Assembly: GCA_000196815.1 (NCBI GenBank)
Contig: FP929003.1
Location: 3,619,501 to 3,683,500, forward strand
Source: Nitrospira defluvii
GTDB lineage: Bacteria; Nitrospirota; Nitrospiria; Nitrospirales; Nitrospiraceae
Length of the DNA stretch: 64,000 nt
Direction of reading: 5' to 3'
The notes under the pieces were generated by a model, which saw only the letters and a program-made list of their open reading frames with translations, made no database searches and had not been told where the DNA came from. This document shows positions 1-64,000 of the stretch, piece after piece. A program made the position numbers and the translations under genes. Within the stretch, counting starts at the first letter, position 1; every line of letters starts with the position of its first letter.

Positions 1-704
1 TCTCCCACGCGATCACGAGAGCCGCCTGCCTCGGAGCCGGCTGGATCATCACGCCGGAACTCGCGGTCAGCGGCTACACGTTCGCCGATACACTCGGCAC
101 GGACTGGATCGCCCCGCAGCCGGATCCCTGGATGGAGAAGGTCCGCCTCTTTGCCGCCAGGAAGCGCGTCGCCGTCTTCCTCTCACATCCCGATCGGGAC
201 CCGCAATCCGGACGACTCTACAACGCCGTCTTCGCCATCACCCCCGACGGACGCCTGGCAGGATCACATCGCAAGATCAACGCGCTACGCGTCGGGTCCG
301 AAGCCTGGTCGACTCCAGGCACGGAAACGACGGTCTTTCCGATGGAGCCACTCGGAAACGTCGGGATGCTTATCTGCGCCGATGCTTACTCACCGGGCAT
401 TGCCAATAGTTTGAAGGCGAAGGGCGCGCAGATCCTGGTCTCGTCGGCGGCCTGGGCTCCGGGACTGCATGGCCCGAACGGCGAATGGGAACGATGCACG
501 AGAGACACAGGGCTCCCCCTCTTCGTGTGCAACCGCACCGGAGCCGATCGCACACTCGATTTCAGGAAGGCCGACAGTGTGGTGGCTCAGAACGGGCGGC
601 GGCTCCTCTCATTGTCCTCGGAACGGTCTGCCATTTTCCTCATCGACTGGGACCTGAAGACAGGCACACTCGCCTCACCGGAATATCGACAGATCCTCAC
701 CTAA
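1..704 (+). CDS. Carbon-nitrogen hydrolase (nitrilase superfamily), 5' end outside window
   Basis: The frame is open from the first bases of the window, so the start lies upstream. The nitrilase Glu-Lys-Cys triad is visible: Glu in ITPELAVSGY (about base 55), Lys in GSHRKINAL and Cys in MLICADAY. Family members hydrolyse non-peptide C-N bonds of amides, nitriles or carbamoyl compounds in the cytoplasm; the substrate cannot be read from the sequence. The C-terminus (IFLIDWDLKTG) is the usual final strand region, so the 3' end is intact. The next gene is convergent. Family assignment is firm, substrate unknown. Confidence 0.9.
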   Translation, partial: SHAITRAACLGAGWIITPELAVSGYTFADTLGTDWIAPQPDPWMEKVRLFAARKRVAVFLSHPDRDPQSGRLYNAVFAITPDGRLAGSHRKINALRVGSEAWSTPGTETTVFPMEPLGNVGMLICADAYSPGIANSLKAKGAQILVSSAAWAPGLHGPNGEWERCTRDTGLPLFVCNRTGADRTLDFRKADSVVAQNGRRLLSLSSERSAIFLIDWDLKTGTLASPEYRQILT

Positions 705-811
705 CGACATGCGGGCTGAAGCGCCCCGAGCCTCCGTATCTCGCCGCTCGCACTTCGTCCTGACGGGATACGCATCACATTTCACCAGATACGAACGCGG
801 ACGTCGAGGAG

Positions 812-1372
812 TCACAACGACTTCAAGAAGCCATCGAATACCGCAAGCCCGGCCGGCCAGTCACCGAGACCGCTGTCTGCGTTAATGTGACCGACTGCAC
901 CAACCTCCACAAAGTCGCTGCCCCAATCAGCAGCACAACGCTGCGCATAGGCGACGGAACCGAACGGATCGTTGCTGCTCGCCACCACCAGACTGGGAAA
1001 CCGGAGTTTCTCCGAAGGGACCGGCTGAAAACCCTGTGCAGCAGGCGGAAACATGGGGCCGGCAGGATCCGGGACTGCGACCAGAAAGGCCGCACGAACA
1101 GGGAGCGAGGTACGTTTCGCCCAGTGGGCGACCAACAGGCAACCCATGCTATGGGCGATCAGCACAGGCGGAGCAGAAAGACGGGCCATGGCGGCATCGA
1201 GCCCGCGCAGCCATTCCGCACAGACCGGACGATCCCAGTCACGCTGCTGCACTCGCGGCCAGCCGTGGTGCCGCTCCTCCCACAAGGTTTGCCAATGGCC
1301 GGGTCCCGAATTACCGATGCCCGGAACCACCAGAGCCACAACCCCGTTGTTGGTCGTGTTATGCCTTGGCAC
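812..1372 (-). CDS. RBBP9/YdeN-type alpha/beta hydrolase
   Basis: Small serine hydrolase of about 186 aa. It shows the N-terminal VVPGIGNSGPGHWQ signature of the RBBP9/YdeN family, the nucleophile elbow AHSMG, a candidate acid Asp in SSNDPFGS and a candidate His in VGHINADSG, the expected triad order. I chose a GTG start at 1372 because AAGGAG lies 10 nt upstream; an in-frame GTG at 1411 is possible but would lengthen the overlap with the upstream gene from 14 to about 50 bp. It is the last gene of a minus-strand run starting at 3487. The natural substrate is unknown for most of this family. Confidence 0.88.
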   Translation of the reverse strand: MPRHNTTNNGVVALVVPGIGNSGPGHWQTLWEERHHGWPRVQQRDWDRPVCAEWLRGLDAAMARLSAPPVLIAHSMGCLLVAHWAKRTSLPVRAAFLVAVPDPAGPMFPPAAQGFQPVPSEKLRFPSLVVASSNDPFGSVAYAQRCAADWGSDFVEVGAVGHINADSGLGDWPAGLAVFDGFLKSL

Positions 1373-2597
1373 GCCCTGCACGCTCCTTGAGCCAAGCGAC
1401 CGCACCGGCACCGGCTGTTCGCCCGCTGGCGAAACAGGCCGTGAGCAGATACCCGCCCGTCGGCGCCTCCCAATCCAACATTTCCCCCGCGCAGAACAAT
1501 CCTGGGATCCCTCGCACCATCAGTCGCTTATCCAGCGCCTTGAACTCGACCCCGCCGGCGGTGCTGATCGCCTCCTCCAAGGGACGCGGAGCCGCGAGCG
1601 TGAGCGGTAAGGATTTGATCGCTGCGGCCAGGCGCGTCGGGTCCGAAAAATCTTCTTTCGACACGAGCTCTCGTAACAGGCCTGATTTCACCCCTTCAAT
1701 GTGCGCCCGCCGCTGCAAGTGCGTCGCCATAGTTCGTTTCCCGCGCGGCTGGGAGAGATCCTTGATGAGGCGAGGCAGTTCCCGATCGGGCGCAAGATCC
1801 AGCCGGAGCGTACCACGGCCGGTAGCCCGAATCTCATCGCGAAGGTAGGGCGCAACCGCGTAAATGATGCCGCCCTCAACTCCGGTGTCCGTAATCACGA
1901 ACTCCCCCATCCGGCGCATCACCGCCCCGTTGGGCGACTTGGCGACCACGCCCACGGTCTTCACCGGATGCCCCGCGAATTTGTTCCGGAAATGCTCCGT
2001 CCATCCAACGTCGAACCCGCAGTTGGCCGGCTCCAACGGCGTGATCGGAACGGCACGCCCCGCAAGCAAGGGCACCCAGGCGCCATCGGAGCCGAGTTTT
2101 GGCCAACTGCCGCCGCCCAGCGCCAGAATGACCGCATCGGCCTCCACGATCTTTGATCCCTGTGGCGCCTCAAAGCGAAGCGCCCCCGATCCATCCCACC
2201 CGCACCAGCGATGCCGCACCTGCACGGTGAGCCCGGTCTGACGCAACCGCCGAAGCCAGGCCCGCAGCAACGGCGCGGCTTTCATGTCGGCAGGAAAAAT
2301 CCGCCCGGAGGAGCCCACAAACGTGTCGACCCCCAACTCTTTGGCCCATGCGCGGAGCGCATCCGGGCCGAATGCGCTGAGCCAAGGCGCGACCTTCGCC
2401 ATGCGCTCGCCATACCGCGAGAGAAACACTTCCGGCGGATCGGAATGGGTCAGGTTCAGCCCGCCCTTACCGGCCAACAGAAACTTACGGCCGACCGACG
2501 CCATGGCATCGTACAGCGTGACGCAGGCACCGCCGGCCAGTGCTGTCTCTGCCGCCATCAGCCCGGCCGGCCCGCCACCGATTATCGCGATCTTCAC
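1359..2597 (-). CDS. HI0933/YhiN-family flavoprotein (NAD(P)/FAD-dependent oxidoreductase)
   Basis: 412 aa, the usual length of the HI0933-like flavoproteins. An N-terminal Rossmann FAD motif IIGGGPAGLMAAE starts at residue 4. Also visible are the family signature GKGGLNLTHSDP near residue 45 and a C-terminal FAD-contact segment, LFCAGEMLDW then APTGGYLLTACFASG. The start is GTG at 2597, only 3 bp after the stop of the C39-like gene, with GAGGT upstream; the two are surely co-transcribed. The family contains BaiN-type enzymes and many uncharacterised oxidoreductases, so the reaction is not assigned. Confidence 0.92.
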   Translation of the reverse strand: MKIAIIGGGPAGLMAAETALAGGACVTLYDAMASVGRKFLLAGKGGLNLTHSDPPEVFLSRYGERMAKVAPWLSAFGPDALRAWAKELGVDTFVGSSGRIFPADMKAAPLLRAWLRRLRQTGLTVQVRHRWCGWDGSGALRFEAPQGSKIVEADAVILALGGGSWPKLGSDGAWVPLLAGRAVPITPLEPANCGFDVGWTEHFRNKFAGHPVKTVGVVAKSPNGAVMRRMGEFVITDTGVEGGIIYAVAPYLRDEIRATGRGTLRLDLAPDRELPRLIKDLSQPRGKRTMATHLQRRAHIEGVKSGLLRELVSKEDFSDPTRLAAAIKSLPLTLAAPRPLEEAISTAGGVEFKALDKRLMVRGIPGLFCAGEMLDWEAPTGGYLLTACFASGRTAGAGAVAWLKERAGRAKA

Positions 2598-2600
2598 CCG

Positions 2601-3020
2601 TTACCTCTTCATCATCACAGACAGAAACCACACCGGCCTCATACGCCCGAAGTCGGTCCGAAGGGGAGCCTTCAATGTCGGGTTGGAATCTACCACGTAC
2701 GAGCGGCCGTTCTCTCGCACGAACACAACCCAATGCCAGAACGGTCGCCCCTGTTCCAGATGCCACTTGATGGCCATCAACGCACAATCCGGCAAATCGG
2801 CCCATGAGCGAAACGGTTTGGTCGCCCGCGAGGCACGCAGACCGAACTGTGTCAGCAGCCGCCGCACCGATGCCGTTTCGGACCAAAGCCTCGGATCTTG
2901 AGCAGAGATGCCCAACGAAGCGGCGACGGCCTTCGCATGCGCATAGGACATACCAGCCAGCGCGGCCGCTGCCGCAATGCCACAGCCGGTTCGCTCTTGT
3001 TGAACCACGGGCCGGATCAC
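2601..3020 (-). CDS. C39-like cysteine peptidase domain protein
   Basis: 139 aa. The N-terminus VVQQERTGCGIAAAAALAG matches the Gln...Cys oxyanion/nucleophile region of papain-fold C39 and BtrH-like domains. HWVVFVRENG followed by YVVDSNP supplies a candidate catalytic His and Asp. There is no signal peptide and no ABC transporter domain, so it is a stand-alone intracellular domain rather than a bacteriocin exporter. It overlaps the upstream GNAT gene by 4 bp (ATGA), indicating translational coupling. It could process a peptide or act as an acyl or peptide transferase; no substrate candidate is seen next to it. Confidence 0.75.
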   Translation of the reverse strand: MIRPVVQQERTGCGIAAAAALAGMSYAHAKAVAASLGISAQDPRLWSETASVRRLLTQFGLRASRATKPFRSWADLPDCALMAIKWHLEQGRPFWHWVVFVRENGRSYVVDSNPTLKAPLRTDFGRMRPVWFLSVMMKR

Positions 3021-3487
3021 AGGGACAGTTTCATTTTCCGTCCCCCGGAAATGCTGAATCCCTGTCGTTCATAAAACGCCAGGGTCCGGTCGAACTGCGG
3101 GAGCGGAGGCGTCGTGACCTCCAGCCTGGTCCATCCTCGCGCGCGGAGCAGATTCTTGGCCTCTCCCACGAGTCCGGTACCCACGTTACAGGACCTGAAT
3201 GCCGGGCGCACATACAGTTCCGGAATGGTGCCGAACGTGCCTTCCGCATAGAGGGCACGACTTTCCGAGAGGGCCAGAAAACCGGCAACCTTCTCGGCAT
3301 GATACGCCAATAACACCGTATAGGTCCCGTCTGTCAGCCATTGCCGCGCCCGCGCTTCGGTCTCGACCCGGGAGAATCCGAACGCCTTCGCGCCGATGGC
3401 CGTCATGATCTCCTGCAACAGCTCGCCGACCAAATCGGCGACGAGCGGCGCATCGGACGGTTGTGCCTGAGCAATACGCATCGACAT
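3017..3487 (-). CDS. GNAT-family N-acetyltransferase
   Basis: 156 aa single GNAT domain. The acetyl-CoA-binding motif A region is seen as ELYVRPAFRSCNVGTGLVGEA near residues 90-112, and the C-terminal FYERQGFSISGGRKM is the typical beta6/beta7 end of the fold. The start is ATG at 3487, with a second ATG two codons in. It is the first gene of the minus-strand run GNAT, C39-like, flavoprotein, RBBP9-type hydrolase. The acceptor substrate cannot be told from sequence. The candidate hairpin at 3534-3568 lies just upstream. Confidence 0.92.
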   Translation of the reverse strand: MSMRIAQAQPSDAPLVADLVGELLQEIMTAIGAKAFGFSRVETEARARQWLTDGTYTVLLAYHAEKVAGFLALSESRALYAEGTFGTIPELYVRPAFRSCNVGTGLVGEAKNLLRARGWTRLEVTTPPLPQFDRTLAFYERQGFSISGGRKMKLSL

Positions 3488-3533
3488 GGCGCGAACCTAC
3501 CCGCACCGGACTCGCGCGTCAAGCCGGGTGGCT

Positions 3534-3568
3534 TCCGCTGTCGGTAGGGTCGCCTCACCGACAGCGGA
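3534..3568. terminator. Strong hairpin, candidate terminator of the upstream barrel gene
   Basis: A perfect 12-bp inverted repeat (TCCGCTGTCGGT at 3534-3545, ACCGACAGCGGA at 3557-3568) with an 11-nt loop. It lies between the end of the minus-strand barrel gene (3659) and the start of the GNAT gene (3487). There is no T-tract, so its role as an intrinsic terminator is inferred from position and stem strength only. Confidence 0.45.
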
Positions 3569-3658
3569 GGTCGTCGAAAGAGAATCAGATGAAAGACAGC
3601 AGAACAGGGCGGGATACGTACATCCGGCGTTCCTGCGGAACTCTGGCCGGAGCGAGCG

Positions 3659-4300
3659 TCAGAACAGATATCGAATACCGACCAAGCCAAGGACAGACGT
3701 GGCATCGAACCGGCCGGTCGCGCCCGATTGGGTCCACTCTCCCTTATTGAGTCGCCAAGCCAGTTCCGTATTGAGGCTCCAGTGAGGCGTCAACGGGATG
3801 TCGAGTCCGCCTGCGATTCGCGCCGCAAACGTATTGCCGTAATCCAGCGGAAGCACCCGCGTGGCCGTCGAGAACATGTTGAAATTCATGCCAAGGCCGA
3901 CTGAGAGGTAGGGAATCGCGGTGGTGGTTTGAAACGGACGCATTTCGATCGTCGGCATGACGGCGACGGTCAGCAGATCACCGAAGGTGCCCGCCCCATT
4001 CTTCACATCAACGGCTTGCTGCTGACCATCGACGGTCAGACCAAAACGAAAATACGGAGAAAATTGATAGAGGAATTGGAGGCTGCCCGCGCCGCCCAAC
4101 GATGCAACCGCATTGGAAACATGATCCTGCGTCGCCTGAGCCGCCCCTCCTCGAATAGAAATCACCCAATGCGGCTCTTCCGTTTTCGCGTCAGGATCCG
4201 CACCGCTCTCCTCGGCCTGGGCGGGTCCCCACCCCATGCCACACAAGAGTCCCACCAGGAACACAACACTCACGACCTTCGAACGCCTTGCGCCAGCCAT
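3659..4300 (-). CDS. Outer-membrane beta-barrel protein (OmpW/OmpA-barrel-like)
   Basis: About 213 aa from the ATG at 4300, preceded by GGGAGTGGGAG. This start gives a clean signal peptide (basic MAGARRSK, hydrophobic core, cut after GPAQA); the open frame extends to 4390 but the extra residues are not signal-like. The mature part has alternating hydrophobic strands and ends in VGIRYLF, with the C-terminal Phe expected for BAM-dependent insertion. It resembles the barrel at 24112-24696 in size and in the repeated RFG..., PYLSVGLG.N.N and C-terminal GVR/GIR elements. Function unknown; a small eight-strand barrel is likely. Confidence 0.8.
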   Translation of the reverse strand: MAGARRSKVVSVVFLVGLLCGMGWGPAQAEESGADPDAKTEEPHWVISIRGGAAQATQDHVSNAVASLGGAGSLQFLYQFSPYFRFGLTVDGQQQAVDVKNGAGTFGDLLTVAVMPTIEMRPFQTTTAIPYLSVGLGMNFNMFSTATRVLPLDYGNTFAARIAGGLDIPLTPHWSLNTELAWRLNKGEWTQSGATGRFDATSVLGLVGIRYLF

Positions 4301-4593
4301 TCTCCCACTCCCTGCTCGCCCTGCCCGGCTCATAAACCGGACACGAGCACATGTGTTCGATGCGCCCTCTGCCTCTTGCCGAGGGCGCACTATCCATGAG
4401 TCGCCGGAAGGGAGGAAAGTCCTCTGAAGTGTTACCGCGAAGGGGGGAACACACGTGGCAGTCGCGCAATAACCGGTCTATAAACGAGGGAACAGGACGG
4501 CGAAGTCGACGAGGGAAGAGCAGGTGAACCGTGCTCACGCCCTTACGTCCACGGCATTCCTGATCAAGAGGAAGTCATCCAAGCAGACCTCGC

Positions 4594-6213
4594 TTACGCG
4601 TGGGTTCTGCCGGGACGTCGCTCGCCGACACCCAGGTGGAGCGCGGCGACATCGAGTTCCTGCTCCAAGCGATGCAGGACTTCGTCGCTGATCGTGCCGT
4701 TATCACGAAGACCGATCAGAGCCATGCGCTCAGCGGTCATGGCTTCATGCTGCAGACGCTGAACGGTTTCGGCGGTCGAGGTGGACATCTGTTCCTCCGC
4801 CAGACTTGCCCGGGTGAGGCGCTCCAGCCGTTGGATGTACCGCAGCCGCACTCGCTCGACCTGCTCCAGAGACACCCAGTTTTCTGTGATGACTTGATCC
4901 AGCCGATTTAAGGCCGCCGTCGCCGCATGTTCCCGTGCCAGCGTTTCTTCCTGCTCCAGCCCATCGTCTTCTTGAAGAGGTATCAGTCGAATGATCGGCG
5001 GCAGTGAGAGGCCTTGCAGGACCAGGGTCGCAAGAATCACGGTGAAGCTGATCAGAATGATTTCAGAGCGAAATGGAAACGGCACGCCTGAGCTGGTCGT
5101 CACCGGAAGCGCCAATGCAGCAGCCAGGGTCACAATCCCGCGCATGCCGGTCCAGGAAATGAGGAACAGGGCGGACCATGGTGGCATCGGATCACGTGCA
5201 CGCAAGGTCGGGCTCAACCATCTGGGAATGAGAGCGGCCAACGGCACCCACAGAAAGCGCACCAGGATAGCGGTCGCGCTCACCCAGGCTCCGGCGATGA
5301 GCACCGGCCCGAACTGGCCCGGGGCCACCGAGTCGCGTAACGCGCCCAATTGCAGGCCGATCAGGATAAAAATCACTCCGTTCAAGATAAAAATCAGGAG
5401 ATCCCACACAGCGCGAGCCTGCAATCTGGTGGCCGGAGACACCGCACCGCTGAACGACTGACGAAGGTACAGGCCACCAGCCACACAAGCCAGCACGGCA
5501 GAGGCATGCACCGACTCCCCGCACACCCAGGCGATGTACGGCGCCAGCAGCGTCACGCCGATCTGCGTAAACCCGTCGTCCGTCGCGCAGAGCGCCCACC
5601 GCGTGAGCCAGGCCACACCGATGCCGATGACGACTCCCGCCAGCGCGGCGAATACAAACTCGAACAGCGTATGCCCGAGTGCAAACGAACCGCTCATTGC
5701 GGCTCCCACGGCCGCCCGATACAACACCAGTGCCGTGGCATCGTTGACCAGACTTTCACCCTCCAGGATCGTGACGATCCGGCGCGGGATTCTCAGCCGC
5801 TTCCCGATGGCCGTCGCAGACACGGCGTCGGGCGGCGAGACGATCGCACCCAGCGCGATGGCCTCCGCCCACCCGATACCGGGCAAGAGCGCATGAGCTA
5901 CAAAGGCCACCCCGGCGGAGGTCGCCAGGACCAACCCGACCGCCAGAAGCGAAATCGGCCGGAGATTCCGGCGAAACTCGCGCAGGGACGTGAAGTAGGC
6001 GGCCGCCCATAAGATCGGCGGCAGGAAGACCAGGAACACGAGGTCAGGATTGAGTGTCACTGCAGGTAAACCGGGCACCAGACCCAGCGCCAGCCCACCC
6101 AACACGAGAAAGATCGGATACGGGATACGGATCTTCTGCGCGATGGTCGTCAGCGCAAGCACCACCGCAAGCAACATGATGATCACTTCGAGTTGATGCA
6201 GGCTTTTCATCAA
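4594..6213 (-). CDS. Na+/H+ antiporter, CPA1 family
   Basis: 539 aa with about twelve hydrophobic segments over the first 400 residues and a hydrophilic cytoplasmic tail rich in Glu/Arg helices. FLPPILWAAAYFTSLREFRRN and SPPDAVSATAI (the conserved Asp of the ion site), then EGESLVNDATALVLY, are hallmark CPA1 motifs. It would exchange Na+ (or K+) for H+ across the inner membrane for pH and sodium homeostasis. It appears monocistronic: flanking genes are separated by more than 60 bp. No regulatory element was recognised. Confidence 0.93.
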   Translation of the reverse strand: MMKSLHQLEVIIMLLAVVLALTTIAQKIRIPYPIFLVLGGLALGLVPGLPAVTLNPDLVFLVFLPPILWAAAYFTSLREFRRNLRPISLLAVGLVLATSAGVAFVAHALLPGIGWAEAIALGAIVSPPDAVSATAIGKRLRIPRRIVTILEGESLVNDATALVLYRAAVGAAMSGSFALGHTLFEFVFAALAGVVIGIGVAWLTRWALCATDDGFTQIGVTLLAPYIAWVCGESVHASAVLACVAGGLYLRQSFSGAVSPATRLQARAVWDLLIFILNGVIFILIGLQLGALRDSVAPGQFGPVLIAGAWVSATAILVRFLWVPLAALIPRWLSPTLRARDPMPPWSALFLISWTGMRGIVTLAAALALPVTTSSGVPFPFRSEIILISFTVILATLVLQGLSLPPIIRLIPLQEDDGLEQEETLAREHAATAALNRLDQVITENWVSLEQVERVRLRYIQRLERLTRASLAEEQMSTSTAETVQRLQHEAMTAERMALIGLRDNGTISDEVLHRLEQELDVAALHLGVGERRPGRTHA

Positions 6214-6278
6214 TGCACAACACCGTTTCAGGGGCGATCGGGCGAGCCGGAACCATCGCCGCTGCGATAGGCAACCGG

Positions 6279-7115
6279 TTACATTCCGATGATTTCCAGT
6301 CGCTGTAGATCGTCGGCAGCGATCGTGAATTGGTCGGAGCGCAGGTCTTCCTGCATGTGTTGCGGATTGGTCGTGCCGGTCAGCGGCAACATGCCGATCT
6401 GCATGGCGAATCGGAACACCAGTTGCGCCAGCCCCATGCCGTACTTGGCGGCCATGGCCCGCACCTCGAGATCGGCGAACAGTTCCCGGTTGGCCGTCAA
6501 CAAGGAGAAGCCTTGGTAGATGATACCGTGAGTCCGGCAGATCGCCCGCACGTCCTGATCCCAGCCCAGCGCCGCATAACAGCGATTCTGTACCACCATC
6601 GGCTTATGAACCGCCCGCGCACAGAGTAGGGTGAGCTGATCCGCCGTCACGTTGCTGATGCCGATCATCTTCGTCTTGCCCGCATCGTAGAGCGCTTCGA
6701 TGGCGGCCCAGACCTCCCAATCTGCATCGCTCAACCCGCGCCGCCCATAGGGGCCATGCAACACGTAGGAGTCGAGATAGTCGGTATGAAGATGAGTCAG
6801 TGAGCTGTCGAAGGATTGCCGTACCTGTGTCGTGAGATCGGCCTGCGCATCGTAGGGCGTGCGATGGTCCTGACCGTTGACCGGCGTGAACTTGGTTTGC
6901 AGAAAGAGCCGGTCCCGCGGTGTGCCCTGCTTCGCCAGCGCCATCAGCGCCTCTCCGACCAATGCTTCCTCATAGTGGATCAATTGATTGGCCGTATCGA
7001 TCGCCGTGAACCCCGCGGCCACGGCCTGCTGCACCAACGGCGCCGTTGCCTCTTTTTTCCATGCGGTCCCGTACATGAACGAAGGAAGAGGAATCTGATT
7101 GTAGGCAGTCAACAT
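6279..7115 (-). CDS. Aldo/keto reductase
   Basis: About 278 aa from the ATG at 7115, which has GGAGGG 11 nt upstream; the open frame starts 9 codons earlier without a ribosome site. The AKR tetrad can be read: Asp in FTAIDTAN, Tyr in IHYEEALVGEAL, Lys in LFLQTKF and His in DSYVLHGP. The (beta/alpha)8 pattern continues to GMLPLTGTTNPQHMQEDL, the NADPH-phosphate region. It would reduce aldehydes or ketones with NADPH. The closest named families are the 2,5-diketogluconate reductase-like AKRs, but the substrate is unresolved. Confidence 0.92.
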   Translation of the reverse strand: MLTAYNQIPLPSFMYGTAWKKEATAPLVQQAVAAGFTAIDTANQLIHYEEALVGEALMALAKQGTPRDRLFLQTKFTPVNGQDHRTPYDAQADLTTQVRQSFDSSLTHLHTDYLDSYVLHGPYGRRGLSDADWEVWAAIEALYDAGKTKMIGISNVTADQLTLLCARAVHKPMVVQNRCYAALGWDQDVRAICRTHGIIYQGFSLLTANRELFADLEVRAMAAKYGMGLAQLVFRFAMQIGMLPLTGTTNPQHMQEDLRSDQFTIAADDLQRLEIIGM

Positions 7116-7328
7116 GGCGTGAAGCCCTCCATGCCGTACCATACACAGATCCCGGCGCCGGTCTCAATGTTCCAAACGGCTCAGGAAGTTACCAGGAGGC
7201 TGGTGACAGGCTCCCCCGGCTACAACAGCCACCTGTTCCTGACTTCCACAACCCTGCCCAACCGCTGGCGGCCTTTCTCGACAACCTGCTAGAGTGCTTC
7301 CTTATCACCAGCAAGGAGCGCCGCCCAC

Positions 7329-7643
7329 ATGGATGCAGAACCAGCCAATCAGGTCGTAGAACTTCGACTCACGTACCGATACATCAAAGACCATCCCTGG
7401 ACCGTGCAGGCGATCAACGGATTTCTCTCCGCCTATTTCATGGAGAAACCGGGATTTTCCGTGCAGCGGCACTTCGACGATCTCGAATCGGGCATGCACG
7501 TGTGGCTCTGCGAGGTTCCGTCCAACATGAAAATCACCGTGCTCTTGCGACGGCTCCAAGCAGATATTCCTCCCTGCCGTCACGTTCAGCCGGCGACAGA
7601 ACCCTCGGCCAGAGCGCAATACGTCATCGACAGTCCTGAGTAA
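7329..7643 (+). CDS. Conserved small protein of unknown function
   Basis: 104 aa, soluble, no signal peptide or membrane segment. The composition is balanced and the frame lies alone between divergent and co-directional genes with normal high-GC codon use, which supports it being real. Elements such as YRYIKDHPWTVQAINGFL and HVWLCEVPSNMKITVLLRRL suggest a mixed alpha/beta fold. I do not recognise the family. It is followed 67 bp later by the SDR gene, so the two could share a transcript. Confidence 0.6.
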   Translation: MDAEPANQVVELRLTYRYIKDHPWTVQAINGFLSAYFMEKPGFSVQRHFDDLESGMHVWLCEVPSNMKITVLLRRLQADIPPCRHVQPATEPSARAQYVIDSPE

Positions 7644-7709
7644 ACGACTCTTGCGCCCCACAGAGCCCCATGACTACACTCGGTCATTCATGAACAAGGG
7701 AGGTTCAGC

Positions 7710-8315
7710 ATGCGGGTGATTGTGATCGGAGGCACGGGTACCATCGGATCCGCCGTCGTGAAGTTATTCTCGACGCGGCACGATGTGGTGACGGTGGGAC
7801 ACAAGAGGGGAACGTATCAGGTGGATCTGGCCTCGCCGGACTCCATCACCAGCCTCTTCAAGACCATCGGTACCTGCGACGCAGTCGTGAGCACCGCCGG
7901 GATCGCTAAATTCGCGAGTCTGGACGACCTGACCTACGACGACTATTTCATCGGACTGAAGAACAAACTGATGGGACAGGCGAATCTGGTGCGGATCGGC
8001 AGACCGTTCGTCACCAACCATGGATCATTCACGCTTACCAGCGGCGTGCTCAGCCAGGAACCCATGAAAGGCAGTTGCGCGATCAGCATGGCCAATGCGG
8101 GACTGGAAGGGTTCGTCCGCGCCGCCGCCATCGACCTGCCGCGAAGCCTGCGCGTGAATGTCGTCAGCCCGCCCTGGGTGACGGAAACACTGATTGCCAG
8201 AGGCATGGACCCGTCGATCGGCTTGCCGGCTGAGACGGTCGCGCAATGTTATCTCGCCAGTGTGGAGGGCACGATGACGGGGCAGACGATCGATCCGAGG
8301 AAACCGGTCGCCTAG
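7710..8315 (+). CDS. Atypical short-chain dehydrogenase/reductase lacking YxxxK
   Basis: 201 aa, shorter than the usual 250 aa of classical SDRs. The N-terminal nucleotide motif IGGTGTIGSAVVKLF and the structural VVSPPWVTET near the C-terminus are clear SDR signs. Where classical enzymes have the catalytic Tyr-x-x-x-Lys, this protein reads GSCAISMANAGLEGF, so both Tyr and Lys are absent. It may bind a dinucleotide without classical SDR catalysis. The ribosome site GGGAGG precedes the ATG at 7710. The end is convergent with the ATPase-heme gene, with a 20-bp palindrome between them. Confidence 0.88.
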   Translation: MRVIVIGGTGTIGSAVVKLFSTRHDVVTVGHKRGTYQVDLASPDSITSLFKTIGTCDAVVSTAGIAKFASLDDLTYDDYFIGLKNKLMGQANLVRIGRPFVTNHGSFTLTSGVLSQEPMKGSCAISMANAGLEGFVRAAAIDLPRSLRVNVVSPPWVTETLIARGMDPSIGLPAETVAQCYLASVEGTMTGQTIDPRKPVA

Positions 8316-8317
8316 AC

Positions 8318-8337
8318 GTCCAACCGGCCGGTTGGAC
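8318..8337. terminator. Perfect 20-bp palindrome between convergent genes
   Basis: GTCCAACCGG directly followed by its reverse complement CCGGTTGGAC, filling all but 2 bp of the 22 bp separating the SDR stop (8315) and the stop of the ATPase gene (8338). Its position suggests a bidirectional terminator or mRNA 3'-end hairpin, but there is no loop and no T-tract. Confidence 0.45.
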
Positions 8338-10290
8338 TCAGCCCTCCCGCTGGCTCGCCGCGGGCGGGGCGACAGAGGGAAGAATTACCGAAATGGCCCC
8401 GCCGAGATCGCCCTCCTTGAATCCTTCCTTCTCGTATCCGGAAATATCCAACTCTCCCTTGGGTTTCCCGTGGCAGCTCAAGCAGGCCTTCGTGTAAAAG
8501 AGCGGCAGCACGACTCGGACGCTCTGATCCGCGAGTCGTTGCGAGATGACATGGTCACCCACCCGCGGGTGGCTTCTTTGGACGACCAGCAAGGCCTCCG
8601 TTTCCTGCTCGTCGGGTTTGTTGTCGGGATTTCTCGGCTCCACGTCCGGCGGGCCGATCTGTCGTAACTTAAGCCCGGTGTCCTTGGAGAAACTCGCGGC
8701 AACCTGCGTTCCGAACGTGGCGGGGATGAACCCCTTGAACCCAATGCCCTTTTTATTGATATCCGACTGAACGTCCTGCACCGCTTTCTGCATGATCCCG
8801 GCGAGCTTGGCCAGCAACGGCCTGGCACGCTCCGGCATGGCGGCGGCGTTCAGGGCCTGCAGGTCATGCCCGGTTCTCGCCAAGAACTCCTTGCGCAGAC
8901 GGGCCTGAAACGCCGCCCCGGAAAACCCCTTGTCCTCCAAGCGCGGATTGTTGATCGTCGCCTGCGCTTTTCCCAACACGACGCGGCCCGAGTCCAACAG
9001 CACGACCAGCAGGCGGGCCGTCTCCCCGGACTCCGCATCATCGGATGAAACCAGTTCACCGCTCATGGCGGTCTGGATCCCCTTGTCGTCAGGTACGCGC
9101 AGGGCCTCGTTTTGAGGCGACGATTTAGGAGGTCCGCTCACCCTCACAAGCTCAGGCAAGACCGGAACGGGTCGCGGCACGGGCAACGGAGCGGCATGTT
9201 GGGGAGTCAGGGGCGGCGCATTGGCCATTGCGACCGGCGATACTGAATCAACCGGCAGAATCCCGCGCTCGTTCCGTGGCGAGACCGGCAGGTCACCGGA
9301 GAGACCGATGGCGTTCGGTGACGGCGGTGTCTCCCGAGCTGTTTGACCGGACCCTTCCCAGAGCCCGCTCGGGAACCATCCCAGATAGAGCCAGACCGGA
9401 AATGCCAAAGCCAGCACGGACGCCAACACAACCGCCTCGCGTCTCTTCCAGACCGGACGCGCCTGCACCTCATCGATCTCCGCCACGACCTGTTGCGCGA
9501 CCTGGCGGGAGATGACGGGTTCTCGTCGGCGAAATCCGGTCATGAGCGCGTTGTCGCACAGGATGTTCAACCGCCTCGGAATCCCGTGCGCGGCTTTGGC
9601 GAGGATACGGAGCGCAGCCGGAGAGAAAATCGCGACCTGCTCACGGCTGGCCTGATCGAGTCTATGTTGAATGTAGGCGACACTTTCCGTATCGGTCAGA
9701 GGCAGGATCCTGGCCCGAACCGCGATGCGCTCACGGATATGGCGCACCTCATGGCGCTCCAGTAGCGCTTCCAGTTCGGGCTGACCGGTGAGCACGATCT
9801 GAATCAATTTTTCGTGCGGCGTCTCCAGGTTGGTCAACATCCGGATACCTTCCAGGGTCTCGACCGGCATACATTGGGCCTCGTCGATGACGAGGACAAC
9901 AGTGCCGCCGCCGTTGCGCTCCGCCTTTGCCAAGTCATGCAGCTGCTTGAGCATCTCAGCCTGCTCCTCGCTGACCGGTTGGGCCCCCAACTGCTGGAGG
10001 ATCGTGATCAGCAGGCGGTCGAACGTCATATTCGGGTTGTAGAGATGAACGGTTTTCTGTGGATGTGGAGACGACTGCTTCGGGGGGGCGGCGATTTGAA
10101 GGTACCGACGCAGGATGGTGGTTTTGCCGACGCCGACTTCGCCCGTGACAAGGACGATGCCTTTTCGCTCTTTGATCCCGTACAAAATCGAGCCCAATGC
10201 CTCTCGATGGCTCGGACTCAAGAACAGATTGTCGGCGTCGGGCGTCGTACCGAACGGTGCTCGAATAAGACCGTAAAAATCAGTGTACAT
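8338..10290 (-). CDS. ExeA/GspA-type AAA ATPase fused to a periplasmic DUF3365 heme-binding domain
   Basis: 650 aa with three parts. Residues 1-270 form an ExeA/MshM-type AAA ATPase: Walker A GEVGVGKTT at 50-58, Walker B VVLVIDEAQ at about 131-139 and a helical lid. One membrane segment follows (about 293-313, SVLALAFPVWLYLGWF). After a Pro/Ser-rich linker of about 100 residues, residues 430-640 resemble the Tll0287-like DUF3365 sensor domain and carry a c-type heme motif CLSCH at 603-607. The topology is therefore cytoplasmic ATPase and periplasmic heme. Classical ExeA proteins have a peptidoglycan-binding C-terminus instead. The gene stands alone; partner unknown. Confidence 0.9.
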   Translation of the reverse strand: MYTDFYGLIRAPFGTTPDADNLFLSPSHREALGSILYGIKERKGIVLVTGEVGVGKTTILRRYLQIAAPPKQSSPHPQKTVHLYNPNMTFDRLLITILQQLGAQPVSEEQAEMLKQLHDLAKAERNGGGTVVLVIDEAQCMPVETLEGIRMLTNLETPHEKLIQIVLTGQPELEALLERHEVRHIRERIAVRARILPLTDTESVAYIQHRLDQASREQVAIFSPAALRILAKAAHGIPRRLNILCDNALMTGFRRREPVISRQVAQQVVAEIDEVQARPVWKRREAVVLASVLALAFPVWLYLGWFPSGLWEGSGQTARETPPSPNAIGLSGDLPVSPRNERGILPVDSVSPVAMANAPPLTPQHAAPLPVPRPVPVLPELVRVSGPPKSSPQNEALRVPDDKGIQTAMSGELVSSDDAESGETARLLVVLLDSGRVVLGKAQATINNPRLEDKGFSGAAFQARLRKEFLARTGHDLQALNAAAMPERARPLLAKLAGIMQKAVQDVQSDINKKGIGFKGFIPATFGTQVAASFSKDTGLKLRQIGPPDVEPRNPDNKPDEQETEALLVVQRSHPRVGDHVISQRLADQSVRVVLPLFYTKACLSCHGKPKGELDISGYEKEGFKEGDLGGAISVILPSVAPPAASQREG

Positions 10291-10644
10291 GGCAAGACCT
10301 CCTGCTTGTCAGGTCACAGTGAATGATCGGCCATGATGGAGGTAAAGGGACCCGCCGCGTCAAAACGGTGACCGTAGATCGAAGCGCCGTACTCACTGTT
10401 GGTCGAATCAAGGGTGCAGGGCGCCGGACGGGCGAGGAGACTTGCACCGTGAGAGGCAAGCCGAAACCTTGGGCGGCTCTTCCACAATCACGCAGCATGG
10501 GAAAACCTCAGGGGAGAAAACCATGCGGATGATCAAGGATCGCGGGAGGCTTTAGGCTAGACTCTTAAGAAGAAGCTGTCAACGGCAGAGTTGTCTCACG
10601 GAATGCCGGCTCGGTCATGATGACATCAGCGATGTATACAGCGC
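10291..10644. other. Intergenic region, no gene seen
   Basis: 354 bp upstream of the ATPase-heme gene and downstream of the AlkD-like gene. It must hold the promoter of the minus-strand gene starting at 10290; GGAGGT lies just before that start. A plus-strand frame at 10323-10532 has Gly/Arg/Lys-rich random-looking composition and was not accepted. Nothing else was recognised. Confidence 0.5.
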
Positions 10645-11760
10645 TCACGGCTCCACCAAATCGAACTTACCCAAGGGATGGGAGCGTCCATTGATGAGGA
10701 GCTCCACCCTGTGCGTGCCGGGATAGTGCGTGCGAGTCGTGAGTTGTGACAGCGACAGGCGTTTGCGCAACGGCAGTGATGCACGGGCCGGCAACTCAAC
10801 CGCCTTCAGCTTGAAGACTTTCGGGCGATTGCTGCCGTTGGCCTTGACGTAATGCACGCGCAGGTCCGCCAGCACCCGTTGTGGCTTGGCGGATCGGTTG
10901 ACGAGTTCACAGTCGATCGTGACGGTCGAACCGATAGTGACCCGTGGAGGCGTCACACGGCCCTTGCGGATAGACAGGAACGCCGATTCTCCATACCCCA
11001 AGACAGCCAACGCATCGGCATCAGCCCGCTTCACGGCCGACCGCAACGCATGCCGGATAATCCACCGCCGCTCCTCAGTCGCATCGACCATCCACCGCTT
11101 GGCCGTCGCCACCAGCAGCGCGGGATGGTCCTTGCCGATGTCGTTCAGATTATTGGCCACACTCCGACGTACGTAGAGCGCCGGATCGTCTTTGAGTCGC
11201 TCCAGCAACACGAGAACGGGTCTCGGGTCTGCTTGAAACGCGCGCAACCGGGCCGCCCAGGGCAACCGGGGACGCGTGCCTTCCGACACCAGGCGGCGCA
11301 CATCCTCACTAGGGTCAACCGACCATTCCATGAGACGGGCCAGCGTCGCCGCTTGATGCCGTTCAAGATATCGGCGAATGCTGAATTCGGCGGTGAAGCG
11401 TTGCGTGAGCACATATTGCGCCCGCATGGATGCTTCGAAATGCTCCAGCCCGTATTCCGCCACGAAGAACACATGCGGCAAGAACAGAAAGCCGCCCATC
11501 CCCTGGGCAACGGTTCGCTCCGGCTTCCGATCGAGCGAGGCGAGGAGAATCTCAATGGCCTTCTCGTAGTCGTCCGGGAGAAAGCGGCGAAGTTGATGAG
11601 CGATTTTCCAGCCACGCGGCATCAGTTCCAGCGCGTCATACCCATCCAACGCAGATCTGACGAACCCCTTTTCGTCGAATCGCGAAAAGACGGCGGCAAT
11701 CATCCGGGCAATCGTGCGCGGAACATCGGCACCGAAACTATTCTTGAGCGGCTCAGCCAT
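10645..11760 (-). CDS. AlkD/HEAT-repeat DNA alkylation repair-like protein
   Basis: 371 aa, helical throughout. SVDPSEDVRRLVSEGTRPRL and DDPALYVRRSVANNLNDIGKDHP are HEAT-like repeats with the pattern found in AlkC/AlkD glycosylase-type proteins (ALK repeats). These enzymes recognise alkylated bases in duplex DNA. The last 100 residues (KGRVTPPRVTIGSTVTIDCE onward) look like an added beta-sandwich, which AlkC-type proteins can carry. The gene follows the SUI1-like gene by 6 bp and is probably co-transcribed with it. Catalytic competence cannot be judged without alignment. Confidence 0.82.
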   Translation of the reverse strand: MAEPLKNSFGADVPRTIARMIAAVFSRFDEKGFVRSALDGYDALELMPRGWKIAHQLRRFLPDDYEKAIEILLASLDRKPERTVAQGMGGFLFLPHVFFVAEYGLEHFEASMRAQYVLTQRFTAEFSIRRYLERHQAATLARLMEWSVDPSEDVRRLVSEGTRPRLPWAARLRAFQADPRPVLVLLERLKDDPALYVRRSVANNLNDIGKDHPALLVATAKRWMVDATEERRWIIRHALRSAVKRADADALAVLGYGESAFLSIRKGRVTPPRVTIGSTVTIDCELVNRSAKPQRVLADLRVHYVKANGSNRPKVFKLKAVELPARASLPLRKRLSLSQLTTRTHYPGTHRVELLINGRSHPLGKFDLVEP

Positions 11761-11766
11761 GAGGTC

Positions 11767-12159
11767 TCACCCGCCGGCAAATACCGGCCTGAATCCGGCT
11801 TTCGTCAGAATGCGCGCCACGTCTTCGCGCTTATCGCCTTGGATTTCAATTCGCCCTTCCTTCACCGTGCCCCCGACGCCGCAGGCCTTCTGCATCTCCT
11901 TGGCCAATTGCTCCTTCTCATCCTGACCGATACCGATAAACCCCGTGACGACCGTCACCGTCTTGCCGCCGCGATGCGCGGTTTGCCGGATGATATCCAC
12001 CCGCCCGCGGTTCTTCGCCTGGCCCGGCGAGACTGTGGCCGGAGCTTCTGTCTTGTCTCGTGGAGAAGTCGGCGGCAGTTCAAGATTCTTCAAGGCCGCA
12101 AACGGACTGTTCCACTGAACCGGCTCACCGTCGATGGGGATACGTTTCCTGTCTTTCAT
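11767..12159 (-). CDS. SUI1/YciH-family translation initiation factor-like protein
   Basis: 130 aa. The SUI1 domain covers about residues 55-128: TVTVVTGFIGIG, then QLAKEMQKACGVGGTVKEG and IEIQGDKREDVARILTKAGF, the basic loop plus glycine-rich turn shared by eIF1 and bacterial YciH. In bacteria YciH influences start-codon selection by the 30S subunit. The N-terminal 50 residues are a Pro/Arg-rich extension. GAGAGAGGC precedes the ATG at 12159. It heads a two-gene operon with the AlkD-like gene. Confidence 0.92.
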   Translation of the reverse strand: MKDRKRIPIDGEPVQWNSPFAALKNLELPPTSPRDKTEAPATVSPGQAKNRGRVDIIRQTAHRGGKTVTVVTGFIGIGQDEKEQLAKEMQKACGVGGTVKEGRIEIQGDKREDVARILTKAGFRPVFAGG

Positions 12160-12278
12160 GCAGCCTCTCTCTTACCGCCATTACGGACCTCCGACAGATG
12201 TTCGATTATTAATGCTCAATTGAACATGGAGAATTGAGTCTTGAACATGTTCGGGAACATCCAAAGACGTTTCGCCTT

Positions 12279-12833
12279 TCACTTTTCACGTACGGCCTCT
12301 TTCCATCTCACCATCTCAATTTGCACGGCATTCGTCCCGTCGCCGATCAACAGCTGCCCGTCCTGAATGGTGCAATGCAATTCCATGTTGCGTTGCGCAA
12401 GCCCGGCTAGAGCCCGGCTGCCCTCCGGCGAGAGGTTCATCACGGTGAGATTCTTCAATCGCTCAAGCGCAGCCACATTCTCTTTCCACCACTGATCGGC
12501 AGCACGCCCGCCATAGCTGTAGACGCAGACCTGTTGAGCGCGGCCGCAGGCCTGGCGGAGAGCCTTCTCATCCGGCAGGCCCACTTCGATCCACAGCTCG
12601 ATGAGCCCGGTCAAATCCTTTTGCCAGAGCGCGGGCTCGGCTTCAGCGCTCAGCCCCCGGCCAAACAGCAACGTCTCATGCGCATGAAACGCAAAGGCCA
12701 GCAGACGCACCATCATCCGCTCGTCGGTCTCTGACGGATGACGCGCAAGCGTGACCGTATGGTCGTCATAATAGTGGCGGTCCACATCGGCGATGTGGAG
12801 GAGGGCTTTGAAGATCGTCGCGTTCGGGGCCAT
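12279..12833 (-). CDS. yaeQ: YaeQ family protein
   Basis: 184 aa, the normal YaeQ length. The opening MAPNATIFKALLHIADVDRH and DERMMVRLLAFAFHA are characteristic, as are DLTGLIELWIEVGLPDEK and the C-terminal MELHCTIQDGQLLIGDG. YaeQ has a PD-(D/E)xK nuclease-like fold; an E. coli homologue was linked to suppression of RfaH-dependent haemolysin defects, but the biochemical role is unsettled. It stands alone between YciH-like and VF530 genes on the same strand with gaps of about 100 bp. Confidence 0.92.
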   Translation of the reverse strand: MAPNATIFKALLHIADVDRHYYDDHTVTLARHPSETDERMMVRLLAFAFHAHETLLFGRGLSAEAEPALWQKDLTGLIELWIEVGLPDEKALRQACGRAQQVCVYSYGGRAADQWWKENVAALERLKNLTVMNLSPEGSRALAGLAQRNMELHCTIQDGQLLIGDGTNAVQIEMVRWKEAVREK

Positions 12834-12916
12834 GTGGGTGTGAAGTCCTTGTATGCGGGGGACGTTCAGATTGAAGAAGCCAGGCTATGCAGCCACTGAA
12901 AGCGGACAGCTCAAGG

Positions 12917-13135
12917 TCAGGGCAGCTCCGCGATATACATCCCCTCCACCCGCTCGCGCGCCCAAGGCGTCTTACGCAGGAACGTGAGACTCGATTTGAC
13001 GCTCGGATTATTCAAGAAACAGCGCACCGGCAAGCGACGGCCCAGTTCCGCCCACCCATGGCGTTCGACCAGGGTCGTCACGATAGTCTCCAACGTCACG
13101 CCGTGCAATGGATCGCGGGGATGGGAAGTGGTCAT
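12917..13135 (-). CDS. VF530/DUF2132 family DNA-binding protein
   Basis: 72 aa. The sequence DPLHGVTLETIVTTLVERHGW followed by CFLNNPSVKSSLTFLRKTPWAR is the full VF530 family signature, a small helical domain structurally related to SAP-like DNA-binding folds. Function in vivo is unknown. It lies on the same strand as the YaeQ gene, 83 bp upstream of it. Confidence 0.92.
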   Translation of the reverse strand: MTTSHPRDPLHGVTLETIVTTLVERHGWAELGRRLPVRCFLNNPSVKSSLTFLRKTPWARERVEGMYIAELP

Positions 13136-13320
13136 GATGTGATGGTGTATAGCATGGAAAAGAAAAGAAGGGCGAATGGGCTACCTGCAGTTTCGTAACA
13201 ACCATCCGACCGCGAAGGATACCCGAACTGAGTGGGTCATCCGCCGCTAACATGTTGGCTTGTCGCCCACTCCCAACGTCAGCTTCAAATGCGCCCTAGC
13301 TATGCTCCATCCAACCTATC

Positions 13321-14070
13321 TTAAGGATGCTGCCCAAGCTCTACAATGGAGCTTGTTAATGCGCATAGCCATGGCAACACGCTCATGATCTTGTCAGATT
13401 TTTCCAGGTTGCATTTGGCGCATAGAATTCGAACGTTCTGCGCAGAAAGACTGCTTCCTCCCTTGGAATAGGGTATGTCGTGATCGTAATGGAGATTTTT
13501 CTGGAAGCCACACTGGACACACTTGCCCTGATCTCGTTTCCAGACTTCCACTTTCACATGGGTCGGAATCAACCGTTTGTGTGGAAGTTCAATGATTCGG
13601 CCAAAAGCTTTCTTTTCCACAGGTTTGAGGAAGAACTGGAACACGTTTCTCTTTTCCTCTCGCAACGTAACGTGCGCGTCGAACAGCTCAAAGAATCCCT
13701 TGTAGCACCATACACCGACAGCAATTTTTTCGTAGACTTTCACCAGCTCTGCTTTTTCTCTTAGCCCGCGCTGAAAATCCATGGCTGCCTTAAAAAATCG
13801 GCCATTCTCTGTCCAAGTCCCTTTCGGCGTTGTGATCAGTTGATCAACCTCCTTGGGATTAGGGCAATCCTTTGTGCGTGGCTGATCATGGCCCTCATAA
13901 ACCAGTATTCCTGTGGCTTCATCAACTACATCTCGATACGGAGCATTCGCTCGCTGAGACATGAGCAGGATGGAATAGTCCTCTCCAACCCCAAAATTCA
14001 TTCCCTTCTGGAGCATCAATTTCTCAGCGCCGACCAGTTCTCCATAACTAATGATGTCATCGACATTCAT
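13321..14070 (-). CDS. HNH endonuclease with unassigned N-terminal domain
   Basis: 249 aa. The C-terminal third is an HNH domain: VEVWKRDQGKCVQCG, LHYDHDIPYSKGG and VRILCAKCN give the two CxxC zinc knuckles and the DH/N metal site. The N-terminal 150 residues (EDYSILLMSQRANAPYRDVV and following) look like a conserved specificity or binding domain that I do not recognise. The gene and its flanks are visibly more AT-rich than the surrounding sequence, suggesting transfer. No partner methyltransferase lies next to it, so it may be a solitary restriction-like or DNA-processing nuclease. Confidence 0.85.
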   Translation of the reverse strand: MNVDDIISYGELVGAEKLMLQKGMNFGVGEDYSILLMSQRANAPYRDVVDEATGILVYEGHDQPRTKDCPNPKEVDQLITTPKGTWTENGRFFKAAMDFQRGLREKAELVKVYEKIAVGVWCYKGFFELFDAHVTLREEKRNVFQFFLKPVEKKAFGRIIELPHKRLIPTHVKVEVWKRDQGKCVQCGFQKNLHYDHDIPYSKGGSSLSAQNVRILCAKCNLEKSDKIMSVLPWLCALTSSIVELGQHP

Positions 14071-14353
14071 AAATTCCCCATGGAAATACCGTCAGGCTGC
14101 AGACTTTACTCTCTCAACAATATACGGCAACGATACGGCAACGGGATTATATGCCAAGCTAAGTACCAGCCTCCATGTGGCTCGATTTTATCTAGACGCT
14201 TTCGTCTTAGCACAGAAGATCCTGAAACAATACTCCGGCTATCCTGTTATAGTGGCGGCACGGAAGCATGCCATTGGCCTTGACAGGCCGAGCATGTAAC
14301 CACTTTCCTCATCCCCATGCAGCGAATAGTGCCACTCACCAAGGAGGCTCGTC

Positions 14354-14659
14354 ATGCAAAAGTCATTGATCGTTGCCATCGCGGTCGCCGTCGGTCTCGG
14401 AGCAAGCTCCGTTGCGTCGCTGCTGCCATCAGCCCATGCCGATGGCCTTGTCGTGGAAGGCAAAGAGGCGATGAAAGGCACCGGCAAGTCTTTAACGGAA
14501 GCCACCGGCAAACTCAAAACCGATGCGACTCAAACGAAAGAAGACGCCAAGAAGCTGGACATCGACAAAACCAAGCAGGGCGTCGGTCAAGTGAAAGAAG
14601 ACGTCAAAGGGGTCAAGGAAGGCGCAAAAGGCGCGCTGACCAATCCTTTGGGCAAGTAG
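14354..14659 (+). CDS. Secreted LEA-like, Lys/Glu/Asp-rich small protein
   Basis: 101 aa with a signal peptide (MQKSLIVAIAVAVGLG, likely cut after PSAHA). The mature part is highly charged and built from roughly 11-residue helical repeats such as ATGKLKTDATQTKEDAK and KQGVGQVKEDVKGVKEG, like late-embryogenesis-abundant or apolipoprotein-type amphipathic helices. AAGGAGG precedes the ATG. A similar secreted repeat protein is encoded at 49469-49759. A periplasmic stress-protectant role is possible but only inferred from composition. Confidence 0.8.
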   Translation: MQKSLIVAIAVAVGLGASSVASLLPSAHADGLVVEGKEAMKGTGKSLTEATGKLKTDATQTKEDAKKLDIDKTKQGVGQVKEDVKGVKEGAKGALTNPLGK

Positions 14660-14744
14660 CCGCCCGATCTCTAATTCCTAGGGCCCCCTTCCGACCTCCA
14701 CTCCCCTATCTAGCTACTCAGGGAGGGCGATCAGGTGCTCCCGA

Positions 14745-15010
14745 TTGCGCGCGTCCCTCTCTCACCATCGCCTCAAAGGGAGGAGGCAGGGAGCCTTCAC
14801 TGCGCGCATCGGACGAGCACAGTATTTTCGTGCGCGTTCTCCATCTTCTCCATTTCCATTTTTCCCCAGGGAAGGGACCTGCTTGATCTCCCACTGCGCG
14901 CGTCCAACATCCCCTCGTTCATTCAAATCCAAGGGGAGGAGGTTGAGCGGCTCTCACTGCGCGCATGGGACGAGCACATTCTGATCGTGCGCGTTCTGCG
15001 AGCAAGAGAG
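14745..15010. repeat. Cluster of GCGCGC-type intergenic repeat units
   Basis: Four units begin TGCGCGCGTC or CTGCGCGCATC (near 14750, 14808, 14896, 14961). Two of them (14808-14851 and 14961-15001) have the longer form CTGCGCGCAT, then GGACGAGCAC, an AT-rich centre and GTGCGCGTTCT, so the ends form an imperfect inverted repeat. Related units lie at 42560 and 42643-42686. The rest of the 491-bp gap before prfC shows no gene. Confidence 0.7.
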
Positions 15011-15150
15011 CCACTCAGCCCCCTCCCCGCCTCCCCTCCTTGCCCCCACCCCCCTCCGACTGATAAAAGAAAGAGTTATCGTCCAGCGACACCAGGCGAT
15101 GCCCCGATCCCCTGTCCCGTTGGCTTTCCCTAACCACAAAGAGAAGCGCT

Positions 15151-16779
15151 ATGTCCCTGCCGGTTGAGAAATCTGCGGCCGATGAATTGCGGCGAGAAGT
15201 GCTGCGACGGCGCACGTTTGCCATCATTTCCCATCCGGACGCCGGAAAAACAACCTTGACCGAAAAGCTGCTGCTGTATGCCGGCGCGGTGCACCTGGCG
15301 GGCGCAGTGCAAGCCCGCTCCACCCAGCGCCAAGCCAAGTCCGACTGGATGGAATTGGAGCAGGCGCGCGGCATTTCGATCACCTCCACCATGCTGCAGT
15401 TCGACTATCAAGGCGCGCGGGTCAACCTGCTCGACACACCGGGCCACCAGGACTTCAGCGAAGACACGTACCGCACGCTCATGGCGGTCGACAGCGCCGT
15501 CATGGTGCTGGACGGCGCCAAGGGTATCGAGCCGCAGACCAAGAAGCTCTTCGCCGTCTGCCGCAAGCGCGGCATCCCGATCCTGACCTTCATCAACAAG
15601 ATGGACCAGCCGGGCCGCCATCCGTTCGACCTGCTGGATGAAATCGAGCGCACCCTGGGGATGACGGCGGTGCCTTTCAATTGGCCGATCGGCGAAGGGT
15701 CCGGCTTTCAAGGGGTGTACGATTTTCAACACCGCCAGGTACTGTTTTTCCAGCGGACGGCGCACAATCAGCGTCGCGCCCCGATGACGGTCGAGGCCTT
15801 TCCCAATCCGAAGCTGGCGGAAACCCTCGGCGAGGCCTATGGGCCGCTGCAGGAAGAGATCGGGCTGTTGACGGGCGCCGGCACCTCATTCGATCGCGAC
15901 CGGTTCCTCGCGGGAGAACTGACGCCGGTCTTCTTCGGCAGCGCGTTGACCAATTTCGGCGTCGGGCCGTTCCTGGATGCCTTTACCAAACTCGCGCCGC
16001 CTCCCGGACCGCGCCAGACGGCCCAGGGGTTGATACAACCGACCGACGAAGCGTTCTCCGGCTTCGTGTTCAAGATTCAGGCGAACATGGACCCGCAGCA
16101 TCGCGACCGCATGGCCTTCCTCCGCATCTGCTCCGGCCGCTTCGAAAAAGACATGATGGTCCATCACGCCAGGCTGGGCCGCAAGATCCGGATGACACGC
16201 CCCCATCGCCTGTTCGGCCGCGACCGCGAAACGATCGACGAGGCCTACCCCGGCGATGTCGTCGGATTGGTCAACCCCGGGCTGTTCACGATCGGAGACA
16301 CCCTGACCTCGGATCCCGCGCTGACCTTCGATCCCATTCCGCACTTTCCGCCGGAATGTTTCGGCCTCTTGCGCACGCAGGACATTTCGAAACACAAACA
16401 GTTTCAAAAAGGGCTCAAGCAGCTGGAAGAAGAAGGGGTCATGCAAATCTTTTATTCACCGGATCACGTGCGTCGCGAACCGGTGTTGGCTGCGGTAGGT
16501 GAATTGCAGTTCGATGTCGTCATGTCGCGGCTGGAGAATGAGTACGGGGTGAAGACATCCGTGGAGCGCCTGCCCCATGCGCTGGCCCGCTGGATCGTCG
16601 GCAATCCCGCGACGATTTTGGCCGTCTATTGGCCGTCGGACACCATCCGGCTCGTGGATCAGCAAGGCCGCGGCGTCATGCTGTTCACCACCGAACATCT
16701 CCTGGCCTATTGCATCAAATCGAACCCGTCGATCAAATTTCTGTTGCGGGAAGAAGTCGAGCAGGCCACGGCGCAATAG
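15151..16779 (+). CDS. prfC: Peptide chain release factor 3
   Basis: 542 aa, normal RF3 length (E. coli 529). GTPase motifs are intact: G1 SHPDAGKTTLTEKLL, G3 DTPGHQDFSEDTYRTL and G4 NKMD. The switch region SDWMELEQARGISITST and the domain II/III sequences through VVMSRLENEYGVKTSVE are typical of RF3 rather than EF-G. It recycles RF1/RF2 from the ribosome after termination and contributes to post-peptidyl-transfer quality control. AAAGAGAAG precedes the ATG. Flanked by repeat-rich intergenic DNA on both sides, so probably monocistronic. Confidence 0.97.
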   Translation: MSLPVEKSAADELRREVLRRRTFAIISHPDAGKTTLTEKLLLYAGAVHLAGAVQARSTQRQAKSDWMELEQARGISITSTMLQFDYQGARVNLLDTPGHQDFSEDTYRTLMAVDSAVMVLDGAKGIEPQTKKLFAVCRKRGIPILTFINKMDQPGRHPFDLLDEIERTLGMTAVPFNWPIGEGSGFQGVYDFQHRQVLFFQRTAHNQRRAPMTVEAFPNPKLAETLGEAYGPLQEEIGLLTGAGTSFDRDRFLAGELTPVFFGSALTNFGVGPFLDAFTKLAPPPGPRQTAQGLIQPTDEAFSGFVFKIQANMDPQHRDRMAFLRICSGRFEKDMMVHHARLGRKIRMTRPHRLFGRDRETIDEAYPGDVVGLVNPGLFTIGDTLTSDPALTFDPIPHFPPECFGLLRTQDISKHKQFQKGLKQLEEEGVMQIFYSPDHVRREPVLAAVGELQFDVVMSRLENEYGVKTSVERLPHALARWIVGNPATILAVYWPSDTIRLVDQQGRGVMLFTTEHLLAYCIKSNPSIKFLLREEVEQATAQ

Positions 16780-16910
16780 CAGGATGCGCACAAAAGCCGT
16801 CGTTCATCTCTCGTCCGCAGAGAAGAGCCAACGGCATAGAGTTCATCGCATATGGCCGGACATCGAGAGCGGGCGTCCCTGACGAGATACGCTTCACGAT
16901 TCACGGATGT

Positions 16911-17117
16911 CTAGCAGGATGCGGAAAAAGTCCGCCAGCGGCGTTCTCGCATCGCTCAGAGGCTCACCGTACGGCACGAGTACGATTCGCCTCTTCGTTC
17001 GCTGCGGCCTTGCTGGACGGCCTTTTTGCGCATCCTGCGGGCGATTCTGACGCGAGACAGCCCGTGTGCGAAATGCGACGTATGACGCAATCGTCGAGTT
17101 TTTCCGCAGCCTGCTAG
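16911..17117. repeat. 207-bp dispersed repeat with 19-bp terminal inverted repeats (copy A)
   Basis: The left end CTAGCAGGATGCGGAAAAA matches the reverse complement of the right end in 18 of 19 positions. The interior includes GTCCGCCAGCGGCGTTCTCG, a GCTCACCGTACGGCACG block and GCGGCCTTGCTGGACGGCC, all shared with the copy at 32088-32471 and partly with 17615-17745. No ORF in it looks coding. The preceding 130 bp after prfC hold a related outer fragment (AGCAGGATGCGCACAAAA at 16784). This is MITE-like and non-autonomous. Confidence 0.8.
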
Positions 17118-17436
17118 AATGCCGCCGGCGGCTGCCCCGTAGGGGCGAGCCGGTGATCGGCAAAATGTGTTATAAGGAGTGAGCGGTCCACGGGAGTGCC
17201 GGCCGACCTGGTGGACCGGTGAACGCGAGCACGATCACACCTCTAGCTGTCCTTAGCGCCTCAGGCTAACTCGGCCTAGGTGCCTTGCCCGCCCCCTGTC
17301 ATGGTTTCAGGTTCTGCCGCCCCATGCCCGATCATCGGCATGGAACGGCGAAGCGCACTGACGCCGACAGAATGCGACTCGTGCACTCGCTCAACGACTG
17401 GTAATTGAACCGACACATGTTTCGAGGAGAAGGACC

Positions 17437-17607
17437 ATGCCGAAGGCAAGAACCGCAAAAAACTGTTACTACTGCGAAGCGGAAGACCGCATCAAGATGA
17501 CCTTTATGCTTTGCGGCCTCTGCCATCGGCACTTTTGCAGCGCCCATGGCGTGCCCGATCTCGAGCAATGCACGAAGTGCCTGGAGGCGAGCGAAGAAAC
17601 GGAATAA
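17437..17607 (+). CDS. 56-aa zinc-binding Cys/His protein
   Basis: Below usual ORF cut-offs. The ATG at 17437 follows GAGGAGAAGG. The translation carries CYYC, CGLCHRHFCSAHG and CTKC, that is CxxC, CxxCHxHxC(x2)H and CxxC, eight or more potential Zn ligands in 56 residues, reminiscent of a B-box or AN1-type cross-brace finger. Start, ribosome site and Cys/His periodicity together make it convincing. Function unknown; a protein- or RNA-binding adaptor is plausible. It sits in the gap between two repeat copies. Confidence 0.75.
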   Translation: MPKARTAKNCYYCEAEDRIKMTFMLCGLCHRHFCSAHGVPDLEQCTKCLEASEETE

Positions 17608-17614
17608 TCCTCAC

Positions 17615-17745
17615 AGGATGCTGAAACAGTCTGTCAGCCGCGTTCTCGCAAGACACTGCCGGCTCACCGCCTCGCCGGCGTCCACAAGCGTGGCGCTCAT
17701 TATTCTTCGCGCCGTGGACCTCGCTGCGGCCTTGTCAGGCCGACT
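17615..17745. repeat. Partial dispersed repeat (copy B) running into the AAA-like gene 3' end
   Basis: ACAGGATGCTGAAACAGTCT, GCCGCGTTCTCGCAAGACAC and CTCGCTGCGGCCTTGTCAGG align with copies A and C but the right terminal repeat is missing. The similarity stops at the last codons of the minus-strand gene ending at 17735, so its stop codon may come from the repeat. Confidence 0.6.
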
Positions 17746-18289
17746 TCTTCTTTGGCTTCTTCTTGATGCCCACCATCACGGACACCTTCGCTTGCCGCGA
17801 CAAGGCTTGATCGATCCGGCTTTTCCCGTTGGTCGTGAGAATGACCAGGCCGTTATGGTCCTCGATGCGTTGCAGCAGATGGGCCGCCCCGGCAGCAGTC
17901 GAGTGACTGGCGCCGTCCTTGCCCGCCCGGCCCGTGCCGAACAGCGCATCCGCGCCGTCGAAGAAGAGAATCGCTCCGCTCCGTTCCGCCTCATCGAACA
18001 CCCGGTTGATGTTCTTCTCGGTCTCGCCGACCTGACGACTGACCACCGAAGCCAGATTCACCTTTGACAGATCCAATTGCAGTTCTTCCGCCACCAACTC
18101 CGCCGCCTTGTTCCGGCGAAGCGGAGTGGAACCGGACAGCACCACCACCGCCACGGACGGCCGCTTGGCGCGAGTCGTCTTTGCGCGGCGGGCAGGCGCC
18201 GCTTTCTTCGTCCCTGTTTTCTTCACCGCCTGTTTCGTGATCTTCTTGGCGACCGCACTCGTCCGGCGCGCCACTTGTTTCCCAGCCAT
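17735..18289 (-). CDS. AAA-derived protein without Walker A, with basic histone-like tail
   Basis: 184 aa. Residues 1-44 are Lys/Ala/Arg-rich, like histone H1 tails. Residues 45-165 align by eye to the large subdomain of CDC48-type AAA ATPases: VVVLSGSTPLRRNKAAE at the P-loop, then LASVVSRQVGETEKNINRVF, ILFFDGADALFG at Walker B, and LVILTTNGKSRID at sensor 1. The P-loop Gly-Lys-Thr is replaced by TPLRRN and the Walker B Glu by Gly. There is no arginine finger or helical lid, and the C-terminus is a Lys tail. Probably a non-hydrolysing scaffold or nucleoid protein. Paralogue at 31271-31852. Confidence 0.82.
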   Translation of the reverse strand: MAGKQVARRTSAVAKKITKQAVKKTGTKKAAPARRAKTTRAKRPSVAVVVLSGSTPLRRNKAAELVAEELQLDLSKVNLASVVSRQVGETEKNINRVFDEAERSGAILFFDGADALFGTGRAGKDGASHSTAAGAAHLLQRIEDHNGLVILTTNGKSRIDQALSRQAKVSVMVGIKKKPKKKSA

Positions 18290-18371
18290 GGTTGCCTTCC
18301 TCTCACATCAATATTCAACGAACTCGCACATCCGCCGATGGAACCTGCCATCATTACCACACTTCAGCCGC

Positions 18372-19934
18372 TCAGCGCTTCTTGTCGAAACCGGAATCAC
18401 GCCACTTTTCCAGCAGGGCGATCCGCCGCTCCAGTTGCGGGATGGTCGCCTGATCGACCCGGCCTCCAGTCCGCTTGATCAACTCGGCGTTCAGCTGCCG
18501 ATGATCCACCCCGCACTTCCGCGCCACCGCCCCCACCAGAGAGCGATGCTTGTCCCGCAAGGTGTTCTTCTGGTCATGCAACGCGACCGCCGGTTCCGGT
18601 TGCCCCTTGCCTTCACCCGCCGGGTCCCCCTCGTCCGCGCCGATCAAGGCATCCAGCCTGGCCACGCCGTTGAGCGGAATGTATTCCTTCAGGGACGTCG
18701 CCGCCGTACCGAACAATGTCCGTTGCACGGACGGCATGATTTCTTCGAGAACGTGATCGCGCTCGACTTTGATGCGTTTGGCATAATGGACCAGCGTCGC
18801 GTCCTTCGGTAGATAGAGCCAGGCCCGTTGCGGTTTCGGCACCTTATCCTGCATCCGCACAAACCGCCCGACGACCTGGCGGAAATACATCTCGGTCAAC
18901 ACGTTGGTCGCATACACACCGACACGCAGGCGAGGAATATCGACGCCTTCGCTCACCATATTCACCGCCACCAGCCACTGCTGCTGCTTGTGATGCGCAA
19001 AGGTTTCAATGGTCTTCGAGGCGGATGGATCGTCGGAGACCGCCACCAGCGCGCGCGTCCCGGTGAGCTTCAACACCAGATCCGCCACCTGCCGGGCATG
19101 CTCCTGATTCATCGTCACGATCAACCCGCCCGCATCCGCCTGTTCCTGCTTGCGCAATCGCTGCAACTCGGCATGGGCGTCGCTCAAGACCGGGCCCAGC
19201 CATGTCTCCTGAAGCAACGCAGTCTTGAGCCGTTCCCGCTGGCGCTCGAAGGTCAAGCCGTCTTCGAAGGTCGCCCTGTGCTCGCGACCGTCCGACAACC
19301 AGGTCAGTTCGCCTTCGTAACTCGGGAACAGAATCGGGCGACAGACCCCGTCACGAATCGAATGCGAATACCCATAGGTGAAATCCGCCTGGCTTTCGCC
19401 CTGCTCATATCGCACAAAGGGAATAGGGTTGTTATCCGAGCGGAAGGGAGTGCCGGACAGTGCCAGACGAAAGACCGCTTCGCCGAACGATTCACGTAGC
19501 GCCTTGCCCCAATCCTTGCCGTCACCGGCATGGTGCAACTCATCAAGGATGACAAGAGTTTTGCGACTGCGGCAGGCGCGCCGGAACACTTCCGGTGCCA
19601 GACAGACCTGCTGATAGGTCACAACCGCTCCGTGATAGTCGCGCGCCTCGCAGGCCTGCTCGTTCGAGAGGGCTGGATCGAGTTGAATGCCCACCTGCCC
19701 CGCCGCCGAGGCCCACTGAGTTCTGAGATGGTTCGTCGGGCAGATCACCAGCACACGGCTCGCGGCCCGGTCGGCCAGATATTGATGCGCGATCCGGAGC
19801 GCGAAGCGTGTTTTCCCGGCCGCGGGCGTCGCGGTCACGAGGTAGTCCTCGCGCGGCTGCGCCACCACATCGGCGACCGCCCTCGCCTGCCAATCCCGCA
19901 GCACGGCTTTCCATGGTGCGAGCGTCACCGCCAT
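18372..19934 (-). CDS. Superfamily 2 DNA/RNA helicase (type III restriction-like DEAD/DEAH)
   Basis: 520 aa. Motif I is TATPAAGKTRFA, motif II LVILDELHHAGD, motif III LALSGTPFRSD, motif V VNMVSEGVDIPRLRVG and motif VI RQVVGRFVRM, in correct order and spacing for the RAD25/type-III-restriction helicase group. The last 90 residues (RKCGVDHRQLNAELIKRTGG) look like a small accessory helical domain. It could act in recombination or repair or as a stand-alone translocase; no nuclease or methyltransferase lies beside it. It is 82 bp upstream of the AAA-like gene on the same strand, so co-transcription is possible. Confidence 0.92.
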   Translation of the reverse strand: MAVTLAPWKAVLRDWQARAVADVVAQPREDYLVTATPAAGKTRFALRIAHQYLADRAASRVLVICPTNHLRTQWASAAGQVGIQLDPALSNEQACEARDYHGAVVTYQQVCLAPEVFRRACRSRKTLVILDELHHAGDGKDWGKALRESFGEAVFRLALSGTPFRSDNNPIPFVRYEQGESQADFTYGYSHSIRDGVCRPILFPSYEGELTWLSDGREHRATFEDGLTFERQRERLKTALLQETWLGPVLSDAHAELQRLRKQEQADAGGLIVTMNQEHARQVADLVLKLTGTRALVAVSDDPSASKTIETFAHHKQQQWLVAVNMVSEGVDIPRLRVGVYATNVLTEMYFRQVVGRFVRMQDKVPKPQRAWLYLPKDATLVHYAKRIKVERDHVLEEIMPSVQRTLFGTAATSLKEYIPLNGVARLDALIGADEGDPAGEGKGQPEPAVALHDQKNTLRDKHRSLVGAVARKCGVDHRQLNAELIKRTGGRVDQATIPQLERRIALLEKWRDSGFDKKR

Positions 19935-20382
19935 CTCAACACAGATCCTCTCCGTCGCATTGAATCATCGGACCTCGGTGTCTCCCCTGCGCCATCCCCC
20001 TGGATCGTCACCAAATGTCAGACGCCGCCAGCCCCTCTCCGCAATGGTTCGCCGGTGCGAGGCACCACAGAGACTGTCTGCCTGTAACTGATCGGGTAGT
20101 GAGGTGTGACGCACACTCTGCCGGCACACCCTCACGATCGCGAGGTGGCCGGCACGGTATGGGTGAGACGCATCATGTCTGTGCGGGATGGTATCGCAAA
20201 ACCGGTCAGGCAACAAGGGCCAAGACGGAAGATGCCGGGCCGAAACGATGATGATGGCTCAGCCTGCGCGGGGGATGGACCGGCCGGACTCACCGGTGGG
20301 AACTGTCGTCAGAGGACACACTCCGGAGGATCAAGCGGTGAGCCGTCCGTGACGTCCGTCAACGGCCGGCCCGTCTCGTCGC
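19935..20382. other. Intergenic region, no gene seen
   Basis: 448 bp between two minus-strand helicase genes. It contains the terminator region of the DeaD-like gene's neighbour side and the promoter of the SF2 helicase, neither with a recognisable motif. Short frames in it lack ribosome sites and coding composition. Confidence 0.4.
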
Positions 20383-22113
20383 TCAATCTCTGAACAATCT
20401 CACGGCGACTCGTTGCCCCTTGATGCGCGTCCGCCCCAGGGCCTCGATAACCTGCCGGGCCGCCTCTTCCTGCACATCCACCAGAGAGAATCGCTCCTCG
20501 ACCTCGATCGCCCCGATCATGCGCGAGGGCACGCCCGCTTCATTGGCAATGGCACCGACGAGATCGCCCGGCCTGATCCCTGCCGCCCGCCCGGCCCCGA
20601 CATAGACCCGCACGGTTCCGGCCGCCCGACCACCGCGACTCGGACCGCCGCGAGGCGCGCGCGCGCGATCTCCCTGTTGAGGAGCGGAGCCGTACGAAGG
20701 ACGCGACGACCGATAGGGCTCCGGCGGCCTGGTCGAGACTGCCGGGATTTCTTCTTCCGCCCGTTCACCGCCATGGGACCGGTAGACCAGCTTGATGGCC
20801 GCCGCCGCGATATCCGCCGGCTCGGCCGACGCAGACAGCGCTTCCACAACACGACGAAAATCTTCGAGCTCGCCGGCCTCCAAGGTTTCCTGGATGGAGG
20901 CCTTGGTCCGCTCCAGCCGTTTGGCCAACAGATCACCCAGGGATGGCACCGCAGCGACCGTAATTTTAGCTTTGGTATGCTGTTCGACCGCGCGCAACAA
21001 TCGCTGTTCACGCGGCTCGATGATCGTCATTGCCGCGCCTTCGCGACCCGCCCGGCCCGTTCGGCCGATCCGATGGACATAGACTTCCAAGGACGAGGGC
21101 AAGTCGTAATTGATCACATGGGAGACGGATGGAATATCCAACCCGCGGGCGGCCACGTCGGTCGCCACGAGGAGTTCGGTTTGTCCTGAGCGGAACGCCT
21201 GCATCACGCGATCCCGCTGCACCTGGCTCATGCCGCCATGGATCGCCTCGGCCCGGTAGCCGCGTCCGTTCAGCGCCGCCGTCACTTCATCCACTTCCAA
21301 CCGGGTCCGGCAGAACACGAGCGCCGATTTGGGCGTGGCAATATCCAACACGCGGGCCAGCGCAGACACCTTATGCTGTCGAGCGACCACATAGGCGGTC
21401 TGCTGCACGCGCGGCGCGGCGCCTGCCTTCACCGGCTCACGGGCGATCGTCACATCCACCGGATTCTTCAAATGCCGGCGCGCGATGGACGCAATCCGCG
21501 GCGGCATGGTCGCCGAGAACAGCGCGGTCTGTTTGCCGGCCGGAGTCTGCTCAAGAATGGCATCGAGGTCGTCGGCGAAGCCCATGTCGAGCATTTCGTC
21601 CGCCTCATCGAGCACTACCACTTGGAGATCCGCCAGCTTCAAGGTTTTGCGGCGGAGATGATCCAGGGCCCGACCCGGCGTCGCGACAATGACTTCCACC
21701 CCGCGCCGGAGGGCTTGCAGTTGTGGCCCCATCGCTTGGCCGCCATACAAAGCCAGCACACCGATGCGCAGTTCTTTCCCGTACCGCTGCACCGCCTCGC
21801 TCACCTGCACGGCGAGTTCACGGGTCGGCACCAACACCAAGGCCGTGGGCCGCTGCCGTGGCCCGTGGGCGATCCGCTGCAGGAGCGGCAACGCAAACGC
21901 CGCTGTTTTTCCGGTTCCCGTAGCGGCCTGCCCCAGCAGGTCGCGTCCCTCCAGAAGCGGAGGGATGGCTTCACGCTGAATCGGGGTGGGCTCTTCGTAG
22001 CCCAGGGCCTCCAGGGTGGTCAACAGCGAGGCTTCTAATCCGAGCGCGGCAAAGCCGGGAGAAAAGCCCTTGGCTGCCGGCTCTGTCTGCGAATGCGTCG
22101 TGGTGTGTTTCAT
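20383..22113 (-). CDS. deaD: DEAD-box RNA helicase with C-terminal DbpA-type RNA-binding domain
   Basis: About 576 aa. Q motif and motif I (PTPIQREAIPPLLEG, AATGTGKTAAF), DEAD box VVLDEADEMLDMGF, SAT motif LFSATMP and motif VI HRIGRTGRAG are all intact. After an Arg/Gly/Ser-rich linker, residues 500-575 (RVYVGAGRAAGIRPGDLVG to VAVRLFRD) match the DbpA/CsdA RNA-binding fold. It would remodel structured RNA in ribosome assembly or cold adaptation. I chose the ATG at 22113; the open frame reaches 22167 but that would overlap the pyrophosphatase gene, which lies directly upstream on the same strand. Confidence 0.95.
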   Translation of the reverse strand: MKHTTTHSQTEPAAKGFSPGFAALGLEASLLTTLEALGYEEPTPIQREAIPPLLEGRDLLGQAATGTGKTAAFALPLLQRIAHGPRQRPTALVLVPTRELAVQVSEAVQRYGKELRIGVLALYGGQAMGPQLQALRRGVEVIVATPGRALDHLRRKTLKLADLQVVVLDEADEMLDMGFADDLDAILEQTPAGKQTALFSATMPPRIASIARRHLKNPVDVTIAREPVKAGAAPRVQQTAYVVARQHKVSALARVLDIATPKSALVFCRTRLEVDEVTAALNGRGYRAEAIHGGMSQVQRDRVMQAFRSGQTELLVATDVAARGLDIPSVSHVINYDLPSSLEVYVHRIGRTGRAGREGAAMTIIEPREQRLLRAVEQHTKAKITVAAVPSLGDLLAKRLERTKASIQETLEAGELEDFRRVVEALSASAEPADIAAAAIKLVYRSHGGERAEEEIPAVSTRPPEPYRSSRPSYGSAPQQGDRARAPRGGPSRGGRAAGTVRVYVGAGRAAGIRPGDLVGAIANEAGVPSRMIGAIEVEERFSLVDVQEEAARQVIEALGRTRIKGQRVAVRLFRD

Positions 22114-22142
22114 CAGGGGGGGATAAACCTTTCTTGGTAGTA

Positions 22143-22826
22143 CTAGCTGTTCATGCTGGCGGGCCACATGAATTCCAACTCAGGGAATTTCTGCTTGTAG
22201 TCGTCATGACTGGCGTGAATGACTTTCATGGCCTCATCGCGGCCGTACATGCTCGTGATCTCGACCTTGTGCTGCGTCGATCCCGGCGCATGTTTGTACG
22301 TCAGGAAATAATGGTGCAGCCGATCCAGGAGTGTCGTCGGGCAATCCTTGAGATCGGTAAACGACCCGTAGACGGCGTCGTCCCGCATGACCGCGATGAT
22401 CTTGTCGTCCGCCTCGCCGCCGTCCGCCATGCTGAATCCGCCGATGGGCCGGGCCGTCAACAGAATGTCGCTGTGTGGGATCGTCTTCTCGGTCAACACG
22501 CAGATATCGAGCGGATCGCCGTCTCCGATCATGTCCGGCCGGCCCGCCCGCGCGCCGAACAGTTTCGCCACACGCTCGCCGCAATAGGTTTGGGGGATCA
22601 GCCCGTAATAGGACGGACAATAGTTGGAAAACCGCTGCGGACGGTCGACCTTGAGGAACCCGCTGGCCTTGTCCACTTCATATTTCACCGTATCGGTCGG
22701 CACAATTTCGATATAGGCCGTCACCAGGTCAGGCGCATGGTCGCCCATGGACACTCCGTGCCAAGGATGCGCCTTGAACATCAGGCTCATCAGTCGCCGC
22801 GCTGCATCGATTTCCTTCTTGCTCAT
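22143..22826 (-). CDS. ppa: Inorganic pyrophosphatase, family I
   Basis: 227 aa, longer than the 175 aa of E. coli PPase. The family I signature is clear: DMIGDGDPLDICVLTEK, with the conserved Asp triplet that binds metal and pyrophosphate, plus YCGERV and DLKDCPTTLLDRLHHYFLTYK. It hydrolyses PPi to drive biosynthesis, in the cytoplasm. The extra length comes from N-terminal and internal insertions. It lies 30 bp upstream of the DEAD-box helicase and the two are probably one transcript. Confidence 0.95.
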   Translation of the reverse strand: MSKKEIDAARRLMSLMFKAHPWHGVSMGDHAPDLVTAYIEIVPTDTVKYEVDKASGFLKVDRPQRFSNYCPSYYGLIPQTYCGERVAKLFGARAGRPDMIGDGDPLDICVLTEKTIPHSDILLTARPIGGFSMADGGEADDKIIAVMRDDAVYGSFTDLKDCPTTLLDRLHHYFLTYKHAPGSTQHKVEITSMYGRDEAMKVIHASHDDYKQKFPELEFMWPASMNS

Positions 22827-23292
22827 CCTAATTCTTTCCCCCTGTGAATCCTCTCGGAACTGACGGTCTGACGATCGTGCGATCCGCGAAGGTCTGGATT
22901 GATTCTACGGCCCACTGCAATGAAACATGATTGATTGGCGAGAGAAACAGACAGCTTATAACACATTGCGGCCGAATGAAACAGCAGGGGGGCTGCGGTC
23001 GGCTCCCGCACCGGCGATAGACCGGCTTCGCCATCATGCCGAACCATCAGGAACTCCCGCCCCTGCGGATGCACAGGGCGAGCAGAAACGCCTCATCCGG
23101 ACAGGAAGCGGGACACCCGGACGAGCCCCTCCCGCAGAACATCCGTCTGCAATCGGCCATTCAATTCGGCCCTCCGGCCCGCGCGCAAGTCGCGCCAAAC
23201 TCTCAAGAATGGTCTCCCGCACGCCGATAACGGAAACAGAGCGGGAACGCAAAGCACGCACACGCTCCAATTCCTGCCCACGAGAACCGTCC
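22827..23292. other. Divergent intergenic region
   Basis: 466 bp between the divergent pyrophosphatase and CBS genes. Promoters for both must lie here. Near 22940-22980 it is AT-richer (AACAGACAGCTTATAACACA), a plausible promoter core, but no operator or hairpin stands out. The plus-strand frame that enters the CBS gene from 22927 has no ribosome site and untypical composition. Confidence 0.4.
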
Positions 23293-23784
23293 ATGTCTCA
23301 ACCAGGTCTCAATGATTCCGCCAAAATGCCTCTCCCGGTTGCCCCCTCCGACACCATCGCACAGCCGACCGTACGTGCCATCATGTCGACACGAGCCGTC
23401 ACCGTCACCATGGACGATTCCCTCGCTCGAGCGCGGGACCTGTTCAATGAATTTCATTTCCATCACCTGCTGGTCGTGCAAGGTCGGGAATTGCTCGGCA
23501 TCATTTCAGATCGCGATCTGCTCAAGGCGGTGAGTCCCAATATCGGGACACTGTCCGAAACCGATCGCGACCGGGCAACGCTCAACAAACGCGCCCATCA
23601 AATCATGAGCCGGAAACTCATCACGGTCGCAGCCGACACGACCGTGGAAACAGCGGCGCGACTGCTGCTTGAGCATCGCGTGTCCTGCCTCCCCGTCGTC
23701 ACAACAACCGGGCACCTCGAAGGCATCATCACCTGGCAAGACCTTCTCCGCGCCTACCTTCGGCATAGTCCCGCCGGCGGCTGA
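23293..23784 (+). CDS. CBS-domain pair protein
   Basis: 163 aa. Two CBS repeats: VRAIMSTRAVTVTMDDSLARA followed by LLGIISDRDLLKAV, and HQIMSRKLITVAADTTVE followed by LEGIITWQDLLRAYL. Stand-alone CBS pairs (Bateman modules) sense adenine nucleotides and often bind and regulate another protein. I selected the ATG at 23293 where the protein-like composition begins; the frame is open from 22927. The neighbours give no partner. A second CBS pair in the window is at the C-terminus of the protein at 33004-33774. Confidence 0.88.
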   Translation: MSQPGLNDSAKMPLPVAPSDTIAQPTVRAIMSTRAVTVTMDDSLARARDLFNEFHFHHLLVVQGRELLGIISDRDLLKAVSPNIGTLSETDRDRATLNKRAHQIMSRKLITVAADTTVETAARLLLEHRVSCLPVVTTTGHLEGIITWQDLLRAYLRHSPAGG

Positions 23785-24111
23785 TCGCGGAACGATTCCG
23801 CTGCCACGCTTACACACGACCACCCGCAAAGACCGCATGATTCGCTCACCGCGCAGCTCTCCCGCTCACGCAAAATAGGAGACAATCGTCCCGGGAGCTC
23901 CTCGCGGCCTTCAGATGCATGGTGACAACTTCGGACGAGACTGAGCAGGGGCATCGGCAGTCTGCGGGCTCGCGCGGGCGGTCGCCCGAATAAGCGGCTG
24001 GAGGAGTCGGTGCGCGGTCGCCGGGGCAGCCAGCAACGGCTGACCCGTTACTGACCGCCCGCGTAAACGCAATTCCCGTTCGGGGAACGGCTCGACGGTT
24101 GAAAGTCTGAA
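23785..24111. other. Intergenic region, nothing recognised
   Basis: 327 bp between the convergent CBS and outer-membrane barrel genes. It is GC-rich with scattered short inverted repeats but no ORF, hairpin or repeat copy that I could support. Confidence 0.4.
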
Positions 24112-24696
24112 TTAGAAGGTATGGCGCACACCGAAGAGCAAGCCCATCGAGGAGCCGTCACCATCGGCGGAATTGCGCTTCCAGGCCGTTTCCATATTCA
24201 ACATCAGGCCTTTGGGCGCGCCCTGGAAGAGACTCGTCATGGGATAGTCCAACCCCGCGCCAAATCGCCAGGCAAACGAATCCGCCTGATCCTTGGTGTT
24301 GATATTCACACCGATACCGCTGGTGAAATACGGAATCAGCGAGCCGAAATGTCCCGGCCGATACTCAAGATTGACCGGCAACAGGGTAATCGTATTAAGC
24401 GATCCGTTCCGCGGCGAATCAATGCTATGATTTTCCCATTCGAGCATCATCCCGAAACGGAACCATTTATTGATCCCGTACATGCCCTGAAAGTTGAGTG
24501 CGGGACCGGTCGTCGACAGTCCGGAACTCTGCGTCATAAAACTGGGGCCTACCCGGAACCCGAACGTCATCTTGCCTTCGTCCGCCATCCCTTCATGCAC
24601 CCATTCAGCCGCCTGAGAAATGGCGGGAGCCACACTCAGCACGATCGCGAACAGCAACACCCTCCCCGGCACACTCCAGTCACGAATCCTACGCAT
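24112..24696 (-). CDS. Outer-membrane beta-barrel protein, small OmpW-like type
   Basis: About 194 aa from the ATG at 24696, preceded by GAGGAGGGC. The signal peptide is RVLLFAIVLSVAPAISQA. Beta-strand alternation runs to the end, LLFGVRHTF, with the C-terminal Phe needed for BAM recognition. It shares the layout of the barrel at 3659-4300: RFGM...W, LLPVNLEYRP, IPYFTSGIGVNIN and FGAGLDYPM match RFGL, VMPTIEMRP, IPYLSVGLGMNFN and IAGGLDIPL. The two are probably distant paralogues. Ligand unknown. Confidence 0.8.
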   Translation of the reverse strand: MRRIRDWSVPGRVLLFAIVLSVAPAISQAAEWVHEGMADEGKMTFGFRVGPSFMTQSSGLSTTGPALNFQGMYGINKWFRFGMMLEWENHSIDSPRNGSLNTITLLPVNLEYRPGHFGSLIPYFTSGIGVNINTKDQADSFAWRFGAGLDYPMTSLFQGAPKGLMLNMETAWKRNSADGDGSSMGLLFGVRHTF

Positions 24697-25095
24697 GCGG
24701 CCCTCCTCTGATGATGGAAGAATCTTCGGACTGCGCACTCTAGGCAAGAGGCCGTTCGGTTTTCAACTTAAAGTGTGTCGAATCGTGGGAATAAACCGGC
24801 TCCAATCGTTGTCGCACATTGAGACGGATTGCCGCCCCCCAGTGCAGAAACGTCACAACCATTAGGCACGTAGTGGTAGCTAGCGAACCGGCGATGAATC
24901 TGGCCCGGACAGGTGACCAACGGCAGAAGATGCATGCGGCACTGCGGCCGCTCGACTGCGGGGATTCGCCGCTTCGGCAGCCGGGAGCGGGAAACCGCCG
25001 CCCGGCCGCCGGAGTCCGGCCTCCGACACAATCACGTGGAGAGACCGCGGCACGACACGAAGGGAGCCCGACCGACCGCCCCCCTGACCTCGGCC
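24697..25095. other. Intergenic region, nothing recognised
   Basis: 399 bp between two minus-strand genes. It should include the promoter of the barrel gene at 24696 (AT-rich stretch around 24750-24790). No supported ORF or repeat was found. Confidence 0.4.
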
Positions 25096-25749
25096 TTAGA
25101 ACTGAGCAGGAAATTGAGCGGCCAATGCCTGCGTCAGCGCATCCGCCACCACATAGATGTGCTGCTTCATGCCCTTCCAGGTCTCCGCCTCACGCGCATA
25201 TTCTCCGTCCTTCAGTTGTTGAAACTGCGTGAGGTGATGCGCGGCATGGGCCATGAGCAATCCCATCAGCGTGTCCTTCGGCAGGTTCGGATTGGCGCTG
25301 CTGAGAAACGTGGAGATCTCGGCCGCATTGGCGGTGAGCACCTTCACCGCCGCCTCTTGCTGGCTCGCCGATCCGGCCACGGTCGCATCCAGGTATTCAC
25401 GGATGCCCTGATAATGACCGGCCAGTAACGTGAAGAGCTTATCCGCCGCCGGCTTGCCATAGAAGGGCTCGATGGAGCGAGCAATCTGCTCGGCATTCGC
25501 CAGCACACCTGCCTCAGCCACACTTCGCGCAGAAGCATTCTTATCCATCGTCGCGACCGCCACGTTCCGGATGGACAGGATATGGCCCAACCAGAGATCG
25601 CGGAGGACCGCTTTCGTCTCCGCCACCTTGACGGGATGAGCCGCCGTCTGAGAGGTCTCTGTAGAAGGCGAATCAGCGCTATGCGCGCAGGCAATCGGGG
25701 ACAGTGTCAACACCAGCACAGAGAGCGCACGAATCATCTCACGCATCAT
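25096..25749 (-). CDS. Secreted helical protein of unknown function
   Basis: 217 aa with an N-terminal signal sequence (MIRALSVLVLTLSPIACAHS); a Cys follows the hydrophobic core, but SPIAC is a poor lipobox, so either a secreted or lipid-anchored form is possible. The mature part is almost entirely helical, with His-rich segments (WLGHILSIRNV, LLMAHAAHHLTQFQQL) that could suggest a four-helix bundle with metal-binding His. AAGGAGAT precedes the tandem ATG ATG start. I do not recognise the family. Confidence 0.7.
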   Translation of the reverse strand: MMREMIRALSVLVLTLSPIACAHSADSPSTETSQTAAHPVKVAETKAVLRDLWLGHILSIRNVAVATMDKNASARSVAEAGVLANAEQIARSIEPFYGKPAADKLFTLLAGHYQGIREYLDATVAGSASQQEAAVKVLTANAAEISTFLSSANPNLPKDTLMGLLMAHAAHHLTQFQQLKDGEYAREAETWKGMKQHIYVVADALTQALAAQFPAQF

Positions 25750-25942
25750 AGATCTCCTTTGAATGAGTAAAAATCGCCCGCCACCACCTACAACAGGTTA
25801 TGCCCGACTCCCGCGCTTCCGGTAGAACGCGGAACAGGCACGAGCGGCAGCCGCTGCCGGTTGTGCAGCGATAGGCAAGGATAGAGAACGGGGGCAGTCC
25901 TGTAAGTTAGCGGGATAACAGTGGAGAAAAAATGACGCGATT

Positions 25943-26674
25943 CTAGAAACCGGAGTGTTTGAGACCGGCAGAAGATTTCTCGGCGGAACCCAGAAACTGG
26001 TCGAGTCCGGCGCGACGAAGCAGCAGTCCGTCTTTTCGCGCGTAGTTGATGAGCCCCTGCTCGCGCAACTGGTTCAGGAGGGTCGACACTACCTCCCGGC
26101 GCGCGCCGATCATTTGAGCCAGATCATCCTGCCGGAAATAATGGGTGAGACGAACCCAGTCGCCGTCCGGTTCGCCGAATTCATCGGCCAGCCGACCCAG
26201 CGTGCGCACCAGGCGCTCCATCGTGCTACTGAACGAGAGGGTTTGAATCTGATCGTAGGCCGCCGACAGCTGTTGGGCGACGTTGGCGAGAAACAGGAGA
26301 AAGGCCGGACGATTGCTCTGCAAATGGGCGATAAATTCGTCGAAACTCAACTCGACGATCTCACTATCCTCCATCGCAATCGCCTGCTCGCGGCGTTCAC
26401 CGGTGCAATGGCAGAGTTCACCGAACACCTCCCCCGCCTGATGCAGGCGCAAAATCAATTCACGCCCGTCATCGGTCAAGGACGTCAACTTCACAAACCC
26501 CTGCCGAAGATAGAAGACGCTTTGCGCCGAATCGCCGGGCCCGTAGATTCGGGCGCCCTTCGCCACAGACTGGCCGGGCCGGTTCATCAATTGCTCACAG
26601 AGCTTGCCGCGAAAGCAACCCGACAAGGCTATGCAGTGACGGTGGTCCGCCATGTTCATCGCCGTATGAATCAT
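25943..26674 (-). CDS. Crp/Fnr-family transcriptional regulator
   Basis: About 243 aa. A cyclic-nucleotide-binding-like barrel (IYGPGDSAQSVFYLRQGFV, LRLHQAGEVFGEL) is followed by a winged helix (YFRQDDLAQMIGARREVVST). Several N-terminal Cys residues (HRHCIALSGCFRGKLC, then LCHC) could hold an FNR-type iron-sulfur cluster, but their spacing differs from E. coli FNR. I chose the ATG at 26674 with GAGG upstream. It is divergent from the diheme cytochrome gene, which it may regulate in response to oxygen or redox. Confidence 0.9.
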   Translation of the reverse strand: MIHTAMNMADHRHCIALSGCFRGKLCEQLMNRPGQSVAKGARIYGPGDSAQSVFYLRQGFVKLTSLTDDGRELILRLHQAGEVFGELCHCTGERREQAIAMEDSEIVELSFDEFIAHLQSNRPAFLLFLANVAQQLSAAYDQIQTLSFSSTMERLVRTLGRLADEFGEPDGDWVRLTHYFRQDDLAQMIGARREVVSTLLNQLREQGLINYARKDGLLLRRAGLDQFLGSAEKSSAGLKHSGF

Positions 26675-26836
26675 GCACGCCTCATGACCGGGCATTCTAC
26701 AGAGAGAGGGAGCCCATGACCAGCCCCCCCCCGGACAGGTCAACGGCTACTGACTTCTCCCTCGGCCGGGCCAGGATAGCATCGCACCCCCTTGGTCGAT
26801 TATGATGCAGGCAGTCACGCGAACCGGGCAGCACCC

Positions 26837-27652
26837 ATGGCCACCTCCTCCCACAGGACACCGGAGCGGGCGCGACGCGCTAAGCAGCCCGTCACCGGAG
26901 TGCTCTGCCTGGCGATTGCCCTGCTCGGCGTTTCTCTCCTGTGGGCTGAATCGCCGTCACGAACCAAAACAGGCCACGGACCGGCGGATGCTGAGCAAGG
27001 CCGGGCCATCTTCAACGGCAAAGGCCTCTGCTCAACCTGTCATGGCATCGATGGCTACAGAGACCGGTTGCCCCCGCAACTGAGCAAGAACATCCGCGAC
27101 AATATCGAACATCTCTCGCCGGCGCCGCCCGACTTGCGACAGGCAGCCAGGCTTACTCTCACCACCGACAAACAACGGTTCGAGTCGATCAGGCACGGGC
27201 ATCTCCGCACCGCCATGTACCCGCTCTCGAAGGAGGCGCTTTCCGACGAAGAGATTCGTGCGCTGCTCCCCTACCTGGCTTCAATCCGCGGGACGGTGTC
27301 GCCCCCCGCTGTCTTACCTGAACCCGACACCTCGCTGCGGGGTGATGCCAAAAGCGGACGGCAGCTTTATCATGAACTCGGTGGATGCGCGATCTGCCAT
27401 GGAATCGAAGGACATGTGCATCGAAGACCGCCGATGTCGGCCGACCTGGCCAAACGGCTTGACGCACTGCCCGCGCCGCCCGCGAACCTTCGGGATCCCG
27501 CCACGCTGAAATCGCAGAACGACGAAGACCGCTATCACTCGATCAAACGCGGCCACCCCGGCACAGCCATGTATCCCAAGACGCTGCTCCGGGACGAAGA
27601 TGTCCGTGACCTCATCGCCTACTTGGCCACCCTTCGTGAAACAGCCCGGTAG
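26837..27652 (+). CDS. Secreted or membrane-anchored diheme cytochrome c
   Basis: 271 aa. Signal or anchor segment at about 20-38 (GVLCLAIALLGVSLLWA). Two homologous cytochrome c domains follow: heme motifs CSTCH (residues 65-69) and CAICH, each with a later TAMYP supplying the likely axial Met. Each domain ends with a DEEIRALLPYLA / DEDVRDLIAYLA helix. It is a periplasmic electron carrier or a subunit of a respiratory complex. A Crp/Fnr regulator is transcribed divergently from the same intergenic region. The start at 26837 gives the best signal; an ATG 15 codons upstream is possible. Confidence 0.9.
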   Translation: MATSSHRTPERARRAKQPVTGVLCLAIALLGVSLLWAESPSRTKTGHGPADAEQGRAIFNGKGLCSTCHGIDGYRDRLPPQLSKNIRDNIEHLSPAPPDLRQAARLTLTTDKQRFESIRHGHLRTAMYPLSKEALSDEEIRALLPYLASIRGTVSPPAVLPEPDTSLRGDAKSGRQLYHELGGCAICHGIEGHVHRRPPMSADLAKRLDALPAPPANLRDPATLKSQNDEDRYHSIKRGHPGTAMYPKTLLRDEDVRDLIAYLATLRETAR

Positions 27653-27881
27653 TCAGGCCTTCCCGGTATTGCGCCGACCTTTCAGGCGAAAAGAGCAGGC
27701 TGACCTCTTGCCTTGTGACATGCACTCGCACGAATCGCGAGAAAGGACGGTGAGGAAAAAGAGAGAGGTGCCCGGCAGAACAGTGGACTAACAACCGGCT
27801 CGCGGAGGCAGCGACCACTGACCAGCACACAGAACGGTGGCCGCCGCCCCCATGCCCGGACAGCCGTGATGCACGGTGGGA

Positions 27882-28274
27882 TCAGCTGGGACCGGGAGGA
27901 TCTTCACGATCTTCTCCGGTGAGCAATTCGGCTTCTTGCGCTTCGAGGCCCTGCAGATCCGTCAGAATGCTCTGCAACACCTGCCGGCGTTGCTGCAACC
28001 CTTTCTTCGGAATATCTCGGGTCTGGGGTTCCTGAGCCGATTCAGGCAAATTCACCAGCGCTTCGGCTTCCCCCACCGTGGCGTATTTGTACGACTCCAC
28101 ATACTTGTGGTTGGGACCATATATCTTCATGAGGATGTCTTGCGTCTCCGCATCAAACCGATCGAACGTGGGATTCACCGCCGCATGGTGGGCGAGGCCT
28201 TCGAGCTTTTGGATCTGGGCTTTGAGGTCGTCACTCCGCGTCTGCGCACGATACATGGAATTCACTTCAGTCAT
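27882..28274 (-). CDS. Stand-alone copy of an uncharacterised domain shared with the CBS protein at 33 kb
   Basis: 130 aa. GGAGGAGAC precedes the ATG at 28274. Residues 38-115 align without long gaps to residues 44-120 of the CBS protein at 33004-33774: RFDAETQDILMKIYG / EFDQDTENLIAELLG, YKYATVGEAEALVNL / YEYAEFGEAAGLVNL, and LQQRRQVLQSILTDLQGLEA / LLQRSRVLESCIAELEARRA. The domain is helical with a coiled-coil-like end. No named family recognised. The sharing suggests a signalling or oligomerisation module. Confidence 0.78.
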   Translation of the reverse strand: MTEVNSMYRAQTRSDDLKAQIQKLEGLAHHAAVNPTFDRFDAETQDILMKIYGPNHKYVESYKYATVGEAEALVNLPESAQEPQTRDIPKKGLQQRRQVLQSILTDLQGLEAQEAELLTGEDREDPPGPS

Positions 28275-28384
28275 GATGTCTCCTCCCGGTTTGATTCTTT
28301 TGTACCTCCCTTCGAACAGGTCCGCAGCTAGGCATTTCCCTGGACAGTCACGGGCACGCGTCACCCCGGAGCGAGGCCCCGGTC

Positions 28385-28873
28385 CTACCGCAACGACCGG
28401 CGCTCCAGTTGCGCGAGCAGATACCCCAGGATGGCGACATTGAGAAGAAAGATGGTCACATGCATGAGCGAGATCTGCCTCAGCACTTCGTAGAATTCGA
28501 CGGGCAGAAATACGCTGGTGGAGATGACGGCCATGTATCCGGCCCACGACGCTTCGAGCCACAGGCCGCAGCCTTCGATCAGCAAAAAGACGGAATACAG
28601 CAGGCTGGCATAGGCCATCAGAAACACACTGTGCGATGACAAGGCGGAGACCTTGAGCAGCAGCGAGTGGACCAGGCGGGAATGGCCGTGCAGATGCAAG
28701 AGCTCCACAGCCGGAGCCAGGAACGTGGCGATCTCAGGATCCACCAGTCGGAGCAGAGCGGCGCCGACCAGCAACAGGACCATCCCCTTGACCAGCTTGA
28801 ACAGCGCGATCAGCGCCAGGCCGCCCCGGGGCGAGGGCGGCGTCATGAATGGCATCATGTCTGGCCAGGCCAT
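28385..28873 (-). CDS. DUF2127-family membrane protein
   Basis: 162 aa with four hydrophobic segments: LALIALFKLVKGMVLLLVGA, SVFLMAYASLLYSVFLLIEG, WAGYMAVISTSVFLPVEFYE and MHVTIFLLNVAILGYLLAQL. The conserved FKLVKG and SVFLPVEFYE elements fit the DUF2127 family of predicted integral membrane proteins. Function is unknown. It lies 110 bp upstream of the orphan-domain gene on the same strand and is divergent from the NTF2-like gene. Confidence 0.82.
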   Translation of the reverse strand: MAWPDMMPFMTPPSPRGGLALIALFKLVKGMVLLLVGAALLRLVDPEIATFLAPAVELLHLHGHSRLVHSLLLKVSALSSHSVFLMAYASLLYSVFLLIEGCGLWLEASWAGYMAVISTSVFLPVEFYEVLRQISLMHVTIFLLNVAILGYLLAQLERRSLR

Positions 28874-28990
28874 CCTGGCTCAACCGGATCGTACTGCATC
28901 ATCGTTATGCGAGCCTCAACAGACGCTTGATCATCGAACCGGCCGCGCCCAGGCTAGGCCGATCACCCATTCACGAAAGGTCTGACCGTC

Positions 28991-29350
28991 ATGAACGAAC
29001 AGCAGGCAAGCGCCCTGGCGCAGGCCTGGATCGACGCCTGGAACCGGCACGATCTGGACGCCATCCTGCGACACTATGCGCCGGATGTGGAGTTTACCAG
29101 TCCGTTTGTATCCGCGCTATCCGGGGACACGTCCGGCACCATCCATGGGCGCGAATCGTTGACCGCCTATTTTCGGAAGGGGCTCCAAGCCTACCCGGAC
29201 CTGCGCTTCGAGCTGATCCATACGCTGATCGGCGTCGATAGTCTGTTGCTGTATTACCGAAGCGTCAAGGGATTGCTGGCTGCGGAGATGATGCTCATTA
29301 ACGGAGAGGGGCAGATTCAGACGGTGCGCGTCCATTACGTCAAGGAGTGA
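28991..29350 (+). CDS. NTF2/SnoaL-like domain protein
   Basis: 119 aa single cone-shaped NTF2-like fold: WIDAWNRHDLDAILRHYAPD at the N-terminus, GRESLTAYFRKGLQAYPDL in the middle and a final strand TVRVHYVKE. SnoaL-like proteins include small-molecule isomerases, hydrolases and ligand-binding proteins; no specific activity can be assigned. An AAAGG site precedes the ATG. It stands alone. Confidence 0.9.
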   Translation: MNEQQASALAQAWIDAWNRHDLDAILRHYAPDVEFTSPFVSALSGDTSGTIHGRESLTAYFRKGLQAYPDLRFELIHTLIGVDSLLLYYRSVKGLLAAEMMLINGEGQIQTVRVHYVKE

Positions 29351-29582
29351 CGGGGCTTTGCTTGGGGCCTGAATGTGAGCACGAGCGGCGGGCTCGGCTC
29401 CCGCTTCAGGGAACCAGAACCCGCCGACCCTGCAGATTTCATTATTCCACGGTACAGTCGGTCGTCATGCCTTACATCAGACTGGTTCCACGCGGGCGCG
29501 GCCGATTTGCCCTTGAGACAGACGTGGCGATCGCGTTGTCGGAACGGGACACATGATTTCTGGCTTCGCGGCTGATCCGTCC

Positions 29583-30086
29583 TCAGTGTTTCGCCGCCTC
29601 AACCGGAATACCGAGGCGGATCTGCCGGATAATCTCGTCCGGCAGGAGAGCCGCGTCGATCACCAGGGCATCGGCCGGCTCTTCAAGGATGGCAAACTGA
29701 CCGGCCAACAGTTCCCGGGGCATGAAATGATCCCGGCGGTGGGTCAGGCGTTGATGGAATAAATCGAAGCTGCCTTTCAGGTAGACCAGTTGCAAATGGG
29801 CGCGACACCCCTCCTCCACGATTGCCCGGTAACTCGCCTTCAAGACGGAACAGGCAAGCACCGCCGGCTGGTTCCGGCTGATCCGATCGACGATCGCAGC
29901 ATGCATCCGCTCCAGCCATGGTTGACGATCAGCATCCGTCAGCGCATGGCCATTCCGCATCTTCTCGAGATTCGCTGCCGGATGGACGTCATCGCCGTCA
30001 GAAAACTGCCAGCCTCATTCGTCCGCCAAGCGACGACCGATCGTCGTCTTCCCCGCTCCCGATACGCCCATGATGAGAATGACCAC
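29583..30086 (-). pseudogene. Gluconokinase interrupted by one in-frame TGA
   Basis: Reading one frame from GTG at 30086 (GGAGG 6 nt upstream) gives VVILIMGVSGAGKTTIGRRLADE, then TGA at 30015-30017, then GWQFSDGDDVHPAANLEKM and onward to the C-terminus at 29583 without another stop. P-loop, the DGDDxHP substrate motif, LTDADRQPWL and HFMPRELLAGQFAIL are all typical of GntK-type gluconokinases, and total length (about 167 codons) is normal. The stop falls where most homologues have Leu. A single substitution or a sequencing error would explain it. No selenocysteine element is apparent. Confidence 0.85.
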
Positions 30087-30153
30087 AATCCTCCACTTCG
30101 TTCGACCTTCGGCTGGATGAGATAGGCGCGGTTCCACCCGCCGGGGCCAGCAC

Positions 30154-30501
30154 TCAAGCAAGCCGCTGGTCTGTCGTAGCCGCGGCAAGGTATCCCACAA
30201 TCAACCGGGCGTCACCGATCGGGTCACTTGTAAATGGCGCGTCATACCGCTTGGTCACGGCGGTGGTGAGCCGTTCCGCCGCCTGCCGGACAGCCGATGG
30301 GAAGGCCTCCTGCTGCTGAATCCGGCGCAAATGCTCCAGAGCATCACCCTGCCGGAGTGAGCGGCCAGAGCGCGCCCACCAGGCTTCGGCAGCCGACGCC
30401 ACGGCCCGCCTCGCGCAGACCCGCGCCTTGCCTTCATGGCCTTGCCTCCATGCCGCTTCAGCCGCGGCGAGTTCTCGATCGATCATCGTTGCGTCAGACA
30501 T
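30154..30501 (-). CDS. Small helical protein, HEPN-like in pattern, unassigned
   Basis: About 115 aa from the ATG at 30501. It is Ala/Arg/Glu-rich and helical: RELAAAEAAWRQGHEGKAR, then RRAVASAAEAWWARSGR, and a terminal helix DARLIVGYLAAATTDQRLA. The pattern of an N-terminal helix pair around a conserved AAEAW resembles HEPN or SAV-type bundles, but the RNase Rx4-6H motif is not evident. It lies 67 bp upstream of the broken gluconokinase on the same strand. Function unknown. Confidence 0.6.
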   Translation of the reverse strand: MSDATMIDRELAAAEAAWRQGHEGKARVCARRAVASAAEAWWARSGRSLRQGDALEHLRRIQQQEAFPSAVRQAAERLTTAVTKRYDAPFTSDPIGDARLIVGYLAAATTDQRLA

Positions 30502-30690
30502 ACAGAAACACGCTACGTGGACTCCGCTAGAGCTGTCAATGCGGGCCCCATCGGCAGGCACTCAACTCGATACCGGAGACGCATCGAGACAGTAATAATT
30601 CGAGAGCCTTTCAGGAAAACCCCTATACCGGCCTACGCATCGGCCAGGCATAGTGCTGTGGTCACGTTCTAGACTCCGGGGTATGGCTGC

Positions 30691-30849
30691 ATGGCAACTC
30701 ATTCTCTACGCAGATCCAATCGATATCGATTTCACGATTCCGCACGCAAAGACCGCAAGTTCCTGATCGTAGCACTGGCCTCAGCTCTCCTCCTCGCGGC
30801 CCTCCTCTCAGGACTGGTCATGGACTTCCCCCACGCATTCCCCAAATAG
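30691..30849 (+). CDS. 52-aa single-span membrane protein
   Basis: ATG at 30691, stop TAG at 30847-30849. The N-terminal 26 residues are basic (SLRRSNRYRFHDSARKDRK), followed by one hydrophobic helix (FLIVALASALLLAALLSG) and a short tail. A basic cytoplasmic stub plus one helix suggests a small N-in membrane protein. The upstream GGGGT is a weak ribosome site, so the call depends mostly on composition. Confidence 0.45.
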   Translation: MATHSLRRSNRYRFHDSARKDRKFLIVALASALLLAALLSGLVMDFPHAFPK

Positions 30850-30933
30850 TCGCCGCGGCGGATCTTTTTCGCTATCATGAGCCAGCCGGGCGAACGACCT
30901 TCGCCGGGCACGAAAGTCCCGGCGCCACACCAC

Positions 30934-31182
30934 ATGATTTGGATTGTCTACATCCTCGAATGTATCGACGGCAGTCTCTACACCGGGATCACGAACGATT
31001 TGGAACGGCGCATGAAGGCGCATGCGACCGGAAAGGGGGCGAAATACACAAAACGCCGCGGACCGTTCACGGTCCGGTATACCGAATCACTCGACAGCAA
31101 AGGGGCCGCCTTACAACGTGAAGCCGCAATCAAGTCGCTGGATCGCGCCGGCAAGGTAGCCCTGATCGCGTCGATGTCGTGA
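30934..31182 (+). CDS. GIY-YIG domain endonuclease-like protein (UPF0213 type)
   Basis: 82 aa from the ATG at 30934. WIVYILECIDGSLYTGITND gives the GIY-YIG pair (VYI...YTG), followed by LERRMKAHATGKGAKYTKRR with the conserved Arg/His and the final ALQREAAIKSL. Single-domain proteins of this type are common and their substrate is unknown. The frame is open to an ATG at 30877, but the family normally begins at MIWIVYIL. Confidence 0.9.
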   Translation: MIWIVYILECIDGSLYTGITNDLERRMKAHATGKGAKYTKRRGPFTVRYTESLDSKGAALQREAAIKSLDRAGKVALIASMS

Positions 31183-31270
31183 TATCTTCAGAGGCAGGTC
31201 TGACACTCACCAAGCCACGTCTGCACTGCAGTCGAGTGCACCACTGGCCGTCATCACCTTCTGCCCCTCC

Positions 31271-31852
31271 TTACTTCTTTTTCGCCGCCTTCTTTTTGGG
31301 CTTGGATACGGTTTTGGCTGCCGGCTTAGGTGTGGCCTTGGCAACGGCCTTTTTCTTTGACGCTCCACCCAGCACAATCACCGGCTTCTCCGGCGAGAAG
31401 GCTTCTTCAATGCGGCTCTTTCCGTTGGTGGTCAGGATAACGAGACCCTGGTGGTCTTCGATGCACTGAATGAGATGGGACACCTCGGCATTGGCGTACC
31501 GATCATGGGCGTCATGCGTCTGGGTGCGCTTGCCGAAGAATGCGTCGGCCTCGTCGAAAAACAGGATCGACCCATGACGGTTCGCCATGTCGAACACGCG
31601 ATTGACATTTTTTTCAGTTTCGCCTGCGTGTTTGCTCACCACCGCCGACAAATCCACGCTGGCCAGGTCCAATTGCAGTTCTGCGGCCAAGACCTCCGCG
31701 GCCTTCTGCCGGCGAAGCGGCGTGGCTCCGGACAGCACGATCACCGCACCGGACGGCTCCTGCACACGAGCCTTCTTGGATTTTCTCGCAGGCGCCTTCT
31801 TGTTCTGCCGCGGAGCGTTCTTGCGTTGCCGAGTCACCGTTGCACCTGCCAT
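31271..31852 (-). CDS. Second AAA-derived protein without Walker A, with basic tails at both ends
   Basis: 193 aa. N-terminal Lys/Arg/Ala tail (1-33), AAA-like core (35-160), Lys/Ala/Pro tail (165-193). At the P-loop it reads VIVLSGATPLRRQKAAE, the same substitution as the paralogue at 17735-18289. Walker B is intact (SILFFDEADAFFG, 96-108), followed by LVILTTNGKSRIEEA at sensor 1. SVDLSAVVSKHAGETEKNVNRVF is nearly identical to the CDC48-family segment. No lid domain or arginine finger remains. GACGAAGGAC precedes the ATG. Proposed: DNA- or polyanion-binding scaffold; nucleotide binding doubtful. Confidence 0.82.
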   Translation of the reverse strand: MAGATVTRQRKNAPRQNKKAPARKSKKARVQEPSGAVIVLSGATPLRRQKAAEVLAAELQLDLASVDLSAVVSKHAGETEKNVNRVFDMANRHGSILFFDEADAFFGKRTQTHDAHDRYANAEVSHLIQCIEDHQGLVILTTNGKSRIEEAFSPEKPVIVLGGASKKKAVAKATPKPAAKTVSKPKKKAAKKK

Positions 31853-32087
31853 GTCCTTCGTCCCTTTCCGATTCTAGTATGACCCACGTGGCCTCCCTCT
31901 CAGGAGGAGCAGGCACTGAGTATAACCGGTTCTCATTCCTGTCGCTGAATTTCTTCTTGCTGCGCCGGAAGGCAGGTCAATCGTCAAGCCTCGAGCGTGA
32001 CGCGTCAAACGTCACACGTGCACTGTATCTCGCGGGGAATAAGCGCGTATCGCTGATAGTCCTCTCCTTCGGACCATACCCTACATG

Positions 32088-32471
32088 CTGGCAGGCTGCG
32101 AAAAAAGTCCGCCAGCGGCGTTCTCGCAAGACACTGCCGCCTCACCGGCTCGGCGGCGTTCACAGACGTGACGCGCTTTATTCAGCGCGTCGTGAACCTC
32201 AGAGGCTCACCGTACGGCACGGGACAAGAGCCTGTCTTGGCAGGCTCGGGGTGGGCGGGTACGAAGGAACGATTCGCCCCTAGGACACTGGGCGCTCACC
32301 GTCTCGCGCCCGTCCGCAGACGTGACGCTCCTTACTCTTCGCGTCGCGGACCTTGCTGCGGCCTTGCTGGACGGCCTTTTTGCGCAGCCTGCGGGGAATT
32401 GTCATACCGACTCGGCGCATGAGGTGATCGTCGTGTATTGCGCAACAATCGAGTGTTTCCGCAGCGTGCTG
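32088..32471. repeat. Dispersed repeat (copy C, expanded form)
   Basis: It starts CTGGCAGGCTGCGAAAAAA and ends with TTTCCGCAGCGTGCTGG, imperfect inverted ends like copy A. The interior shares GTCCGCCAGCGGCGTTCTCG, CTCACCGTACGGCACG and GCGGCCTTGCTGGACGGCC with copy A, plus a duplicated GACGTGACGC block containing GCTCACCGTCTCGCGCC. A further right-end fragment (GTTTCCGCAGCCTGCTA) lies at 32543-32559. Together they fill most of the 704-bp gap between the AAA-like and Zn-ribbon genes; no gene is seen there. Confidence 0.75.
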
Positions 32472-32556
32472 GACGCCGTAGGCTCATTCATCCGGACGAG
32501 AGACGAACGACGCTTCACGAACGACGGATGAGGAGAGGGCTTGTTTCCGCAGCCTG

Positions 32557-32916
32557 CTACGTCTCCATCATCTCCAACCGCGCATCAAACTCATGGCCGC
32601 AGGCAGTACAACGAATACAGTCGGAGTCGACCGTGAGTTCATCCGCCCTGATCCCCATGCCGCCGCAATCCGGACAACGTGCCAGGTGCACCTTCTGGTC
32701 ATCGACCGTTTCGTATTGCACGCCGTGCAGACAGTAGATCGGCTTTCCGTCCAGCTGCCATGGCTTGCCGGCGTTGTCGAGAACCGGCATCGCGACATAG
32801 TGCTGCCGCACATAATCTTCCATCGCCTGCCGGCTCGCAAATCCGTCCCGTATCAGCTTGCCGCTCACGGCTTCGCAAAGTGCCTGTCCTTTGACGATTG
32901 CTTTGGTCGGACCCAT
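32557..32916 (-). CDS. Zinc-ribbon protein of unknown function
   Basis: 119 aa from the ATG at 32916, with GAGGAGGTC upstream. The C-terminal 40 residues hold a zinc ribbon: ARCPDCGGMG, then CIRCTACGHEF. The N-terminal part (AIVKGQALCEAVSGKLIRDG, then QAMEDYVRQHYVAMPVLDN) looks globular and is not recognised. It lies 88 bp downstream of the CBS-domain gene on the same strand, so it may share its transcript. The ribbon suggests nucleic-acid or protein binding. Confidence 0.75.
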   Translation of the reverse strand: MGPTKAIVKGQALCEAVSGKLIRDGFASRQAMEDYVRQHYVAMPVLDNAGKPWQLDGKPIYCLHGVQYETVDDQKVHLARCPDCGGMGIRADELTVDSDCIRCTACGHEFDARLEMMET

Positions 32917-33003
32917 CTCTGACCTCCTCGCGCATTGCCCCATGCCCTCTGCCCCATTCTTTCCATCAGCTATCAGCCATACGCCATTCGCTCGGCCTCC
33001 GCG

Positions 33004-33774
33004 CTACACCACACCCGAGTAGTACCGCAAGATATTGGACACCGACACCACGCCGATGATCGAACCGTCCTGCGTCACGGCCAGATGCCTGGTCGCCTGG
33101 TCCTTCATCATGCGCACCGCCTCGATAATCGGACGGTCGCCGGCGATCGACACCACCGGTCTTCGCATACACGTCTTGACCGGCGTCGCGGGATTCACCC
33201 CTTTGGCGACCACCGCGCGGGCGAGGTCTGAATCGGTGATAAACCCGACATAGGCCTGCTTGTCGGTCAGCAAGAGCGAGCCCAGTTTCCAGTGCTCCAT
33301 GGCCTGGCCAGCGTCCTTGAGGCTGGCATCCTGAGACAGGCTACGGATCTCGGACGACATATGTTCGGCGACCTGGGGACCGATGAGGGTCTGTCGGCTG
33401 GCTTGTGATTGTTTCGGTTCGGCAGCCCGTCGGGCTTCGAGTTCGGCAATGCAACTTTCCAGTACCCGGCTGCGTTGCAAGAGGCGCTGTCGCTGACTCT
33501 CCACACCGGCGCTTTCCGGTGCTTCATCCGTCAGATTCACCAGGCCGGCGGCTTCGCCGAACTCGGCATATTCATACGCCTCCAGCAACTCGGAGGTGTC
33601 CCCGAGCAATTCGGCAATGAGGTTTTCGGTGTCCTGATCGAACTCTTCCAGGCTGCGGCTGGGAAGGCCCCTGCCAAGATAGGCGGCCAGATCGGCTAAT
33701 TGCTTGCGTAAACGCTCGATGCTGCGGTCGAGGGAGATCCGGGCTCGCTTGGGAGTCGCGCGTGTCGTAGACAT
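33004..33774 (-). CDS. Orphan helical domain fused to a CBS pair
   Basis: 256 aa from the ATG at 33774 (GAGAGGAGGTG upstream). Residues 12-120 contain the helical domain also encoded alone at 27882-28274. Residues 135-256 are two CBS repeats: SLSQDASLKDAGQAMEHWKL and VGFITDSDLARAVV, then VKTCMRRPVVSIAGDRPIIE and IIGVVSVSNILRYYSGV. The adenine-nucleotide sensor is thus coupled to an uncharacterised module. It may regulate whatever the stand-alone module binds. The Zn-ribbon gene follows on the same strand. Confidence 0.85.
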   Translation of the reverse strand: MSTTRATPKRARISLDRSIERLRKQLADLAAYLGRGLPSRSLEEFDQDTENLIAELLGDTSELLEAYEYAEFGEAAGLVNLTDEAPESAGVESQRQRLLQRSRVLESCIAELEARRAAEPKQSQASRQTLIGPQVAEHMSSEIRSLSQDASLKDAGQAMEHWKLGSLLLTDKQAYVGFITDSDLARAVVAKGVNPATPVKTCMRRPVVSIAGDRPIIEAVRMMKDQATRHLAVTQDGSIIGVVSVSNILRYYSGVV

Positions 33775-33896
33775 GGCACCTCCTCTCTGTATGGCGGGAT
33801 GCCCGATCTTACCCCTCCGGAACAGGCGAGGCAAGCGCCGGGCTCATGCAACCGCACCGACTTGACCTTGGCAACCGGCACGTGCATGTTTAGGCC

Positions 33897-34910
33897 ATGC
33901 ATCACCGGTCAGCACCACATCAACGCCCAGTGCCGGGCCTGAATCGCCACATCGTGATCGGCTGCTCGCTCCTCCTGCTCGGATGCCTATCCGGCCGATG
34001 TGCGGACCGGGCATTCTCCGCAGAACCGGTCGCACCGGCCGCATCGCCTAATACCCTGTCAGGCCATGAACTGCTTCGCATCGGGACGATCCATGATCAG
34101 CAGGAACATTTCCCGGAGTCGCTGACGTATTACAACCTGGCCTTGTCGAAATTCCGGGAGAAGAAACAGCCCCAGGGCATCGCCACCACACTGATGAAGA
34201 TCGCGCGGATCGATGAACGCCAGGGCCATTTGCGGCAGGCCCACACCTCACTCAAGGAAGCGGTGTCGCTGTTCGCCAAGGCGTCGGATCGCTCCGCTCA
34301 TGCCGAGTCGCTGCTCGCCATCGGTCGTGTCTCGGCGCAGCTGGGGCTCTCCGACGAATCGCACGACGCCCTCACCCAGGCCGCCGCCCTCTTCACGCGC
34401 GTGAGAAATGCCCGGGGATGGAACGACACGATGGTGCAGTTGGGATTGTTACAGATCGCACAGGGAGAGCACAGCGCGGGGCTGACCACCTTGCAGCAGG
34501 CCGCAGAAGAGGCCCGCACGAGACGGCACGTGGACCAACAGTTCACCGCCACGGTCGCGCTCGGAGATGCCCATTGGCTGCTCGGCCACACCAGTGACGC
34601 GCGCAGCGCCTATCTCGACGCCCTCAGCCTGGCGGAAGCGGAACATCACCTGCCGTTCGAAGGTATGATGCAACTGCGTCTCGCCCGTCTGGATGGAGAC
34701 AAGGCCTCCCTGAACGATCGCGTTGCTCAAGGGAAACGCGCCCTGCAGATTGCGCAAGCAGTCCACGACACCGCCGCCGAGGCGGAAGCCTGGTCGCTCC
34801 TGGCCGATCTTTATGGGCAACTGGGACAAGCCACGGAGTCTCAGGATGCGGACACCCGTGCGCTGGCGATCTACCGCAACCGCGAGTTGTCCGTGCACGG
34901 GAACCGGTAG
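33897..34910 (+). CDS. TPR-repeat lipoprotein
   Basis: 337 aa. The N-terminus has a hydrophobic segment ending in a good lipobox (IGCSLLLLGCLSG), so it is probably a lipid-anchored periplasmic protein. From residue 55 on there are about seven TPR-like repeats, e.g. GTIHDQQEHFPESLTYYNLA, ARIDERQGHLRQAHTSLKEA and LADLYGQLGQATESQDADTR. It would serve as a protein-interaction scaffold. The 3' end is 4 bp from the convergent MFS gene stop. Partner unknown. Confidence 0.85.
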   Translation: MHHRSAPHQRPVPGLNRHIVIGCSLLLLGCLSGRCADRAFSAEPVAPAASPNTLSGHELLRIGTIHDQQEHFPESLTYYNLALSKFREKKQPQGIATTLMKIARIDERQGHLRQAHTSLKEAVSLFAKASDRSAHAESLLAIGRVSAQLGLSDESHDALTQAAALFTRVRNARGWNDTMVQLGLLQIAQGEHSAGLTTLQQAAEEARTRRHVDQQFTATVALGDAHWLLGHTSDARSAYLDALSLAEAEHHLPFEGMMQLRLARLDGDKASLNDRVAQGKRALQIAQAVHDTAAEAEAWSLLADLYGQLGQATESQDADTRALAIYRNRELSVHGNR

Positions 34911-34914
34911 CCCG

Positions 34915-36153
34915 TCAGACGGCTCTGGTCGCCCGCCAGGCGATGCCCGCCCCGATCAGCAACAGCATCGTGGATAACAGATAGGGCGCCCCCGGCAGGT
35001 GCCAGTCGGCCTGCGGGCCGATGAACGCGGCGAAGGTCTGTGTGAAGAGCGTGGGGCCGATCAAGCCGGCGATGCCGGTCAGGCTGGCAATGGCGCCTTG
35101 TAATTGTCCCTGCTCGGACGCACTCACGCGGCGTGTCATGAACATTTGCGCGGACGGACCGGCGAGGCCCCAAAACGCCATCACCGGAATACCTAGGCAA
35201 TAGATGAGCGGCGTGGGCGCGAGGCCATAGATAGCGAATCCGGTGGCCCCGCACAGCAGCCCGGTGATCAACGTGCGCCGCTCTCCCAGCCGCGCCGTGA
35301 TCGGCCTCACCAGCGTGCCCTGCACAATCATGGCGCAGACCCCGACCGCCGCGAGCGTGAATCCCACCGCCGACGGCCCCCAGCCATACCGGTACCCCAG
35401 ATACAACACCGCCACGCTGGGCAACACCCCGTGCGCGAGGTTCATCAGGAAGTTCGCCGTCGCCAGGCCGAACAGCTCATGATGCGAACGCAACAGAATC
35501 AACGCTCCGGCCGGATTGGCCCGTTTCCACCGGAACGGGGCCCGCTTCTCAAGCGGGAGCGATTCCGGGAGCACAAAGAACCCGTAACAGGCGTTGAGCA
35601 GACTGGTCGCCGCCGCGCCCCAAAAGGGCCAGCGTGGATCGATGGCGCCCAGCAACCCACCCACCGCAGGCCCCAACACAAACCCGAGGCCGAACGAGGC
35701 CCCCATCATGCCGAAGGCGGCCGCGCGTTTGTCCGGCGGCGTGACATCGGCGATGTAGGCGCCGGCCGTGCTGAAACTCGAGGAGGCGATACCGGAGATG
35801 ACCCGGCCCGCAAAGAGCCAGGCGAGACTGGGCGCCAGCGCCATGAGGATGAAATCGAGACCGAGCCCCAGGTTGGAGAGGAGCACGACCGGACGCCGCC
35901 CGAAGCGATCGGACAACGCGCCCTGAATCGGCGAGCACACGAACTGCATCAAGGCCCAGGACGTGCCCATCAGCCCGTAGATCTCCGCGGCCTGCGCAGT
36001 ATCGCCGCCCAGAAACTCTTCGACTAGTTTCGGCAGGACGGGAATGATGATCCCGAACGACAACATGTCGAGCACGACGGTGACAAGGATAAAGAAGACC
36101 GCCGCTTGCCGCGGTTGTGTGGAGCGCTGCACGTACGTCATGGGATGGGCCAT
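34915..36153 (-). CDS. MFS drug efflux transporter, TetA-like
   Basis: About 412 aa with twelve predicted membrane helices. The motif A loop GALSDRFGRRPVVLLSN between helices 2 and 3 and the motif C-like GFVLGPAVGGLLG in helix 5 mark a drug/H+ antiporter of the TetA/class 14-TM-related DHA1 group. FFILVTVVLDMLSFGIIIPVLP is the usual DHA1 opening. The start may be the ATG at 36153 or at 36141. It probably exports a toxic small molecule; resistance to a given drug cannot be inferred. Confidence 0.92.
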   Translation of the reverse strand: MAHPMTYVQRSTQPRQAAVFFILVTVVLDMLSFGIIIPVLPKLVEEFLGGDTAQAAEIYGLMGTSWALMQFVCSPIQGALSDRFGRRPVVLLSNLGLGLDFILMALAPSLAWLFAGRVISGIASSSFSTAGAYIADVTPPDKRAAAFGMMGASFGLGFVLGPAVGGLLGAIDPRWPFWGAAATSLLNACYGFFVLPESLPLEKRAPFRWKRANPAGALILLRSHHELFGLATANFLMNLAHGVLPSVAVLYLGYRYGWGPSAVGFTLAAVGVCAMIVQGTLVRPITARLGERRTLITGLLCGATGFAIYGLAPTPLIYCLGIPVMAFWGLAGPSAQMFMTRRVSASEQGQLQGAIASLTGIAGLIGPTLFTQTFAAFIGPQADWHLPGAPYLLSTMLLLIGAGIAWRATRAV

Positions 36154-36251
36154 GGTAGCAGGCCGGCCATCCGGGCGCATAGAAAAAGACGCAGAAATCA
36201 GTCTGCTGCTGCGCCTCCTCTTCGAAGAGGTTTTCTGCTACCCTCCCGTCG

Positions 36252-37166
36252 ATGCCCGCCACCCTCCAAGCCTTCATCGCCATCTTCCTGGTCGGCGCAC
36301 TGCTCCGGTCATCTCGCCTGCTCGGGAAACTCCATGCGGAACGTCTGGCCTTCGTGGTCTTTTCGATCAGCCTGCCGGCGACGATTCTGGTGTCGCTGGA
36401 CCGAGTCGTCTTTGCCCCCACAGCCTGGAAACTGCCGTTGGCTGCCTGCCTGGTGACCCTCTCGATGCTGCTCTGCTCCTGGCCGGTCACCCGCCTGTTG
36501 CATCTGCCGCGCGCCACACGAGGGGGCTTTCTCGTCGGTACCGGCTGTATCAACTCTGTCTATTTCGCCTATCCCGTCGTCCTCGCAACCCTCGGTGACA
36601 AGGGACTGGCGCAAGCGATCCTGTTCGACCTGGGACAGACGACGCTGACACTGACGGTGATTTATGGACTGGCGGTCTGGCACGGGGCGAAGAGCGCCAC
36701 CGCCCGATCAGCCATGCTGCGGTTTGTGTCGTCTCCGCCGCTTTGGGCCCTCTGTCTCAGCCTGCTGCTCACCCTGCTTGAACTCCATCTTCCCGGCTGG
36801 CTCCACGATGCACTCACCCCCATCCACCTCACCACGACACCTCTGGCGAGCCTGGTGCTGGGCCTGTCGATCAGTTTCTCGGCCGTGCGCCGAACCTGGG
36901 CCCTGGCATTGCTGGGCGTGGGCATGCGGATGGTCGGCGGATTGTTGCTCGGGTTTGCGGTCGCCTATGGGCTCGACCTTGCGGGCATGGAACGGGTGAT
37001 CGTCATCCTCGTCTCCGCCATGCCGTCCGCCGTGACGGCGGTTATTTTCGCAACCGACACGGGATTGGACGAAGACCTGGTCACCTCCATTGTGGCCCTC
37101 TCGATCTGCATCGGTGTGGCGTGGCTGCCCTGGCTGCCGCAACTCGTCTTCTTGCTGCCGGGATAG
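36252..37166 (+). CDS. AEC-family (auxin efflux carrier-type) transporter
   Basis: 304 aa, ten hydrophobic segments in two halves of five. FVVFSISLPATILVSLDRV and the Asn-rich GTGCINSVYFAYPVV are typical crossover regions of the bile acid/auxin efflux superfamily, and the C-terminal AVTAVIFATDTGLDEDLVTSIVALS fits the second half. Bacterial AEC proteins move dicarboxylates such as malate or other anions. It is divergent from the MFS gene (about 98 bp apart). Confidence 0.87.
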   Translation: MPATLQAFIAIFLVGALLRSSRLLGKLHAERLAFVVFSISLPATILVSLDRVVFAPTAWKLPLAACLVTLSMLLCSWPVTRLLHLPRATRGGFLVGTGCINSVYFAYPVVLATLGDKGLAQAILFDLGQTTLTLTVIYGLAVWHGAKSATARSAMLRFVSSPPLWALCLSLLLTLLELHLPGWLHDALTPIHLTTTPLASLVLGLSISFSAVRRTWALALLGVGMRMVGGLLLGFAVAYGLDLAGMERVIVILVSAMPSAVTAVIFATDTGLDEDLVTSIVALSICIGVAWLPWLPQLVFLLPG

Positions 37167-37436
37167 ACGAGCCGAATCCCTGCTCCGATGTATCGGCTCC
37201 GTAGACCTCCTCCGGTTATCTCCATCCGGCACCTGTGGGAATGGCGTCACGTATTGTGAGGTTTATGCGACGGCAAAATTTGCCTGGCGCGTGTTGCGAC
37301 CGGGAACATCGCCGCCATAACCTTGCATCTATGCGAATGGCAAGCGGTTTCGCTAGCTGTAGGACAATCCCTCAGAACAATGAGCGACGGTATGGTGCTT
37401 GCTCTACCAGGTGCCGAATACACTGGAGGCACGATC

Positions 37437-37565
37437 ATGCACGACGCTATGCTCTGGGCAAGTTGGTATGTCTGGCTGTTGGCGCTTCCCGCGCTGGTCA
37501 TCGGCACCCTGATCTGGGACTGGATCCAGCGGCGACAACCCGTGCGAGTGCGGAGGCGGCGCTAA
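37437..37565 (+). CDS. 42-aa single-span membrane protein
   Basis: ATG at 37437 with CTGGAGGC 6 nt upstream. The protein is one hydrophobic helix (WYVWLLALPALVIGTLIWDW) followed by an Arg-rich tail (QRRQPVRVRRRR), so the C-terminus is expected in the cytoplasm. The frame is open further upstream, but the ribosome site fixes this start. Such one-helix proteins often bind larger membrane complexes. Function unknown. Confidence 0.55.
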   Translation: MHDAMLWASWYVWLLALPALVIGTLIWDWIQRRQPVRVRRRR

Positions 37566-37707
37566 CGCCGCACTTCCGCCCTCCCAGAGCAGAACCCCAT
37601 CCAACCGATCCGCTTACCGGACTCGGTCATCAGCAGGTCCTGATTCACGACCGCCAAACAATCGACAATCGAAAGCCGCCTCTCCTTCCCGCGCACATCT
37701 ACGTAGT

Positions 37708-37747
37708 GGTATCGGATGGGATACGGATCTGTATCCGATGCGATACC
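37708..37747. promoter_or_regulatory. Tandem operator candidate: two GTATC-N6-GATAC sites, 22 bp apart
   Basis: Site 1 at 37709-37724 and site 2 at 37731-37746 are both exact GTATC-N6-GATAC, separated by 6 bp, so four half-sites lie 11 bp apart on one helix face. The whole is a 40-bp imperfect palindrome (17-bp arms with two mismatches). It lies about 190 bp before the lipoprotein gene at 37935. The same arrangement occurs at 60317-60354. A dimeric repressor or activator binding cooperatively is the natural reading. Confidence 0.65.
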
Positions 37748-37934
37748 TCCTCTGCCACCCGCCAATACCGGCAGTTCAAGACACCGCTTCCAAGCGATTG
37801 TTATTACGTGCAGAGGCTCTGACTGAGTTCGATGGCGCAGAGCTTGCGTCATGGAAAGCCGTGACCAGACCTCTTGCGGAGCGAGCTTTCTGGCCACGCT
37901 TCCAGGATCGACAGCAGAGGACAAGGAGGGAACG

Positions 37935-38279
37935 ATGCGCCGGATCGCCCTGCTGATACTGCTTCTCTACGGATGTGTCCCGCCTCCTCCTCACCAGTTC
38001 GTGCCGGGAGGGCCGCTCGGAGAAGCCGGACAAACCCTGCAAGGCCCTCGCCAGGCGAGCGATGAGGAAGTGCGCGCCATGTTGGCGGAATCGTCGCTGC
38101 ACCAGCAAACTCCCCCCGGTCCTGTCGATTTGAACGGCTTGCTCACACAGATTACCCAAGCCACAAACTTTCGGCAGAAGCAGCGTTTGGTGGATCGGTA
38201 TCACCATGCGGCCCTGCTTCTGCCGGAAGCCGAGCGTGATCAGGCATTTCGGCGACTACGAGACGCGACCGGAAAGTAA
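37935..38279 (+). CDS. Small lipoprotein of unknown function
   Basis: 114 aa from the ATG at 37935, with AAGGAGGGA upstream. The signal peptide MRRIALLILLLYGC ends in a plausible lipobox (LLYGC), followed by a Pro-rich linker (VPPPPHQFVPGGP) and a helical domain with basic/acidic pairs (ITQATNFRQKQRLVDRYHHA). The frame is open from 37851, but that start has no ribosome site and would remove the signal. It is 40 bp upstream of the secreted Cys-rich gene, so both probably share the operator-controlled transcript. Confidence 0.7.
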   Translation: MRRIALLILLLYGCVPPPPHQFVPGGPLGEAGQTLQGPRQASDEEVRAMLAESSLHQQTPPGPVDLNGLLTQITQATNFRQKQRLVDRYHHAALLLPEAERDQAFRRLRDATGK

Positions 38280-38319
38280 CCGTGAACGGAATTCGATCTG
38301 AGCAAGAAAGGAACGGACC

Positions 38320-39036
38320 ATGAAGCTGATACCAGTCGGCACGCTGCTGCTCTGCGTCACCGTCATCCTGGGCGGACTGTTACTGGCCTCCACACCGGCC
38401 AACGCCCACGACTGGCTCGGCGACTGTGTCGTGGACTTCGATAACACGTTCGCGCTGACCTATATCTACGGGCAGGCCAGAGGGAACTTCGGCTACCCCA
38501 CCGGCATCGACAATTCAGGCGAGTTGCAGCCCTGCAATGCCACCCATCAGGCCTGCTGGACGTATCGTCATCGTTGCTTCGGCAATTACATCAACGTAGA
38601 CGATATGACCTATGGCCATATCCACCTGGTCTTTGACAGTCCCAGTCTGCTCACCCCCTGCTTTGTCGATCCCGGCGACGGACCGGGAGCGGGCTTTGGA
38701 CGGAACGTCGGCGACGACTGCATCGCCGCCGATTGGATTCATGAACCGAGAACCCTCGGCACCCATGGAAAGGATCACTGGATCAAAATCTGGATGGAGG
38801 ACCGGGTGACGCATCAGCCCCGTGTGTTCGACATGCCGATCATCCGGGTGACCGGCACTGAGCCGATTCAATTCTGGTTCAGGAAATCCAACGGCAGCTG
38901 GTGGTACTGGTCGAACCTGGCCCCCAATCCCTGGCTGGTCGGCGGGTGGGTTCAAGATGTGACTGAAGTGCGGATCAGAGGCGCGCAGGCGGCGAAGGGA
39001 CCGTATTTTATCGGCGCATTCTCAATCCTCGATTAA
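38320..39036 (+). CDS. Secreted cysteine-containing protein of unknown function
   Basis: 238 aa. Signal peptide MKLIPVGTLLLCVTVILGG... ending STPANA. The mature protein has about seven Cys (DWLGDCVVDF, LQPCNATHQACW, RHRCFGNY, LTPCFVD, GDDCIAA), likely in disulfides, and is rich in Trp/His/Tyr, especially HGKDHWIKIWMED and SNGSWWYWSNLAPNPW. This looks like a beta-sandwich ligand-binding protein, but I know no matching family. AGAAAGGA precedes the ATG. It follows the lipoprotein gene by 40 bp. Confidence 0.75.
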   Translation: MKLIPVGTLLLCVTVILGGLLLASTPANAHDWLGDCVVDFDNTFALTYIYGQARGNFGYPTGIDNSGELQPCNATHQACWTYRHRCFGNYINVDDMTYGHIHLVFDSPSLLTPCFVDPGDGPGAGFGRNVGDDCIAADWIHEPRTLGTHGKDHWIKIWMEDRVTHQPRVFDMPIIRVTGTEPIQFWFRKSNGSWWYWSNLAPNPWLVGGWVQDVTEVRIRGAQAAKGPYFIGAFSILD

Positions 39037-39212
39037 CGGCTGTTCAGAAAGACCGCCGGTTTTGTTCTCCGCCACTTGCCAATCCGCGAAGCGTATCTCG
39101 AGAACATATCACTGTCCGCTCTGAAACGAGATACGAACCACGTTTCACGAACGACGAACGAAAAGGGCGTCTATTTTGAACACCATACAGAAGGCATTCG
39201 GAGGAGAGGCCC

Positions 39213-39509
39213 CTACCGGCCGTCCGGAACCTGCAACTTGATCGAAAGCGCCTTACGATCGTCGGTGATCTGCGCCACGATCTTGTCGCCGGTCTTCAAG
39301 CGACCGCCCACCACGCCCTCGATTTTGGTCTCGGGTGTCACCTTCAAGCGCTCTTCGTGACCGGAGAATTCTTTCACGACCAGTTCGCCCTCTTCCCAAT
39401 ACAAGACATCGGCCTTGATGACCAAGCCGGTGGTGGCCGGAGAATCCTCCAATGCTGCTGCGGGAATGACTGCGGAAAAGATGAGGTAGAACGCGAGAAG
39501 AAGTGCCAT
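39213..39509 (-). CDS. Small exported protein, OB/beta-barrel-like
   Basis: 98 aa from the ATG at 39509 (GGGAGGG 8 nt upstream). The signal peptide is MALLLAFYLIFSAVIPAAA. The mature 75 residues are beta-rich: GLVIKADVLYWEEGELVVKE, then ETKIEGVVGGRLKTGDKIVA and ALSIKLQV, the pattern of a small periplasmic OB-like or DUF5666-like domain (value, context, metal- or polymer-dependent modulation). Function unknown. Confidence 0.72.
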   Translation of the reverse strand: MALLLAFYLIFSAVIPAAALEDSPATTGLVIKADVLYWEEGELVVKEFSGHEERLKVTPETKIEGVVGGRLKTGDKIVAQITDDRKALSIKLQVPDGR

Positions 39510-39933
39510 CACAAACCCTCCCACTTTTTTGAGAGTACCGATGATTCCGAGAAACTGTCAAGCAGGGCAACCATGGCCGATGCAGATTACTCCAGCAATA
39601 AAACAATGCGCTCAAGCACAGTGCGAAGGGGGCGCGGACATCTATCCAATCTCAATGCCACAGAAGCACCGCTTCGCTCATAGACGAAGCCTTTAAACAC
39701 AGATTCACCCCTTTGCTTTCAGCCATTTAGTCCCCTGCGGACAAAAACGCATCTATCATCGCCATGGCCTGCGGCCAATAGGTTCAACTCCCCAAGCTTC
39801 CAGTCTTCCATTTTAGCATTACACCTAGGCCGGCACACCTCTGCCAGAGCGTGAATCTTGAACCGAGGCGGCATTCAAGTTAGTATCAACCGCTTGTTTC
39901 CACCCAGACCTCGTCAGAGAGTGTGAGGCCCTC
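39510..39933. other. Divergent intergenic region, AT-richer
   Basis: 424 bp between the small exported protein and the methyltransferase gene. Base composition drops towards the restriction-modification genes, consistent with a transfer boundary. No promoter box, controller-protein site or repeat could be supported. Confidence 0.4.
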
Positions 39934-41643
39934 ATGGCGGACAACCAGACAATCTCCGCAACCGTCACTAGAGGCATTCAGCTCCAGCTGATCCCGCCCC
40001 TCAAACGCCCTTGTTCTGTCCCAGCAATTGAGCCAAAGGGCGTCGTATACACAAAGAGATGGGTTGTTGAACTACTTCTTGATCTGAGCGGCTACTGCTC
40101 GGATAAAAATCTAGTGGATACCCTAGCCATCGAACCGGCAACTGGTGATGGCGCATTTCTCGGCCCTATGATCGAACGCCTGATTGAGTCATGCGGAAAT
40201 CTCGGACGATCGTTGGCAGAATGTGAACATTCCTTACTCGCATATGAATTGGATGAGAAAAGCGCGGCTCGTGCGCGGGCTGTCGCCCAAAACATCCTGA
40301 CGAATCGCGGAGTGAAGCGCCCCCTAGCCAAACGACTGGCCGAAGCATGGGTATTAAATCGGGACTATCTTCTGGATGCCGATGGCACACAGGCTGATTT
40401 TATAATCGGGAACCCTCCCTATATACGCCTTGAAGATATCCCGGAAGAATCGGCTTCGATCTACCGCGATGCATACCCCACTATGCGTGGTCGAGCTGAC
40501 CTCTATGTGGCTTTTTTCGAGGCCGCACTTCGGCAGCTTAAACGTAGCGGCTTATGCGCGTTTATCTGCGCAGATCGATGGATGCGAAACCAATATGGAG
40601 CGGAGCTGCGGCGGCTTATCAGTTCGGCATACAACGTCGAGATGCTCTTAAGCATGCACCACGCTAACGCCTTTGACGATGAAGTCGATGCCTATCCAGC
40701 AATCACGATAATTCGACATAACAGGCAACAGTCGACCATTGTGGCCCGTGCCGATCAGGAGGCTGAGAATATTCAGCCCAAACTATTGGCCACGATGCTC
40801 CAAACAAACAACCCCAACATTCTGCCCCACGGTATTCATCGGGCAGTGGTGAACACATGGTTCAAAGGGGCTGCCCCCTGGCCATGCCATTCACCGGAAC
40901 AATTGGCGCTCCTCCGGAAACTGGAGGATCAGTTTCCGCCTCTCGAACTGAATGCCAAAGTGGGAATAGGTGTCGCCACCGGGAGCGACCGTGTCTTCAT
41001 CACAACAGACGCGGAGCTTGTAGAACCTTCCCGCCTGCTAAAGCTCGCGCTCGCGAAAGACCTGTCGGATGGAACGGTGCGTTGGTCCGGACACTATCTT
41101 GTGAATCCATGGAACCACGACGGGCTCGTCGACTTGAAGGCCTATCCGAAATTACAAGCCTACTATGAGCGACATGCGGCAGCGCTGAAGAAGCGTCACA
41201 CTGCAGAGAAGAGCACCAGCAAGTGGTATAAGACGATCGACCGCGTCAACCATGCACTCACCAGCGCACACAAACTCTATATCCCGGACATTAAGAACAC
41301 GCTTGAGCCGGTCCTGGATCAGGGGAACACATACCCGCACCATAACCTGTACTTCATTCAGTCGGACGAGTGGGACTTGGAAGTGCTTGGTGGATTGCTG
41401 ATGTCGAAGGTCGGCCAGTTTTTCATCGAATCTTATGGAATACGTATGCGGGGGGGCTATTTACGCTTTCAAGCGCAATATCTGCGCCGAATTCGAGTTC
41501 CGCTTCCTACGACCTTATCAGCCAGACAGTCCCATGAACTGAGAGATGCCTTCCGTCATCGTGACAAGCACCGCGCAACCCAAGTGACTTTGGCTGTCTA
41601 TGGGATTAACTTTCCCACTCTGGAGGCAGCCCTTGAACATTGA
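39934..41643 (+). CDS. DNA adenine-N6 methyltransferase of a PaeR7I/XhoI-type system
   Basis: 569 aa. The SAM-binding motif I is AIEPATGDGAFL (residues 66-75) and the catalytic motif IV is IIGNPPYIRLE (157-167), the NPPY of N6-adenine methyltransferases. The long C-terminal half (from about 330) is the target-recognition region, with VGIGVATGSDRVF and YIPDIKNTLEP as in the Eco57I-like/M.XhoI group. It protects host DNA from the cognate nuclease, whose gene overlaps its 3' end by 11 bp. Composition is more AT-rich than the neighbours, consistent with horizontal transfer. Confidence 0.92.
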   Translation: MADNQTISATVTRGIQLQLIPPLKRPCSVPAIEPKGVVYTKRWVVELLLDLSGYCSDKNLVDTLAIEPATGDGAFLGPMIERLIESCGNLGRSLAECEHSLLAYELDEKSAARARAVAQNILTNRGVKRPLAKRLAEAWVLNRDYLLDADGTQADFIIGNPPYIRLEDIPEESASIYRDAYPTMRGRADLYVAFFEAALRQLKRSGLCAFICADRWMRNQYGAELRRLISSAYNVEMLLSMHHANAFDDEVDAYPAITIIRHNRQQSTIVARADQEAENIQPKLLATMLQTNNPNILPHGIHRAVVNTWFKGAAPWPCHSPEQLALLRKLEDQFPPLELNAKVGIGVATGSDRVFITTDAELVEPSRLLKLALAKDLSDGTVRWSGHYLVNPWNHDGLVDLKAYPKLQAYYERHAAALKKRHTAEKSTSKWYKTIDRVNHALTSAHKLYIPDIKNTLEPVLDQGNTYPHHNLYFIQSDEWDLEVLGGLLMSKVGQFFIESYGIRMRGGYLRFQAQYLRRIRVPLPTTLSARQSHELRDAFRHRDKHRATQVTLAVYGINFPTLEAALEH

Positions 41644-42397
41644 CAAGAGACTGCGAGCCGCTGTCCAAAACTACTGGAACGCCAGGAGGCAAAATAAAGA
41701 AAAGCAGGTCAAATCAGGAAAAATCGATGCAGGAACACGAGGTGAAGTCACAGGAGGAACCCAGATGGGCGGCCTGGAGGTCTTAGTTTCGGACATCCTT
41801 TGCGAGGCCGGATTGAAAAAGGTCGATGTCCGCACAAGGACCGCACTTGAGCTACCCGGCTACTTCAGAGCTACAAAAAAATGGGACCTGATTGTCGTAT
41901 CCGACGGGGCACTGGTCTTGGCAATGGAATTCAAGTCTCAAGCAGGGAAATCAATCGGCAACAATGTGAACAACCGTTCAGAGGAAGCTGTGGGCAGCGC
42001 CAAAGATATTTGGACTGCCTTCCGAGAAGGCCGATTCGGCACCTCTCCAGCTCCATTTCTTGGCTACCTGTTCCTCCTGGAAGATCGCGACAACGTCAAA
42101 ACTCCTGTCGCCAATAAAGAACCATACTTCTCGGTGGACCCTGAGTTTCGTGGAGAATCGCATCTCAAGGATACAGCAGCCCATAGACGATATCGGGGTG
42201 TTTCCTATAGCAAGCGCTACGAGCTGCTGTGTCGACGATTGGTACTAGAGCGACTCTATACCTCAGCCTGTTTCATGATGGCCACGAACTCACGGGCGAC
42301 CAAACTCACGCAGCCAGCTGAAGACCTAAGCTTTCAGCGGTTCGTGGCTGCACTACGAGGCCACGTCGTCACCTTCCTCGGCAGCCGTAGCACTTAG
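41633..42397 (+). CDS. PaeR7I/XhoI-type type II restriction endonuclease
   Basis: 254 aa, close to PaeR7I and XhoI (about 246). TTG at 41633 with TGGAGG 6 nt upstream is the likely start; ATG-initiated translation from 41600 would overlap the methyltransferase gene by 44 bp. MGGLEVLVSDILCEAGL is followed by WDLIVVSDGALVLAMEFKSQ, a PD-(D/E)xK site with Asp85, Glu99 and Lys101, then NNVNNRSEEAVGSAKD. PaeR7I enzymes cut CTCGAG. A rare start codon inside the methyltransferase gene would keep nuclease levels below methylase levels. Confidence 0.92.
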   Translation: MNIDKRLRAAVQNYWNARRQNKEKQVKSGKIDAGTRGEVTGGTQMGGLEVLVSDILCEAGLKKVDVRTRTALELPGYFRATKKWDLIVVSDGALVLAMEFKSQAGKSIGNNVNNRSEEAVGSAKDIWTAFREGRFGTSPAPFLGYLFLLEDRDNVKTPVANKEPYFSVDPEFRGESHLKDTAAHRRYRGVSYSKRYELLCRRLVLERLYTSACFMMATNSRATKLTQPAEDLSFQRFVAALRGHVVTFLGSRST

Positions 42398-42785
42398 CTA
42401 CACCGCACGAGGAAATTTACCCGGGTCGAGAATCTCCTCTAATAAACCTCTCAGCTGCCCTTGCCAAAGCTCAGGCAAGAATTGTCTCAACTCCTACCGC
42501 TTCACCACACTTGCCCCCAGGGGCAGCGTGATTCCGCTCCCAACTGCGCACCTCGAACGAGGCCCTTCTTAGTGCGCGCTAAAATCTAATGCTCTCCCCA
42601 CTTTCTCCCTACCCCCTCAAGGGGCGGCCTGAGTGAGCTCCCACTGCGCGCCGTCCAACGAGGGCCTTCTCAGGCCGCGCGTTCCGTGAGATGGGCGACG
42701 CGACGAAGAAGGAGCGTCACGTTTGCGCACGCCGGCGAGACGGTGAGCCGGCCGTGGTTCTTGGCTCACCCAGCCTACCCCTCTC
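42398..42785. repeat. Intergenic region with GCGCGC units and an inverted fragment of the dispersed repeat
   Basis: Units near 42560 (GTGCGCGC) and at 42643-42686 (CTGCGCGCCGTCC to GGCCGCGCGTTCC) belong to the family at 14745-15010. From 42690 to 42765 the sequence reads as the reverse complement of part of copy C (GACGCGACGAAGAAGGAGCG, then GGCGAGACGGTGAGCC). No ORF is supported. The region lies just downstream of the restriction-modification pair. Confidence 0.6.
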
Positions 42786-43013
42786 CTAACATTTCGACCC
42801 ATCCGTCCGGCAGGCCTCGGCGCGATCGTTAAATCCTGAATTGCGCAGGCTCTCGTAGACGTTCTGCTGCCGTTCCATTTCCCTGTCGTAGGGAGTTCTC
42901 TCCCGCCCTTCCGATGGATACCCGCCGCCGCTGTTGCGCTTCGGCGGTCGCGCAACACGCACCTTGCGCACTTCGGCTTCGTAGTAGCCGCGCGTCTGGC
43001 CCGGATTATTCAT
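42786..43013 (-). CDS. Doubtful small protein whose 5' end lies in a MITE-like element
   Basis: 75 aa if begun at the ATG at 43013, which sits within the left terminal repeat of the element at 42999-43173. The protein is basic then acidic (VRKVRVARPPKRNSGG, YDREMERQQNVYESLRNSG) and ends with EACRTDGSKC. The end looks protein-like. Insertion of the element may have replaced the original start, so this may be a truncated gene. No family recognised. Confidence 0.35.
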   Translation of the reverse strand: MNNPGQTRGYYEAEVRKVRVARPPKRNSGGGYPSEGRERTPYDREMERQQNVYESLRNSGFNDRAEACRTDGSKC

Positions 43014-43173
43014 GAATACCGTCGCGAGGCGTTCGAGGCCGAAGTCCGCCGGAGCTTCTCGCACGTGAGGCCGACGGAGGCGTACTTGCAGTCCGTCGAG
43101 GAGGCCGAACGAGAAAAGCCCCGCCGGACGAGAGAATCGGACGACGGAGCAGGTATTCATGAATAGTCCGGGC
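42999..43173. mobile_element. MITE-like element, 175 bp with 22-bp terminal inverted repeats
   Basis: Left end 42999-43020 begins GCCCGGATTATTCATG; the reverse complement of the right end (43152-43173) is identical except C for the first T, 21 of 22 positions. Each end contains the perfect palindrome TATTCATGAATA. The interior is GC-rich with no coding potential. It lies exactly at the stop codon of the TPR lipoprotein gene (TAG at 43173-43175). No clear target-site duplication is seen. Confidence 0.75.
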
Positions 43174-43856
43174 TAGGTATCGGGATCTTTCTGGTAGCAG
43201 GTGGTCAGAAACTTGCGACCCTCGGCATCGTGCCCCAGCGCATAATGCGCAAAGCCGACGTTACAGTAGGCATTGGGCGTGGCGGAATCGAGCTTGAGCA
43301 CCTGCTCAGAATCCGCGAGGGCGTTCTGAAATTGTTCGTGGCGGCTGTAGATCTGAGCGCGGAATGCATGGGCGCCGACGTGTTTGGGATCGAGGCGAAT
43401 GGCGGCGGTGAAATCCTCCAACGCCTCGCGATCCTTCCCCGGATACTCCCGCAGGTACGTCAACCCGCGCCCATAATAGGCTTCGACGGTCGGCTGGAAT
43501 TTGATGGCGGCGCTGTAGTCTTGCAGCGCCTGTGGAATCTGCCCGAGCATCTTGCCTGCCTTGGCGCGAAGGAGATAGGCATCGGCCTTGTTCGGCAGCC
43601 GGCGAATGACCTCGGACGCGTCTTGCAGGGCTTGCGTATAGGCGCCGAGAAAATAGTGGCAGCGGGCACGCGCGAGATAGAGACCGGGCTGATTGCGTTT
43701 TTGCTCAAGGACGTGGGTGAGGTGTTCGACGGTGAGCTGGTTGCGGTGGTTGTTCGCCTCGCAATACGCGTCATTGAAGGAATCCCCGCAGGAGGCGAGC
43801 AGCAGCACGCTGCCAAGTACCATGATTCCGCGTGCGATCCGGCCGGCCCGTCCCAT
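43173..43856 (-). CDS. TPR-repeat lipoprotein
   Basis: 227 aa. The signal peptide ends in a good lipobox (VLLLASCGDS). Five to six TPR units follow: ARCHYFLGAYTQALQDASEV, RAKAGKMLGQIPQALQDYSA, LREYPGKDREALEDFTAAIR, RAQIYSRHEQFQNALADSEQ and NVGFAHYALGHDAEGRKFLT. The protein is a periplasmic or inner-face outer-membrane scaffold. Its last codon is followed by TAG contributed at the border of the MITE-like element. Partner unknown. Confidence 0.85.
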   Translation of the reverse strand: MGRAGRIARGIMVLGSVLLLASCGDSFNDAYCEANNHRNQLTVEHLTHVLEQKRNQPGLYLARARCHYFLGAYTQALQDASEVIRRLPNKADAYLLRAKAGKMLGQIPQALQDYSAAIKFQPTVEAYYGRGLTYLREYPGKDREALEDFTAAIRLDPKHVGAHAFRAQIYSRHEQFQNALADSEQVLKLDSATPNAYCNVGFAHYALGHDAEGRKFLTTCYQKDPDT

Positions 43857-44188
43857 GCCTGCCCCCTGGCGACGGGCGCATTATCTGCCTAGGGCCGAAT
43901 GGCCGTCAAGAAGGCGGTGATCGATCCCATGCGACGGGCAGATCCAATCCCTCCAGAACGGCTTTCGACCAGGGCACATCGGCCCTGGTCGGCGCAGACG
44001 CGAGTCTCACGTCGAGCGCTCGAATGACGAAAACAGTGTTCGATTGGCACCGATCTGACCTATAAGCATTTACAACAGGCCTGACCTCCGCTATCTTGCC
44101 GTTGTAGCGCACCTACGCTCCAGCATGAGCCGAGCCCCATGGCCTCTGACTCACGTGCCAAGGACTCCACTCTGCAGATGACGCGCAT
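43857..44188. other. Divergent intergenic region
   Basis: 332 bp between the TPR lipoprotein and PAP2 genes. Promoters for both directions must lie here. No operator, repeat or small gene was supported. Confidence 0.4.
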
Positions 44189-44899
44189 ATGAACGCATTC
44201 GACACCGCCGTCTTAGGTTTCTTCAACCAATTTGCCCAACGGTCCTGGGCCGTGGACAGCCTGATCATGACGATCAGCGACAGCGATGCGTTGAAGGGGT
44301 ATCTCTCGCTGCCGCTCATCTGGTGGGCCTGGTTTCGCGATCCCCATCGTGCGGACCATCGACAGACTGTCCTCCTGACAATCCTCGCGGCCTTCGCGGC
44401 GATGGCAATCGCCCGGGTACTTCAGCTCATCCTCCCCTACCGCGCACGGCCGGTGCATACCGCCGGTTTGGATTTCACCCTGCCCTACACCATGCCGGAG
44501 GATTTTCTGGCCGGGTGGAGTTCCTTTCCCAGCGACCATGCCTCACTCTTCTTTGCCCTGGCCGCCGGCCTCTGGTTGGTGTCCCCGCTGGTGGGCGCCT
44601 TCGCCTTTCTCCATGCAGCGGTGATTGTGTCCCTCCCGAGAATTTATGTCGGTCTCCACTTTCCGACGGACATCCTGTCGGGCGCGTTGCTCGGGGTGAC
44701 GGCCGTGGCCGTGATCTGGAAATGGCGTGCCGTTTTTGTGAAGCTCGTGGAACCGGCCCTGGCCTGGAGTAAATCGATCCCGCACCTGTTTTACCCCGCC
44801 TTCTTTATCCTCACGTCCGAACTGGCCCATCTGTTCAAAGACAGCCGCTGGTTGGTGGAAAGTCTCTGGCACATGGCGACACTGAGCCTCGTACGCTGA
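44189..44899 (+). CDS. PAP2-family phosphatase
   Basis: 236 aa with about six membrane segments. The phosphatase signature is visible: a first-motif region around RVLQLILPYRARPVH (KxxxxxxRP-like), SSFPSDHASLFFALAAG (PSGH-like; here PSDH) and GLHFPTDILSGALLG (SRxxxxxHxxxD-like, with RIYVGLHFPTD). It would dephosphorylate undecaprenyl-, lipid A- or phosphatidyl-type phosphates at the periplasmic membrane face. Closest known relatives are BcrC-type undecaprenyl-PP phosphatases, but the substrate is not fixed by sequence. Confidence 0.9.
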   Translation: MNAFDTAVLGFFNQFAQRSWAVDSLIMTISDSDALKGYLSLPLIWWAWFRDPHRADHRQTVLLTILAAFAAMAIARVLQLILPYRARPVHTAGLDFTLPYTMPEDFLAGWSSFPSDHASLFFALAAGLWLVSPLVGAFAFLHAAVIVSLPRIYVGLHFPTDILSGALLGVTAVAVIWKWRAVFVKLVEPALAWSKSIPHLFYPAFFILTSELAHLFKDSRWLVESLWHMATLSLVR

Positions 44900-44950
44900 A
44901 ACGCCCCGTCCCTTCGCGCCACGGAGCAACGCCGGACTCCGCCCCCATCT

Positions 44951-45736
44951 CTAAAATCCGACGGAGACCCCCATCGTCCCCAGCAGCGCGGCGCGATCCG
45001 CCGGCCCGACAAACTCGGTGCCGAGCCCGCCGTCGAGCACGACGCGCGAGGTCAATTGGTGCCGGATGCCGACTTCGATACCGGTGTGATTCTGTTGCCC
45101 GCGCAGGTCCGATTGACGGGTATAGACGCTGGCGATCAGCGTATCGCGAAAGCTCGTGGGATAGCCCAATGGGTAACTGACGGCGGCGACGGCCCGATAG
45201 GCGCCGGGCCGCTCCTGTCCTTGCGGCGATCCCACCACGGTATAGCCCGCATTGAGGTGCACCCGCAGCCGTCCGAACGAGCGGGTCAGGATGCCGGTGA
45301 GCTGCGTATCCACACCTTTGGAATTCACGCCGGTGGGTAGATCCGCCTCGACCCGAACGGCCAACGCCGGCAGCATCAACGTTTCCGTATTGAAGTTGTA
45401 GAGCACGCCCAGGTGCAGATCGCCGGACTTGTTCGCGCCCACGATGGAACGCGGGTCGGTAAACAGATCGCCTTGAATTTCGATCTGCGTATTGGCGAAG
45501 GCGCCGTAGATGATTTGCGGCTGAAACGTCACCTGCGTGCGGCCTTCTCGATGGTCGTTGAACCGCACGCCGCCCTCCAGGCCGATCTCCCCTTTGGGGA
45601 TGGCATAAGCATCCTCCATTCCGATCGGACGATTGGGATCGAGGTTGTCATGGTCCAAGGCGAACAGCGGCGCGGTCGCCAGCGTGAGGGCCGCGCCGAA
45701 TACGAACGCAAGGACTCGCCCGTTACTCAGTTTCAA
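44951..45736 (-). CDS. Outer-membrane beta-barrel transporter-like protein
   Basis: 261 aa. Signal peptide MKLSNGRVLAFVFGAALTLA, cut after PLFA. The mature chain has alternating beta-strands (QVTFQPQIIYGAFANTQIEI, RVEADLPTGVNSKG, RLRVHLNAGYTVVG) and ends in MGVSVGF with a terminal Phe. It resembles the MetA-pathway/phenol-degradation barrel group. It overlaps the lipoprotein gene by 4 bp and is third in the DUF4396-lipoprotein-barrel operon. Confidence 0.8.
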   Translation of the reverse strand: MKLSNGRVLAFVFGAALTLATAPLFALDHDNLDPNRPIGMEDAYAIPKGEIGLEGGVRFNDHREGRTQVTFQPQIIYGAFANTQIEIQGDLFTDPRSIVGANKSGDLHLGVLYNFNTETLMLPALAVRVEADLPTGVNSKGVDTQLTGILTRSFGRLRVHLNAGYTVVGSPQGQERPGAYRAVAAVSYPLGYPTSFRDTLIASVYTRQSDLRGQQNHTGIEVGIRHQLTSRVVLDGGLGTEFVGPADRAALLGTMGVSVGF

Positions 45737-46680
45737 TGGTGATGCTCCTGACCCTGCACGACCATCGGATTGGTCGCATCCGCACTCGCCAGATAGTAGT
45801 GATTCAGCAGGCGATAAATTTCAGCCCGCTTCGCCTCCCAGGTCGGAAGCCGCTCACTCGTAAGAATGTCGCTGATGTTGTCGTGCAACATGTGCAGGTT
45901 GTCAAAGATGTTGGCCAATTCGGGATACCGCGCGGCAAACTGCGGACTCAGTTCCGCCGTAAGCGGCATGAACGTCCACTGCACCGGCGGCTGTTCGAGA
46001 TACCGCCGGTAGGTCGCGAGGATCGGCCGGACCGCCTGCGTCTTGGCGGCAAGGTCGCGTGCGGCCTGCAGCGGGTCGTACACGGCCACCTGCAGATAGT
46101 GGTACGACCAGATCGTCGCGTTGAACAGCGGAAAGCGTGTCCTGAAGGCCTTGGAATAGGGAAACTGGTCCAGCCGATGGTGATCTAATCGCTTCGAGGT
46201 GATCGCGTAGGCGCTGTCCTTATAGTAGGCCAACACATTGCGGGTGGCCCGATCCTTGTCCGCCTCATCCGACACCGCAATGTCGTACGTGGCGCGGTGC
46301 AGGGCATGGGCTTCGTCGAACGTATTCTGCGCGCGCCAGGCCAGCTTCATGTAGGTCGGCGCAATCGCCTCCTCGTTCGGGTTCAGTCGGGGTTTGGTCG
46401 CGATAAACGCGAGCGTCTGCTTGCGCGCCCGCTCCTCAATGGCCGGCACGTCCTGACCGCCGGTCAGTAACAGGTTCTCGTACAGATTGGAATGGCCGAA
46501 GTCCACGCCGTTGAACTCACTGTCGAGTTCGGCCAGATCTTCCCGCAACGAAAAATTCCACAGCGCCCGGTAATAGAAGCGCTTGTCACGCGGCTCGAAC
46601 TGGCTGCACCCGGCCAGCGCGAAGGCGACCGAGGCCGTGGCCACGATCGCCAGCATGCGCATATATGTCCCGATCGTCAT
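45733..46680 (-). CDS. Lipoprotein of unknown function in the DUF4396 operon
   Basis: About 315 aa from the ATG at 46680 (TTGAGGAGC upstream). The signal ends VASVAFALAGCSQFEP with a clear lipobox. The mature part is helical and rich in aromatic residues (FYYRALWNFSLREDLAELDS, then FNGVDFGHSNLYENLLLTGG) and ends in a His-rich tail, VVQGQEHHH. The His tail plus His-rich first gene of the operon suggests metal binding. Family not recognised. Likely outer-membrane-anchored, coupled by 4 bp to the barrel gene. Confidence 0.75.
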   Translation of the reverse strand: MTIGTYMRMLAIVATASVAFALAGCSQFEPRDKRFYYRALWNFSLREDLAELDSEFNGVDFGHSNLYENLLLTGGQDVPAIEERARKQTLAFIATKPRLNPNEEAIAPTYMKLAWRAQNTFDEAHALHRATYDIAVSDEADKDRATRNVLAYYKDSAYAITSKRLDHHRLDQFPYSKAFRTRFPLFNATIWSYHYLQVAVYDPLQAARDLAAKTQAVRPILATYRRYLEQPPVQWTFMPLTAELSPQFAARYPELANIFDNLHMLHDNISDILTSERLPTWEAKRAEIYRLLNHYYLASADATNPMVVQGQEHHH

Positions 46681-46836
46681 GCTGAATCGCTCCTCAATCA
46701 AACTGATCAAAACCCTCGCGACGGTTCGTTGCGACATCGTCAAGCCGCGTCGCGAGACGAGCCCACCCGCCTGGCTGCCCCTCATCGGCAGCCAGGCATG
46801 TCGCAGCAGCGGATCGACGATGGCAGCTGAACCGAC

Positions 46837-47433
46837 TCAATAGCAGTGCTGCCCATGTACCAGCGCATGCCCCTTCCCCCGCGCGATCAACCAGCGGTTG
46901 ACGGGAAATGCCGCCGCTCCGGCCAGAAGCAGGGACAAGACCAGACTGCCCCAAAACAACGGATCAGGCAACCCGGCGTCCATCGCACCGGGAATCATCA
47001 CCATGATCGCATTGTCCACCAGTTCCATGGTCGTCATGGAGAGGGTATCGGATGCAAAGGCCAGTCCCAGCGCCGTGCCCCAAGCCATACCTGCCCGCCT
47101 TAACGGGTACAAGGTCATGGCATACCCGAAGAAGAATGCCAGCACAACCGCCAGGCCGACCGTCGGCCAATTGCTCCAACCCAACGCCGTGCCGATCGCC
47201 ATCCCGAGCACTTCGCCGATGGTGCAGCCGCTCAAGCAATGCAGGGTCGCCATGAGCGCCGTTCGGTCGAGCGAGGTGGCCTGGTGGTTCGCTGCTCGAT
47301 GCTCGTGAGGCTGATGACGGCCAAGGTGATCGCCGTGGGCCTGCACACAGTCATGCCCGTGGGTGTGGTGATCGTGACTTCGCGGCGCTGGGTGACGCGG
47401 TGCGGTGATCGTTGCTGATTGGTGATGAGCCAT
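46837..47433 (-). CDS. DUF4396 membrane protein with His-rich N-terminus
   Basis: 198 aa. Residues 1-45 hold many His (RSHDHHTHGHDCVQAHGDHL), typical of metal-binding cytoplasmic tails. Then four to five membrane helices, with the DUF4396 signature HCLSGCTIGEVLGMAIG and SDTLSMTTMELVDNAIM. The conserved CxxxC within the first helix and the acidic/Met residues could bind or carry a soft metal. GGAGGAC precedes the ATG at 47433. First gene of a three-gene minus-strand operon. Confidence 0.88.
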   Translation of the reverse strand: MAHHQSATITAPRHPAPRSHDHHTHGHDCVQAHGDHLGRHQPHEHRAANHQATSLDRTALMATLHCLSGCTIGEVLGMAIGTALGWSNWPTVGLAVVLAFFFGYAMTLYPLRRAGMAWGTALGLAFASDTLSMTTMELVDNAIMVMIPGAMDAGLPDPLFWGSLVLSLLLAGAAAFPVNRWLIARGKGHALVHGQHCY

Positions 47434-47522
47434 GTGAGTCCTCCCTGTGAGTGGTGAAATCAGCCGTTCACCCCTACAGACGGAGCAAGGCGGGAATTAT
47501 TACAGGGCGCCGGCCATTCTCC

Positions 47523-47755
47523 TCACACCGCCGGGAGGAGGAGAACTACGTCGCAGGTGCAGTTCGAACAGCCGTGTCCGGTGCAAAGCCCGCAGGTCTG
47601 TTCGAGGTTGGCGCGCAGGATGGAGTCGCACGGTGAGGTTATTCGACGTGACTTGAAGCGCCTGCGCCACGGCCGCAGGGGACTCGCCTTCGAGATCGAG
47701 GCGCCGAAATTATTCGGGTAGACCGGCCTGCAGTGTGTGTCTCAGGAAACCTATC
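47523..47755 (-). pseudogene. Decayed 3' end of an ECF-type sigma factor gene
   Basis: On the minus strand, LQAGLPE is followed by a TAA, then FRRLDLEGESPAAVAQALQV and TSNNLTVRLHPARQ, the sigma-70 region 4 helix-turn-helix. After a frameshift, LEQTCGLCTGHGCSNCTCD follows, the Cys-rich tail seen on some metal-linked ECF sigma factors. The first two thirds of the gene are missing. It lies upstream of the DUF4396 operon, hinting that this operon was once controlled by, or moved with, that sigma factor. Confidence 0.65.
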
Positions 47756-47990
47756 GCCGGGCCTGTTCTCTCAAATTCATGGCGCACGTTCCCACTGCCC
47801 CGGAATTCCAGCCCCGCGGAAGACTCCCGTTTTTCCCTTCGCTCAAATTTAGTATACGTGCATTTCTGATTCACTCTTCCGTTCCTGCTGTCCCGTTCTG
47901 CGACAGCGCCGGAAAAAGTCTTGATCTCGACCTTGGAGACATGCTTGACTGACTTGTGTCCGGCATCTTCTTGTTTGATGGAGGGTTTGC

Positions 47991-48497
47991 ATGCCGCGTG
48001 GAATTCTTCGCGTTCTCGTGACTCTGGTCCTGCTCCTCGTCCCGCTCTCCACACAAGCCACTGATACCGCTCCCGATACAAGCCTGACCCCCTTAAAATT
48101 CCTTATCGGAGAATGGAAGGGGGCCGACGCGGAAGGGAAGGCCCACAAGATTGCGTTTGCACTCAGTTCGGGCGGCACTACCCTCACTGAAACCCTTACT
48201 CCCCCCGACAGCCCTCCGATGACGACCATGTACTATAGCGACGGCGACCAACTGATGTTGACGCATTATTGCTCCCTCAATAACCAGCCGCGCATGCGCG
48301 CCGCCGCGATCAAAGAGGGCGATAAGGCCATCACGTTCGCCTTCGTGGATGCCACGAATCTGAAAAACCCGACCGATGTACATATGCGCCAGCTGACCAT
48401 CGACGTCAAAGATCACGATCACTTCACCCAAACCTGGACCTTGAGCAAGGCCGGAAAAGACGTGCCGAAGATCTTTACCTTTGAGCGCGTGAAATAA
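47991..48497 (+). CDS. Secreted lipocalin-like protein
   Basis: 168 aa. Signal peptide LRVLVTLVLLLVPLSTQA. The mature part begins SLTPLKFLIGEWKGADAEG, the usual opening of DUF1579/THAP4-type lipocalin-like barrels, followed by beta-strands TTLTETLTPPD, MTTMYYSDGDQLMLTHYC and HFTQTWTLSKAGKD. A small hydrophobic ligand is plausible but not shown. GGAGGG precedes the ATG. It stands 37 bp before the methyltransferase gene and may be co-transcribed with it. Confidence 0.8.
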   Translation: MPRGILRVLVTLVLLLVPLSTQATDTAPDTSLTPLKFLIGEWKGADAEGKAHKIAFALSSGGTTLTETLTPPDSPPMTTMYYSDGDQLMLTHYCSLNNQPRMRAAAIKEGDKAITFAFVDATNLKNPTDVHMRQLTIDVKDHDHFTQTWTLSKAGKDVPKIFTFERVK

Positions 48498-48534
48498 TCT
48501 TCCTCCCCGCTCTGTCCGACAAGGAGTCACTCCG

Positions 48535-49392
48535 ATGCCGTCACAAACACCAGAGGCTGTGATCGAAGCCCAGCGTCAGGACTGGAATCGCGTTGCCGCC
48601 GGTTGGGACAAATGGGATCAGTTTTTCAACCGCAACATGGCCTTCATCAACCACCGGCTGGTGGCCGATGCGCGGGTGCGGCCCGGGCTTCGGGTGTTGG
48701 ATCTTGGATCGGGCACCGGCTATCCGGCGCTCCTGGCCGGCGAGGTGGTGGGATCGGATGGCAGCGTGGTCGGGATCGACCTCGCCGAATCCATGCTGGC
48801 GGTCGCCACGCGCAAAGCCAAGACGCTCGGTCTGGAGCACGTGGCGTTTCGTACCGGGGATGTCACGTCGCTGCCGTTCGAGACCGGCTCGATCGATGCC
48901 GTCATCAGCCGGTTCTGCCTGATGTTCCTGCCGGAAATTCCGAAGGCTGCCGCAGAGATCGCCCGGGTGCTGAAACCGGGAGGGTATGTCGCGGCCGCCG
49001 TCTGGTCCGCGCCGGACAAGAATCCGTTCATTCGAATTCCCATGGATGTGATCAAAACCATCACGCCCCTGCCGCCGCCCGACCCTGAGGCGCCCGGCAT
49101 CTTCCGGCTTGCAAAGCCGGGCGACCTGGCCGGCATGTTCGAACGCGCGGGCCTCAAGCCGCTCGACGATGAAGAATTCACGGCCGAGGTGACCTATGCC
49201 ACGGCGGAAGAATTCTTTCGCGGTCTGATGGATATCGCCGCACCGATTCAAAACCTGTTTGCCAAATTGACGAAGGAGCAACAGGCGGAGGCGGAGCGGG
49301 GCATCATCAAGGCCGTGAATGAATACCGCGGGCCACAGGGAGTCTCGTTGCCGATTGCGGTGAGGATCGTCAGCGCGCGCAAGCCGCGATAG
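48535..49392 (+). CDS. Class I SAM-dependent methyltransferase
   Basis: 285 aa. Motif I is LRVLDLGSGTGYPALLAGE (residues 45-63), motif II VVGIDLAESML, and later motifs FRTGDVTSLPF, IPKAAAEIARVLKPGGYVA are typical of the UbiE/Methyltransf_11 group. The C-terminal part (GLKPLDDEEFTAEVTYATAE) carries family-specific lid residues. AAGGAG precedes the ATG. The acceptor is unknown; small molecules are likelier than macromolecules. Confidence 0.92.
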   Translation: MPSQTPEAVIEAQRQDWNRVAAGWDKWDQFFNRNMAFINHRLVADARVRPGLRVLDLGSGTGYPALLAGEVVGSDGSVVGIDLAESMLAVATRKAKTLGLEHVAFRTGDVTSLPFETGSIDAVISRFCLMFLPEIPKAAAEIARVLKPGGYVAAAVWSAPDKNPFIRIPMDVIKTITPLPPPDPEAPGIFRLAKPGDLAGMFERAGLKPLDDEEFTAEVTYATAEEFFRGLMDIAAPIQNLFAKLTKEQQAEAERGIIKAVNEYRGPQGVSLPIAVRIVSARKPR

Positions 49393-49419
49393 CCGTCGCG
49401 CCGAAGCGTTCGGAAGACA

Positions 49420-49447
49420 GCCCGCCGGTTTTGACGAGCCGGCGGGC
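49420..49447. terminator. GC-rich hairpin between convergent genes
   Basis: GCCCGCCGG at 49420-49428 pairs with CCGGCGGGC at 49439-49447 around a 10-nt loop. It lies between the methyltransferase stop (49392) and the stop of the minus-strand gene (49469), the expected position for a shared terminator. There is no strong T-tract on either side. Confidence 0.5.
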
Positions 49448-49468
49448 CGGACACAAACCAAGCCAGTG

Positions 49469-49759
49469 CTAGTCCGTCGCCTTCTCCTTCAATTCCTTCA
49501 TCTTCCCCTTGGCCCGTTCTCCTGCTCCCTTCAATTTGCCCTTCGCCCGTTCCATCTCCGCCTTCGTGTCGTTGCCCTTCAACTCTTCCTTCATCGCCTT
49601 GGTTTCGCCCTTCATTTTTTCGAGATCGCCCTTCAGCTCCCCTTTGCCCTTTTCGATCTTGGCTTTGGTGTCCCCCGCTCCGGCAGAGAGCGACAACCCC
49701 GTCAACAGACAGAACCCCGCGACAGCCGCAATGATGAATGTACGCATACCGTCCTCCAC
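49469..49759 (-). CDS. Secreted Lys/Glu repeat protein, LEA-like
   Basis: 96 aa with a signal peptide (TFIIAAVAGFCLLTGLSLSA, cut near GAGDTKA). The rest is almost only Lys, Glu, Ala and Gly in amphipathic repeats: KIEKGKGELKGDLEKMKGE, KAMKEELKGNDTKAEMERAK, KLKGAGERAKGKMKELKEKA. It resembles CsbD/LEA-type stress proteins and the secreted protein at 14354-14659. GGAGGACGG precedes the ATG. Role inferred from composition only. Confidence 0.78.
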   Translation of the reverse strand: MEDGMRTFIIAAVAGFCLLTGLSLSAGAGDTKAKIEKGKGELKGDLEKMKGETKAMKEELKGNDTKAEMERAKGKLKGAGERAKGKMKELKEKATD

Positions 49760-50017
49760 GTGTGGTGAGTTACCTATAGCCCTTGTACCGCCGTCACCGG
49801 GAGGACGGCACTAGCGAAAACCCTTGCGAGCTCCCCTGACAGCCCCGGCGGCAACAGATGATTCGACCACACCGAAAGGTGATCAAAGGGGTGGGGGCGT
49901 CCGCCTGCCCGGAAAGACGTTGAAATTATAGTGCCATCGGTGCAAAGTGCCCGCCTTGACGAGCCCAACGTGAGCCGGCGCCCGCGCCGATTGGTCACCG
50001 ACCGCACGCCCGAATAC

Positions 50018-50389
50018 ATGCGCCACGACAGCTTCAAAGACTTCGTCCTGGATCAACTCGGCGAAATGCCTGAGCTCAGAGGGAAAGCCATGTTCGGCGG
50101 GTACGGCCTCTACCAGCGGGCCACCTTCTTCGGCATCATCCACAAGGGACGCCTCTACTTCAAAACGAACGACGTGACCCAGGCGCTCTATCGCGCGCGC
50201 GGCATGCATCCCTTCCGCCCGAATGCCAAGCAAACGCTCGCACAGTATTACGAAGTACCCACCGACATTCTCGAAGACCCGGACCACCTGATCGTCTGGG
50301 CCCGTAGCGCCGTCACATTACCGACCTCGCAGTTGCCCCTCCCCTTCCCCGCCACGCCCCAGGGCTACGACCGTCCCGCTCAGCTGTAG
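50018..50389 (+). CDS. TfoX/Sxy N-terminal domain protein
   Basis: 123 aa from the ATG at 50018. RHDSFKDFVLDQLGEMPELR followed by GKAMFGGYGLYQRATFFGII and GRLYFKTND is the TfoX N-terminal domain; YYEVPTDILEDPDHLIVWAR is its final helix. Stand-alone N-domains are common and their role is unclear; in E. coli and Haemophilus the full protein activates competence genes. The frame is open from 49931, but the domain starts at MRHDSF. Confidence 0.9.
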   Translation: MRHDSFKDFVLDQLGEMPELRGKAMFGGYGLYQRATFFGIIHKGRLYFKTNDVTQALYRARGMHPFRPNAKQTLAQYYEVPTDILEDPDHLIVWARSAVTLPTSQLPLPFPATPQGYDRPAQL

Positions 50390-50460
50390 GGACGCGGCAA
50401 CCGGCGACGCTCGCGGTCGCCTGATTGCCTTCATCGCGCCGTTTCTTCAGACTGCCGCAC

Positions 50461-50832
50461 ATGTGGTACCGAATCGGTGCGGATCTCGTACTGCTGCTGC
50501 ACCTGGCCTTCGTGCTCTTCGTCGTCACGGGTGGACTGCTGCTATTGAAATGGCCTCGCCTTGCCTGGCTGCATCTGCCGGCTGCGATCTGGGGAGCGAT
50601 CGTCGAGTACACCGATTGGATTTGCCCGCTCACCCCGATTGAAAACACGCTGCGGGCCATGGCCCGGGAGTCAGCCTATGGCTCCGACTTCATCGGCCAC
50701 TACCTCTTGCCACTGATGTATCCGGCAGGGCTGACCAGCCACATTCAGTTTCTCTTGGGGACAACGGTGGTACTGGTGAACCTGACGATCTATTGGCTGG
50801 TCTTCGGAAAACCGTCAAGGCGACGGCAATAG
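50461..50832 (+). CDS. DUF2784 membrane protein
   Basis: 123 aa, three to four hydrophobic segments. YRIGADLVLLLHLAFVLFVV and LLLLKWPRLAWLHLPAAIWG, then EYTDWICPLTPIENTLR and GFIGHYLLPLMYPAG-like SDFIGHYLLPLMYPAG are the DUF2784 signature. Function unknown. It starts 71 bp after the TfoX gene and may be co-transcribed; its 3' end is convergent with the anti-sigma gene. Confidence 0.9.
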   Translation: MWYRIGADLVLLLHLAFVLFVVTGGLLLLKWPRLAWLHLPAAIWGAIVEYTDWICPLTPIENTLRAMARESAYGSDFIGHYLLPLMYPAGLTSHIQFLLGTTVVLVNLTIYWLVFGKPSRRRQ

Positions 50833-50843
50833 AAGTGAGGGGA

Positions 50844-51428
50844 TTACCCGGCCGGTTCGTTCTGTGTCGAGGTCATCACCAGGGCCAGGCAGCCCTCGTC
50901 GCTCGATGTGATGGGATGGACACTCCCGGCCTCGGCACGATGGTAGTCCCCCGCCTGGAGAAATTCCCCGGCGCAGATGCAGCTCCCTTCCAGCACGTAG
51001 AACTCTTCGACCTGTCTGTGACGATGTGCCACCAGTTCTCCACCCGGAGCCAGCCGCAACAACATCGTAGCCCGCACTCCGGCCGAATCGTTGAACAGCA
51101 TTTTCATGGATACGCCGGGGCCCAAATCCCGCCATGCCATCTGCGCCGATCGGACAAACGTAAAGTCCCCCGCGCCTTCTTGCTCCTGCGGTTCCTGTGC
51201 GATGCGGGCCATGAGCTTGGCCTTGAGCGACGCCGGAGGCGCGATGGCAGGACCGCTGAACGCCAGCTCCTGCACCACCTCCTGAAACGCCGCCACCTCT
51301 TCCTTGGTGGAGGCTGACGCCGTCTCCAACGAACGCGTAAACTGCCGCTGCGCATCATCCCCAAGCGCCTCCAACGCATAGAGTGCCGCGAGTTCCGCCA
51401 AGTCTTGTTCGTGACGAGGATCGGTCAT
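50844..51428 (-). CDS. ChrR-type cupin anti-sigma factor
   Basis: 194 aa. Residues 1-80 resemble an anti-sigma domain (LAELAALYALEALGDDAQRQ) without the usual His-Cys-Cys zinc site; residues 100-185 form a cupin (ATMLLRLAPGGELVAHRHRQ, then EEFYVLEGSCICAGEFLQAG, DYHRAEAGSVHPI). It is encoded 5 bp after the ECF sigma factor gene, the typical sigma/anti-sigma arrangement. The cupin His/Glu metal site is present, so release may respond to oxidant or metal status. Target regulon unknown. Confidence 0.88.
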   Translation of the reverse strand: MTDPRHEQDLAELAALYALEALGDDAQRQFTRSLETASASTKEEVAAFQEVVQELAFSGPAIAPPASLKAKLMARIAQEPQEQEGAGDFTFVRSAQMAWRDLGPGVSMKMLFNDSAGVRATMLLRLAPGGELVAHRHRQVEEFYVLEGSCICAGEFLQAGDYHRAEAGSVHPITSSDEGCLALVMTSTQNEPAG

Positions 51429-51433
51429 GACAA

Positions 51434-52030
51434 CTACCCCTCCCCGTGAGGCGCGAGGACTTCGCGCAATTTGATCATCCCCAGCCGCATCCGCGTCTTG
51501 ACCGTCCCCAGCGGCAGCTTCAACTGCTCGGCGATTTCACTCTGACTCATACCCCAGTAGTAGGCCAAGGCGATCGCCTGGCGCTGCTCGACGGAGAGGC
51601 TCGCGAGAGCTTGCTGCACCAATCGTTGCCGTTCCAGCCCCGCGCTGTATTGCTCCGGAGTCTCCTCGTGCCCCGGCAACTCCGCCGTGTGCTCCAGCGG
51701 CACCTGCCTGCCTCGCTCCAGATAGCTGCTCCGGAACCGGTCGATGGCACGATGCTTCGCGAGCGTCATCAGCCAACTGCCCGGCGTGCCTCGCTCCGCC
51801 TCATAGGTCGAAATCCGGCGCCAGACCTGCGTATACACATCCAGGGTCGTCTCCTCGGCAGCCGCATGATCTCCGAGAATCCTCATCGCCAAACCGAAGA
51901 CCTTCGCGCTGCTGGCATCATAAAGCTCCGCCAGTGCGGATTGATCTCCAACGGCAATACGCGCGAGAAGTCCCGCCCATTCCTGCTCGTGCATCGAAGG
52001 TGCCTGTGCCATAGCCTCTGATTGAATCAT
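51434..52030 (-). CDS. ECF sigma-70 factor (SigK/ECF-type)
   Basis: 198 aa from the ATG at 52030 (GAGG 9 nt upstream); an ATG at 52045 is also in frame. Region 2: SALAELYDASSAKVFGLAMR, LGDHAAAEETTLDVYTQVWR, RGTPGSWLMTLAKHRAIDRFR. Region 4: EQRQAIALAYYWGMSQSEIA, LKLPLGTVKTRMRLGMIKLR. It directs RNA polymerase to a small regulon and is probably sequestered by the cupin protein encoded downstream. Confidence 0.94.
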   Translation of the reverse strand: MIQSEAMAQAPSMHEQEWAGLLARIAVGDQSALAELYDASSAKVFGLAMRILGDHAAAEETTLDVYTQVWRRISTYEAERGTPGSWLMTLAKHRAIDRFRSSYLERGRQVPLEHTAELPGHEETPEQYSAGLERQRLVQQALASLSVEQRQAIALAYYWGMSQSEIAEQLKLPLGTVKTRMRLGMIKLREVLAPHGEG

Positions 52031-52253
52031 GCGCATCCTCGTCAAGAGCTACGAGTCTGCCCGGTGAATGAGATTCCCTCTGCCTGCGCCGATCCGCCGA
52101 AACTCTAGCACCACGATTATGCCCGCACAACGACGTTTTTTTCACCGGCCTGAAATCCAACCACAAAGCGCCTTCGTAGTTCCAGACAGAGAGCCGGTCG
52201 ATGTCGAGACACACCCGGCCCAACCGTCAGACCCATAACCAGGAGGTACTCTC

Positions 52254-52730
52254 ATGTCGCAACGAATGGCATCCCTTTCTTTGATCCTGGGCCTCGCGCT
52301 GACCGTCGCGGCCTGCAATACCGTCGGCTCAGGACCGGCCGGCACCGCAGCAGCTGAACAATCGCTGTACGACCGGCTGGGGGGCAAAACGGCCATTACC
52401 GCAGTGGTAGACGACTTCGTCGGGCGCGTGGCCGCCGATACCCGCATCAACGGCAAGTTCGCCAACGCCAACATCCCGCGACTGGAGTCGATGCTGGTCG
52501 ATCAAATCTGTCAGGCATCAGGCGGGCCCTGCACCTACACCGGGCGGGATATGAAGAGTACCCATGCCGGCATGGGAGTCAGCAGCAGCGACTTCGATGC
52601 GCTGGTCGGCGACCTGGTGGCCACCCTGAACAAGTTCAAGGTGCCGGAACGGGAGAAAAACGAGTTGCTGAGCGCATTGGGCCCGATGAAGAGCGACATT
52701 GTCGAGAAGCCGATGGCCTCGATGCGGTAG
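52254..52730 (+). CDS. Truncated hemoglobin with a lipoprotein signal
   Basis: 158 aa. The N-terminus MSQRMASLSLILGLALTVAAC is a lipobox-ended signal (Cys21), unusual for globins. The group 1 truncated-hemoglobin domain follows: QSLYDRLGGKTAITAVVDDF, ADTRINGKFANAN, and the proximal His in MKSTHAGMGVS (His104). TGRDMKSTHAGM is the F-helix signature. Such globins bind O2, NO or nitrite. Lipid anchoring outside the cytoplasm would place it near nitrite-oxidising or respiratory enzymes. AGGAGG precedes the ATG. Single gene. Confidence 0.92.
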   Translation: MSQRMASLSLILGLALTVAACNTVGSGPAGTAAAEQSLYDRLGGKTAITAVVDDFVGRVAADTRINGKFANANIPRLESMLVDQICQASGGPCTYTGRDMKSTHAGMGVSSSDFDALVGDLVATLNKFKVPEREKNELLSALGPMKSDIVEKPMASMR

Positions 52731-53057
52731 CGGCTGCGCTTCCCCTCACTCGTGACGCTCGCAGGGGCGGCCGCACAGGCGGCCCCTGCATCGTTGCACA
52801 ACCATGAGCGCGTCGAACTTCAGGATTCCGGCGCCTTTGAACCTCCCTCTATGGAACGCCAGGTCCCGCTCGGCTATGGTGTCGAGACGGCTTTCCTGAA
52901 GATCAATCGCGACTGCCTGAGCGACTACTCCGTACATCGGTCGGCGGAAGAGATTCGCCGAAACCGCTTCCCTGCAATTGAACCGATTGACTCCCCCCGT
53001 ATCCCTGCGTTATTGTCATGACCAGAATTGTGGTTATCTGAATCGGAGAGGCATTCC
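52731..53057. other. Intergenic region, no gene seen
   Basis: 327 bp between the globin and the antitoxin gene. A plus-strand frame at 52752-53021 has no ribosome site or domain and was not accepted. The AGAGG at 53046 serves the antitoxin gene. An autoregulatory operator for the toxin-antitoxin pair would be expected at its 3' end, but none was clear. Confidence 0.4.
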
Positions 53058-53354
53058 ATGGCGAAGACGCTGCCGTTATCGGAAGTGAAGACGAGACTAC
53101 CAGAACTGATTACCGGCGTCGATGAGCGCGAGGAAGAGGTCGTGGTCACGAAAAACGGCCGGCCGGCGGCTGTACTGATCAACGTGCAGGAATACACCCG
53201 GCTGAAGGACACGCTCGACGTGCTGAGCGATCCCGCGCTGATGCAGCAGATTGCAGAGAGCCGGGCGTTTTACAGAAAACGGAAGAAAGGCCTGTCGTTC
53301 GAAGAGCTGTTTGGCGAGCCGCTCACCCCGACAAAAAAGCGCCGCACGGCATGA
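53058..53354 (+). CDS. Phd/YefM-family antitoxin
   Basis: 98 aa. KTLPLSEVKTRLPELITGVD, then EEEVVVTKNGRPAAVLINVQ and EYTRLKDTLDVLSDP is the Phd/YefM DNA-binding fold; the C-terminal half (FYRKRKKGLSFEELFGE) is the toxin-wrapping segment. It overlaps the RelE-type toxin gene by 4 bp, the usual order antitoxin then toxin. It would bind and inactivate the toxin and repress the operon. Confidence 0.93.
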   Translation: MAKTLPLSEVKTRLPELITGVDEREEEVVVTKNGRPAAVLINVQEYTRLKDTLDVLSDPALMQQIAESRAFYRKRKKGLSFEELFGEPLTPTKKRRTA

Positions 53355-53638
53355 AGCCGTTTCAGCCCATGATCCCTCCGCATGTGGCGGAGATCATTCG
53401 TTCACTCCATCCCGACCTCAAACAGTCTATCAAAGCTGCCATCCGCGCGATTGCAGCCGATCCGGCCTGTGGCGAACCACTCCGCCGAGAACTGGAAGGG
53501 CTCAGGAAATATCGAGTGCGACGATTTCGAATCATCTACGCCGTGGATCATAAGGCTGGAGCCATTCGCCTCATGGCCGTCGGTCACCGGCGATCGATCT
53601 ACGAAGAATTGACGGACCGGATACGGAAGAAAGGCTGA
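53351..53638 (+). CDS. RelE/ParE-superfamily toxin
   Basis: 95 aa. LKQSIKAAIRAIAADPACGE, PLRRELEGLRKYRVRRFRII and YAVDHKAGAIRLMAVGHRR with a final helix RRSIYEELTDRIRKK matches the RelE/ParE beta-sheet toxin, including the RVRRFRIIY strand and VGHRR near the active site. It probably cleaves ribosome-bound mRNA, or inhibits gyrase if ParE-like; sequence alone does not decide. Translationally coupled to the antitoxin. Confidence 0.93.
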   Translation: MKPFQPMIPPHVAEIIRSLHPDLKQSIKAAIRAIAADPACGEPLRRELEGLRKYRVRRFRIIYAVDHKAGAIRLMAVGHRRSIYEELTDRIRKKG

Positions 53639-53778
53639 CGTGCTCAGGTCAATTGCTCCCCTGATCCGGCTTACGACTCCATATCCAACTGGCGCCCTTT
53701 CGTCCGCCGACACAATGCAGATGAGTCGGCAAAGACGGTTACGGGGTCGGCCCACCTCAACCAGAGCACGACCTCATC

Positions 53779-54171
53779 TTGCAAAGAGCGGAATTCCAAT
53801 ACAGTGCACGTTCCTTGCGGGTAAGGAGCTCGGAGTGGAAAAGTCGGCAGGTCTTCGTCACCCTAACCTATGACGTGGGGACGGAAAATATCGCTGATCG
53901 ACCGGGCGCCCCACGCGCATTCGTGATGGGCAGGAGTGCCAGCATCCGCTGGCAATTCGCACCGGAGTGGTATGCGGCGATCCGGCCGGAATTTTACTGG
54001 GACCGCAACGGACGATGGACGGGCAGCGAGCAATTCGTCAAGGCAATGACGACCACGCTGGACTATGCTCCGTTCTCTAACGGTGAGCCGCGCATCTTCA
54101 GCAATACCCACGTTCGGCTTGAGTACCGATGGGACGAATCGACAGGTGCCATATCGTTGCATGGCTTATAA
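53779..54171 (+). pseudogene. 3' fragment of an outer-membrane porin gene
   Basis: 130 aa open frame without a ribosome site. The part from residue 26 on (VFVTLTYDVGTENI, then SASIRWQFAPEWYAAIRPEF, YWDRNGRWTGSEQFVKAMTT, TLDYAPFSNG, RLEYRWDESTG) reads like the last strands of a carbohydrate-type OM porin of the putative beta-barrel porin-2 group. The first few hundred residues are missing. It follows the toxin gene and marks the left border of the accessory region. Confidence 0.6.
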
Positions 54172-54352
54172 GAGGGGAGAAGAGGTCCGAGTTGACGCGG
54201 ATTCCGTGGACTGCGCGCCACCCCGATTCTGAACTCGATCCTCAAACATCGCAGCCCATGGCGGGTGTCGGAGCCTCATCATGCATAACTCGCAAGACAG
54301 TTGCTGGCACCATTTCTGCATCCCTCGGACAATTACTCGGGCAGGCTCCTCG

Positions 54353-57300
54353 TTAATCGAGATCTCTGCCGCATGAGAATTCTTCTGTAACCTCCACAAG
54401 GCGACTGATCCGTTTCTTCACGCCCTCAATAAAGCGTTTATCTATCGCTAGTCTTTTGTCTTGGTCGACAGAGGCGCGAGCCACATGGAACAGCCGCAGC
54501 GCGGCGTGAATGTCTGGCGTGCGCTGTGGGCATTCTTTTTGAGTGGCATCGATCAGGGCGATCAATCCATAGACGTCAGCTCTCTCCCAGAGAAAAGGGG
54601 AGGATTTCGTCTGTTGCTCTAGAACAGACTCGGACTCATAGAGTTTCCTAGCCTGTGCGCGTGCATAGAACAAGGCAGTTTTGTGAGCCAGAAGTTCTCT
54701 GATTCGGTGGCGAACGTTGGCAAAGTCCTGGCAGATCTGGAGACGGGCGCTGAACGTATTTCTTACGGATGGCAGATTGGAGGTCGGATTGTCTCCGCAA
54801 GAAGAGCCTCCTCGCAAGTCATCTTCTTCGAGCAAAGCATAGTCGTCCGGTTGCGTCTTATCGTCCGCCTGGCACTCAGGGGCAATCTGCTTGAAGTGGC
54901 CGAGAAGAGCCTCTATTGCCTTTTTGACCCCGATGGGAAGGGACAATTTGTCTACACTTTTTCGTATGTTGCGGCATGCAACATTCACTGTCTCGATCGT
55001 GGTTTCATTTGACCCTTCCGCGAACGTGGTCAACGTCGAAAGCTCATTGCTGCCGTGACCATTAGGAAAGGTCTGGTTAAGCCATGCGTCGACGTCCTGA
55101 CCCAAGATAAACTCGCTGCGGCCTTCGACAGGAGAAGGGGACAGGGCAATGTACTTAGCATACTGAAGCGCAAAATACTCTTCTGCCCGAGAGAATCGTT
55201 TTCGGGCGACATGTTTGTCCTTGAGGGCAGTGTCGGGCAGCCAGTCAATTCGCTTTTTCTTGGCTTCAGCCTTTTCACGGGCCAGGAACAACTGATCGAG
55301 CCCACCATGAAAGTCACGATTGAGGTGAATGGAGTAATGGCCTAAAAGAAACGAGAGATTGTAGTCGTCCGGGAAGGTTGTGACTCCTCGGTAGAGGTAA
55401 TGGAAGCCCTCGGTTGTTTTTCCTTGGAGCATTGAAAATCTTGCCAGCAGCCAGTCATACAAAGGAGACTCGACATGGGCTCCTGGATCGGTCAGCAGAT
55501 GCGCGATGAATTTTTCCGCCCACGAATCAATGGCCTTCTTTTCCGTCGTGATCGTAGAAGATGGGGGTTTCGGGTTCAACAACGCGGACACATATCCCTT
55601 CATGTCGGGAGGCGTAGGAAGCGCCGTCAACAAGCCTGCAAGTTTGGTTGTAGGGGAATTGGATAATGACTTCTCCGGTTCTCCTTCACTGGAATCGCAT
55701 GCAGGGACTGAGTCGACTGTTGAGCGCAATAAGGATTGGGGAGGCAAGTGGAACTCAATACAGAGATCGCAATATGGAAGTGAGCCGATTGATGATTGCG
55801 ACCCAAATGCTGAACGGATAATCATGTCTTGCTTGATTCGACACTTCATGAATTGGTCGAATTCCATGGAACTCGCTGGAATTTCTAAGAGATCCAACGC
55901 TCTTCTTTCGTTCGCGTACAAGTCCCAAAGTGTGCTTCGGAGTTGAGTCAGCTGAGTTGAACGATTCTCCGTGATCTTCTTCGAAAAGTCTTCGCTGGTC
56001 TTGGTCAGAACTTCAAGCAACACCCCGACTTTATTGGCGACCAAGTGAGGCGTCTCGAAGTTCGTCGGCCAGCAATAGTGGCGGCCCGGGTTGACAATTC
56101 TGTCGCAGCTCGCTGCATATCGTTTGTCCGCCAGCTCTTCGTATTGTTTCTTGATCGTACCGGACATTTCCGCAACCACCGCTCGTCCTGCCAGGATGAG
56201 GGTGTCGATTTCGTCCTTACTCGGGAGTAAACCCACATTATTGAGGTCGCTGAGGACCTTCCGCTCCATTTCTGTGAAATCGAATGTCTGTGCGACCTCG
56301 TTGATGGAGTCGGTGGTCGAATTCGTTTTGCGCTGAATCAGAAGGCTCTGTCTGACGATCCTCGTCACGACTCGGCTGTTCTTGACGAGATCGCGCATGT
56401 TCAGCTCGACGACCCCAAAGCCGAAGTTGTCCAGCATTTGCTGTGCGACGATGCGAGAGAGATCGGTGCGATCCCTCATCAGGACGTCAAAGCTGTCGTC
56501 GAGGTGGCCTCCCATGCCTGGTAATGAGGAGGTGGCGCTCACGCCCGCATTGACGATGAGCAGGAACGCCTTTTGGGATTTCGGGTTCGCTTTTTGGGCC
56601 GTGGTGAGGTCCGTGATCTCTGCATTGGCAAGAAAAGATCTGGCGGTCTCGCCAGGGGAAACAATCAGGCCATGGCCGTTCGCCAATGCCTGCTCCTCCT
56701 CACGGAACTCATCCCTATTTTTTCGTTCAAAGATGGCTCTGAGCAAACCTGTTACGCCAAGATTGTCGCTGACACCCCCATCCACCAGGATCGGTGATCT
56801 TACTTGATCGCCTACGATGAGCGGGCAGTTTGTGGGAATGAGTTTTGCCTCGGTGTTCTGCAGGAGTGATTTCAAGCGTATCGGCGAGAAGATCCCAGGG
56901 AGACTGCTCGATGCCGCCACGGCGGTTGCCAGATCGAGCTTTCGAAAACCATCGACATCACCAAGGCAGGCGAATGTCTCTTTGTCGAAGGTGAATACCC
57001 TGCCGTTGACGATGTCGGTTGCATTGATCAATAGTTTGGCTTGTCCTATGTTGCTCTGATGATTCCCTGCTTTTCCGAACAGAGATCCTGCCAGTGTCTC
57101 CGTGCGCGTTGTTTGTTCTTCTAAGTCCCCGAATGTATGGCCGTGCAAGAAAAGATCATTATAAACCGGCCTGAGTTGCTCGCCCTCGAATAGACCGTCA
57201 TAGAGCCACATCGTTGCAAGCGGAGCCACCTCGACCTCCGGGACCGGGAGGATTGGGAGCTTGAATGTCTGAAAGATGGTGTCGAGCAATGAGGCGAACA

Positions 57301-57826
57301 GCATGACTGGGGGACGCCAGATAGGGGTTTTCTTTTTCCCCGATATGAGCTGTCTCGCCAGGCGGGCGTCCTTGAGCGATTGTCCGAACTCAGCCAGGCG
57401 GTTAGGATGTGTCTTGTAGTAGGCGGCCGTGATGGCCCCGCCGGAGACGCCGGAGAGAAAGTGCGTATTATCCAGAAACGAGGCCCTTCCACCTTGCCCG
57501 CAGGGGCTTGAACGGTCGTCATCCGAGAAGTCTTTGTCTTCAAGATACTGTAGAGAGAACCGTGTGGGAGGGGCTTTGTAGCCGTTGTGATTGTCAGAGT
57601 CTGTAGAATCTTCCTGCGGTTTCAGCACACAGAGCTTGCGCAATTCTAGCATGACGCCGTGGGAAAAAGCCGCCGCACGCAACCCTCCACCTGATAGCGA
57701 AATTCCAATCCATGGTGCCGCTTTCTGATCGTATTCCGAGTGTGGGTGACTCGGAAAGGCAGTTAACGGTAAGAGCAGCGTGAATGTGAAGGCAAGGGTG
57801 CCGACAGATGTGCATGCTTTCCACAT
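54353..57826 (-). CDS. Exported patatin-like phospholipase with a large unassigned C-terminal half
   Basis: 1157 aa from the ATG at 57826 (GAGAGGACG upstream); the frame is open to 57988. A signal peptide (TLAFTFTLLLPLTAFP) precedes a patatin core: oxyanion loop SGGGLR at 45-50, nucleophile GVSGG at 126-130 (Ser128) and the acid in DGG at 349-351 (Asp349). The rest, about 800 residues, is helical with TPR-like pieces (FSMLQGKTTEGFHYLYRGVT, LLGHYSIHLNRDF). It would hydrolyse acyl esters of phospholipids in the periplasm or outside. Last gene of the four-gene lipoprotein operon. Most patatins of defence systems are cytoplasmic, so this one acts elsewhere. Confidence 0.9.
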   Translation of the reverse strand: MWKACTSVGTLAFTFTLLLPLTAFPSHPHSEYDQKAAPWIGISLSGGGLRAAAFSHGVMLELRKLCVLKPQEDSTDSDNHNGYKAPPTRFSLQYLEDKDFSDDDRSSPCGQGGRASFLDNTHFLSGVSGGAITAAYYKTHPNRLAEFGQSLKDARLARQLISGKKKTPIWRPPVMLFASLLDTIFQTFKLPILPVPEVEVAPLATMWLYDGLFEGEQLRPVYNDLFLHGHTFGDLEEQTTRTETLAGSLFGKAGNHQSNIGQAKLLINATDIVNGRVFTFDKETFACLGDVDGFRKLDLATAVAASSSLPGIFSPIRLKSLLQNTEAKLIPTNCPLIVGDQVRSPILVDGGVSDNLGVTGLLRAIFERKNRDEFREEEQALANGHGLIVSPGETARSFLANAEITDLTTAQKANPKSQKAFLLIVNAGVSATSSLPGMGGHLDDSFDVLMRDRTDLSRIVAQQMLDNFGFGVVELNMRDLVKNSRVVTRIVRQSLLIQRKTNSTTDSINEVAQTFDFTEMERKVLSDLNNVGLLPSKDEIDTLILAGRAVVAEMSGTIKKQYEELADKRYAASCDRIVNPGRHYCWPTNFETPHLVANKVGVLLEVLTKTSEDFSKKITENRSTQLTQLRSTLWDLYANERRALDLLEIPASSMEFDQFMKCRIKQDMIIRSAFGSQSSIGSLPYCDLCIEFHLPPQSLLRSTVDSVPACDSSEGEPEKSLSNSPTTKLAGLLTALPTPPDMKGYVSALLNPKPPSSTITTEKKAIDSWAEKFIAHLLTDPGAHVESPLYDWLLARFSMLQGKTTEGFHYLYRGVTTFPDDYNLSFLLGHYSIHLNRDFHGGLDQLFLAREKAEAKKKRIDWLPDTALKDKHVARKRFSRAEEYFALQYAKYIALSPSPVEGRSEFILGQDVDAWLNQTFPNGHGSNELSTLTTFAEGSNETTIETVNVACRNIRKSVDKLSLPIGVKKAIEALLGHFKQIAPECQADDKTQPDDYALLEEDDLRGGSSCGDNPTSNLPSVRNTFSARLQICQDFANVRHRIRELLAHKTALFYARAQARKLYESESVLEQQTKSSPFLWERADVYGLIALIDATQKECPQRTPDIHAALRLFHVARASVDQDKRLAIDKRFIEGVKKRISRLVEVTEEFSCGRDLD

Positions 57827-57905
57827 GGAGGCGTCCTCTCTCACCGGTTTTGTCTCGGTTGCAGGATTCGGTGGGAAGATAGTGAGGGATTCACATTGTT
57901 GTCTC

Positions 57906-58961
57906 CTAGGGCGCCTTTTGGGCCGGTACTTTGGCCTTGATTGCGTCGCCGAGTTTAAGCACGCTCTCGAGTGCTGTGCGCGCGTCATTAATCGTCGTCG
58001 ACACCTGCAGCTCCTTATCTTTGATTTTTGCGACTAGTTGCGTTGCCGCTTCCTTGGTCTTTTGTGCCTTTGATCGAATCTCTTCAGTTCTTGTTGCCTT
58101 GTCGGCCTTTTCGATTGCGCTCTGCGCCTTTGTTTTCGCCTCTTCGAGGCGGTTGATCGTGCCTGCCCCCAATTGAAGACGCATTGCGGCAGTTTGTAGT
58201 TCCGTTGCGTCCTTACCTAATTGTTTGAGCTTCTTTTCCGCCTCTTTCTGGGCTTCGCTATTGGACGTTTGGTCGTCAAGCGTCGATGAAGCGTTCTCAG
58301 CGTCATCCTTGATTTTTCGAATCGTCGTTTCTAGCGTTTGGGCTTGCTGGAGGAGCTTGTCGACACTTTCCTTGGTGTTTTTAATCAACTGCGTCGCATC
58401 GCGAACGTCGTTTCCAGCCTCCTCGGCTCCCCTCTTATCTTCCTCCTCCTGCGTCAATCCACGGATAAGGTGTCTTGCCGCACAGCCGGTTGCAAAATAC
58501 TGCTCGATCTTGGCCGGACCGAACCAGTTCACAGCTAAATGGAATACGGCCAATACCGAGAAGGCGTCTTTTGCCCTATTTGTCTTGCTGTCGCCCTGAG
58601 CCTGCTTTGGGGGTATGGTTTCTGAGCATCCACGTTCTGATGAAGCGGCGGTCTGTTCCGTCTTGCCGTTTGGCAATGAAGTGCTGCCGGCTCCTGATTG
58701 TGATGAAGTCAAACCAGGGGTTGTTCCGGCAGGCTTAGGCAGCTCCTTGTCCAGCTTAGTCACGGGAACCAGGGCCAACTCCGCTCGCTTATAGCCGAAC
58801 GTAATGGTCGGAGGTGTTTCATTAACCGGCGGGGTCGCTTCCAGGCCTACTGTGGTGCCGGTGGAAAAATAGACAGCAGGATTCTTCAGGCAACAGGCAG
58901 TCAGCAAGAGCAGAATCGGAACCGTCAGCCATCGGTGTAAACGGAGGTGTGGGAGCATCAT
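57906..58961 (-). CDS. Coiled-coil lipoprotein, paralogue of its upstream neighbour
   Basis: 351 aa. Lipobox VPILLLLTACCLKNP. Residues 30-190 share a domain with the protein at 58994-59467: TGTTVGLEATPP / TATKFGLEISQV, PPTITFGYKRAELALVP / PPKVVLGYKREETTIIP, DAFSVLAVFHL / DTYSVLAEFCV and YFATGCAARH / FFATGLAAAQ. From residue 200 onward it is a long charged coiled coil (LLQQAQTLETTIRKIKDDAE, RLEEAKTKAQSAIEKADKAT). A periplasm-spanning lipoprotein or an anchor for the lipase is plausible. Third gene of the operon. Confidence 0.82.
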   Translation of the reverse strand: MMLPHLRLHRWLTVPILLLLTACCLKNPAVYFSTGTTVGLEATPPVNETPPTITFGYKRAELALVPVTKLDKELPKPAGTTPGLTSSQSGAGSTSLPNGKTEQTAASSERGCSETIPPKQAQGDSKTNRAKDAFSVLAVFHLAVNWFGPAKIEQYFATGCAARHLIRGLTQEEEDKRGAEEAGNDVRDATQLIKNTKESVDKLLQQAQTLETTIRKIKDDAENASSTLDDQTSNSEAQKEAEKKLKQLGKDATELQTAAMRLQLGAGTINRLEEAKTKAQSAIEKADKATRTEEIRSKAQKTKEAATQLVAKIKDKELQVSTTINDARTALESVLKLGDAIKAKVPAQKAP

Positions 58962-58993
58962 GGCCTTGATCCCTTCCTGCTGTACGGTTTCGG

Positions 58994-59467
58994 CTAGAAG
59001 CAGCGCTTCTCTTTACGCTTGTTGTCGGTTCGTTCCAGCATATTGTCCCTAAAGTAGTGTCGGGTCTTGACGCTGTCGGCGGCTTGGGCGGCTGCGAGCC
59101 CGGTGGCAAAAAACGAACGGATCTGTAGGCCATCCGGCACGTCGCGACCCGTTGATGACAGACTCTCGAAGAAGTCCCACAGCGAAGGATTCGCCATCAC
59201 GCAGAACTCGGCGAGGACCGAGTAGGTATCGGTCTGCGTTTCGGTACCGTCGGATGTCGCATTCCTATGTTCGGCTGGAATTATGGTGGTTTCTTCTCGT
59301 TTGTAACCAAGCACGACTTTAGGCGGCTCTTTGGCCACTTGCGAGATTTCTAGGCCGAACTTCGTGGCGGTGGTGACCACAAGATAATTCTCACAACCAA
59401 GGAAGGAGCCTGCGACGACGACGAACCAAACTACTTGCAGCTGTCGGAGGAGCGGTAACGCCGTCAT
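58994..59467 (-). CDS. Lipoprotein with the shared GYKRxE domain
   Basis: 157 aa from the ATG at 59467, overlapping the upstream lipoprotein gene by 4 bp. Lipobox VVVAGSFLGCENY. It consists essentially of the domain shared with the next gene (GYKREE, YSVLAEF, FFATGLAAA), without the coiled coil. The duplication of this domain within one operon suggests a heteromeric envelope assembly. Function unknown. Confidence 0.8.
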   Translation of the reverse strand: MTALPLLRQLQVVWFVVVAGSFLGCENYLVVTTATKFGLEISQVAKEPPKVVLGYKREETTIIPAEHRNATSDGTETQTDTYSVLAEFCVMANPSLWDFFESLSSTGRDVPDGLQIRSFFATGLAAAQAADSVKTRHYFRDNMLERTDNKRKEKRCF

Positions 59468-60060
59468 TGGACCACCTCCTGTAAACATGGCTCGAGGGAT
59501 TCATTCTGTTTGGCATCACAGACCAGAAAGCGAGTCGCAATGGGACTGTTGCTTGAAAACTCTAAAAGGTAGAGCGCATCGGAGTGCGGCCAGAATCGAC
59601 TTGTGCGGGAGGTGCCGAATGTCAAATTCGATCCTTCCTTGTCGAGGCCGGTTGAAAGTTGAATGCCGACGATACGTTTCGCCACAAATTCCGCCTCGCG
59701 TACTCGTTGGATCGATGCATGAAACGGACTCATCTGCCAGGAGCCAATGGGGATCGTGGCAAGGGCATACCAGGAAAAAGGGTGGCGTTGAACCGCTGTT
59801 CCATCTGTCTGTCGAATGGCCAGGGGAACGCTCAGCAACTTGCTGAAGTAGCCGATGGTAATCCCCCATCGATTGCCGCCCTCGACCAACAGCGGCAACC
59901 AGGCTTGTTCTGCCAGAAAGGCTTGACTGTCAGGTGGAGCGGCGACACGAAAAAGCGTTGGTCCCCACAGGTGGTCCGCAGATTCACCGTGCCACACACA
60001 GCCAATTTGCACGCCAAGTATCACGGTTAAGAGAATGACCTTAAGATGCCCTGGGTCCAT
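59464..60060 (-). CDS. Lipoprotein of unknown function, first gene of the patatin operon
   Basis: 198 aa. Signal MDPGHLKVILLTVILGVQIGC with Cys21 in a fair lipobox (VQIGC). The mature part is beta-rich with aromatic stretches (WGITIGYFSKLLSVPLAIRQ, HPFSWYALATIPIGSWQMSP, SDALYLLEFSSNSPIATRF) and two C-terminal Cys. It does not share the GYKRxE domain. It is coupled by 4 bp to the next lipoprotein. Family not recognised. Confidence 0.75.
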   Translation of the reverse strand: MDPGHLKVILLTVILGVQIGCVWHGESADHLWGPTLFRVAAPPDSQAFLAEQAWLPLLVEGGNRWGITIGYFSKLLSVPLAIRQTDGTAVQRHPFSWYALATIPIGSWQMSPFHASIQRVREAEFVAKRIVGIQLSTGLDKEGSNLTFGTSRTSRFWPHSDALYLLEFSSNSPIATRFLVCDAKQNESLEPCLQEVVQ

Positions 60061-60630
60061 CGATAAGGGGCTCCTACGATTTTGAGACAGGTTCTATTAT
60101 GTAATCCCGGCTCATCCCCCTCCGCGGTTCAACCTTTCGGGCTTCAGCCGTGTGATTCAGGGGAGGGTGATTGAACTACCTACGTGGAAACAGGCAAATC
60201 TGAGGCCAGCGCAATGCGATGCGGAGAAGGGAATGCTTCCGAAACTGGGCCTAGGTGTTCTCAACTATTTGTACTGTAGTCCTAGGGATGACGGTGTGGC
60301 ACCGTGGTCATCATGTGTATCGGAATCGATAAACGCCTGTATCGGAAGTGATACTCCGAGACCGAAGGGAGAGTAGAGTCAAAAGGCTTTATTTTGACGA
60401 CGTGCATAAGCCGGTGGACCTTGTTCGACGTACTTGTCTCAAGGCCTACGGAACAATACGGGTATGAGTAAAGAGGCATGTTTGCAGTTCAAAGGCGAGG
60501 AACAGGAATGGCCGGGCATAACACTTGATCTTCCCCAATGAGTTGAATGCAAACTGGTGGTATGTATGAGGCAGGTTGCGTCGGTTGCCGAGCTTTTGAT
60601 TGGGTTGCCGTGGCGTGAGGAGGTGACCTT
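60061..60630. other. Divergent intergenic region of the patatin operon and the pYEATS gene
   Basis: 570 bp, longer than most gaps here. It holds the two operator-like palindromes at 60317-60354 and must hold both promoters. A frame at 60152-60376 was rejected as coding. GGAGGTGACC at 60622 is the ribosome site for the pYEATS gene. Confidence 0.6.
60317..60354. promoter_or_regulatory. Tandem operator candidate: GTATC-N6-GATAA and GTATC-N6-GATAC, 22 bp apart
   Basis: Site 1 at 60317-60332 has one mismatch (GATAA); site 2 at 60339-60354 is exact. Both have GGAA after GTATC. They are separated by 6 bp, giving four half-sites 11 bp apart, as at 37708-37747. They lie about 257 bp before the lipoprotein operon start (60060) and 277 bp before the pYEATS gene (60631), in the divergent region, and could control either or both. 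Confidence 0.65.
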
Positions 60631-61542
60631 ATGACGGACCACCAAGAAATCCTATTTTGGACGTTCATGGGGTTCTTCGTGGTCATCGGAATCCTGTCGC
60701 TGTTGGCGGTGTTGGGGCTCATCAAGGTCGATGAGCGGTTCCGGAAGTGGGCTGTGACAGTCTTCTTTGCGGGCGTGACCGGGGCGGTGGTGGGGCTCTT
60801 CAAACTCTCGTTCCCCGGCAGTGGGCTGGCTGAGCCGTTATTCGTGAGTTTGATTCCACCCGAGAACGTGAGCTCCCGGGCTATCAAGTTGGTCGCCGGA
60901 GGATATAGTTACGACGAGCCGACCGGGACGAATGAGGTGAAAACGGTCAACGGCAAAATCGAAGTTACCTGGGGCAACGACGTCTGGCAGGCCAAACTCC
61001 CACAGCAAGTCCTCGGGAAACCGGTGAAACTCTTTTTCAAGGATCAAGAAGGGAGTTGGTGGGAAGTCCATCCGTTCTACCCGAATCACAACAAACAGGA
61101 CATGTTCAAGGGATCCGGAAGGGACAGTAACCCACCGAACTCCCTGTGGCTCACTCCTTCCTCCGTGGCCTATGCTGCCTCGTCGGATGCCCGCTTGGCA
61201 GGCAGACCGTGGCCGGTGGCAGATGGGAAAAAGTCCCCCGTCAAGTTCAACAACTATGCGAGAGATGCAGGCGAGATTCATGGCCGGAAGTACTACGAGT
61301 GGCGCGTGTTCGTTGATGAACCCGACTCGGTACTGCAATCCATCAAAGAAGTGCAGTATGTCCTGCATCCAACCTTCCTCGAACCTCTTCAGGTATCGAG
61401 AGATGCGACGAAACAGTTCGAGTTGGTGACCTCCGGGTGGGGACAGTTCACTATCCTTATCACCATTGTGTACCGAGATGGGACCAGAGAGAAGGCGAGT
61501 TACTATCTCGACCTCAGCAAGAGTTGGCCATTCGATAGGTGA
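60631..61542 (+). CDS. Two-TM membrane protein with C-terminal pYEATS domain
   Basis: 303 aa. Two membrane helices at about 8-31 and 40-60 (ILFWTFMGFFVVIGILSLLA; WAVTVFFAGVTGAVVGLFKL) are followed by an unassigned middle domain (VTWGNDVWQAKLPQQVLGKP) and a pYEATS domain at 220-296: YYEWRVFVDEPDSVLQSIKE, VQYVLHPTFLEPLQVSRDAT, FELVTSGWGQFTILITIVYR and SYYLDLS. Prokaryotic YEATS domains are known from comparative genomics, often attached to membrane or effector modules; the ligand is unknown. GGAGG precedes the ATG. Transcribed divergently from the patatin operon. Confidence 0.88.
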   Translation: MTDHQEILFWTFMGFFVVIGILSLLAVLGLIKVDERFRKWAVTVFFAGVTGAVVGLFKLSFPGSGLAEPLFVSLIPPENVSSRAIKLVAGGYSYDEPTGTNEVKTVNGKIEVTWGNDVWQAKLPQQVLGKPVKLFFKDQEGSWWEVHPFYPNHNKQDMFKGSGRDSNPPNSLWLTPSSVAYAASSDARLAGRPWPVADGKKSPVKFNNYARDAGEIHGRKYYEWRVFVDEPDSVLQSIKEVQYVLHPTFLEPLQVSRDATKQFELVTSGWGQFTILITIVYRDGTREKASYYLDLSKSWPFDR

Positions 61543-61803
61543 CTCAACAGAGGAAGGCCTGATTAATTCACGGTTGTGCTGAGAAATCTGTTTATGGGCC
61601 GGTCAAGGAGGGTAATCAGGATCGGAAGGAAATCGTCCGAGAGCAGCTTCTCGGGATTCGCCCGCTGTCGGACGGCCCACTCGTGCAGGGCCTTTCCCCG
61701 CCGGCTACACCACCATCAACAGGTACCGCCTCGCCACGTATGCACGTATGAAACAAATGGGGTCGGGTCTTGCAATCCGACACCTGAGCTCCCTCGAATG
61801 GAA

Positions 61804-62091
61804 TCACAGGTTCGACCGTCGGCACCCATCCAATACCGCCTCGGCTTCGGTCGCGTAGCACCGTTCGGCTTTGGTATTCGCACAAAACCGTTCCCCAGAC
61901 TTGTGATAGATACATCGTTCACCGCTATGCGTCGTAAAATTGCCTTTGATAGGATGGGTTTCTGGGCAGTCGCCATTTGTGAATGGCGAGACACCTGAAC
62001 GATGCACTTTCGGCACGCGTTGCTTGGCCTCGGCTTGGGTTACCACCGAAACCAGCATGAGGATGACGACAGTCCAGGTAAGTGGTCGCAT
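61804..62091 (-). CDS. Secreted sunset-domain protein
   Basis: 95 aa. Signal peptide MRPLTWTVVILMLVSVVTQA. The mature part is one sunset-type domain: DCPETHPIKGNFTTHSGERC, IYHKSGERFCANTKAERCYA, TEAEAVLDGCRRSN. This domain is usually fused to thermonuclease-like or other secreted enzymes; here it stands alone, with extra Cys residues likely in disulfides. CTCCCGGG-type repeats aside, an inverted repeat GTATCC-N7-GGATAC lies 24 bp upstream of the start (62115-62133). Function unknown. Confidence 0.82.
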   Translation of the reverse strand: MRPLTWTVVILMLVSVVTQAEAKQRVPKVHRSGVSPFTNGDCPETHPIKGNFTTHSGERCIYHKSGERFCANTKAERCYATEAEAVLDGCRRSNL

Positions 62092-62258
62092 GGGCTCCTA
62101 CGCATCTCCCGGTAGTATCCGGCGGCAGGATACGAAGATTGGCGGGGCCAGTCAACGAACCGCAGAGGGGAAACCAAACTGGACCAGAACCCTTAACCGC
62201 CCTCTACGGGACCGGGATGTACACTCGCATCGAACCACACCCACCGCCAGCGCGCGCA

Positions 62259-62543
62259 TCATGGCTCTGTGGCGATCTCGCATTGAAGCTGCTCAAGCGC
62301 ATCCAGAATGCGGATGAATTTCCTGGCAAACGGGGTGACGGCATACTCCACGCGCGGCGGACTCTCATTATAATTGGTAAGGGCGATGATCTCGAAGGCC
62401 ATGTTCCATCGCGGACACTCGTTGAGCACTTTGGTCGTCAGCCACTCGACGCTGCGCACCATGTCGCCCGGCCGATTGATCCCGTCTGCCAACAGACGAT
62501 AGACCGTCAGCGACCATTTGCATCCATAGATCGTTTCGACCAT
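62259..62543 (-). CDS. HxlR-family transcriptional regulator
   Basis: 94 aa from the ATG at 62543 (GGAGCGGAG upstream). ETIYGCKWSLTVYRLLADG is the HxlR opening (usually preceded by 10-15 residues, here absent), then KVLNECPRWNMAFEIIALTN, ESPPRVEYAVTPFARKF and RILDALEQL complete the winged helix. Such proteins act as small repressors or activators responding to aldehydes or oxidants. It could be the regulator of a neighbouring transcription unit, but this is only positional. Confidence 0.82.
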   Translation of the reverse strand: MVETIYGCKWSLTVYRLLADGINRPGDMVRSVEWLTTKVLNECPRWNMAFEIIALTNYNESPPRVEYAVTPFARKFIRILDALEQLQCEIATEP

Positions 62544-63045
62544 TCTGGCGCTCCGCTCCGGAGCCGATTGTCGAGATTTTTTTCGCGCGTGGGATCTTCA
62601 AGATGGACCGATTCGTACCTACCACACCGGATTGTGCCTGCTGTCGGCATGCCGCGAATCTTCGTAGACTGCGTCGGTATGTTTTGCCTTTCCGCGCGGG
62701 AGACTTCGGCGTGAAGGACAACGTCGTGGCCTGTGGCATTAAGCCAGCGGGTGAGTATGACGGTCATTCCAACTTCAAGAAGCTGGTGTCACAGGGGTAT
62801 CAGATCATCACGTTCTAGTGGTCTAATACATTCGGTAGAGCAGAAACGAGGGAGTCTTTCGCCTCCGTTCTGCCGGGACCGCGTTATGCTAGTAGGCAAT
62901 CACCTGATCCGTTTCCGAGAAGAGCCGCACCATGCGATCGAGTGTCAATGGAGTGACGCCAGAGGAAGCGGATTGACGTGGACAAGACGGGTTGGTACAT
63001 AGACACGTCGTGTATCGTGTGACTGAAACCGAAGGAACTCCATCC
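62544..63045. other. Intergenic region, no supported gene
   Basis: 502 bp between the HxlR gene and the methyltransferase. A plus-strand tail at 62711-62818 (ending NFKKLVSQGYQIITF) looks protein-like and may be the 3' end of a lost gene, but its start and family are unclear. The rest shows no ORF or repeat; the composition rises back to high GC at 63000. Confidence 0.4.
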
Positions 63046-64000
63046 ATGGCCATCGACGATATCACCCAGAAAGTCAGCGACCGCTATGCCCGGGCCGCCG
63101 CAACCGGCGAACAAATGTGCTGCCCGACCGGGTACGACTTTGCCGACCTCAAATCGTTTGTTCCGGAAGAAGTCCTGACCATCTCTTACGGCTGCGGCAC
63201 TCCCGCCGGATTGAACACCGTTCGACCGGGCGAAACCGTGCTGGATATCGGCTCCGGCGGCGGGATCGATTGTTTTGAAGCGGCGCGCCGGGTGGGGCCC
63301 ACCGGCCGGGTCATCGGCATCGACATGACGGACACCATGCTGGAGATTGCCCGCCGCAACGCGCCCATCGTGGCCGGAAACCTCGGGTACGCGACATCGA
63401 ATATCGAGTTCCGCAAGGGCATGGCCGATGCCATGCCGGTGGAGGACGCCAGCGTCGATCTGATCATTTCCAATTGTGTGATCAATCTGGCTCCCGACAA
63501 GCGCAAGGTCTTCCGCGAGATGTACCGCGTAATCAAACCGGGCGGCCGGTTTACGATTTCCGACATCGTGTCGGACCAGGTTGTGCCGCAATACCTGGTG
63601 CATGACGCAGCCAAGTGGGGCGACTGTCTGTCCGGCGCCTTGCAGGTGCAGGACTACATCGGCGGGATGGTCGATGCGGGATTTCGCGCCGTCCATCAAA
63701 TCAAGTCCACGCCCTGGCAGTCGATCGACGGCATCCATTTCCTCTCGGTGACGCTCACCGGATACAAGCTTCCGGCCATCGCCGACGAACAGGTCTCGTC
63801 CTATGCCACGCTCCGGGGCCCTTTCTCGAGCGTCACAGATGAATTGGGCCAACGGTACGAACGCGGCGTACCTCACCGCATCGATGGCCCCAGCGCGCAA
63901 CTGCTGCAGAGCGAGCCGCTTCGTTCGCTGTTTCTTCTCGGCCCCGCGCCCGTCACACTCACCGACTCCGACCCACGCTGGTGCGCGATCCATCCGGAGC
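63046..64000 (+). CDS. ArsM-like SAM methyltransferase, 3' end outside window
   Basis: The frame is open from the ATG at 63046 (CCGAAGGA upstream) to the window end, at least 318 codons. CCPTGYDFADLKSFVPEEVL, the signature SYGCGTPAGLNTVRPGETVL, motif I DIGSGGGIDCFEAARRVG, and ISNCVINLAPDKRKVFREMY place it near the arsenite/ArsM-like methyltransferases. The tandem Cys after QM and Cys in GCG could bind a thiophilic substrate. A C-terminal extension (GYKLPAIADEQVSSYATLRG onward) continues past the catalytic domain and is not assigned. Confidence 0.88.
   Translation, partial: MAIDDITQKVSDRYARAAATGEQMCCPTGYDFADLKSFVPEEVLTISYGCGTPAGLNTVRPGETVLDIGSGGGIDCFEAARRVGPTGRVIGIDMTDTMLEIARRNAPIVAGNLGYATSNIEFRKGMADAMPVEDASVDLIISNCVINLAPDKRKVFREMYRVIKPGGRFTISDIVSDQVVPQYLVHDAAKWGDCLSGALQVQDYIGGMVDAGFRAVHQIKSTPWQSIDGIHFLSVTLTGYKLPAIADEQVSSYATLRGPFSSVTDELGQRYERGVPHRIDGPSAQLLQSEPLRSLFLLGPAPVTLTDSDPRWCAIHPE

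Follow-up and report, generated by a model that had tools for sequence, protein, structure and literature searches.

A cassette of an apparently exported patatin-like phospholipase and three putative lipoproteins in Nitrospira defluvii, with lipoprotein families that recur beside other hydrolases

What use a predicted phospholipase has outside the cytoplasm, and why its gene follows three genes for putative lipoproteins, are questions raised by a locus of Nitrospira defluvii. The locus was analysed in a window of 64,000 nucleotides, the whole stretch of DNA under study, from a genome of 4,317,083 bases on a single contig. The translated frames form a cassette of four minus-strand genes (60060-54353) in the order lipA, lipB, lipC, patatin. 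The gene lipA (P0004, 59464..60060) encodes a 198-aa putatively exported protein and overlaps lipB (P0003, 58994..59467), which encodes a predicted 157-aa lipoprotein, by 4 bp. After 32 bp follows lipC (P0002, 57906..58961) for a predicted lipoprotein of 351 aa, and after a further 79 bp the patatin gene (P0001, 54353..57826) for 1157 aa, so that translation confirms the tight packing described in the initial annotation. The frame of P0001 is open further upstream to an ATG at 57988, which would give 1211 aa; the start at 57826 was preferred because homologues agree on it and it yields the N-terminal signal. Divergent from the cassette and 570 bp away lies P0005 (60631..61542, plus strand), with membrane segments and a prokaryotic YEATS domain (Pfam pYEATS, E 6.9e-23). 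GC content is 0.50-0.57 across 54-63 kb of the window versus 0.60-0.62 outside, and this drop suggests that 54000-63000 is an acquired island. Just downstream of the patatin gene, a Phd/YefM antitoxin and a ParE-type toxin are encoded as a pair at 53028-53638 on the plus strand. A plus-strand fragment at 53779-54171, with a weak resemblance to the C-terminal part of a BBP2/OmpL-like porin, is probably a remnant.

The only match of the cassette to a curated family is that of Pfam Patatin (PF01734) to residues 118-360 of P0001 (E 7.4e-15). The catalytic domain extends over about residues 38-360 and contains the GGGxR oxyanion loop, the GxSxG serine and the DG[GA] aspartate of patatins. All seven homologues, at identities down to about 30%, have GGG46-48, R50, S128-G-G and D349-G-G unchanged, which upholds the Ser128/Asp349 dyad assigned earlier. 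A hydrophobic, signal-like stretch was recognised by eye at the N-terminus of P0001 and of the homologues with a complete N-terminus, in agreement with the signal first proposed. Judged by sequence, P0001 would be exported by the Sec route and the lipoproteins would be lipidated. The remaining part of the protein had been left unassigned. An AlphaFold2 model based on seven sequences is of low overall quality (mean pLDDT 50.5), is helical after the catalytic domain without a beta-barrel, and predicts an all-helical region at higher confidence from about residue 740, with a pLDDT of about 75 from residue 790 on. A Foldseek search with this model placed TPR proteins first, the best at E 1.8e-3 and none at E <=0.001. 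The all-helical model and the sub-threshold TPR matches suggest that the C-terminal part is probably a helical-repeat arm, a hint rather than a result.

Three lipoproteins had been proposed beside the patatin. The lipoboxes of lipB and lipC are good, in line with the proposal, while that of P0004 (VQIGC) is non-canonical and degenerate, though its cysteine is invariant across 18 lipA relatives. By eye, an H..G...GixiG motif occurs about twice in lipA. The proteins lipB and lipC are paralogues of one unit with the pattern TxT..fGL....P...lGYkRxE...P, followed by FATGxAA; lipB consists of one such unit, and lipC of one unit plus a low-complexity helical tail, which draws chance coiled-coil matches in profile searches. 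Elsewhere the unit is fused as a tandem pair within one lipoprotein. No meaningful match to lipA, lipB or lipC was obtained in Pfam, NCBIfam, PADLOC or PHROGs, and sequence searches of the PDB gave no match. lipA and lipB/C are two undescribed families, and Pfam has no model for either. Their union in one family was considered, and hhalign found only a shared, hairpin-like match of 26 columns, which is insufficient. The AlphaFold2 model of lipB (pLDDT 71) predicts a long beta-hairpin without a counterpart among solved structures, as compared by Foldseek and by Z-score. A role of lipB as a pore is not claimed, as the Foldseek matches to stems of pore-forming toxins had E above 2 and no chain reached Z 2.

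Whether the four genes stay together had been named as a check on their partnership, and they do so in six Nitrospirota genomes (the window genome, G007, G004, G040, G028 and G294), with patatin identity down to about 30%. A search of 149 related genomes yielded the full-length patatin together with the trio, in unchanged order, in G004, G007 and G040, while the G028 contig breaks off within the patatin gene; a profile search of the phylum added G294, which has the complete cassette. Purifying selection acts on all four genes (dN/dS 0.08-0.52, four genomes compared), and lipC evolves fastest. Since the order recurs in five other genomes and all genes are under purifying selection, the cassette is not a chance arrangement. 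Relatives of the trio occur in 9 of the 149 related genomes. The genes around the cassette differ from genome to genome, and transposases lie near it at two loci (L048 and L178), flanking it in G007 and beside it in G294. No relatives were detected in phages, and plasmids gave only a weak patatin match.

The trio accompanies six of the seven long-form patatin homologues, the exception being G020 (locus L052), where a full-length patatin stands without it. The nearest relatives of the catalytic domain are mostly apparently exported patatins of about 450-490 aa (PF01734), which have the same catalytic motifs and N-terminal hydrophobic segment as P0001 but not its predicted helical C-terminal part of 650-800 residues, nor the lipoproteins. 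The outcome for the association of patatin and lipoproteins, as initially proposed, is mixed: it holds for the long forms with one exception and not, for the most part, for the short ones. Of 79 homologues from other bacteria (median length 489 aa), 76 have a hydrophobic segment ahead of GGGxR; the loci of all 79 contain no lipB/C relative, and the only lipA score there was weak and fell on the patatin frame itself. These relatives were found by an alignment-based scan, P0001 as a single-sequence query having found nothing in the wider genome contigs. The window genome itself also encodes a short exported patatin in a frame of 457 aa. Elsewhere in this genome a partial patatin match is located within an open frame of 1390 aa (L004, G000:C1:542660-542806).

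The lipoprotein families reach beyond this cassette, with members in both Nitrospirota and Gammaproteobacteria. Of 396 Nitrospirota genomes, 19 have a match to the lipB/C profile, as have, for a Methylococcaceae bacterium, 3 of 369 genomes in its class and 9 of 201 in its order. Various enzymes are encoded beside the lipoprotein pair: alpha/beta-hydrolase lipoproteins (L179, L180, L188, L191, L231), lipoprotein patatins (L183, L186, L235), CHAP (L182, L235), DUF2272 (L197, L237), a phage-type lysozyme of GH24 (L232, L234) and Amidase_3 (L236). At L196 (2128-10275), a Methylococcaceae locus, a 997-aa patatin, a class-3 lipase, GH19, lipBC, lipA and an alpha/beta-hydrolase lipoprotein follow each other on one strand. 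Of 82 module proteins, 57 conform to a strict lipobox pattern; in many of the others a hydrophobic stretch followed by a cysteine was seen by eye, but position -3 is occupied by unusual residues.

The surroundings of the lipoproteins were compared all-against-all and unsupervised, with 198 ORFs within 3.5 kb as the near set and 217 ORFs as the far set. A membrane protein (4 loci), a lipoprotein patatin (3 loci) and a response regulator (3 loci) recurred near and never far, as did CHAP, DUF2272, GH24, a 499/691-aa hydrolase and pYEATS at 2 loci each; syntenic household genes recur as expected. The membrane protein family is unannotated and absent from the far flanks; its genes are located at L188 (9232-10200), L055 (5979-7028), L232 (5042-6289) and L234 (5039-6286). 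A patatin HMM, built from patatins outside these loci and used together with the cassette profile, found ten patatins in 527 kb of module loci. All ten share the strand of the lipoproteins and are no more than 2.6 kb away from them, compared with 4 patatins in the 4.3-Mb window genome; the count includes several orthologues, four of them patatins of the cassette, and lipoproteins rather than patatins were the criterion by which the loci were picked. The background rate of hydrolases was taken from the far flanks and from the patatin count of the window genome.

These data suggest a type of envelope weapon or defence module that has so far gone unrecognised. It is plausible, if a little short of even, that the cassette is an accessory, horizontally moving envelope-hydrolase module in which the lipoproteins restrain, activate or anchor the enzyme. 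Its accessory status follows from the presence in 9 of 149 genomes, the changing flanks, the nearby transposases and the low GC content. More tentatively, the cassette is proposed as the exported-patatin version of a modular class of envelope conflict systems, in which a constant lipoprotein pair or trio is combined with swappable phospholipases, lipases and peptidoglycan hydrolases. The constant part would be lipA and the lipB/lipC lipoproteins, and the variable part an envelope-attacking enzyme, here a putatively Sec-exported phospholipase. In the module reading, the lipoproteins would most likely be made first and would sit at the periplasmic face of a membrane, where they may bind and hold it. 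They would keep it off the cell's own phospholipids, and would pass it on or set it free for its action on a foreign or damaged envelope.

Defence-type genes at some module loci would agree with a different explanation, a self-directed lysis of the envelope or abortive defence. Here, the lipoproteins would be part of a complex for lysis or sensing, and a signal, e.g. phage attack, would make the hydrolase destroy the cell's own envelope. One run of genes at L055 (927-8121) encodes TPR-S, a CBASS-type phospholipase, TIR, pYEATS-TIR and a membrane protein, then lipA and lipBC. L188 holds a SIR2-like gene and L189 an FRG gene matching PDC-S15, and the order membrane protein, phage-type lysozyme, lipA, lipBC at L232 and L234 recalls a lysis cassette. 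The pYEATS gene adjoining the window cassette is of a rare type, present in 9 of the 149 relatives; for two of these genes, those of the window and G013, the distance to a lipoprotein pair is at most about 2 kb. P0005 is a possible associate of the cassette, outside its conserved part; the other five patatin cassettes have no accompanying pYEATS. Sensors or cyclases are missing from most loci, and PADLOC returned no defence model above chance for the four cassette proteins and none for P0005. A CD-NTase cyclase model had no PADLOC match among the cassette proteins, P0005 and the two toxin-antitoxin genes, the other neighbours being read by eye. P0001 shares the patatin fold and the Ser-Asp dyad with the phospholipase effectors of CBASS (CapV type), but is apparently exported and matches no PADLOC effector model, whereas two cytoplasmic patatins, those of L055 and L236, are recognised by the CBASS phospholipase models. 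Its separation from CBASS in the initial annotation is thereby supported, and self-directed lysis as a whole is judged somewhat unlikely.

A housekeeping or stress-related editing of lipids in the cell's own envelope would agree with an exported enzyme, an intact active site and purifying selection on all genes, and short exported patatins are indeed common and conserved, the window genome included. This explanation is unlikely in view of the patchy presence, the changing flanks and the low GC content, and peptidoglycan hydrolases replace the lipase at other loci. The swapping seen around the lipoproteins favours a conflict-type system over plain lipid editing. Among such systems, Tle phospholipases of Type VI secretion have lipoprotein immunity proteins, Tli (PMC10294624, PMC9860674), and in Enterobacter cloacae Tli is a lipoprotein of the periplasm (PMC10294624). 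As in the cassette, a phospholipase gene is found beside one or more lipoprotein genes; unlike Tle/Tli, the cassette combines a Sec-like signal on the patatin with three lipoproteins whose families recur with other enzyme classes. The sheath gene (VipB) is present in the window genome (G000), G004, G007 and G028. The assignment as a Type VI effector with its immunity is strained by G040 and G294, which have the cassette and no detectable VipB, and inspection of the cassette neighbours revealed no PAAR, VgrG or Hcp; such an assignment is very improbable. Since the sheath gene was likewise not found in G446, G865 and G951, carriers of peptidoglycan hydrolase versions, Tle/Tli is an analogy for the cooperation of phospholipase and lipoprotein, not an assignment. 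The Type Vd patatin autotransporters PlpD and FplA are exported patatins, as P0001 appears to be. PlpD has a POTRA domain and a 16-stranded barrel besides (PMC11116518), while P0001 has no POTRA or barrel domain in Pfam and is predicted to be helical after its catalytic domain. A contact-dependent toxin system had also been considered at the outset; the neighbourhood of the cassette showed no machinery of that kind. Among the papers searched, none was on pYEATS or on patatin together with Nitrospira lipoproteins.

The reading as a modular envelope-hydrolase system is preferred, and several observations weigh on it. Immunity proteins usually match one toxin fold. Here the lipoprotein families stay while the enzyme fold changes, and therefore the restraining or anchoring role may be wrong. 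The partnership of hydrolase and lipoproteins rests on gene neighbourhood, which is no proof of it. Against a module stand the G020 patatin without the trio, lipoproteins without a recognisable hydrolase (L054 and others), and the lack of an export signal in many of the swapped peptidoglycan hydrolases. If the preferred reading is true, two unannotated lipoprotein families would mark gene clusters in nitrifiers and methanotrophs, in which envelope-degrading enzymes have dedicated partners in the envelope and no known secretion apparatus is involved. The constant lipoproteins would then be a handle for finding further modules, and would offer a way to test how a cell exports a phospholipase without harming itself.
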